Below the pieces are notes generated by a model. That model was not told where the DNA came from. It made no database searches and worked only from the letters and a program-made list of their open reading frames with translations. The position numbers were made by a program, and so were the translations under genes. DNA of 35,423 nucleotides from Anaerolineae bacterium (GTDB lineage: Bacteria > Chloroflexota > Anaerolineae > Aggregatilineales > JAFGMM01). Shown piece after piece: positions 1 to 35,423 of the stretch (positions are counted from its first letter, which is position 1; the number at the start of each line of letters is the position of its first letter). The DNA lies in assembly GCA_016927535.1 (NCBI GenBank), contig JAFGMM010000140.1, positions 1 through 35,423 on the forward strand. Direction: 5' to 3'.

Positions 1-92
1 CATGCAGTTGCCTTCGGCTTGTGGTTCGTCGGACCAACGCCCACAGGAGACTTTCACTCCCCAATCATCGCCCATGCCGGGCGTACAGCTAA

Positions 93-190
93 CCCCCTCT
101 CCATGTCATGTAGAGGGGGAACCGGAACCGCCGAATCGTGGTTTCCTCCCCCTCTCCACCGTGTGGAGAGGGGGCCGGGGGGTGAGGTGA
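93..190. repeat. Pair of dispersed palindromic repeats: CCCCCTCTCCATG-t-CATGTAGAGGGGG (93-119, one mismatch) and CCCCCTCTCCAC-cgt-GTGGAGAGGGGG (148-174, perfect), followed by GCCGGGGGGTGAGGT
   Basis: Inverted-repeat arms read directly; non-coding region downstream of the minus-strand AAA+ gene. Confidence 0.75.
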
Positions 191-303
191 AGAAGCAGAT
201 TGAATCAGGTTGTCCATGATAGATGATGGAAAAAGAGGCACCGGCGCGCCTTCTTAAAAAACGCCGCGCCGGCCGCGCCGAGTTTCTGTGTTCTTCGTGA
301 CAA

Positions 304-1593
304 CTACACGAAGTAAGCGTCACAGGCTTCGTCGATTAGCTCCGGCGATAGATGCGGCTCCTCGTTCACATATTCGCACAGGGAGATGATAACACGCAGA
401 AGGTCGCGCGGGTGAACCGCCTGCATCACGCGCCCGGCTTCCCGGTAGTGCTTTTGGAGCAGGTACAAGAAGGAATCCTTATCAAAAGGCACGTCCATGT
501 TTTTGCAAAACACCCGGAAAAGCTGGTAGAACATCTTCTCGTCGGGGCCGTGCACACCGACCTTCATCTGGATGCGCCGCAGGAACGCGCCATCCACCAA
601 ATCGTCCGGGTCCAGGTTGGTGCTGAAGACGATCAACTGCTTGAAGGGTACCCGGAACGACTGCCCGGTCTGAAGCTTCAAAAAGTCGATCTCCGACTCC
701 AGCGGCACGATCCAGCGGTTGAGCAGTTCGGCGGGGCTAATCATCTGCCGCCCAAAGTCGTCGATGAGGAACATCCCGCCGTTGGCCTTCAACTGCAAAG
801 GCGCCTCGTAATATTTGGCAATCGGCTCGAAGCGCAGGTCCAGCGATTCCATCGTCAATTCGCCGCCGACCATCACCGAAGGGCGCCGGAACAGCCCCCA
901 GCGCAAATCCACCTCGCCGTAACGCGCCTGGATCTCGGCCCTCTCCATGTGAAACGGCCTGTGAATCAGTTCGTCGTATACCGAGATCACCGCGCCGGCC
1001 GCCGCCACTGCGTAAGGAATCCAGATCGGGTCGGTGCCGGCGATCAGCTCGCCCACCGCCTGCGCGACCGTGGTCTTACCGTTGCCCGGCGGCCCGTATA
1101 AGAAGATCGACGACCCCTGGTTAATCGCCGGGCCGATCTTACGATCGAAGCCGTCGGGCAGAATCAAGCTCGAAAGCGCCTGCTGCACCTCCGCGCTGGT
1201 GACGGTCTTACGGTGCCGCATCTGAGCGTACACCGACTCGTTGTACAATTCCAACGGCACCGGCGCCGGGCCGATGTACATGCTGCGCTCGAACGCTTCA
1301 CGGGCGCGCTGCGTGCCCATATCGGTAAGCGAGTAGACGTAGCTCAAACGCCCAATCGTGCCGGCCTTTGCAATCTCGACGATGTGCTCGCGCTGCATAA
1401 TCTCGACCAGCGGGTCGAGCACCTGCGCATGCACCTTGATGATCTCAACAAAACGGCCCAGGCTCACCCGGCCCTCTTGAAACAGGATGCGCAAAATAAC
1501 GTCGTTTACGATACCAATCGGGATACCAAGCTCATCCGGGGTGCGCGCACCGGCGATGATTTCTTTAATAGGTCGAGCGCTGTTTTCTGCCAC
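304..1593 (-). CDS. AAA+ ATPase with N-terminal helical/winged-helix-like region
   Basis: 429 aa; Walker A LYGPPGNGKTT, Walker B GGMFLIDDFGRQ, sensor-like VFSTNLDPDDL. Confidence 0.85.
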   Translation of the reverse strand: MAENSARPIKEIIAGARTPDELGIPIGIVNDVILRILFQEGRVSLGRFVEIIKVHAQVLDPLVEIMQREHIVEIAKAGTIGRLSYVYSLTDMGTQRAREAFERSMYIGPAPVPLELYNESVYAQMRHRKTVTSAEVQQALSSLILPDGFDRKIGPAINQGSSIFLYGPPGNGKTTVAQAVGELIAGTDPIWIPYAVAAAGAVISVYDELIHRPFHMERAEIQARYGEVDLRWGLFRRPSVMVGGELTMESLDLRFEPIAKYYEAPLQLKANGGMFLIDDFGRQMISPAELLNRWIVPLESEIDFLKLQTGQSFRVPFKQLIVFSTNLDPDDLVDGAFLRRIQMKVGVHGPDEKMFYQLFRVFCKNMDVPFDKDSFLYLLQKHYREAGRVMQAVHPRDLLRVIISLCEYVNEEPHLSPELIDEACDAYFV

Positions 1594-1828
1594 AGACTCA
1601 TCCCTCCGATAATTTCATGATTGATAAAGATGCGACCCTTGTCCACCGAAAGGGTGTGTTGAAACCAGCCTAAGTATAGTCGTGCCCTATAATTTGCCAA
1701 GTATACTGTAATTATGACAAGAATGGTAGCCATGATAACGATCCTACCGGGCGCCGGTAAAAAGCTGCCGGCTTTCCCGGCTTCGTGGTATCATGAGACG
1801 CATCCAGACAACAGTGAAGATCAAGGCC

Positions 1829-3601
1829 ATGATAATCCGCAAGATTACAGCATTTGCTCTCACCGGCCTGATTTTGATCGCGCTGTCGGCGCTCGTCGCC
1901 GCGCAAGACTCCGGCGTCCGGGCCGAAGCGCTCCAACAGGCCAACGTCCGCAGCGGCCCCGGCATCGACTACCCGCAAATCGGCAGCATCCGCGCCGGCG
2001 CGCAGTACCCGGTCATCGGCAGGCACGAGCTTTATCCCTGGCTGCTCATCGAGTTCGGCGACCCGGTACAGCCCGGCTGGGTCTTCGCCGACCTGCTGCG
2101 CGTCACCGGCGACCTGGGCGCGGTTCCGCTCCGGCCCGCCGATTACATCGACACGATATACGATGCGCCGCTCGCCGTCACGGTAACCCCGACCGGTACG
2201 CCGACCCCGGACGCCCTCCCCGGCGGCGTCTCGGAAGCTTCGCCGGCCGAGATCATGCAAACCCCAAACGCCCAACCCGCCGCGCAGCCGACCGCCGCAC
2301 CCACCCAGCCTCAAACCGGCGTCATCGCCCGGCCCATCGACAGCGCCAACCTGCGCTGTGGCCCCGGCACCGACTACCCGCGCGTCGGCACCATCTTCAA
2401 AGACGAGGCGTTCGCCGTGCTCCAGCGGCACGCCGGCTACCCGTGGCTGCAAATCAGCTTCCCCGCCTACCAAACCGGCGTCGCGTGGGTCTACCAGGAC
2501 TTGGTCGAAATCGAGGGTGATATCAACCTGGTCCCGGCGACCGCCAACCCGGTCATCGACTGCCCGCTCACCCCCACGCCGCCCGCCGTGGTCCCGGCCC
2601 AATCGCGCTGGGAGGGGCTGCTCCCCGCCGGCGATGGCGACCCCGGCACGCCGGTCGATATGGCGCAGTTGGGCGACGACGTGATGGAGTTTCTCTATTC
2701 GCAAAACTACATCCCGCGCACCGAGAAGCTGGCGTCGGCCTTTGGGTACGATTTGCAGACCGGGCAGGGTTTCTCGCTGTATCCGGGCGTCGCGTTCAGC
2801 GGCATGAGCCTGATCAAAGTCCCACTGCTCGTGACCTACTTCCGCCATCTCAACATGCCGCCCACCACCGACCAGGCCTATTGGATCACCGGCATGATGA
2901 CGTGCAGCAACAACCCATCGTCTAACGCCATTCTCAAAGATATGGGCGGCGGCAACCCCTACGTGGGCGCGGAGCGCGTCACCGAGACGATGCGCGAACT
3001 GGGCCTCCAGCACACCTTTCTCCAAGCGCCGCTCGTCGAAGACCCGGAGTTCGCCCAGAACCAGAACGTCACGCCCATCGTCACCACCGCCGACCAGGCG
3101 AGCACCAACCCTGACCCCTTCAACCAGACCACGATGGAGGATATCGGCTGGCTGCTCGTGGCGCTGTACGAGTGCGGGCAGCACGGGCGCGGCCCTCTGC
3201 TTGAGAAGATCGACGGGATCACACAGACCGAGTGCCGCCGCATCCTGTACGCGCTGGATGAAAACTACCTGGGCGCGATGATCGAGGCCGGCGTACCGGA
3301 TGATGTCACGGTAGCGCATAAACACGGCTGGACCACCGACGAGGATCACGCCGACGCCGCCATCGTCTTCAGCCCCGGCGGAAACTACGTGCTTGCCATT
3401 GCCATGCACAAACACCGGCGGCTCGACTACCAAGATGCGTGGATCAACATCGCGGAGATATCGCGGCTGGTGTACAACACCTTCAATCCCGGCGCGCCGC
3501 TGGACGCCATCCATCCCAGGACCGTGCCGGAGGAATGCGAGCTTGAGGGTCACCCGCTGCTCATCGCGCTGACGCAGGAGGAATTGCCGATGCTGGAGTA
3601 G
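1829..3601 (+). CDS. Secreted SH3b-domain protein with serine beta-lactamase-like hydrolase domain
   Basis: Signal peptide MIIRKITAFALTGLILIALSALVAAQ; two SH3b-like repeats (NVRSGPGIDYPQIG, NLRCGPGTDYPRVG); SxxK motif GMSLIKVPLL; KHGW near the C-terminal part. The ORF can start at 1793. Confidence 0.8.
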   Translation: MIIRKITAFALTGLILIALSALVAAQDSGVRAEALQQANVRSGPGIDYPQIGSIRAGAQYPVIGRHELYPWLLIEFGDPVQPGWVFADLLRVTGDLGAVPLRPADYIDTIYDAPLAVTVTPTGTPTPDALPGGVSEASPAEIMQTPNAQPAAQPTAAPTQPQTGVIARPIDSANLRCGPGTDYPRVGTIFKDEAFAVLQRHAGYPWLQISFPAYQTGVAWVYQDLVEIEGDINLVPATANPVIDCPLTPTPPAVVPAQSRWEGLLPAGDGDPGTPVDMAQLGDDVMEFLYSQNYIPRTEKLASAFGYDLQTGQGFSLYPGVAFSGMSLIKVPLLVTYFRHLNMPPTTDQAYWITGMMTCSNNPSSNAILKDMGGGNPYVGAERVTETMRELGLQHTFLQAPLVEDPEFAQNQNVTPIVTTADQASTNPDPFNQTTMEDIGWLLVALYECGQHGRGPLLEKIDGITQTECRRILYALDENYLGAMIEAGVPDDVTVAHKHGWTTDEDHADAAIVFSPGGNYVLAIAMHKHRRLDYQDAWINIAEISRLVYNTFNPGAPLDAIHPRTVPEECELEGHPLLIALTQEELPMLE

Positions 3602-3607
3602 AGAAGG

Positions 3608-4047
3608 TCAACCTCTAAAGTCGGACAGCCGCCTGACCCAGGGTAGTTCCCCGGCGACGGCATGAAATAGCCGGTCGTCCGCCGTCCAGAATTCGCATGC
3701 CAGACGCTCGGCGACTGCCAAATACTGTGCATCATAAGCGGTCGGGCGGTTGAAGCGCGTCGCCAAGTCATAGGCGCGCCGCAATAAATCATCATCCATC
3801 AGCAGGTGAACCGGTTTTGCCAAAAGTATGTCGCATATTTTGGCGCCTTCTTGTCCGGTCAAGATGCCGCGATAGACATGCGCTTCCGCATAACGGCGAC
3901 AATCTCGTAGCGAAACAGCGCAGGCGCCGCCGCCTGGATACCCTGCCTGTCCCAGGTGCGCAGCAGTGCCTTCGCCTGCGGGGTATATCGCTCTACCAGG
4001 ACCGCAGTCAAAAAGACCCCCGCATCAACAACCACCCATGAGGTCAT
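3608..4047 (-). pseudogene. PIN-domain (VapC-like) toxin, split by a frameshift near 3878-3879
   Basis: ORF 3859..4047 encodes VVVDAGVFL...RYEIVAVMRKR. ORF 3608..3862 encodes TGQEGAKICDILLAKPVHLL...TAYDAQYLAVAE...FWTADDRLF. Reading frame 2 across the junction gives VYRGILTGQEGA, rejoining a full PIN domain. Confidence 0.75.
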
Positions 4048-4270
4048 TCAACCGCTCCTCTCGTATCTCGTCCAGAGTAGTCTGCGAGTCGAATGTGAAA
4101 TCTTCCCCGTACTTGGCGCGCAGCTCGATTTGAAGCGTCTCAACACTTTGCCACCAATCCATTGTCGCCGCGCGAGAGACCGCCAGGCTGCGAACAAACT
4201 CAAGCACGCGCCGCTGCTGCTCGGAATCGAGCCGCTGCACCTGCTCCATGATTTGCTGGGCAAGCGTCAT
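4025..4270 (-). CDS. VapB-like antitoxin partner
   Basis: 81 aa MTLAQQIMEQVQRLDSEQQRRVLEFVRSL...; immediately upstream of the PIN toxin start at 4047 and overlapping it by 23 bp. Confidence 0.65.
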   Translation of the reverse strand: MTLAQQIMEQVQRLDSEQQRRVLEFVRSLAVSRAATMDWWQSVETLQIELRAKYGEDFTFDSQTTLDEIREERLNDLMGGC

Positions 4271-4401
4271 ACCGCACACTCCTTGTATATTGGACTTTCG
4301 TCTCTTTTCATAACCGTAGTCTGGACCTTTGCACTTGTCAAGCAAATGAGCAAATGTTCGCTGCCGGGCGCCGCACAATTTGAACGCCCGCTCGCATCAC
4401 C

Positions 4402-5526
4402 TCACACTGGCCTGATCCGAATCACCAGACCCTCCTGCACCGCGATGTAAATCAGGCCGTCCGGCCCCACCGCTACGTCGATAGGATGCTCCGGGAAAAA
4501 CGTACTGTGGTTCTCGCTGAGCCACCACGTCGGCTCCTGCGCATACGACGACGGCACCACGCGGTACAACGGGCCGGCCGACCCGCTGCCGTCCGGGCTA
4601 AACGCTAGGCTCAGCAGTTCGTAGCCGCGCGGTTCCGGGACATTCCACGAGCCGTAAGCGACGACCAGCAGATGCCCCTGCATCTCCGGGAACGCTTCGC
4701 CCGTGTAGAACGCCAGGCCTGCCGGCGCGGTCCCCGGCCCGAAACTCACCACCGGAGTCGCTTCGCCGGGCGTGACCCGGTTCAGCGTATCGGGCGGCGC
4801 ATCGTCGATGGCCTGCCCCCATAGGTGGTAGCTGTCGGTCACCCACAGGTCGCCGGTGGCGGGATGCCATGCAAAGCCTACCGGGTTATGCAGCCCTGCC
4901 GCGATGACCTGCTCGTCGCTGCCGTCCATCGCGTAGCTGAAGATCACGCCCTGGGGTGGGTCGTCTCTACCGCACCCGCTCACGTAAATGCGCTCGTCCG
5001 GCCCGACGCCGACCGTGTTCACCCAGCAGCCGGGGCCGGCCGGCAGATCATCGACCAACACACGCCGCTCGTCGGCAATGCCGTCGCCGTCCGCATCGCG
5101 CAGCCGGTAAAGGCGTTCGCGCCCGGCTACGTAGAGCGCACCCTCGTGATAGGCCAATCCGAACGGGTAATCCAGCCCCTCCGCGAACAGCCGTGCACCT
5201 TCCACGCCTTCTTTGTCCAGCGCAGCGACGGCCCCGGCAGCCGGGCGCGCGATGTACAGCGTACCGCCCGCATCGAACGCCAGCGCTCCCACCGATAGAA
5301 CGCCGTTCGCCGTCAGGTCATCGAACACAATCTCCATGCAGCCCCATCCCGGATGGACGCGCGGGCGCGTATACGGCTGCGGCTCGCAGGTCGCCTGTAT
5401 TGTCGGGCGCGGCGGAAATTGAACCGGGGTAGGATACGCGGGCGTCGCGGTGGGCACAGCCGGCATGCAGGCACCAATCAGCAGCGCGCAAAACAAGAAC
5501 ATAAGTGAACGGCGAATCGTGGACAT
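4402..5526 (-). CDS. Lipoprotein with PQQ/glucose-sorbosone dehydrogenase-like beta-propeller
   Basis: Lipobox LIGAC; repeated blade-like motifs (DYPFGLAYHEGALYVAGRERLYRLRDADGDGIAD; HNPVGFAWHPATGDLWVTDSYH). Confidence 0.7.
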   Translation of the reverse strand: MSTIRRSLMFLFCALLIGACMPAVPTATPAYPTPVQFPPRPTIQATCEPQPYTRPRVHPGWGCMEIVFDDLTANGVLSVGALAFDAGGTLYIARPAAGAVAALDKEGVEGARLFAEGLDYPFGLAYHEGALYVAGRERLYRLRDADGDGIADERRVLVDDLPAGPGCWVNTVGVGPDERIYVSGCGRDDPPQGVIFSYAMDGSDEQVIAAGLHNPVGFAWHPATGDLWVTDSYHLWGQAIDDAPPDTLNRVTPGEATPVVSFGPGTAPAGLAFYTGEAFPEMQGHLLVVAYGSWNVPEPRGYELLSLAFSPDGSGSAGPLYRVVPSSYAQEPTWWLSENHSTFFPEHPIDVAVGPDGLIYIAVQEGLVIRIRPV

Positions 5527-5665
5527 AAGCACCAGTGATGTTTCTCAAAGCCTGACCAGGAGGGCAAGTATAGCGATTTCCCGCCAGAATGCCTATTGCC
5601 GCCGCGCAGCCTAACCATTAGAATCGCCGAGACTGAAAATTGGATTTGAGGAGTTATCGTATCAC

Positions 5666-6691
5666 ATGGTCTCACGCCGTCGATTTCTGCAACTTGCCGG
5701 CGCTGCTGCACTGGGCGCGTGGCGGCACTCCCTGCACACAAGCGCTCAGGCCGGCGACCCGGAAAAACCCATCCTCACCGGGCGTGTGGTGGATTACGCC
5801 GGCCTGTTCGAACAGCCCGCGTACACCGCCGCCAAGATAGGCGCATTCGCCGACGGCGACCTGATCCCCATTTACGAGCAGGTCGAAGCACAAGGCGGCT
5901 ACAACCGCACCTGGTACCGCACCGACGACGGCTACGTCTACTCGTCAAACGTCGTGCCGATGACGCCCTACCTCGCGCCGCCGCCGCTGGTGACGCACCT
6001 GGGCGAGTGGGGCGCGTGGGCGCAGGTCGTGGCGCCGTGGAGCGATGCCCACACCGAACCCGACGCCAACGCCGCGTTTATGTACCGGCTGTATTACGCA
6101 TCTTTGCACCACATCGTGGCGGTGCAGCGCAGCGGCGCGGGCGCATGGTGGTACAAGATTCAAGACCCGCGCTACAGCGAAGTCTACTGGGCCGAAGCCG
6201 CGCACCTGCGTGTGCTCGCGCCGCAGGAGTTCGCGCCGATTAACCCCGAAGTCGAAGACAAATACATCGAGATCAACCTGGGGACACACGTGCTCGCCGC
6301 CTACGAGAACGGCGAAAAGATCTTCGAGACGCGCGTCACCAGCGGCGACACCTTCTATTGGGAGGACGGCACGACCGATTACTTCGAGACGCCGGACGGC
6401 GGCTTCAAGGTTATGCTGAAAGCGCCGGCGCGCCACATGGGGTCGCGCGGCACACTCGGCAGCTTCGATTACCCCGGCGTGCCCTGGTGCACCTTCTTCA
6501 CCGATACCGGCCTCGCCATCCACGGCACCTACTGGCACAACGACTTCGGCACCCAGCGCAGCCACGGCTGCATCAACATGCGCCCGGAGGAGGCGCTGTG
6601 GGTCTTTCGCTGGACCACGCCCGAAATGCCCTACGAGGCCGAATCGCTCCCGACCGGCCACCTGCGCACCACACCGATTTATATTTATTAG
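5666..6691 (+). CDS. L,D-transpeptidase (YkuD family) with Tat signal and SH3-like regions
   Basis: Twin-arginine SRRRFLQLAGAAALGAW; catalytic motif HGTYWHNDFGTQRSHGCINM. Confidence 0.92.
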   Translation: MVSRRRFLQLAGAAALGAWRHSLHTSAQAGDPEKPILTGRVVDYAGLFEQPAYTAAKIGAFADGDLIPIYEQVEAQGGYNRTWYRTDDGYVYSSNVVPMTPYLAPPPLVTHLGEWGAWAQVVAPWSDAHTEPDANAAFMYRLYYASLHHIVAVQRSGAGAWWYKIQDPRYSEVYWAEAAHLRVLAPQEFAPINPEVEDKYIEINLGTHVLAAYENGEKIFETRVTSGDTFYWEDGTTDYFETPDGGFKVMLKAPARHMGSRGTLGSFDYPGVPWCTFFTDTGLAIHGTYWHNDFGTQRSHGCINMRPEEALWVFRWTTPEMPYEAESLPTGHLRTTPIYIY

Positions 6692-6717
6692 GCGCACCCG
6701 CACCGCCGGGCATGGCT

Positions 6718-6741
6718 GTAGGGGCGAGCCGACGGCTCGCC
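6718..6741. repeat. Palindromic element GTAGGGGCGAGCCGACGGCTCGCC (9-bp arms GGCGAGCCG/CGGCTCGCC)
   Basis: Perfect inverted repeat 723-731/733-741 between convergent genes; no T-tract. Confidence 0.6.
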
Positions 6742-6754
6742 ATCCCTCGCCCGT

Positions 6755-7735
6755 CTAAACCTCCAACATCACCTTCAGCACGTCGCCGCGCTGGAGCGCC
6801 CGCTCGAACGCAGCCGTTACCCCGACCAGCGGGTAAATATCGGTGAGCAGCCTATCGACCTGGATATCGCCCCGGCCCAGCAGCCGGATCGCCTCTTGAT
6901 AGTCCGCCCCGACGTACATCAAGCTGCCGAGCAGCCGCACCTCCCAGTCTTGGATGAGACCGGCCGGGATGGTCGCATCCTCGCCGAACACCCCCATCAC
7001 GACCACCGAACCGCCCTTCCGGCAGGCCAGGATCGCGCTGCGTAGCGCCGCCCCGATCCCGACACACTCGAACCCAATGTCGATAGTGTGCTGATCCAGG
7101 CCGTCGCGGACCTCGAAGTCCATCGCCTCGGCGACGGCGCGACGCGCCGGGCTGATCTCGACCATCACCAGGCTCGCCGGGTTGTAGGCCCGCACGACCT
7201 GCGCCACCATCAAGCCGATGGTGCCGGCGCCGACCACCGCAATATCTTTGCCGGCGACCCGCTCGACCAGCCGGACCGCATGCACGGCGACGGCGGCCGG
7301 CTCGACGAACGCGCCGACGGTGAAAGGCATGGCATCGGGCAGAACGTGCAGCCGGTCGGCCGGCGTGACGAACTGTTCGCCCATCGCGCCCGGCGCCTGG
7401 AAGCCCATCACGCGCAGGCTCTCGCAGATGTTATAACGCCCGGCGCGGCAGTTCCGGCACACGCCGCACACCAGCGACGGCTCCAGCGCAACGCGCTTGC
7501 CGGCCAGCGCTTCATCGACGCCCGCCCCCACACTGTTGACCACCGCCGCCACCTCATGGCCGGGCCAGATCGGGTAATCGGGCACAAAGGGATGGTGGCC
7601 CTGGTAGGTGTGGAGGTCGGAGCCGCACAAGCCAATCGTCTTTATGTCCAGCAGCACTTCGCCAGGACCCGGCGCGCCGGGGGCTTCGTCCACAATCTCA
7701 AGAGTATGGGGTTCACGCATCATGACTCGTTTCAT
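6755..7735 (-). CDS. Zinc-dependent medium-chain alcohol/polyol dehydrogenase
   Basis: GLCGSDLHTYQGHHPFVPDYPIWPGHEVAAVV; structural-zinc cysteines CGVCRNCRAGRYNIC; nucleotide-binding VVGAGTIGL. Confidence 0.92.
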   Translation of the reverse strand: MKRVMMREPHTLEIVDEAPGAPGPGEVLLDIKTIGLCGSDLHTYQGHHPFVPDYPIWPGHEVAAVVNSVGAGVDEALAGKRVALEPSLVCGVCRNCRAGRYNICESLRVMGFQAPGAMGEQFVTPADRLHVLPDAMPFTVGAFVEPAAVAVHAVRLVERVAGKDIAVVGAGTIGLMVAQVVRAYNPASLVMVEISPARRAVAEAMDFEVRDGLDQHTIDIGFECVGIGAALRSAILACRKGGSVVVMGVFGEDATIPAGLIQDWEVRLLGSLMYVGADYQEAIRLLGRGDIQVDRLLTDIYPLVGVTAAFERALQRGDVLKVMLEV

Positions 7736-7752
7736 AGCGTTGAGTCAGCCTC

Positions 7753-7794
7753 CTTATCTTTTTCTTCGTCTTTGCCTTCGCCTTTGTCTTCGTC
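7753..7794. repeat. Degenerate hexanucleotide repeat (minus strand GACGAA GACAAA GGCGAA GGCAAA GACGAA GAAAAA GATAAG)
   Basis: Seven in-register hexamers just upstream of the 7735 start codon. Confidence 0.75.
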
Positions 7795-7965
7795 TCTCGC
7801 ATCGCCGGCCAGATTTTACCCGGCAAGCGCCGCGCAGACTTTAACAATTTATTGACATTTCCACCTTGACTTTAACTTAGAATCAAGCCGAGTCCAGAAA
7901 TGTTAAAAACTCCCACAATCGTGTATGCTTTTATAAAGATTCGGCGCACATGTAGGAAAACACAG

Positions 7966-8472
7966 ATGATCGAGTGTCCATTCTGCCACCATCAAAATCG
8001 TGAAGGGACTTTGTTCTGTCAGAATTGTGACCGGAGCTTGAGTCTAAACGTAGGCGACCCGCGCGCCACCCGGCGCATCGACACCCCTCCTGACGCCATC
8101 TCCCCCGTTTCACCCGATAGAGCGCGCCTCGGCAAACCGGCGGCCATTCTGCTGCACATCCAGAACGCCTCCAAACCGCTGCGGCTCGACCCCAGCCAGG
8201 AAATCATTATCGGACGCCTGGACCCGGCCAACTTAGCATACCCAGACTTGGACCTCTCGCCCTACCAGGCGCACGAACAAGGCGTTTCGCGCCTCCATGC
8301 CGCCATCCGGTGCCGCGACGACATGCTCACGCTCGTCGATCTGGGCAGCAGCAACGGCACGCGGCTAAACGGAAGACGCCTCGTTCCCAATCAGCCGGAC
8401 GTACTCCACGACGGCGACGAAATCCGGCTGGGCAACTTGATGATGCACGTGTACATGGAACAGCAGCACTGA
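7966..8472 (+). CDS. Zinc-ribbon + FHA domain protein
   Basis: CPFCHHQNREGTLFCQNC; FHA signature IIIGR...GVSRLHAAI...LVDLGSSNGTRLNGRRL. Confidence 0.9.
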   Translation: MIECPFCHHQNREGTLFCQNCDRSLSLNVGDPRATRRIDTPPDAISPVSPDRARLGKPAAILLHIQNASKPLRLDPSQEIIIGRLDPANLAYPDLDLSPYQAHEQGVSRLHAAIRCRDDMLTLVDLGSSNGTRLNGRRLVPNQPDVLHDGDEIRLGNLMMHVYMEQQH

Positions 8473-8492
8473 GAGAGTACTCCGAATCACGA

Positions 8493-9533
8493 TCACGGCG
8501 CAGCCGCGTTCAGCCACATCTCCCGGTACAGCCCCCATTCCACCGCGTCGGCATCCCAGAAAGCGTACAGCCCGACGCCCACCACCACCTTACCGGCCTC
8601 GCCCGCCCGCCGAAGCCCATCCCGCACGCCGTTGAGCGCCGCGCGCAGGCTCTCCACCTGCTCGTCGTGTCCCGGCGCGTCGGCGTAAGTCGGCACACCG
8701 ATCACCAACTCCGCCGCATCGGGTAAATCCGCCAGCGCTGCACAGTATGCCTCTACCTGGTAGGCCATCCAGGTTTCGTAATCGGTTTGCGATTCCAACA
8801 GGCTGTTATACGCCATTACCGCGATCTGGTCGGTGCGCGCGCCGACTTCGCGCTTGTAGTCCGCGCTCCAGCGCAGCCCCTCATCGACGCCTTCGGCGAC
8901 CGGCACGCCGGGCTGGCCGGGGTTCCAGTCCGGCGGCACCGTGACCGAGAGCACGGCATCCGGGCCGAGCGCCTCTTTCACCGCATCCAGCAGCACCGGG
9001 AAATCCGCGTTGCCGTCAAAGACCGTCTCGACGTTGAGCTGTACACCGTCGAAGCCGAACTGGGTCACGGCGCGCTCGGCGAACTGTACGATGTACGCCT
9101 GGATCGTCTCGCTGTCCAGCCGGTATGTGCCGTCTTCGACGTGCACCGGCACGCCCAACCACGCCAGCACCCGCACCCCCGGCGCGGCTTCCTTCAAGAT
9201 GCGAACGAACTCGCGCGCATATTCGTAAGTCTCGTTCCACTTGTTGGTATCGACGCGGAGATAGCTCACGTAGACGTAAACGTCGCGGACGGCGTGCGCG
9301 CTGAGATGTTCGCCGAGCAAGCGAATCTCCTCCGGCGTGTGCGGGTCGTTCGACCACGTAACGCCCAGCCAAACCGCGTTGCCGGTGAAAGCCGGCGGCG
9401 GCGCCGGCGCGCGCAGCACGAACACGTAAAGCGCGCCGGCGCCGGCCAGGGCGACCACCGCGCCGAGCAGGAACATCAGCAAGGCGGGCGGCCCGCCCCG
9501 GCCCGCCGGACGGTTGAAGTAGAGTCCGATCAT
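8493..9533 (-). CDS. Membrane-anchored GH18-like TIM-barrel protein
   Basis: N-terminal TM LLMFLLGAVVALAGAGALYVFVL; GFDGVQLNVE resembles the GH18 DGxxxDxE motif; QIAVMAYN strand. Confidence 0.6.
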   Translation of the reverse strand: MIGLYFNRPAGRGGPPALLMFLLGAVVALAGAGALYVFVLRAPAPPPAFTGNAVWLGVTWSNDPHTPEEIRLLGEHLSAHAVRDVYVYVSYLRVDTNKWNETYEYAREFVRILKEAAPGVRVLAWLGVPVHVEDGTYRLDSETIQAYIVQFAERAVTQFGFDGVQLNVETVFDGNADFPVLLDAVKEALGPDAVLSVTVPPDWNPGQPGVPVAEGVDEGLRWSADYKREVGARTDQIAVMAYNSLLESQTDYETWMAYQVEAYCAALADLPDAAELVIGVPTYADAPGHDEQVESLRAALNGVRDGLRRAGEAGKVVVGVGLYAFWDADAVEWGLYREMWLNAAAP

Positions 9534-9560
9534 GGTTTTTCGCTTCCGTGAATGCGCCGG

Positions 9561-10040
9561 CTACGCCAATCCCAGCCGCGCCAGCAGCGGCGGCCCCATC
9601 ACCAGCAGACCCACCAGCACCGCGATGACCGCCGCGAGCAGGGTCGCGCCGGCCGCCACATCCTTAGCGATGCGCGCCATCGGGTGCAGGCCGGGGCTGG
9701 CGAGATTGACGGCAGCCTCAATTGCCGCGTTGATAAACTCCAGCAGAAAGTTCAGCCCGATCACCAACACCAGCAGCGCCCATTCCGGCGCGCCCAACCC
9801 CAGCCACAATCCCATCACGACGACCATCACCGTCGCGGCAAGCTGGATGCGGATGTTGGTTTGGTAGCGCAGCATATACGCCCAGCCCGCCAGCGCATAG
9901 CCCAGGCTGGCGCGGCGGCTCTTGCTGACCACCGGGCTGTAGGCTTCGGGGTCCACCGCCAGCGCCTCTCGAATCGACGCGGCAGACCCGCCTCCCCGCT
10001 CGACGTTCTCCGTACCCTCTGGGTCTCTGTGGTGAATCAT
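9561..10040 (-). CDS. dgkA: Diacylglycerol kinase (DgkA family)
   Basis: GYALAGWAYMLRYQTNIRIQLAA...LLEFINAAIEAAVNL...AKDVAAGATLLAA; ATGA overlap with the upstream ybeY. The true start may lie downstream. Confidence 0.85.
   Translation of the reverse strand: MIHHRDPEGTENVERGGGSAASIREALAVDPEAYSPVVSKSRRASLGYALAGWAYMLRYQTNIRIQLAATVMVVVMGLWLGLGAPEWALLVLVIGLNFLLEFINAAIEAAVNLASPGLHPMARIAKDVAAGATLLAAVIAVLVGLLVMGPPLLARLGLA
10008..10036. repeat. Copy of dispersed repeat CTCYGTRCCCTCTGKGTCTCTGTGGTGAA
   Basis: 26/29 identical to 34650-34678. Confidence 0.75.
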
Positions 10041-10519
10041 ACTTCCTCGGACTCGGACGGTGACGACACCGGCGCGCCGATGGCTTCGAGCGCCGCCGTC
10101 TGCGCCGCCCACATCGCCGCGCGCGCCGCGCCGGTGTCGTGGTCGAAGCCCAACAGGTGCAGTACGCCGTGCACCACCAACAGCAGCAGTTCCGCCTCCG
10201 CGCTGTGACCGGCCTGCGCCGCCTGCGCCGCCGCGCGCGGGTACGCGATGATGATATCACCCAGGTACGGGTAATCGACCGCCTCCGGGACGGGCGGGGC
10301 ATCCGCCGGGAAAGAGAGCACGTCGGTCGGCGCATCGACGCCCCGGAACTGCGCGTTCAGCGCCTGCACCGCTGCGTCGCCCGTGATGACCAGCACAAGC
10401 CCGCTTTCGGGCGGCGCGCTCTGCCGGCGCAGAACCTCCGCCGCCGCCCGGCGCAGCGCCGCCGTCGAGATTACACCGGCGAACGCCGGATCGGCCTGGA
10501 CATCGACGTGATAGGTCAT
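10037..10519 (-). CDS. ybeY: Endoribonuclease YbeY (rRNA maturation factor)
   Basis: Zinc-binding HGVLHLLGFDHD; DVLSFP motif. Confidence 0.93.
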   Translation of the reverse strand: MTYHVDVQADPAFAGVISTAALRRAAAEVLRRQSAPPESGLVLVITGDAAVQALNAQFRGVDAPTDVLSFPADAPPVPEAVDYPYLGDIIIAYPRAAAQAAQAGHSAEAELLLLVVHGVLHLLGFDHDTGAARAAMWAAQTAALEAIGAPVSSPSESEEV

Positions 10520-10526
10520 CTCACCC

Positions 10527-12947
10527 TCACACCGAGCCGGCCGGCCGCACCTTCGCGTCCGGCGCGCCGTCGCCCGCCCTGTCGTCCAGCGCCGGCGCCT
10601 CTTTAGGTTCTTTAGGTTTTGGCTTCTGCGTCGCGGCAGGCGAGACATTTGGGACAGATGGCGCCGGCGCGCGCGCCGGCTGCGCCGCCGGGTGCTTTTG
10701 ATCGGAAGGGGACGCCCGGTTAGCGCCTGCCGAGAGCGCCGCCGGTGCCGCCGGTGCCGCCGGCGCTGCCGTCGCGGCCGGCAGGCGGGCGGCTTCCGGC
10801 GCTTGCGCCGTCTCGTCGTCAGGATATTGCGGGCGCGGGTGGAAGACTCCCTTGAGCGAACTCACGATGGTGTCGCGCACCAAGTCGAGATCGTGCAAAG
10901 TCAGATCGCACTCGTCGAACTGCTCGGCGCTCATCTTGTGCGAGATGATCTTATTCACCAGCGCGGTAATCTCCTCCTCACCGGATGGGCGCACGGCGCG
11001 CATCGCGCTTTCGCAGCCGTCGGCGATCATCACAATCGCCGTCTCCCGCGACTGCGGCTTGGGGCCGGGATACGAGAAATCCGCCGGGTCGAGCGCGCTC
11101 TCATCGCCGCCGGCCTCCTCGACCGCTTGGTGCCAGAAGATCGCCGGCTTGGTGGTGCCGTGATGCTCTAAGATAAAATTGCGCACCAGCACCGGCAGGC
11201 GCGCCTTGCGCGCCATCTTCTCGCCTTCGACGACGTGCCGGATGATCGCCTGCGCGCTCTCGCGCGGGCTAAGCCCGGCGTGGACGTTTTTATCGCCGTA
11301 GGCGTGGTTCTCGGCAAACATGGTGGGATTGTACATCTTGCCGATATCGTGATACAGCGCCCCCACCCGCACCAAGAGCATGTTCGCGCCCACCACTTCG
11401 GCGGCGGCCTCGCCCAGGTTCGCCACCATCAAACTATGCTGGTAGGTCCCCGGCGCTTCGCGCATCAGGCGTTGCAGCAGCGGGTTATCCGGGCGCGACA
11501 GCTCCGAGAGGAGCAGGCCGGTCGTGACGTTAAAGGCGCTTCCCAGCACAAAGAGCACGGTCAGCGCTGCCGCCGCCGACAGCACGCCGTTCATCAACCC
11601 CAGGCCGATGCGGGTGAGCAGCGCGAATACGTCGGGGTTGATAGCAGAGTTAGTAAGGCCAAACGCCAGGATAACCCCCGCATGGGCGACGCCCGCCAAC
11701 GTGCCCGCCGTGAAAAAGGCATTCACCCGCTCGGTGCGCCGCAGATACAGCACGCTGACGATCCCGCCGGCCGTGACCAGCGCCGCCATCTCGACGCTGC
11801 CCGCCATGATGCCGGCCAGCAGCCCCAGGATCGTCGTCATGAGAATCGCCAGGTTCGCGCCGGCCAGCCCGGCGACCAGCATTGCCAGCGCCGCGCCGGG
11901 ATAAAGATAACCCAGCCCGCCGCCGTCCAGCGAGATCATCATACGCGCCAGCACCAGCGCGCACAGAAACAGCACGCCCAGCCGGATCACGCCGGGCAGA
12001 TCGGCCAGCAGGCGCGGGTGAAACCGGTTCAGGTAGAGCGCCACGATCACCTCGGAGAGCAGCACCGTGATGAAGGCGGCGGCCAGTTCAAGGCCGGTAT
12101 TCTGCTTGGCGGTGAGCAGACCGAGCCGGTTGAGCGCCTCCAAATCCAGGTTGGTGATGACCTTGCCGCGATCCACCACGATCTGCCCCTCGCGGAACGA
12201 GCGCACCACCGGCGCTACGGCGGTCCGCTGCGCCTCGCGCGCCGATTCGGTGGCTTCGGGGTCGATAAAGGTATTGGGCTTGATAAGCTGCGACACCAGC
12301 CGCGTGATGAGCGCTTCTTGCTCTTCCGGGAAAAGCACGCTGCGGCGCGGCACACTGTCATAGATGGTTTGCAGGTTCTCCTCGCGCACCTCGCCGCTGA
12401 GCACGCTGCTCAGCACCAGGTTCACCTGGTCCCGGACGCGCTTCCAGTCGGCGTCGCTCAGCATCAAAATCGTCGTGGGCTGCGCGCGGTCGAACGTCAG
12501 CCCTTCGATGGCGTCGAGGTCGCCCTGCTTCTGCGACAGGCTGGCGAACGCATCGCTGCGCACGTGTTCGATATAATCCATCACCAGGCGCGCCCGGTTG
12601 ACCTGGCGGCGCGTCACCTCGTTATCGGTCTTATAGACATTGCGCACGCTGTTGACGACTTCCTGCCGCTTCTGATCGGTGAGGATCGGACTCTCGAAGC
12701 TGCTGTCATACGGCGCGCGGATATCCATCGGCGCTACATCGCCTTCGGCAAGATCAAGGTTGGTATTGGGGTCAAAAGCCAGGTAACCCACAATCGCCGT
12801 CGCCAACACGGTAAAGACCACGACGAACACCGCCGCCGTAACCACGTGCGCCGACAGGTTCAGTTCTCGCCACACCTTGGGGGTCGTAAATCGCATCATC
12901 CACTCCTGCGCGCGCCTGCGCCTGGTCAAGTCGATGGAGCGGGTCAA
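10527..12947 (-). CDS. PgpH-type 7TM-HD family phosphohydrolase (probable c-di-AMP phosphodiesterase)
   Basis: 806 aa; multiple TM segments; HD domain TYQHSLMVANLGEAAAE...LYHDIGKMYNPTMFAENH...HHGTTKPAIFWH. Confidence 0.88.
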   Translation of the reverse strand: MTRSIDLTRRRRAQEWMMRFTTPKVWRELNLSAHVVTAAVFVVVFTVLATAIVGYLAFDPNTNLDLAEGDVAPMDIRAPYDSSFESPILTDQKRQEVVNSVRNVYKTDNEVTRRQVNRARLVMDYIEHVRSDAFASLSQKQGDLDAIEGLTFDRAQPTTILMLSDADWKRVRDQVNLVLSSVLSGEVREENLQTIYDSVPRRSVLFPEEQEALITRLVSQLIKPNTFIDPEATESAREAQRTAVAPVVRSFREGQIVVDRGKVITNLDLEALNRLGLLTAKQNTGLELAAAFITVLLSEVIVALYLNRFHPRLLADLPGVIRLGVLFLCALVLARMMISLDGGGLGYLYPGAALAMLVAGLAGANLAILMTTILGLLAGIMAGSVEMAALVTAGGIVSVLYLRRTERVNAFFTAGTLAGVAHAGVILAFGLTNSAINPDVFALLTRIGLGLMNGVLSAAAALTVLFVLGSAFNVTTGLLLSELSRPDNPLLQRLMREAPGTYQHSLMVANLGEAAAEVVGANMLLVRVGALYHDIGKMYNPTMFAENHAYGDKNVHAGLSPRESAQAIIRHVVEGEKMARKARLPVLVRNFILEHHGTTKPAIFWHQAVEEAGGDESALDPADFSYPGPKPQSRETAIVMIADGCESAMRAVRPSGEEEITALVNKIISHKMSAEQFDECDLTLHDLDLVRDTIVSSLKGVFHPRPQYPDDETAQAPEAARLPAATAAPAAPAAPAALSAGANRASPSDQKHPAAQPARAPAPSVPNVSPAATQKPKPKEPKEAPALDDRAGDGAPDAKVRPAGSV

Positions 12948-13387
12948 GCCAGCAGTTCCTTAACCACCTGGTTAACCTGTTTGCCGTCGGCGCGGCCCTT
13001 GAGGCGCGGCATCAACACTTTCATGACGCCGCCCACGTCTTTTAGACTCGCCGCGCCGACCTCCTCGATGGCTTTCTTGGCCTCGGTCTCGATTTCCTCG
13101 CGGCTGAGCCGGCTGGGGAGGTATTCCTCCAAGACGACAAGCGCAGCCTTTTCTTCTGCAACCAGGTCATCCCGACCGCCCATCTCGTAGTCGGCGATGC
13201 TGTCCTGCCGCTTCTTGGCCTCGGCGACCAGCACTGCCGCCGTCTCTTCCTCGGTCAATTCGCCGCCCTTTTCGACTTCGGCGTTTTTAATCACGCTGAT
13301 CGTCATACGAATCACACTTTTGCGCAGCTCGTCGTGCGCTTTCATCGCTTCTTTCAAATCCTGTTGAAGCTGTGCTTTCGGGTGCAT
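12944..13387 (-). CDS. yqeY: GatB/YqeY domain protein
   Basis: LKEAMKAHDELRKSVIRMTISVIKNAEVEKGGELTEEE...EEYLPSRLSREEIE; overlaps the PgpH start. Confidence 0.92.
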   Translation of the reverse strand: MHPKAQLQQDLKEAMKAHDELRKSVIRMTISVIKNAEVEKGGELTEEETAAVLVAEAKKRQDSIADYEMGGRDDLVAEEKAALVVLEEYLPSRLSREEIETEAKKAIEEVGAASLKDVGGVMKVLMPRLKGRADGKQVNQVVKELLA

Positions 13388-13455
13388 GTCTGCCTCCGTA
13401 AATGCGCCAACCAAAAAGAACATGGGGGGATTTTATAGCAAGCATATGACAATTG

Positions 13456-14724
13456 TCAATTGCCGCCGTGTACCGAGGGCAGGACGCCGCGCAGCCCGCC
13501 ATCGGCAAGCTCGACCAGATGCACGGGGATGATAACGTTGTTCAAGGGGCGCGGCGCGCGCAGCCACACCCGGATGTAGTTACCGGTCAGGCCGGTATTG
13601 AGAAAGCCGCCGTCGTCGCGCCGCGCCGGCGTCTCCCAGAGCACCGGCATCACCCGCCCCACGAAGTGCGCCGCAAAGCGCCGCGCGCCTGCCTCCGAGA
13701 GCGCCGCCATCGCTTCGCCGCGCGCGCGCATCGCGGCCCGGCCCACCGGTCCCGGCATCGCAGCGGCGGCGGTGCCGGGGCGCGGCGAATAACGAAACAC
13801 GTGCAGCCGGGCGAAGTCCATCGCCCGCACAAAAGCCAGGCTCTCCCCGAACTCGGCAGCGGTTTCGCCGGGAAACCCCACGATGATATCGGTGGTGACC
13901 GCCAGGTCAGGGATGCGCACGCGCGCCGCCGCGACCAGCGCCGCGAACTGCTCCGGCGTGGTGCGGCGCGCCATGCGCTTGAGAGTCGCCGCCGCGCCGC
14001 TTTGCAGCGGCAGGTGAAGCTGCCGGCACAGGCGCGGGTCCTCCCACAAGTCGAAGAAGTCGCCGGGGATATCCCACGGCTCCAGCGACGACAGCCGCAC
14101 GCGCGGCAAACCGGTCGCATCGAGCACCGCCCGCACCAGCGCGCCCAGGTGCAAACCGCGCCCGTTCAGGTCGCGCCCGTAAGCGCCCAGGTGCACGCCG
14201 GTCAGCACCACCTCTTGGTAGCCCGCCGCCGCCAGCGCGTTGATCTCGTCGATGATTTCGCGCAGCGGGCGGCTCCGGCTTGCGCCGCGCGCGAGCGTGG
14301 TCACGCAGAACGTACAGCGGTTGTCGCAGCCGTCCTGCACCTTCACAAACGCGCGCGTCCGCAGCGCGCCGGGCGGCAGCGGCGCAGCCGGGATATCGCC
14401 GACGAGCGGCGCGATGGACTCTTTCGCGTCGTTGGGCACCACGTGCGCCACGCCGGGCAGCCGCGCGGCGGCTTCCGGCTCCAGGTGCGCAAAGCAGCCG
14501 GTGACGGTGATGGCGGCCTGTGGGCCGGCGCGGTGCAGGCGCCGGACGAGCTGGCGGCTCTTGCGCACGGCTTCGGCGGTGACCGCACAAGTATTCACCA
14601 CGCACAGATCGGCCTGCGCCGGGTCGGTGACCACATCACAGCCGGCGGCGGCGAAACGGCTCGCCAGGCGCTCAATCTCGCTCTGGTTCAGGCGGCAGCC
14701 CAACGTATCCAGGTACACTCTCAT
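13456..14724 (-). CDS. mtaB: tRNA t6A37 methylthiotransferase MtaB (radical SAM)
   Basis: MRVYLDTLGCRLNQSEIE; radical-SAM CDNRCTFC; VVNTCAVTAEAVRKSRQ. Confidence 0.93.
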   Translation of the reverse strand: MRVYLDTLGCRLNQSEIERLASRFAAAGCDVVTDPAQADLCVVNTCAVTAEAVRKSRQLVRRLHRAGPQAAITVTGCFAHLEPEAAARLPGVAHVVPNDAKESIAPLVGDIPAAPLPPGALRTRAFVKVQDGCDNRCTFCVTTLARGASRSRPLREIIDEINALAAAGYQEVVLTGVHLGAYGRDLNGRGLHLGALVRAVLDATGLPRVRLSSLEPWDIPGDFFDLWEDPRLCRQLHLPLQSGAAATLKRMARRTTPEQFAALVAAARVRIPDLAVTTDIIVGFPGETAAEFGESLAFVRAMDFARLHVFRYSPRPGTAAAAMPGPVGRAAMRARGEAMAALSEAGARRFAAHFVGRVMPVLWETPARRDDGGFLNTGLTGNYIRVWLRAPRPLNNVIIPVHLVELADGGLRGVLPSVHGGN

Positions 14725-14790
14725 GACGACAATCCGAACCCTAACGCGCTAAAAAGCCAACTTCAGGAAAACTCCTACTTAGATTCCATA

Positions 14791-15810
14791 TCAACGATGC
14801 CACCGGCTGCGCAAATATTCGATGTAAAACTCGGCGTTTTCAAACGATACGTTGCTGGGAATGTGGTTACCGACCGCGAACACAAACCCCGGACAATCGA
14901 AAGCCAGCGCCAGCGTCGCGTCGATCTCGGCCCGGATGGCGTCTTTATCGCCAAAGGCCAGCGTGCGGCAATCGACCTTGCTCGCCGCGACGACGTGCGT
15001 CTGCCCGTATTTTTTGACAACCGCCTCCAGCGGCATCACCGGCTCGAAGATAAAGCCGTCTGCGCCCGCCGCCGCGATATCATCGACGAACATCGTCCAA
15101 TCGCCGTCGGAGCAGTAAAGAATCTTTTTGCCCGCCGCCTTCAACACCGCCCACAGTTCTTTGTAGCGCGGGAAGATCACGCGCCGGTAAAAGTCCGGGC
15201 GCATAAACGGCCCCTGCGTCCAGACCATATCGTCGTGGCAGATAAACACCTCAATCGAGGTCGCCGCCCATGCCTTAAAATGCTGCATGCTCAGCCGGAA
15301 GAACGAATCGAGCACGCGCGCAAAGCCGGCCGGGTCTGCCGCCGCCCGCAGCAGCATATCCCAGCCAAACGCATCGATGGCGCCGGAAACCACGGTGCGG
15401 TAGTAGCCGCCGGGATACACCAGGTCGGGATATCGGCGCCGCCCCTCCCAATAGTTCGCCTCGTAGCACGCCGCCAGTTCGCCGATATCGGGCAGGCCGT
15501 ATTCCGCCACCGCGTCGAAAGCCAGCACCTCCTCCGGCGTCTTAAACGGCGATTCCTTCGGCTCGCGCCGGTCGATGCCGCCCTCCAGCCACTCGGCATG
15601 CCCCATATCGGTCACGCGCCCCACCGCTGCCCAATCTACCGGGCCGTGCGGCGTGTTCCAGACCCAATCGAAATCCCACGCCGCCTCGAAAGGCCGGCCG
15701 GCGCGCGCCGCCGCCGCGCTCACCAGCGCATCGTGATCCATATACTCGGTGTGAGCCAGGCGCGGCGTGGGGCGCAGGTGAATCGTATCTATACCGATCT
15801 GGTAGCTCAC
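14791..15810 (-). CDS. Uroporphyrinogen decarboxylase-like (URO-D/methyltransferase) family protein
   Basis: Overall pattern: GAIDAFGWDMLLRAAADPAGFARVLDSFF, FICHDDMVWTQGPFMRPDFYRRVIFPRYKEL. Confidence 0.8.
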   Translation of the reverse strand: MSYQIGIDTIHLRPTPRLAHTEYMDHDALVSAAAARAGRPFEAAWDFDWVWNTPHGPVDWAAVGRVTDMGHAEWLEGGIDRREPKESPFKTPEEVLAFDAVAEYGLPDIGELAACYEANYWEGRRRYPDLVYPGGYYRTVVSGAIDAFGWDMLLRAAADPAGFARVLDSFFRLSMQHFKAWAATSIEVFICHDDMVWTQGPFMRPDFYRRVIFPRYKELWAVLKAAGKKILYCSDGDWTMFVDDIAAAGADGFIFEPVMPLEAVVKKYGQTHVVAASKVDCRTLAFGDKDAIRAEIDATLALAFDCPGFVFAVGNHIPSNVSFENAEFYIEYLRSRWHR

Positions 15811-16601
15811 TGCGGCTCCGGCCCCACCACGACCATGTTATCGAATCCCACCACCACGCCCGGCGTGCCGAAGCTCAGCGCGCCGACGCCCACGCGCCCG
15901 TAAGGGAACGTCTCATCGACCAGCGCGTCGCTCAACTCGCCGCCCGCGCAGTTGAACGCCACGACGTTTTCGCCCAGGCACAAATCATCCACGCGCGCGC
16001 CGTTGATATAAAACGTAAACCGGCTGCCCCGGCCCACCACCCGGATCACGTTCGTTTCGCCCGTGCCCGGTTTGATGTGCGCGGAGGCGCGCCAGTCTGC
16101 CGTAAGCGTTTCGGCTTCGCCGTCCTTGACGCGCGTCACCTTGTAATAGCCGTCGCCGCTGATGAGCAGGTGATAATGATTGTCCGGGTCGCGGTGCCGG
16201 AAGATCACCCCGAAGCCGTTGTCATCCGGGCCGGCAAGTTGCATCGCCTCGACCGTCAGGTCGAAGTCGCCGAAGATGCGGTCCAGCCAGCTAAACGAGC
16301 CGTTGTTCGCCACGTCGATGCTGACCTTCAGCATCCCGTCCTCGACCTGCGCCGCGCGCCGCCCCTCGTACAAATCCCATTCGTCGTTAAAGTCGTCGAA
16401 GGTCGTCGCGTAGAGCAGTTCGCCCGGCTGCGGGGCCGGCGGGGCGATCCCGCCCGGCGCGGTGAGCCGGATGAGCAGCAGCAGCGCCGCCAGGGTCACC
16501 GCCAGAGCGCCGTTAATCACCAACAAACGCGGAGGGTTCCATCGCACGCTCGTCACACCTTTCGCATAAGCGCACAAAAAACAAACCACGAATAACACCA
16601 A
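15807..16601 (-). CDS. Membrane-anchored concanavalin/laminin-G-like (DUF1080-like) protein
   Basis: N-terminal TM LLVINGALAVTLAALLLLIRL; TTFDDFNDEWDLYEGRRAAQVEDGMLKVSID...GFGVIFRHRDPDNHYHLLIS; overlaps the next gene's start. Confidence 0.65.
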   Translation of the reverse strand: MVLFVVCFLCAYAKGVTSVRWNPPRLLVINGALAVTLAALLLLIRLTAPGGIAPPAPQPGELLYATTFDDFNDEWDLYEGRRAAQVEDGMLKVSIDVANNGSFSWLDRIFGDFDLTVEAMQLAGPDDNGFGVIFRHRDPDNHYHLLISGDGYYKVTRVKDGEAETLTADWRASAHIKPGTGETNVIRVVGRGSRFTFYINGARVDDLCLGENVVAFNCAGGELSDALVDETFPYGRVGVGALSFGTPGVVVGFDNMVVVGPEPQ

Positions 16602-16663
16602 TCGCGCGAATAATCAAGAATTCGCGTGGGGTATTCGCGGTCTGGTTTGGCGGCCGGCGGCGC

Positions 16664-19600
16664 TTAAGGCGCCAGCTTCCACACGGCGAAGTCGTCGAAG
16701 GCGAACGCCTGCCCCGGCGCAACCCACAGCGTGAAGACCGCCGACCCGATATCCACGTCTGGGGCCTTCATGACCGGCTCGCCATCGACATACACCCTCA
16801 AGACGCCCTCGGTCGCTGCGATGGTCAGCTTCACCGGCTTACCCGCAAGCGCCGCCGCCGGGATATCCCCCTCGGCCAGCGTCGTCCGGGCGTCATCGCC
16901 CTCCAGTTGAACCAGAGCCAGGCGCGGCGGCTCGCCGCCGATGAACTGCACCAGGTAGCGCATCTCGCCGGGTTCGTTGGGCCGCGAGACCGTATTCAAC
17001 GAGACCAGCGCTTGCGGCAGCGCCCAATCCACCTGGCGCGGCTCTACCTGGACCTGCCAGACGAACGCATCCGGGCGCTCCAGGTAGGGCGCAATCGCCA
17101 ACGCCGGGTTACGCGCCCCGGCGCGCAGGATGTACCCGCCGTCGCGGATAAGCGCCGCCGACAGCCCCTCCAGGCGGCCCTGTGACCAGCCGCCGCCCGC
17201 GTCGTGGAAGTCGTCGCTGTAGTCGGGCGGGCGTCCGGCGATCCATTCGAGCGGATCGGCAGCCGCGCCGCCTTTATCCTCGCCTCCGGGCAGCGCCGGC
17301 ATCTTACCCCAGCGCGGCCAGTGCCACTTCAGCCAAGCGCTGAAATCCGGGATACTTTCTCTTTCTGCCGGGACCGATCCACTGCCATCGAGCGGGAAGG
17401 TCCAGAATACCTCCGTGCCTAACGTTTCGTCGTATACTGCTGCTACGGGCTGCTCGCCGCCGGGGGGCCAGGCCAGGTCGTTGAAATAGACGCGCGTCTT
17501 GCGCGTCTCCTCGTAGACCGTCACGGCGCTTCCATCCGCCGCATCGAAGATGAACGCTTTCACGACCTGCTTGAGGTCATCGCCTTCGCCCTGCGCGTCT
17601 TCGATCACGGCAGCCAGACGCCCCGCCGGCCCCCATGCCAGCGCCGCCACACACGCGGCGCTCTCCGCCTCCGGCGCCCACAGCCGGCGATAGCCCGTAC
17701 CGTCATTGTCGTCGGGCGGCACCAGCGCCAGCGCGCAGTCATCGACGAACGCAATCCACTTGCCGTCCGGCGACCACTCAGGCCGCCCGGCAGAGCCTGT
17801 ATCGGCATGCGCCAGCGGGCGCGGCTCGCCCAGGCAGTCCGGGCGCTCGTAGCACTTTACATCGACAATCCAAAGCTTAGAGATATAGTCGGGCGGCCCG
17901 CCGGCGCCCTCAAGCACGATCTGCCTCCCGTCCGGCGACCAGGCCGGGCTGCCGGCGTTGAAGTCGAGCGGCTCAAGCTGCAACAAAGGCCGGTGCGGAA
18001 CCTCAAAGCAAAGCGTGTTTCGGTCCGGTTGATCCTCCAGGCTGCAATCCCACACGTCAACATCCGGCGGGGGTCCCGGCGGCATCCCTATCGTCCAGAC
18101 CTGGAAATCGTCCAGCGCCACGCCCAGCGCCTCCACGCCAAACGAGATCAAGCCGTTGCCCGCTTTGACGCCCTCGACATAGAACACCGGGCGCTCATCG
18201 GCGTAAACCCCGAACCGGCCTTCAACGAGCGCCATGCTCAACTCGAACGGGCGCGGCGGCAGCAAATCGACCGGGCCGGCCAGAATTGTCTCGTACTCGC
18301 CGTCTCCGAAGAAGCGATGCAGGTCGGCGGTTGGGTAGCCATCCCGCGTCAGAGTCAGCGCGAAGGTATTGACGCCATCTTCGCCCGGAAAGCGCACCCG
18401 AAAGACAGACCAATCGCCGACCCGCGCCCAATCCACATCGACCTTGACGCGGAGCACGAAGTCACCCACGGCCAGGTAGCGGTAGGTCGCGTCGGCGCCC
18501 TCGCCGCAGATACCCAATTGGCCGGGCGCGTCGCACATGCCGCCTTCGATCTCCCAAGCGTCGGTGACCGAGTCGAACCCGTCCGCCGCATCCGGCGCCC
18601 GGCGCTCGACCTTCTCGCGCATCTGCGCACCGAACGCCTGCGCCGCCTCCCGGTCAAACGCCAGGTGTTCCGGCGCGGCCAGGTTCCATAACTGCACGCC
18701 GTCTATCAGCGCCAAAGCTTCGCCGCCGGCAGACCAGACCAGCGCTCCCGGCTCCAACTCGACCGCCTCGGCTGCCAGCACGGGCATCCCCGGCTCGCCC
18801 AGCAGCGCCGCCACCCGCTGCGCCGGATCGACCACCAGCGTCACCGGCAGCCGCCCGCCTTGCAGCAGCGCCGGGTCGAGTTCAAAGCCGGCGATCTTCT
18901 CATCCCCGCGCCGCAGCGTGACGAACGAGTGCGCCGGGTCGGGCGCTTCAAAAAGCAACTCGTTCGGGCCGAAGGCAAAGCCGACCGTCCCGCCCGCCGT
19001 GCCAAACTCCACCTCGGTGCGCATCACAAAGGCGGTCATCCCCCAGCCATCACAAGACATCTTGCCGCCCGGCGGCAGTTCCACGCGGCCATCGACGAGC
19101 GCCGCGCCGCCCTCCAGCCGCCAGAAGCCGGGACCTTGCTCGAAGCTCTCGGCGTAGGCCGGCGGCTGCCCGGCGACCTCGGCCAACACGTCACTCGCAA
19201 AGGCCGCCGCGCTGCGCAGCGCCGTCTCCGGGTGAACCCGGAACGCCGGCAAGACCAGCGCCTCGAGTTCGTCAAGCAGCGCGGGGTATTCGCCCGGCAC
19301 GAGCGCCGACAGGACCCACGCGACATTCCCCTGCGCGCCGGCCCACACGCGCGCGGCGAATTGCTGCTCGCCCTGATCCAACCGCAAATCGAGGCGGATT
19401 GGATCGCTCTCGTAGTCGCTCGCCAGGATCGTATATCCGTCGAAGGCGCTGTAAAGCTGCTCCAGGCCGTCGGAGGTGCGGGCCGCCAACTCATCGCGCG
19501 AAAGAGGCGTGTCGAGCGGGAAGACATCCACACTGACCGCCGCATCTGGGTCCCAGTTCGACCAAATAACCCGGATGCGGTCCCCGTCCATCTGCGCCTC

Positions 19601-22600
19601 GTGCGCCCAGCCGGCCGGCGGCGTGATATCGAACACGCCGGAGGGGTGCGTGTACGGCTCGCCCGGCTGAATCGTGATGGGCGGCGCTGCCACGACGCCG
19701 GTCTGCGCCGCGAAGGTCGGCAGGAGGCGCGCTTCCAGGTCGTTGAGCAGGGCAGGGTAGTCGCCCGGCGCCAGGAACGCCACCACCCAGGCCAGGTCGC
19801 CCGCGCCGCCGGCCCACCGCCGCATCAGGTACGACTCCCCGCCGCGCCACAGCCGCAGGTCACGGCGGGCCGGGTCGCTCGGCTCGTCCAGCCCGATGGT
19901 GACGTAATCGTCGAAATCGTTGTACAGTTCTAACAGCGTCTTGTCGAGATAAACCACGCGCTCGTCAGGATTAAACGGCGCATCGAGCCGGTAAAGCTCG
20001 ACCGAGACCACCGCGAGGGGGGCGTCATGCGTCCAACTCACCCGGCTGAACCCGTCGATGCGCGCCCCTTCCACCTCTTCCGAAAGCTGCCAGCCGTCCG
20101 GCGGGCGCAGCGTAAACCCACCGGATGGGTCGGTGTACGCATCCGCCAGCTCGACCGGTTCGGGCCAGACCGCCCCGGCGCCGGCGTCCTCATAGACCTT
20201 CAGACTCGGCAGCAGCAGCGCCTCCAGCGCGCGGAGCTGCGCGCGCCCTTCCGACGGTACGGCGACCGACAGGAACCATACGAGCCGGTCCCCGGCGAGG
20301 CCGTTCCACTGCCGGGCCAACTGCTTCTCGCCGTCCATCGTCCCTTCAATGTCGAGCCGGATCACCTGGCTCGTATAGTCGCTGTCGATAATGGTATAGT
20401 CTTCGTAGGGCCAGAAGCTCAGCGAATAGGCGCCGACAAAAGCGACCAACTCCTGCTGTGTGATCGGCTGCGCCATATGCATCACGCCCGCACTGATTTG
20501 TAGATCGTGCGTCGCGTTCGCCCAGGCGGCCAGGTTATAAACCGACTCGCCAGTGCCGAAGCGCTCGGTCTGGAAGACCATGTTTTGCATTTCGATCAAC
20601 TGCCAGCCGGCCGGCGGTACGATCTCAAAATCGCCGGAGGGGTGGTAATAGATCGGGCCGGGTTCAATCGTCAGGGAGGGAGCCTCGGCGGCCTCGACGT
20701 TGAAATTGAAGCCCGACAGCACCAATGCCTCCAGCGCATTGAGCATGCCGGGGTAGTCATCCGGCGTCATGATCGACAGCACCCAGGCAGTATGGCTCGC
20801 GCCGCCCGTCCACTGGCGCTTGATGTAATTGCGCTCGCCCTGCCACAGCCGCAGTTCGTGCCAGGCCGGGCGGTCATCGTACCCGCGCCCGACGGTGATG
20901 TAATCGTCGAACTGGTCGTAAACGTCATGCAGCCCCCGGTTAAGATAAGCGGCTGCGTCGTCCGCTTTGAAAGGCTCATCGAGCGTGAACAGGTCGAGCG
21001 TGATATCCGCGATCACATCGCCGCCGTAGCGCCACATCACCCGCTGGTCCGACGTCTCGCGCAGCCAGCCGGCCGGCGGGATCATCTCGAACCGGTCGTC
21101 GGGGTCGGTGTAGGGTTCGCCCGGCTCGACCGGCTCGGCGAACTTCACCCCCAGCCCGCCGGCGCCATCCACCTGCAACGAGGGCAGCGTCAACGCCACG
21201 AGCCGGTCGAGCAGCAGCGTGTCGTCTTCGGGCACGGCCACATTCAAATACCAGATCAGGTCGCCGTCCACGCCGGTCCAGTGCCGCCCGAAGTAATCCT
21301 TGCCGTGATGCATCGCCTTGAAAGAAAGCTCCAGCGGGTCGTTTTCGTCGTCGCGCTCCAGGATAGTCATGATATCATAAACGGCCGGCCCCTCGGCCAG
21401 CAGGTCCGTCGCGTAGGCCGGCAGGTCTTCGTGCGCCGGGAACACATTCAGCCGGCGCACATACACACTGACCATCCCGCCCGCCTCGTCGCTCGTCCAA
21501 GCAGCGCTGGCGGACAGCGAATCGTGCGTCTCGCTGCGCTCCCAGCCGGCCGGCGGATCGACGCGGAAGTAGCCGGAGGGGTGGTAGTACACCGGGTCCG
21601 CCGAGAAGGGCGCGACCGTCGGGGTGGGCGGCGGCGGCGTCACGGCGGACAGCGGGTTTTCGTCCAGACCGTCGGGTATGCCGTCGCCATCGGTGTCGGG
21701 GCTATCCGGGTCGGTGCCGGCCGCCATCTCTTCCGCGTAGCTCAACCCATCGGAGTCGCCGTCGCGCGCCGCCTCGGCCTCGCCGGTGAGCGTGGCGACG
21801 AGATTTTGGAAAGCGGCGGCGGTCTGCGAAGCGAAAATACGGTTAACCGCCTCCCAAGTGCCGGTCGCATTCGAGTCGGGCGTTTGCGTCGGCGGCGGCG
21901 AAGGCGAGGCGGTCGGCTGCGCGCCGGTGCCTAACACCTGCGTCGAAAGCAGCGCCACCGCCGCCACCGCCACCAGCACGGCCACCAGCAGCAGCCCGAC
22001 CGCCCAGGCCGGCATACCGCCCTGCACGATCACGGTCTGCGAATCGGTGGACGGCTTCTCCATCGGCTCGGTGGGCGGCGGCGAAGGCTTGGTCGAAATC
22101 TCCTCGATCATCTGGCGTATTTCGGGCGTAATCACCGCCGAGGAGCGCGTCTCCGCCGTCAGCTCGGCGCGCTGGCGCAGTTCGGAACCGCGCGCCTCGC
22201 GCGTTTCGGCGGCAGACATGGCGCGCTCCAGGTCGGCGGCCATCTCGCTGGCGCGTTCATAGCGCTCCTCCGGGTCCTTCGCTAAGGCGTGCAGCACCAC
22301 GCGCTCGACGTCCACCGGGATATCCGGGTTAAACTCGCGCGGCATGGGGAGCGGGTCGTGCAGGTGCTTGAGGATGACCGCGACCGGCGTATCGGCCTGG
22401 AAGGGCACCCGCCCGGCGAGCATTTCGTACAAGGTGATGCCCAGCGAATAAATATCGGCGCGCGTGCTCACCTGCCCGCCCATCGACTGCTCCGGCGCCA
22501 TGTAGGCCGGCGTCCCTACCGTGCCGCCGGTCGCCGTGAAGCTGACGTTGCCTTCTAGAATTTTGGCAATGCCGAAGTCGGTGAGAAAAGCATTGCCTTC

Positions 22601-23032
22601 CCGGTCTACCAGGATATTGGCCGGCTTGATATCGCGGTGAACGACGCCCTGCCGGTGCGCGTAGTCCAGCCCGCCGGTGACCTGGTTCATCACGCGGACG
22701 ATATCGGCAAAGGGCAGCGGGCCTTTCTCCAGGATTTCCTTCAATGACCCGGCCTGCAAATAGCGCATCACCAGGTAAGTGATGCCGGCCTGCTCGCCGA
22801 AATCATAGACCGGGATGATGTTGGGATGTTCGAGCCGGGCAATGGTGCGCGCTTCTTGCTGGAAGCGCCCCAGGAATTGGGGATCGTTGGCATACTGCGC
22901 CGGCAAAACCTTTAGCGCCACAAAGCGGTCTACGCTGGCTTGGTACGCCTTGAAGACAGTCGCCATACCGCCTTCGCCGATCCGTTCGACGACACGATAC
23001 GCGCCGAGCTGCATGCCGACGAGATTTTGCAT
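16664..23032 (-). CDS. Giant serine/threonine protein kinase with TM segment, five tandem ~155-170 aa modules, LamG-like and PD40-like extracellular domains
   Basis: Kinase: GEGGMATVFKAY, HRDIKPANIL, DFG, APEQ; TM AVGLLLVAVLVAVAAVALL; TSP3-like DTDGDGIPDGLDENP; repeats with HPSG..PPAGW; SPAWSPDGRQI / RPEWSPDGKWIAF. Confidence 0.9.
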   Translation of the reverse strand: MQNLVGMQLGAYRVVERIGEGGMATVFKAYQASVDRFVALKVLPAQYANDPQFLGRFQQEARTIARLEHPNIIPVYDFGEQAGITYLVMRYLQAGSLKEILEKGPLPFADIVRVMNQVTGGLDYAHRQGVVHRDIKPANILVDREGNAFLTDFGIAKILEGNVSFTATGGTVGTPAYMAPEQSMGGQVSTRADIYSLGITLYEMLAGRVPFQADTPVAVILKHLHDPLPMPREFNPDIPVDVERVVLHALAKDPEERYERASEMAADLERAMSAAETREARGSELRQRAELTAETRSSAVITPEIRQMIEEISTKPSPPPTEPMEKPSTDSQTVIVQGGMPAWAVGLLLVAVLVAVAAVALLSTQVLGTGAQPTASPSPPPTQTPDSNATGTWEAVNRIFASQTAAAFQNLVATLTGEAEAARDGDSDGLSYAEEMAAGTDPDSPDTDGDGIPDGLDENPLSAVTPPPPTPTVAPFSADPVYYHPSGYFRVDPPAGWERSETHDSLSASAAWTSDEAGGMVSVYVRRLNVFPAHEDLPAYATDLLAEGPAVYDIMTILERDDENDPLELSFKAMHHGKDYFGRHWTGVDGDLIWYLNVAVPEDDTLLLDRLVALTLPSLQVDGAGGLGVKFAEPVEPGEPYTDPDDRFEMIPPAGWLRETSDQRVMWRYGGDVIADITLDLFTLDEPFKADDAAAYLNRGLHDVYDQFDDYITVGRGYDDRPAWHELRLWQGERNYIKRQWTGGASHTAWVLSIMTPDDYPGMLNALEALVLSGFNFNVEAAEAPSLTIEPGPIYYHPSGDFEIVPPAGWQLIEMQNMVFQTERFGTGESVYNLAAWANATHDLQISAGVMHMAQPITQQELVAFVGAYSLSFWPYEDYTIIDSDYTSQVIRLDIEGTMDGEKQLARQWNGLAGDRLVWFLSVAVPSEGRAQLRALEALLLPSLKVYEDAGAGAVWPEPVELADAYTDPSGGFTLRPPDGWQLSEEVEGARIDGFSRVSWTHDAPLAVVSVELYRLDAPFNPDERVVYLDKTLLELYNDFDDYVTIGLDEPSDPARRDLRLWRGGESYLMRRWAGGAGDLAWVVAFLAPGDYPALLNDLEARLLPTFAAQTGVVAAPPITIQPGEPYTHPSGVFDITPPAGWAHEAQMDGDRIRVIWSNWDPDAAVSVDVFPLDTPLSRDELAARTSDGLEQLYSAFDGYTILASDYESDPIRLDLRLDQGEQQFAARVWAGAQGNVAWVLSALVPGEYPALLDELEALVLPAFRVHPETALRSAAAFASDVLAEVAGQPPAYAESFEQGPGFWRLEGGAALVDGRVELPPGGKMSCDGWGMTAFVMRTEVEFGTAGGTVGFAFGPNELLFEAPDPAHSFVTLRRGDEKIAGFELDPALLQGGRLPVTLVVDPAQRVAALLGEPGMPVLAAEAVELEPGALVWSAGGEALALIDGVQLWNLAAPEHLAFDREAAQAFGAQMREKVERRAPDAADGFDSVTDAWEIEGGMCDAPGQLGICGEGADATYRYLAVGDFVLRVKVDVDWARVGDWSVFRVRFPGEDGVNTFALTLTRDGYPTADLHRFFGDGEYETILAGPVDLLPPRPFELSMALVEGRFGVYADERPVFYVEGVKAGNGLISFGVEALGVALDDFQVWTIGMPPGPPPDVDVWDCSLEDQPDRNTLCFEVPHRPLLQLEPLDFNAGSPAWSPDGRQIVLEGAGGPPDYISKLWIVDVKCYERPDCLGEPRPLAHADTGSAGRPEWSPDGKWIAFVDDCALALVPPDDNDGTGYRRLWAPEAESAACVAALAWGPAGRLAAVIEDAQGEGDDLKQVVKAFIFDAADGSAVTVYEETRKTRVYFNDLAWPPGGEQPVAAVYDETLGTEVFWTFPLDGSGSVPAERESIPDFSAWLKWHWPRWGKMPALPGGEDKGGAAADPLEWIAGRPPDYSDDFHDAGGGWSQGRLEGLSAALIRDGGYILRAGARNPALAIAPYLERPDAFVWQVQVEPRQVDWALPQALVSLNTVSRPNEPGEMRYLVQFIGGEPPRLALVQLEGDDARTTLAEGDIPAAALAGKPVKLTIAATEGVLRVYVDGEPVMKAPDVDIGSAVFTLWVAPGQAFAFDDFAVWKLAP

Positions 23033-23161
23033 GACGTAGCTCCCCCTCGCTGCGGCGCCGCCGCATAAGAGGCAATAGTCTTACATTACGTTGCGTGTTG
23101 ACCCCGATTATCTATGCAGCCTAGCCTAAGCGCAAGACGGGCAAATTCCGCCAGACCGCCG

Positions 23162-24136
23162 CTAGCTCTCAAGCAGCGACAGGGTAGGGCCGGCCGGCGG
23201 TACAGCGCTCACGTACTGCCAGCGCGCCAGCATCTCGCGCAGCCCGTCCACCAGGTCGAAGCGCGGCGCGAAGCCCAGGGCTGCCAGCTTATCGACGTTC
23301 ACCCGAAAGCTGAGTCGCGTCAACACATCCTGCTCGGTGCGGCGAATCGCCACCTCCGGCACGAGAAGCTGCACCGCCCCGGCCATCTCGTTCACCGAGA
23401 GATTCATCGTCGCCGCGTTGATCGTCTCGCCGTCGGCCCGCGCGTCGTCCAGGCACAGGCGCAGCACCGCCGACGCATCCCGGACGTGAATCAGCGGGCG
23501 CACCTGTTCGCCGCTGCCGTGGATGGTGAGCGGGCGGCCCACGCCGGCCAGGTATGCGAAGTGATTCGCCACGCCGTCGAAACGCATGGCGGGCGCGCTG
23601 CCGAACGCGGTGCCCAGCCGCACGATGACCGTCTGGAGACCGCGCGCGCCGCCCTGCCGGACCTCGTCCTCGCCCTTGAGTTTGGATATCGCATAAGGGC
23701 CGATGGGGTGGCAGGCGTCGTCCTCGCGGAACGGGCCGCCCGGCCCGTAGACGCTGGACGAACTGGCGTACACCAGGCGCGGCACGCCGGCGCTCAGCGC
23801 GCACGCCACCACCGAGGCGGTCCCCCAGTGGTTCACCTGCTCGGTCCATGCCGGGTGGTCGAAGCTCATCGGCGTGCGCACGATGGCGGCCAAGTGCACC
23901 ACCACATCAACTCCATGCATGGCACGCTGTAAGTTGAGCCGGTCGAGGATATCACCCTCGACAAACTCGTAATGACCTTCGGGCAGGTCCATCAATCCAA
24001 ACAGGTGATTGCGCAGCAGATTGTCGTAAATCCTGACGGTTGCGCCGGCGTAGCGCGGGTCGGCTGCCAGGTCGCGGATGAACTGCGAGCCGATATAACC
24101 TGCCCCACCTGTCACGAGAATCACTTGACCGGCCAT
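23162..24136 (-). CDS. NAD-dependent epimerase/dehydratase (extended SDR)
   Basis: VILVTGGAGYIGSQFI; VYASSSSVYG; YAISKLKGE. Confidence 0.9.
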   Translation of the reverse strand: MAGQVILVTGGAGYIGSQFIRDLAADPRYAGATVRIYDNLLRNHLFGLMDLPEGHYEFVEGDILDRLNLQRAMHGVDVVVHLAAIVRTPMSFDHPAWTEQVNHWGTASVVACALSAGVPRLVYASSSSVYGPGGPFREDDACHPIGPYAISKLKGEDEVRQGGARGLQTVIVRLGTAFGSAPAMRFDGVANHFAYLAGVGRPLTIHGSGEQVRPLIHVRDASAVLRLCLDDARADGETINAATMNLSVNEMAGAVQLLVPEVAIRRTEQDVLTRLSFRVNVDKLAALGFAPRFDLVDGLREMLARWQYVSAVPPAGPTLSLLES

Positions 24137-24171
24137 CGTTTTAACCAACCCACTAATCCTAATATACAGAC

Positions 24172-24200
24172 TTGACTTTAGAACGGACGTTCTGTATAAT
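24172..24200 (+). promoter_or_regulatory. Sigma70-type lexA promoter: TTGACT (24172-24177), 17-bp spacer, TATAAT (24195-24200)
   Basis: Read directly; near-consensus hexamers with ideal spacing. Confidence 0.85.
24180..24193. promoter_or_regulatory. Candidate LexA operator 1, AGAACGGACGTTCT
   Basis: GAAC-N4-GTTC dyad in the lexA promoter spacer, next to the -10. Confidence 0.75.
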
Positions 24201-24206
24201 ATGAAT

Positions 24207-24220
24207 GGAACGAACGTTCT
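24207..24220. promoter_or_regulatory. Candidate LexA operator 2, GGAACGAACGTTCT
   Basis: Second GAAC-N4-GTTC dyad, 27 bp from the first, at/after the predicted transcription start. Confidence 0.75.
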
Positions 24221-24239
24221 GCGTATTTGGAGGTTTTGT

Positions 24240-24908
24240 ATGAGCAAGCTCAGCGCACGCCAAGAGGCGCTTTTAAAGTACCTGCGGCACTATATCCGTG
24301 AAAATCAGTATCCGCCAACCTACGAAGAAATGCAAGACGCGCTTGGCTTCAGCAGCAAGTCGCACGTCGATTACCATCTCAAGGTCCTCGCCCACAAAGG
24401 CTACATCGAGCAGGAGCCGGGCAAATCGCGCGGGATTCGCCTGACCGACAAAGGCTGGGGCGACCAGCACCCCATGCGCCCGTCCGGACAGGTGCGGCTG
24501 CCGATCTACGGTTACATCGGCGCGAGCCTGCCCACCTGGTCGGCGACCCAAAACGAGATGTCTCCCGATGAAGTCATCACCGTCACGCCCGATATCGTGC
24601 CCCGGCGCGACGACCTGTACGGGCTGCGGGTGCGCGGTGACTCGATGATCGACGCGCTGGTCAACGACGGCGATATCGTCGTGGTGTGCCCGCGCTGGAG
24701 CGGGCCGCTCCGCAACGGCACAATGGTCGCGGCCCGGCTGCTCAGCAGCGACGAAACCACGCTCAAGCACTTCTACCGGGGCGAGGGCAACACCGTCAGG
24801 CTGGTGCCGGCCAACCCGCACTACCGGGATATCATCGTCCCGTTGGACGATATCGAAATCCAGGGCTGGGTCGTGGCCGTCATCCGGCAGTACCAGGGGC
24901 AGGCTTAG
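24240..24908 (+). CDS. lexA: LexA repressor (HTH + S24 peptidase)
   Basis: MSKLSARQEALLKYLRHYIRENQYPPTYEEMQDALGFSSKSHVDYHLKVL; catalytic RGDSMID and TTLKHF. Confidence 0.95.
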   Translation: MSKLSARQEALLKYLRHYIRENQYPPTYEEMQDALGFSSKSHVDYHLKVLAHKGYIEQEPGKSRGIRLTDKGWGDQHPMRPSGQVRLPIYGYIGASLPTWSATQNEMSPDEVITVTPDIVPRRDDLYGLRVRGDSMIDALVNDGDIVVVCPRWSGPLRNGTMVAARLLSSDETTLKHFYRGEGNTVRLVPANPHYRDIIVPLDDIEIQGWVVAVIRQYQGQA

Positions 24909-24939
24909 CTGCCGTCTCTTTGTTTGTCGAGGATTGCGT

Positions 24940-25956
24940 ATGGCGCGCTACACGAAAAAGACTCAACACTACGAAGAAGAAATCGTCGCGATTCGCATCC
25001 AGAAGACCTATCTTCGCCGCCGGATGACGGTCGAGCAGGATACGCCGGACGACCTGGACTGCTTCGACGACGACCTGCCGGTCATCATCGAGGGCCAGAC
25101 CGTGCCCATCCTGCCGCCGCAGACGCCTGCGCTGCCCATGCCGGGCTTCGACTTCGGCGTCACCGACCCACCGGTCGATCTATTCGACCTGCTCGACCGG
25201 GTGGGCAGCCTCGCGCCGCTGACGGCGGTGGTGGGCGCGACCGACGACGACCGCCCGCTGCTCGTGCGCCTGGAGGCGCCCAACGTTGGCAATATCCTCA
25301 TCGCCGGGCAGGAGGGCGCCGGTAAATCGACGCTGCTGCGCAGTATGCTGCTGGGGCTGGCGCTCACCAACCCGCCGGCGCAGATGCAGATCGTGCTGAT
25401 CGATCCGCTGGGCGGCGCGCTTGGCCCGCTGGACAGCCTACCGCACCGCCTGGCCCCGCTTGCCGTACAGCCGGTCGATATCGATAACCTGCTGACCTGG
25501 CTGGTGCGCGAGGCGCAGGCCCGCCACCAGGTCAACCCGCCGCGCAAACGGCCTGCCGTCATCGTCGCCGTCAATACGCCGTCGTCGCTGGCATCGACGG
25601 TCGGGGCCGGCGCGCGCGATTCGCTGGTCGTGCTGGCGCAGTACGGGCCGGCCGCCGGCATCCACCTCCTATGCAGCGAGACCTATCCTGGGCGCTTGCC
25701 GCAGGCTCTGCAAGAGCGATTCTCGGTGCGGCTGGTGGGCCGGGTCGCCAGCGCGCAGACCGCCCAACACGCGGCAGGCGTACCCGGCACCGGTGCAGAA
25801 CGGCTGAGCGGCGGCGGGGACTTCCTGGCGGTAGCGGGGGTCGATATGACAAGCTTTTGGGGCGCGGCGTACAGCGCCGCCGACGCCGCACGCGCCATCG
25901 CATCGCTGACCCAGACGCCGGCGCGCAGCGCCTCGGCAGCCCGACTTTTGCCCTAG
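24940..25956 (+). CDS. Soluble FtsK/SpoIIIE-like ATPase-domain protein in a lexA operon
   Basis: NILIAGQEGAGKSTLLRSMLLGLAL, QIVLIDPLGGALGPLDSLPH, RLVGRVASAQTAQHAAGVPGTGAERLSGGGDFL; starts 31 bp after the lexA stop. Confidence 0.75.
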   Translation: MARYTKKTQHYEEEIVAIRIQKTYLRRRMTVEQDTPDDLDCFDDDLPVIIEGQTVPILPPQTPALPMPGFDFGVTDPPVDLFDLLDRVGSLAPLTAVVGATDDDRPLLVRLEAPNVGNILIAGQEGAGKSTLLRSMLLGLALTNPPAQMQIVLIDPLGGALGPLDSLPHRLAPLAVQPVDIDNLLTWLVREAQARHQVNPPRKRPAVIVAVNTPSSLASTVGAGARDSLVVLAQYGPAAGIHLLCSETYPGRLPQALQERFSVRLVGRVASAQTAQHAAGVPGTGAERLSGGGDFLAVAGVDMTSFWGAAYSAADAARAIASLTQTPARSASAARLLP

Positions 25957-25968
25957 CCGCAAAACGTG

Positions 25969-25993
25969 TATAATAAGCTGCACGGCGCAGCTT
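25969..25993 (+). promoter_or_regulatory. TATAAT -10-like element abutting hairpin AAGCTGC-acggc-GCAGCTT
   Basis: TATAAT 25969-25974; arms 25975-25981/25987-25993. Confidence 0.45.
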
Positions 25994-26123
25994 GCTGTCC
26001 GGTGATCCCCAGAAGCAAAGCCAAGACCCCCCAACAATTTATGTGCCATCGGCCCTGTACGCTCCGCGACAGGTGTATGGATTTGTCGTGTCAATTTGAA
26101 CTTTTGAAAGGATGTATGATAGG

Positions 26124-26378
26124 ATGAAGACCGGTATGCTCTGGTTCGATGACGACAAAAAGCGCTCTTTGGCCGAAAAGGTGACGCGCGCCGTCACTTA
26201 CTACGAGCAAAAATATAAAGTAACGCCGAACGTGTGCTATGTTCATCCCAGCACGCTCGAAGAACCGGGCGATGTAGCGGGCTTAAACGGCCTGGAACTG
26301 CGCACGGCTAAGCAGGTGCGCCGGAATCATTTTTGGGTGGGAATAGAAGAGCAATCCAGCGACCGCCGTGCCGCCTGA
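26124..26378 (+). CDS. Small conserved-looking protein of unknown function (84 aa)
   Basis: MKTGMLWFDDDKKRSLAEKVTRAVTYYEQKYKVTPNVCYVHPSTLEE...; own upstream promoter-like element and downstream terminator. Confidence 0.7.
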   Translation: MKTGMLWFDDDKKRSLAEKVTRAVTYYEQKYKVTPNVCYVHPSTLEEPGDVAGLNGLELRTAKQVRRNHFWVGIEEQSSDRRAA

Positions 26379-26426
26379 CGGAAACCGATCCCCTCCATCA
26401 GGTCATGGCGAACGATCAATTACAGG

Positions 26427-26459
26427 CAAGCGCCGGGCGACGCCCGGCGTTTGTCTTTT
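26427..26459 (+). terminator. Rho-independent terminator
   Basis: CGCCGGGCG-a-CGCCCGGCG (26431-26449), stem extendable outward by CAAG/TTTG, T-rich tail TTTGTCTTTT. Confidence 0.8.
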
Positions 26460-26567
26460 CCGGGGCCGCCCCTCGATGCTGCGCTTGTTTGGCGCTATAC
26501 CCCAATCGAACGTATACTCTAAAATAGAATAATAAACCTATGCGCAGCACCGTAAGGAGGCTATACC

Positions 26568-27257
26568 ATGACATTTAAAGTAACCTGGTTGGGACATGCG
26601 GCATTCAGCCTGGAGATGAACGGCGTCAAAATATTGATTGACCCCTTCCTCAACGGCAACCCCAAGGCATCGGTCTCGGCGGATGAAGTGGATGCCGATT
26701 ACATCGTGCTCACGCACGGCCACGGCGACCACGTGGGCGACACCGTAGCCATCGCCCGGCGCACCGGCGCGACCACCATCAGCAACGTCGAGATCAGCCA
26801 GTGGCTCGCCCGACAGGGCGTGAAGAAAGTGAAGGGTCTCAATACCGGCGGGGGCGGAAATTTCGACTTTGGCAGCGCCGAGCTGACTATCGCGTTCCAC
26901 AGTTCCACCCTGCCCGACGGCACCTACGGCGGTATGCCTAACGGGGTCATCCTCACCAGCAAGGACGGCAAGAAGTTCTACCATGCCGGCGACACGTCGC
27001 TTTTCAGCGATATGAAACTCATCGGCGAGAAAGGCATCGACTTAGCCGTGCTGCCCATCGGCGGCTGGTATACGATGGGGCCGGACGACGGCGCCCGCGC
27101 CATCGAGTTCATCAAGCCCAAGGTGGCCGTCCCCATTCATTACAACACTTTCCCGGTCATTGGAATCGATGACCCCGGTGCCTGGGCCAAGTCGGTGGGC
27201 AAGAAGACCGATACGAAAGTCTTGCTGCTCAAGCCGGGCGAATCGTATGAACTCTAG
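26568..27257 (+). CDS. Metal-dependent hydrolase, UPF0173 / metallo-beta-lactamase fold
   Basis: TWLGHAAFSLEMNGVKILIDPFLNGNPKA; LTHGHGDHVGD; FYHAGDTSLFSDM; VPIHYNTFP. Confidence 0.92.
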   Translation: MTFKVTWLGHAAFSLEMNGVKILIDPFLNGNPKASVSADEVDADYIVLTHGHGDHVGDTVAIARRTGATTISNVEISQWLARQGVKKVKGLNTGGGGNFDFGSAELTIAFHSSTLPDGTYGGMPNGVILTSKDGKKFYHAGDTSLFSDMKLIGEKGIDLAVLPIGGWYTMGPDDGARAIEFIKPKVAVPIHYNTFPVIGIDDPGAWAKSVGKKTDTKVLLLKPGESYEL

Positions 27258-27312
27258 GGTGGTCCTTCCGGCGCCATAGTTCGCTGCTGTAAGGAGAGAC
27301 AAACAAAACCTT

Positions 27313-27342
27313 TGATTTTTTATAGCCCGACATGTTACAATG
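27313..27342 (+). promoter_or_regulatory. Promoter-like TTGATT-18-TACAAT
   Basis: TTGATT 27313-27318; TACAAT 27337-27342. Confidence 0.5.
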
Positions 27343-27348
27343 GAGACG

Positions 27349-27546
27349 CGATAGGGGAACCTGGCATCCCGGCACACGTTTATTTTCCGCGCATGGCGGG
27401 AGCGCCGAGTTTAGCATCGGTTTTCGGTTTTTATTTAGATGCGCACCCCTGACCACAAAAACCTACGATCAAAACAAATCTCATTATTACACGGCGTTTT
27501 GGCGTTGGCACCAGTGAGTCTAAGGATGCGCTCACTCGTGCTTTTT
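27349..27546 (+). ncRNA. Candidate structured leader RNA or small RNA ending in a terminator-like hairpin
   Basis: Hand-found pairings AGGGG/CCCCT (27354-27358/27446-27450), GCGCAT/ATGCGC (27389-27394/27439-27444), GGCG-GGAG-CGCC (27395-27406), CCGA/TCGG (27405-27408/27417-27420; overlaps the previous helix by 2 nt, so these two may be alternatives); then GCACCAGTGAG...CTCACTCGTGC + TTTTT. Confidence 0.35.
27508..27546 (+). terminator. Terminator/attenuator-like hairpin upstream of the PIN/TRAM gene
   Basis: GCACCAGTGAG (27508-27518) / CTCACTCGTGC (27531-27541), one mismatch, followed by TTTTT. Confidence 0.6.
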
Positions 27547-27580
27547 GTGTTTGGTGTGCGCAGCGCGTGGAGTGAATCAT

Positions 27581-28672
27581 ATGAGTACTGAATTTATCCT
27601 GCGCATCCTGTTGATGATCGTCTTCGCCTTTTTCGGCACCCAGTTCGGCGTTTGGGTTTCGAGCTTCCTGGAATTCGAGGGCGGATACATCCAGGTTACC
27701 ATCCTGGTGTTTATGTTTTTCGGCGCGCTCGCCGGGTTGATTCTGGCGCCCTGGCTCACCACCCGTCCGGCGCGCACCGCCCGCCTGTGGATCGGCAAAC
27801 GACCGTCGCAAACCCTGCTCGCATCCTTAATGGGGTTGTTCTGCGGGCTGGCGATGGCGGCGTTGTTCACCGTGCCGCTCTCGCAGATGCCGGCACCGTT
27901 TAACCAATTCGGCCCCATCGTCTCTGCCGTTATCATCTGCTACATCAACCTTCTGATCTTCTCCAGCCGCGCCGAGGATATCTTCCGGCTCTTAAAACTC
28001 AAGCGCGTGGAACTCGAAAGCGCGTGGTTCGGCGAGAATGCCAGGGGCAGCAACCGGCGCATCCTGCTGGACACCAGCGTCATCATCGACGGGCGCATCG
28101 CCGATATCAGCAAGCTGGGGTTTGTCGGCGGCACGCTGGTCGTGCCGCGCTTCATCCTGGCCGAACTGCAACACATCGCCGATTCTTCGGACACGCTGCG
28201 CCGCAACCGGGGCCGCCGTGGTCTGGAGGTCCTCAACGAGATGCAGCAAGACGAAGACTCGCTCATCGAGATCATCGACGACGACATCGAAAGTGTGCGC
28301 GAAGCCGACGAGAAGCTGGTCTTGTTGGCGCGCAAGTACAGCGCGCCCGTGATGACCAACGACTTTAACCTTAACCGCGTGGCCGAACTCCAGGGCGTGA
28401 CCGTGCTCAACATCAATGAACTGGCGAACGCCGTCAAAGCCGTATATCTGCCCGGCGAGAACATGACCATCCGCGTGCTGCAAGAAGGTAAAGAGATCAA
28501 CCAGGGTGTGGGCTACCTCGACGACGGTACGATGGTCGTCATCGAGGAAGGCAAGCGTTACATCGACCGCACCATCGAGGTAGAGGTCACCAAGCACATC
28601 CAGACGCCGGCCGGCCGCATGATCTTCGCGCGCCCGCTCGACATGATTCCCGGCCCGGGGCGCAGCCGTTGA
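27581..28672 (+). CDS. Membrane PIN/TRAM domain protein (YacL-like)
   Basis: Four N-terminal TM helices; PIN LLDTSVIIDGRIADI...VMTNDFNLNRVAELQGV; TRAM GEKxGVGYLDDGTMVVIEEGKRYIDRTIEVEVTK-like. Confidence 0.9.
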   Translation: MSTEFILRILLMIVFAFFGTQFGVWVSSFLEFEGGYIQVTILVFMFFGALAGLILAPWLTTRPARTARLWIGKRPSQTLLASLMGLFCGLAMAALFTVPLSQMPAPFNQFGPIVSAVIICYINLLIFSSRAEDIFRLLKLKRVELESAWFGENARGSNRRILLDTSVIIDGRIADISKLGFVGGTLVVPRFILAELQHIADSSDTLRRNRGRRGLEVLNEMQQDEDSLIEIIDDDIESVREADEKLVLLARKYSAPVMTNDFNLNRVAELQGVTVLNINELANAVKAVYLPGENMTIRVLQEGKEINQGVGYLDDGTMVVIEEGKRYIDRTIEVEVTKHIQTPAGRMIFARPLDMIPGPGRSR

Positions 28673-28677
28673 CCGGT

Positions 28678-29319
28678 ATGTCAAAGCCTTACATTGCCAG
28701 ACCATCGGTTAAGCCGGAGTTTGTTCATCACGGGGCCGATTTACCCTATAACCTCGCGGTGAAAGACGTCCTCGCAGCCATAGACATGACTTACGCTTTC
28801 CTGTGCGACTTGAACAGATTCCTGGTCGGCGAGAATTACCGGCGGATCGAAGACATGTTGCTTGGTAACTCCTTTGCTGGCATCCTGAGCGAAATCGTCG
28901 TTCAAAATCTTGGCAAAGTATCCCCAAGTTTAGAGCGCAATCGACAGGTGGGCGGCTTCCCCGATTTGCTGCCGACCGGCTTTTACGAGAACAGCGCCGT
29001 TCTCAGAGGCGCCCAGGGTATAGAGGTAAAAGTATCCAAACAAAAAGGCGGTTGGCAGGGACACAATCCCGAACAAGGGTGGTATATGATCTTTCGGTAT
29101 ACGGTTGATACAAAGACTCAACCCGAAGAAGAGCGACGCCCCGTAGAATTTGTCCAGGTGTTGGCCGCCGAACTCGACGAAGATGATTGGAATTTTAGCG
29201 GGCGTCATGGAAGCTCGCGGCGCACGATTACGGCGTCAATCAACCACCAAGGTATCGCCAAGCTGCGCGCCAATCCTATTTATCAGGACCCGGCTCACGT
29301 CGTCGGCCGGCGGCGTTAA
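28678..29319 (+). CDS. Probable type II restriction endonuclease (PD-(D/E)xK-like)
   Basis: GGFPDLLPTGFYENSAVLRGAQGIEVKVSKQKGGW fits PD-x(n)-ExK; paired convergently with a DNA methyltransferase. Confidence 0.7.
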   Translation: MSKPYIARPSVKPEFVHHGADLPYNLAVKDVLAAIDMTYAFLCDLNRFLVGENYRRIEDMLLGNSFAGILSEIVVQNLGKVSPSLERNRQVGGFPDLLPTGFYENSAVLRGAQGIEVKVSKQKGGWQGHNPEQGWYMIFRYTVDTKTQPEEERRPVEFVQVLAAELDEDDWNFSGRHGSSRRTITASINHQGIAKLRANPIYQDPAHVVGRRR

Positions 29320-30308
29320 CCTTCAAACAGCCGTGGCTGGACTATATTTTGAGCGCCGAATCTACCCTCATGTGAGAAACTTGAATCGGCAGAAACCGCT
29401 GCCAACCTGGGAATAGCCTGTTCGGCCATTTGGAAATACTCAGGATCGATTTCCAGCCCGATGCTCTCCACGCCCAGCGCTTCAGCAGCCGCAACTGCCG
29501 AGCCGCTGCCCATAAATGGGTCGAGCACGACGCCCTCTCCGAACGGCAGCGCCGCCCAAACCAACTGGCGCAAAAAGCGCTGCGGCTTCAAGCTGGGATG
29601 CGGCGCAATGTCGCGCTCGGCGCGCGGCGTTCGAGTACTTTCGATCACATCACTAAACGGCACATCCACGGCAGGTCGTCGCAGAGCGCCGGTCTTCCAC
29701 TTGCGCAAGTTATCCACGACCCGACCTTCGAGCGGTTTACGGAACAGTCCCCAAGGTTCATACGTCGCGCGCGGCATCGTACAAAGGTCTTCAAATTCCT
29801 TTTCGGCGCCCTTTGGTCGGTCGCCGCCCCGAAACGTGCGGACCAATCGGATAATCTCGCCCCGCTTTTCCAGGCCAGCCGACGCAATCGCGCTAAACAC
29901 AACATGAGACAGCAAAGGATTAGCCGCGACAAACAGGTGCGCCCCCGGTACCAGGACTCGAAAGACAAGTGCGGCCCACCGTCCAAAGAAGTCTTGCAAA
30001 GCTTCGATATCGTCGTCCCCCAGCACGGTAAACCGGGGAAGCGGCATTCGCTTGCTGCCGCCGATTTCAGGCGGGATGCGCCAGACGCCGCCGCGCCCAT
30101 CGCGCATCTTCTGCTGCTGGAGCGACTCGTACTCTTTGACGCCGAAAGGCGGATCGGTGAGAACGGCGTGAACCGAATTCACCTCACGCTGCGCCAGCCA
30201 CTCGAAACAGTCAACGTTCAAAATTAGATAGCCCACCACAAATCCTTGGGGCAGTTTTTCAGGATGCGCCGCAGCGCCCCATAAACCAACCCTATCATAC
30301 CATACCAC
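29316..30308 (-). CDS. DNA methyltransferase, amino-MTase with motif IV before motif I (beta-like order); start uncertain
   Basis: VLTDPPFGVKEYE (motif IV) N-terminal; HPSLKPQRFLRQLVWAALPFGEGVVLDPFMGSGSAVAAAEALGVESIGLEIDPEYF (motifs X/I) C-terminal. Confidence 0.88.
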   Translation of the reverse strand: MVWYDRVGLWGAAAHPEKLPQGFVVGYLILNVDCFEWLAQREVNSVHAVLTDPPFGVKEYESLQQQKMRDGRGGVWRIPPEIGGSKRMPLPRFTVLGDDDIEALQDFFGRWAALVFRVLVPGAHLFVAANPLLSHVVFSAIASAGLEKRGEIIRLVRTFRGGDRPKGAEKEFEDLCTMPRATYEPWGLFRKPLEGRVVDNLRKWKTGALRRPAVDVPFSDVIESTRTPRAERDIAPHPSLKPQRFLRQLVWAALPFGEGVVLDPFMGSGSAVAAAEALGVESIGLEIDPEYFQMAEQAIPRLAAVSADSSFSHEGRFGAQNIVQPRLFEG

Positions 30309-30367
30309 AAAAGGGAGTTCGCGGTATATTTACGCCAATAGTATCGGATATCGAGAGGCTCAGCACA

Positions 30368-30853
30368 ATGAGCATCACAAAGACTCACCCACTCGAAGAC
30401 GCCGACCGCGCGTGGGCGGCCGGCCTACTAACCGAGCGCTGGGGTTCGGCGCTTCTCGTATCGCGCGGGCACCTGTGGGATGCGACGACGCTGCCCGGCT
30501 TCGTCGCCGAGATCGACACAGAGCCGGCCGGCCTGGTCACATACCGCATCGACGGCGAGGAGTGCGAAGTGACTTCGCTCGACAGCTTGCGCGCCGGCCA
30601 GGGTGTCGGCGCTGCCCTGCTGGAGGTGGTGCACCGGGCAGCCCGCGCGGCCGGCTGCCGCCGCGCCTGGCTCATCACCACAAACGACAACACCCACGCG
30701 CTGCGCTTCTACCAGCGGCGCGGCTACTGCCTGACCGCGCTGTACCCCGGCGCGGTGGAACACAGCCGCCGCCTCAAGCCGTCTATCCCGCTCGTGGGCA
30801 TGGACGGCATTCCACTGCGCGACGAGATCGAGTTAAGCTTCTGGCTCAAGTGA
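30368..30853 (+). CDS. GNAT-family N-acetyltransferase
   Basis: LDSLRAGQGVGAALLEVVHRAARAAGCRRAWLITTNDNTHALRFYQRRGY. Confidence 0.92.
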   Translation: MSITKTHPLEDADRAWAAGLLTERWGSALLVSRGHLWDATTLPGFVAEIDTEPAGLVTYRIDGEECEVTSLDSLRAGQGVGAALLEVVHRAARAAGCRRAWLITTNDNTHALRFYQRRGYCLTALYPGAVEHSRRLKPSIPLVGMDGIPLRDEIELSFWLK

Positions 30854-30885
30854 CAAGGAATCCGCAAAATTCGTCTTCCAACCTC

Positions 30886-30913
30886 TTGATATTCGCAAAA
30901 AGCGCGGTATAAT
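30886..30913 (+). promoter_or_regulatory. Promoter TTGATA-16-TATAAT for the ABC operon
   Basis: TTGATA 30886-30891; TATAAT 30908-30913. Confidence 0.7.
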
Positions 30914-30920
30914 TTCGCGG

Positions 30921-30960
30921 GTTGCGCACCCCCAAAATTTAGGGGCGGACAAGGCGCAAC
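30921..30960 (+). promoter_or_regulatory. 5' leader nested stem-loop GTTGCGC...CCCC..GGGG...GCGCAAC
   Basis: Arms 30921-30927/30954-30960 and inner CCCC/GGGG, starting at the expected transcription start. Confidence 0.55.
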
Positions 30961-31008
30961 TTTTAGTGTAGTCTAAAAAAGAAAAAAGCGGGCTTATGGA
31001 GGCTCCTT

Positions 31009-31920
31009 ATGAACGCAACACAATCCATTATCCAGACGCACACACTGACCAAGAGCTATGGCGCAATTACAGCACTCCGCGACCTGAGCCTCGAAGTGCA
31101 CAAAGGCGAAGTCTTTGGCTACCTGGGGCCGAACGGCGCCGGCAAGACCACTACCATTCGCCTCTTGCTCGACATGATCCGCGCCAGCGCAGGCAGCGCG
31201 TCATTGTTCGGCATGGACAGCCGGCAAGACTCAATCGCGATTCGCAAGCGCACCGGTTACCTGCCCGGCGAGCTTGCGTTGTGGGAAAACCTCACCGGCT
31301 GGGGCTTGGTGGAATACTTCGAGCGGCTGCGCGGCGTGCGCTGCCGTGACAAAGCCGGCGAACTCGCCGAACGGCTCGATATCGACCTGTCGCGCAAAAT
31401 ACACGGCCTCTCGACCGGCATGAAGCGCAAGGTCGGCCTGATCCAGGCATTGATGCACGAGCCGGAGCTTTTGATTCTGGACGAGCCGACCGGCGGCCTT
31501 GACCCGCTGGTACAGCAGACCTTTTACCACATCGTCGATGAAGTGCGCGAGGCCGGGCAGACCGTCTTTCTCTCCTCGCATAACCTACCGGAGGTCGAGC
31601 GGGTGTGCGACCGGGTCGGCATCCTGCGCGAGGGCGTGTTGAGCGCGGTCGAGCAGGTGGGCGACCTGAAGCATGCCAGCTTCCGCTGGATGACGCTCCA
31701 ACTGGGCAACGGTTCGGCGCAGGCCGCCACCCAACAGCTCAAGCAAATTAGCGGCGTTGAAGACGTCAGCATCGTGAACAACGGCGGTGCGGTGCGCTTC
31801 CGGGTCAGCGGCAAACTGGACCCCGTGATTAAGGTCGCGGCCAACTACGAAGTGCTCGACCTGGCCTACGAAGAACCCAGCCTTGAGGAAATCTTCCTAA
31901 CGTTTTACGGAGGTGACTGA
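31009..31920 (+). CDS. ABC transporter ATP-binding protein
   Basis: GYLGPNGAGKTTTIRLLLDMI; LSTGMKRKVGLIQALMHEPELLILDEPTGGLDPL. Confidence 0.95.
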   Translation: MNATQSIIQTHTLTKSYGAITALRDLSLEVHKGEVFGYLGPNGAGKTTTIRLLLDMIRASAGSASLFGMDSRQDSIAIRKRTGYLPGELALWENLTGWGLVEYFERLRGVRCRDKAGELAERLDIDLSRKIHGLSTGMKRKVGLIQALMHEPELLILDEPTGGLDPLVQQTFYHIVDEVREAGQTVFLSSHNLPEVERVCDRVGILREGVLSAVEQVGDLKHASFRWMTLQLGNGSAQAATQQLKQISGVEDVSIVNNGGAVRFRVSGKLDPVIKVAANYEVLDLAYEEPSLEEIFLTFYGGD

Positions 31921-32717
31921 TGCCGGGCGCAGTGTTTATCAAGACCCTAAAAGATGCCCGCCGGGGCATCATCGGCTGGGGCATCGTGATGGCGATGCTC
32001 GCTGCTTACATCATCCTGCTGTACCCTTTTCTGAATGAAATGGAAGGGATTCAGCAAATGTTGGAGAACCTGCCGCCGATCTTCCAGGGCTTTCTCGGCG
32101 AGGCAAAGGACATGCTCACGCCCAACGGTTATCTCTCGTCGTACTTCTTCAACTACGTCTCGGTGATCCTGGTCGCTTACGGGATCATCGCCGGGGCGTC
32201 GGCGGTGGCCGGCGAGGAAAAACGCGGCACAATGGACCTGCTCATGAGCGCGCCGGTCCCGCGCTGGCGGGTCATCCTGGAGAAGTTCGCCGCGTTCGTC
32301 GCGGGCTTGGCGCTCGTGGTGGCGATCATGTCCGTCGCCGTGCTCGGCGCGCTGGCAGTGACGCCCACCCTGTCGGCCTCCATAGACCGGCTGATCCTGG
32401 GCATGCTGAACCTGATGCTGCTCGTCATCAGCTTCGGCGCGCTGACCTTCTTGCTGTCGGCGGCGCTGCCGAGCCGGTTCTCGGCGGGGCAGTTGGCGGC
32501 GGTGGTGTTGATCGCGGCGTACATGCTCAGCGCCTTCGCGCCCATGACCGACGCGCTCGACGCCACGCAGTATATCAACCCGTTCTACTACTACGGCGGC
32601 ACGCGCGTCATGCTTGACGGCATTCAGGCCGTCGGCGTGCTGGTTCTCGTCGTGGTCAGCGCGGTGTTCCTGGCGCTGTCGGTCTTCAGCTTCGAGCGGC
32701 GCGACCTGAGTGTATAA
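31920..32717 (+). CDS. ABC-2 type permease
   Basis: Multiple TM segments; AGEEKRGTMDLLMSAPVPRWRVILEKFAAF; start overlaps the ATPase stop. Confidence 0.88.
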   Translation: MPGAVFIKTLKDARRGIIGWGIVMAMLAAYIILLYPFLNEMEGIQQMLENLPPIFQGFLGEAKDMLTPNGYLSSYFFNYVSVILVAYGIIAGASAVAGEEKRGTMDLLMSAPVPRWRVILEKFAAFVAGLALVVAIMSVAVLGALAVTPTLSASIDRLILGMLNLMLLVISFGALTFLLSAALPSRFSAGQLAAVVLIAAYMLSAFAPMTDALDATQYINPFYYYGGTRVMLDGIQAVGVLVLVVVSAVFLALSVFSFERRDLSV

Positions 32718-32740
32718 TCTTTAATAGCATACAATTGTCG

Positions 32741-32777
32741 CAGGGGCGCGCTGCGGGCCGCTCCCGACGCGCCCCTG
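32741..32777. repeat. Intergenic hairpin CAGGGGCGCG...CGCGCCCCTG between the permease genes
   Basis: Perfect 10-bp arms 32741-32750/32768-32777. Confidence 0.65.
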
Positions 32778-32797
32778 CTCAAAAGGTTATAAACCCT

Positions 32798-33592
32798 ATG
32801 ATAGGCTCGATCTTTCGCAAAACTCTGTTCGATACCCGGAAAAGCACGTTCGGGTGGGGCTTAGTGCTGGCGCTGCTGGGTTTACTCGTCGTCCTGATGT
32901 ACCCTACCATCCAAGGCTTCGAAGGACTCGACAAAATCATCGAAGCGCTCCCGCCGGCCCTCAAAGCGCTGACCGGCGACGTCAAAGACTTCAGCAGCCT
33001 GGAAGGGCTGCTTGCAACCAAGTTCTTCTCGATGGGGCCGCTCATCCTGGCGGTATACGCGGTGCAGTTCGGCGCGGCAGGCCTGGCCGGCGAGGAGCAG
33101 CACGGCACCATGGACCTGCTGATGAGCGCGCCGGTCCCGCGCTGGCAGGTCGTGATCGAGAAGTTCGCCGCCTTCGCGCTGAGCCTGGTCGTCGTGTTGC
33201 TCATCACCTTTCTCGGCGTCGTTGTGGGCGTCGCGCTCACGCCGAACATAACCGTCTCGTGGCAGCACGTCTTCGAGGCGACGATGAACCTGGCGCCCAT
33301 CGCGCTCACCTTCGGCGCGCTGACGTTCCTGTTCTCTACCTCGCTGCCTTACCGGCTGCCGGGCGGCGTCATCGCCGTAGGCATGGCGGTTGCGTTCTAT
33401 ATGCTCCACCTGATGGGCCAGATGAGCAGCGCGCTGGAGCCGGTGCAGGTCATCAACCCCTTCTACTATCACGGCACGCGCACCCTGTTCGACGGGATGA
33501 ACTGGGGCAATGTCATAGTATTGCTGGCAGCAAGCGCGGTGCTGCTCGCGGCGTCGGTCTTCACCTTCGAGCGCCGGGACCTGAAAGCGTAA
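32798..33592 (+). CDS. ABC-2 type permease, paralog of the preceding gene
   Basis: AGEEQHGTMDLLMSAPVPRWQVVIEKFAAF; same TM layout. Confidence 0.88.
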   Translation: MIGSIFRKTLFDTRKSTFGWGLVLALLGLLVVLMYPTIQGFEGLDKIIEALPPALKALTGDVKDFSSLEGLLATKFFSMGPLILAVYAVQFGAAGLAGEEQHGTMDLLMSAPVPRWQVVIEKFAAFALSLVVVLLITFLGVVVGVALTPNITVSWQHVFEATMNLAPIALTFGALTFLFSTSLPYRLPGGVIAVGMAVAFYMLHLMGQMSSALEPVQVINPFYYHGTRTLFDGMNWGNVIVLLAASAVLLAASVFTFERRDLKA

Positions 33593-33642
33593 CCCTCACA
33601 TACCACGTTAACGTTAACAAAGAGACGACCAATCGGTTTGAC

Positions 33643-33672
33643 GTAGGGGCAGGTTTGCAAACCCGCCCCTAC
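33643..33672. repeat. Dispersed palindrome GTAGGGGCAGGTTTGCAAACCCGCCCCTAC
   Basis: 30-bp near-perfect palindrome (one mismatched pair). Confidence 0.75.
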
Positions 33673-33690
33673 TAGCCTGGAAGTTACTAT

Positions 33691-34041
33691 ATGTCCGAAG
33701 AACAGCCGACTCCCGTCCCCAAGCGTGCGCCCGACTTTCACTTCCTGATGTTTGCGCCGGGCCTGCAAACCGATTGGTTCTTCGTCGCAGCGCGGCGCTA
33801 CTGGCAGTATTTCCGGCCCATCGTCGTCGATGAAACCGACTTAATCGCGCACATCCCGCCCGACAAGGCCGTGACCATCACCACGCTGGCGCGCAGCGAC
33901 ACAGCAAGCTTCTTGCGCGACCAGATTCGGCAAGACCTCCCGGACGCCCAGCACGACGAATTGATTTACGAGACCCTCGAAGAAGCAAAAGCCGCGCTCG
34001 ACGCCCGCGCCGACTCCGGCGCACGGTTTGGGCCTGAGTAG
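33691..34041 (+). CDS. Hypothetical protein (116 aa)
   Basis: Complete intergenic-flanked ORF, MSEEQPTPVPKRAPDFHFLMFAPGLQTDWFFVAARRYW... Confidence 0.6.
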   Translation: MSEEQPTPVPKRAPDFHFLMFAPGLQTDWFFVAARRYWQYFRPIVVDETDLIAHIPPDKAVTITTLARSDTASFLRDQIRQDLPDAQHDELIYETLEEAKAALDARADSGARFGPE

Positions 34042-34061
34042 GCCGGTCGCCGCGCTGCACC

Positions 34062-34526
34062 TTACCACATCTCCGCTTCGTCTGCCGGCTCATCCCAGTA
34101 ATACACGTCTTCGTAGTCATCGTAGGGCGGCGTCACCACCTGCGGCGGAGGCAAGCGGCGCGCTTCCGGTGCGCCGTACAGCGGACGCGACCGAGGCTGT
34201 GCCGGCGGCAGCGGGCGGTAGCGCACCGCACCCCGACCCATCGACTGCTCGCGCCGGAGCATCGCCTCCAGCAGCTTGTACTTCTCGCGCTGGTTCAACA
34301 GATCGAAAACGGCGTCTTGGGTGCGGTCGTAGCGCTCGCGCTGCTCGGCATGAGTCCGGCCGGCGAACCACGCCAGCGCCGCCAGCGCCGGTACGGTGAC
34401 CACCAGCCCGACGAACACACCGAGCAGCATCCCCAGCGCATCGTCAGAAAGGCGGGCGAATGTCAGCACCGCCAGCACCAGCCCCACCACTACGACCATC
34501 ATCACGATTTTCTCTTTTACCGTCAT
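34062..34526 (-). CDS. Small two-TM membrane protein with coiled/charged and Pro-rich tail, unknown function; candidate SOS-controlled
   Basis: MTVKEKIVMMVVVVGLVLAVLTFARLSDDALGMLLGVFVGLVVTVPALAALAWFAGRTHAEQRERYDRTQDAVFDLLNQREKYKLLEAML...; promoter/operator described separately. Confidence 0.75.
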   Translation of the reverse strand: MTVKEKIVMMVVVVGLVLAVLTFARLSDDALGMLLGVFVGLVVTVPALAALAWFAGRTHAEQRERYDRTQDAVFDLLNQREKYKLLEAMLRREQSMGRGAVRYRPLPPAQPRSRPLYGAPEARRLPPPQVVTPPYDDYEDVYYWDEPADEAEMW

Positions 34527-34567
34527 GGCGCACCCCTTACACACGCAACCTGCCGTTTGTAAAAATC

Positions 34568-34596
34568 ATTATAGAACACATGTTCTTGACTGGCAA
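34568..34596 (-). promoter_or_regulatory. Promoter TTGCCA-17-TATAAT (minus strand) containing AGAACATGTGTTCT, a LexA-box-like dyad
   Basis: Plus-strand TGGCAA 34591-34596 and ATTATA 34568-34573; dyad AGAACACATGTTCT at 34573-34586. Confidence 0.65.
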
Positions 34597-34608
34597 GGGG
34601 GAATCCGC

Positions 34609-34678
34609 CACAGAGGGCACAGAGATTATCAAGAGAATTCTCTCAAATGCTCTGTGCCCTCTGTGTCTCTGTGGTGAA
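34609..34678. repeat. Dispersed inverted repeat CACAGAGGGCACAGAG...CTCTGTGCCCTCTGTG + TCTCTGTGGTGAA
   Basis: Perfect 16-bp arms 34609-34624/34650-34665; right arm extended matches 10008-10036. Confidence 0.8.
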
Positions 34679-34688
34679 AATCTCTTTC

Positions 34689-35423
34689 TTAATCCGGCGG
34701 CGCGGGCGTCTCCACGACGGGGATCGCTTCGATATCGCCGCCGACGATCACCACCGACGCGCCCACCCAGCGCCCCTCGCCGATGCGCAGCCAGAAGCCG
34801 TCGAGACTGCGCCCGTCGATCACCGCGCGCTCGCCGGCGCGGAGCAGTCCCACCTGCGGGTAGTTCGCGCCGGGACCGCTGCGCACAATCGCCGCCGTCG
34901 CCGCCTTGAGGGTGCCCGGCGCTAACGGCGCCTCAGTAGGAGCAGCCGTCACGCCGGCCGGCGGCGCGTCGTTCCCCGCGTCGCCGGTCTCGACGATCCA
35001 ACCCGCCACCCAGCGGTCCTCGCCGATGCGCAGCCACTCGGCGTCGATATCCGCGTCGTAGAAGCGGTCAAGAATCTGCGCCCGCGCGCCGGCCGCCAAC
35101 ACATCCACCTCTGCATAAACCATGCCGGGGCCGCTGCGCACCACCACCGCCACCGGCGCGCGCAGTTCATCCGGGCGCAGCGGCGCGCCGCCTTCCGCAT
35201 CCCCTGTGCTCACGGCTTCGCCGGCGCCCGCGCCGACATCGGCGGTCTCGACGACCCAGCCCGCCACCCAGCGATCCTCGCCGATCATCAACCATTCGCC
35301 CTGCACGTCGGCGTCATATGCCCGGTCGCGGATGTACGCATCCTGCCCGGCGCGCAGCGTATCGACCTGCGGGTAATCCATACCGGGGCCGCTGCGCACC
35401 ACCACCGCCACCGGCGCGCGCAG
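34689..35423 (-). CDS. SH3b-domain tandem-repeat protein, 5' end truncated by the window edge
   Basis: Repeats AVVVRSGPGMDYPQVDTLRAG / AVVVRSGPGMVYAEVDVLAAG / AAIVRSGPGANYPQVGLLRAG; 41-bp exact DNA repeat at a 258-bp offset. Confidence 0.8.
   Translation of the reverse strand: MRAPVAVVVRSGPGMDYPQVDTLRAGQDAYIRDRAYDADVQGEWLMIGEDRWVAGWVVETADVGAGAGEAVSTGDAEGGAPLRPDELRAPVAVVVRSGPGMVYAEVDVLAAGARAQILDRFYDADIDAEWLRIGEDRWVAGWIVETGDAGNDAPPAGVTAAPTEAPLAPGTLKAATAAIVRSGPGANYPQVGLLRAGERAVIDGRSLDGFWLRIGEGRWVGASVVIVGGDIEAIPVVETPAPPD

Follow-up and report, generated by a model that had tools for sequence, protein, structure and literature searches.

The stretch of DNA analyzed here (the window) comprises 35,423 nt from an Anaerolineae bacterium of the Chloroflexota (assembly GCA_016927535.1, contig JAFGMM010000140.1, positions 1 to 35,423). 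Close to its end, the minus strand encodes P0001, a 154-aa protein with two transmembrane (TM) helices (34062..34526; ATG at 34526, stop at 34062). Its promoter consists of TTGCCA (34591..34596) and TATAAT (34568..34573) on the same strand, separated by a 17-bp spacer, and holds the dyad AGAACATGTGTTCT (34573..34586), a putative LexA-type operator. An earlier note made from the sequence alone had described this arrangement correctly, as well as a protein with two N-terminal TM helices, a charged coil, and a Pro-rich tail, which the ORF and helix prediction confirm. Its wording that the dyad touches the −10 element holds for the adjacency but not literally, since the two overlap by one base, the first of the −10; the operator is thus placed where it could block the promoter. 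The hydrophobic helices of P0001 cover residues about 6-24 and 33-51 and are joined by the loop RLSDDALG, whereas the C-terminal part runs from the charged helix into a Pro-rich tail ending in DEAEMW. From the charge distribution, an N-in/C-in hairpin with both ends in the cytoplasm is predicted. A low-confidence AlphaFold model built with three sequences (mean pLDDT 63.8) places helices at residues 3-25 and 30-95 and leaves the tail disordered.

The plus strand of the window carries a bona fide lexA gene (lexA1; 24240..24908, 222 aa; TIGR00498 at 3.5e-46, PF01726 at 9e-22, and PF00717 at 2.6e-23). As the earlier note stated, the 17-bp spacer of its TTGACT-TATAAT promoter harbors the box AGAACGGACGTTCT (24180..24193). 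A second box that the note had missed, GGAACGAACGTTCT (24207..24220), lies 3' of the −10, and the lexA gene (L037) of G001, the sole other genome of the same family that was compared, is likewise two-boxed. Both genomes have a second lexA paralog, i.e., lexA2 at L020:261-932 on the minus strand in the window's genome (TIGR00498 at 3.4e-54) and L041 in G001. The P0001 operator and the lexA2 box share an identical 12-bp core, GAACATGTGTTC. GAAC-N4-GTTC is an established LexA motif in Gram-positive bacteria (PMC3323433).

The P0001 and lexA dyads both fit the 14-mer AGAAC-N4-GTTCT within 17-bp spacers, as had been noted. Across the 5.1-Mb genome, this strict form has 3 occurrences, two of them within the window, and a control pattern has 2. 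The core GAACN4GTTC is found 84 times genome-wide versus 47 times for the reversed-pattern control, and at this density the chance of a core per 60-bp promoter window is about 0.1%. The window contains 3 cores, against 0.45 expected, and no shuffle gave as many. For the two genomes, we retrieved 28 and 17 RNNY sites and read the surroundings of each −10. In the window's genome, perfect GAACN4GTTC boxes mark the promoters of lexA1, lexA2, ruvB, uvrA, ssb, and a radical-SAM repair gene, and recA has one-mismatch candidates only. The boxed genes of the two genomes plausibly form an SOS regulon. Many of the remaining RNNY sites are intragenic or lack a −10 and presumably represent chance occurrences. 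The core, the promoter placement, and the boxing of usual SOS genes (lexA, ruvB, uvrA) resemble the Gram-positive LexA regulon, from which this set differs by its two LexA paralogs and by a 2-TM/FtsK-like pair among its members.

Two homologs of P0001 in G001 allow operator conservation to be assessed across genera, at 41% identity in the TM region. The dyad persists ahead of both orthologs, with a perfect core beside each −10; one promoter reads TTGCCT-17-TACAAT and then AGAACACAAGTTCT, the other TTGCGC-17-TATAAT and then GAACATATGTTC. The boxes lie 3' of the −10 in both cases versus 5' in the window; the operator has therefore been kept while the layout changed. Together with the boxed SOS genes of these genomes and the LexA-boxed operons described below, this conservation strongly supports the proposed membership of P0001 in the SOS regulon. 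LexA control of the gene is well supported by these comparisons, from which we infer that LexA binds the promoter and that DNA damage induces it. Farther upstream, an imperfect inverted repeat, CACAGAGGGCACAGAG...CTCTGTGCCCTCTGTGG (34600-34690), separates the P0001 promoter from an ORF for an SH3-like repeat protein (34689-35423, minus strand) that runs past the window end and repeats VVVRSGPGxxYPQV units; similar units occur in an ORF at 1793-3601. A different dyad of similar style (CACGAAGCCACGAAG...) occupies the equivalent upstream place of the two G001 homologs (L002 and L007), and these inverted repeats look like a dispersed intergenic repeat or a terminator. No Rfam family was found in the window.

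The 2-TM proteins make up what appears, from these searches, to be an uncatalogued family. P0001 matched nothing above cutoff in Pfam or NCBIfam. Weak hits to DUF6338, LPG synthase TM, and SLATT_1 (E values of 0.001-0.015) fell below the cutoffs and were not shared by relatives, and were set aside, along with an identity as a SLATT defense effector, as generic TM similarity. A pattern-seeded scan of 84,980 species genomes with P0001 as the sole query came back empty because the protein is too divergent for pattern seeding; a three-sequence profile was needed. This profile, made from P0001 and the G001 pair, found matches in 165 of 396 sampled genomes of the class, the best at 1.6e-11. Conversely, an HMM built exclusively from proteins of other orders recovered P0001 at 1.1e-14 (Z=1000), compared with 0.27 for the best of 200 N-terminal shuffles. 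The relationship thus holds in both directions. Three further candidates (L004, L005, and L006; E values of 0.002-0.008) matched through low-complexity or unrelated stretches and were dropped. A PDB profile search returned nothing credible, and no viral relatives were found.

Exactly two TM segments are present in 42 of 43 family members. The proteins begin with a short, positively charged N terminus and a TM hairpin with an R-[LM]-S-x-[DE]-A loop, in which small residues of TM2 are conserved. Next come a basic stretch, in many cases a PPVVVV patch, and a Pro-rich linker, and most members end in R-x-F-x-V-x-G. The P0001 tail does not have this ending, as judged by reading the sequences; an R-x-F regular expression was not specific enough, its match in P0001 being a chance one.

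Across the class, the 2-TM gene almost always travels with an FtsK-like gene. In all 40 fetched class loci, it comes directly after a same-strand ftsK-like gene, with little or no intervening sequence. In 13 of these loci, ftsK is in turn preceded by one or two lexA genes, also on the same strand, and tandem lexA pairs are often seen in the class operons. At least one perfect GAACN4GTTC box lies at the ftsK or lexA 5' end in 28/40 loci. These 5' windows hold 52 perfect boxes in 23.7 kb, versus 11 in the remaining 453 kb, an enrichment of about 90-fold. Ten of the 40 loci have no perfect box with the ftsK 5' end fetched, several of them showing one-mismatch sites. Since the selection of loci relied solely on the 2-TM profile, the ftsK linkage and the boxes constitute independent evidence. 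The usual order is (lexA)-(lexA2)-ftsK-like-2TM, within one predicted LexA-controlled operon. Of 400 genomes sampled across the phylum, 16, mostly from the same class, encode the 2-TM protein, and almost all of these loci are ftsK-adjacent and boxed; many have a pair of boxes spaced by about 30 bp. Within the window's own order, the gene is present in 9 of 154 genomes from three families, with ftsK adjacent in the family that contributes six matches; its absence from most of the order indicates that it is dispensable. Two genomes from a different class-level lineage (L150 and L152) have, just 3' of lexA and with no ftsK, an ORF of about 380 aa that matches the 2-TM profile marginally (E about 6e-4).

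The class partner of the 2-TM protein is, by its predicted domains, a soluble FtsK-type alpha-beta motor. The ATPase of one relative contains FtsK_alpha (PF17854, 3.5e-11) and FtsK_SpoIIIE (PF01580, 1.5e-37) with intact Walker A and B motifs and no detectable gamma (DNA-reading) domain; the ATPase of a second relative has FtsK 2iuu (8.8e-46) as its nearest solved structure. Walker A and Walker B (DE) are intact in all 42 aligned copies from outside the window's family. The window carries the module in two parts, with lexA and the ftsK-like gene at 24.2-26.0 kb and the 2-TM gene, which has its own box, 8 kb beyond. The window's ATPase, P0003 (24934..25956, plus strand; PF01580 at 6.6e-22), is directly 3' of lexA. 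Alignment with 43 relatives shows that it has kept Walker A (GQEGAGKS) while its Walker B acids are replaced (VIVAVN), and the domain search detected no FtsK_alpha. G001 (L118) has the same lexA-ftsK order and the same Walker B lesion (VN). P0003 is thus probably a pseudo-ATPase retained beside lexA. PADLOC matches of the ATPase to SspH and mad8 reflect the common FtsK/HerA fold, and a defense role was rejected, no defense partners having been found.

We consider it reasonably probable, judging from gene order, domains, and operators, that P0001 is a LexA-repressed, damage-induced membrane anchor of a two-chain FtsK-type module, whose role in this family may have drifted. LexA bound to the operator would block RNA polymerase, and RecA-stimulated LexA cleavage upon DNA damage would free the promoter. 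The 2-TM protein would then enter the membrane as a hairpin of N-in/C-in topology, with a Pro-rich tail in the cytoplasm that would bring the soluble motor to the membrane or the septum, so that anchor and motor would do together what a TM domain, a Pro-rich linker, and a motor do in single-chain FtsK. Such a pair might pump DNA away from the septum or segregate damaged or entangled chromosomes. That the two proteins touch each other, i.e., that the 2-TM protein tethers the ATPase, is suggested by their gene linkage. More tentatively, and with the odds close to balanced, the class as a whole may possess a LexA-controlled two-chain FtsK that assembles at the membrane after damage, with the window's family as an offshoot that combines a pseudo-ATPase with an anchor under its own LexA promoter.

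Escherichia coli ftsK, whose dinH promoter makes it SOS-inducible (PMC4080785), is the known precedent for such control. Its product joins four TM helices, a Pro/Gln-rich linker, and the motor in a single chain (PMC5357621). The class module resembles it in placing an FtsK-type motor under predicted LexA control and in its set of parts, i.e., membrane part, Pro-rich linker, and motor. It differs in that the membrane part and the motor are two proteins, with two TM helices instead of four, in the lack of a detected gamma domain in the relative tested, and in that the 2-TM protein has no Pfam or PDB similarity; no homology to the four-TM FtsK N-terminal domain emerged from Pfam or NCBIfam. Bacillus subtilis SftA is a soluble FtsK-like translocase with a gamma domain and no TM domain that is recruited by FtsZ (PMC5357621). 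The class motor likewise has no TM domain, but it is linked to lexA and to a 2-TM gene, whereas SftA possesses a gamma domain, and that publication describes no gene for a dedicated 2-TM partner (PMC5357621). The SOS regulons of Chloroflexota are little described, and literature searches found no publication joining LexA, FtsK, and Chloroflexota, which is weak evidence of absence since subscription journals were thinly covered. If the interpretation is right, the conserved lexA-ftsK-2TM operon would mean that SOS control of an FtsK-type pump, already known as such, recurs in a phylum distant from E. coli, with anchor and motor on separate chains. The new part would be the separate, uncatalogued membrane protein. 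An unnamed family would thereby gain a testable role and offer a natural system for the study of FtsK anchor function apart from the motor.

The motor-anchor role may not apply in the window's family itself, where the motor is likely ATPase-dead, the 2-TM gene is unlinked, and the tail ending is lost. There, the pair might function in the absence of motor activity or rely on a different FtsK. Loss of Walker B, exit of the 2-TM gene from the operon to its own LexA promoter, and disappearance of the R-x-F-x-V-x-G tail occur together in this lineage. This correlated change, a single evolutionary event, fits the loss of a predicted tail-to-motor contact.

Alternatively, P0001 could be an SOS-induced checkpoint protein that blocks the divisome in the manner of SidA or YneA, a small SOS-induced membrane division inhibitor, and the ftsK linkage would then reflect a common septal location or timing. 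We regard this as rather unlikely. P0001 is indeed small and membrane-bound, its promoter is of the SOS type, and its family is linked to a septum-type motor; small membrane inhibitors induced by the SOS response do exist, such as SidA (PMC4211646). However, Pfam and NCBIfam returned no match between P0001 and known inhibitor families of the SidA/YneA/DivS type, and a DNA translocase partner, present in 40/40 loci, would be needless for a stand-alone inhibitor. With such a conserved neighbor and no inhibitor-family match, the checkpoint analogy finds no direct support. The family is strictly translocase-linked, unlike SidA and YneA, and the two TM helices and long Pro-rich cytoplasmic tail of P0001 also set it apart from DidA, which has a single TM segment (PMC4211646). 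DidA had been cited in the earlier note as an SOS-induced precedent; this was mistaken, as DidA is SOS-independent (PMC4211646).

Somewhat less probable still is that the module is decaying in the window's family, the 2-TM and degenerate FtsK-like genes being remnants with an inherited LexA box and no essential role. The loss of Walker B in the motors of both family members, to which that of the alpha domain can be added, the diverged 2-TM tail, and the absence of the module from most of the order would all agree with decay. Yet the P0001 ORF is intact at its full 154 aa, and both G001 copies of the duplicated gene retain operators at the changed position; together with the TM identity across genera, these kept operators suggest selection. 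The frameshifts in G001 look like assembly errors, as its lexA genes are frameshifted too.

That another regulator, e.g., a TetR-type repressor with a GAAC...GTTC operator, binds the P0001 dyad instead of LexA is very improbable: tetR-family genes of both genomes are preceded by GAACGAGCGTTC / GAACGAGCGTTCGTTC (L029, box at 1016; L040, box at 1038), so that the core is not exclusive to LexA, but the P0001 core equals that of lexA2, class operons repeatedly include lexA itself with matching boxes, and the motif is the established Gram-positive one. The tetR boxes are probably self-operators, and not every GAACN4GTTC in these genomes is therefore a LexA site.

Several other boxed genes accompany P0001 in these genomes. 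The product of the radical-SAM gene is a "putative DNA modification/repair" protein (TIGR03916). In both genomes (L024:3-950, minus strand; L034:1048-2001, plus strand), a LexA-type box adjoins the −10 of this gene, which is likely an additional SOS gene. The boxed ssb gene (L012:159-917, minus strand) specifies a 252-aa SSB with two OB folds per chain and the C terminus DDDEIPF. At L018:1080-1988 (plus strand), the box GAACATTCGTTC follows TATATT ahead of a protein of 303 aa that has several TM segments, ends in a Pro/Gln-rich tail, and matched no Pfam or NCBIfam family; it is possibly a further LexA-controlled membrane protein. Finally, a box at position 978 of L013 lies between a divergent N6/N4 DNA methylase gene and a pair named by eye as MntA-like nucleotidyltransferase/HepT-like.
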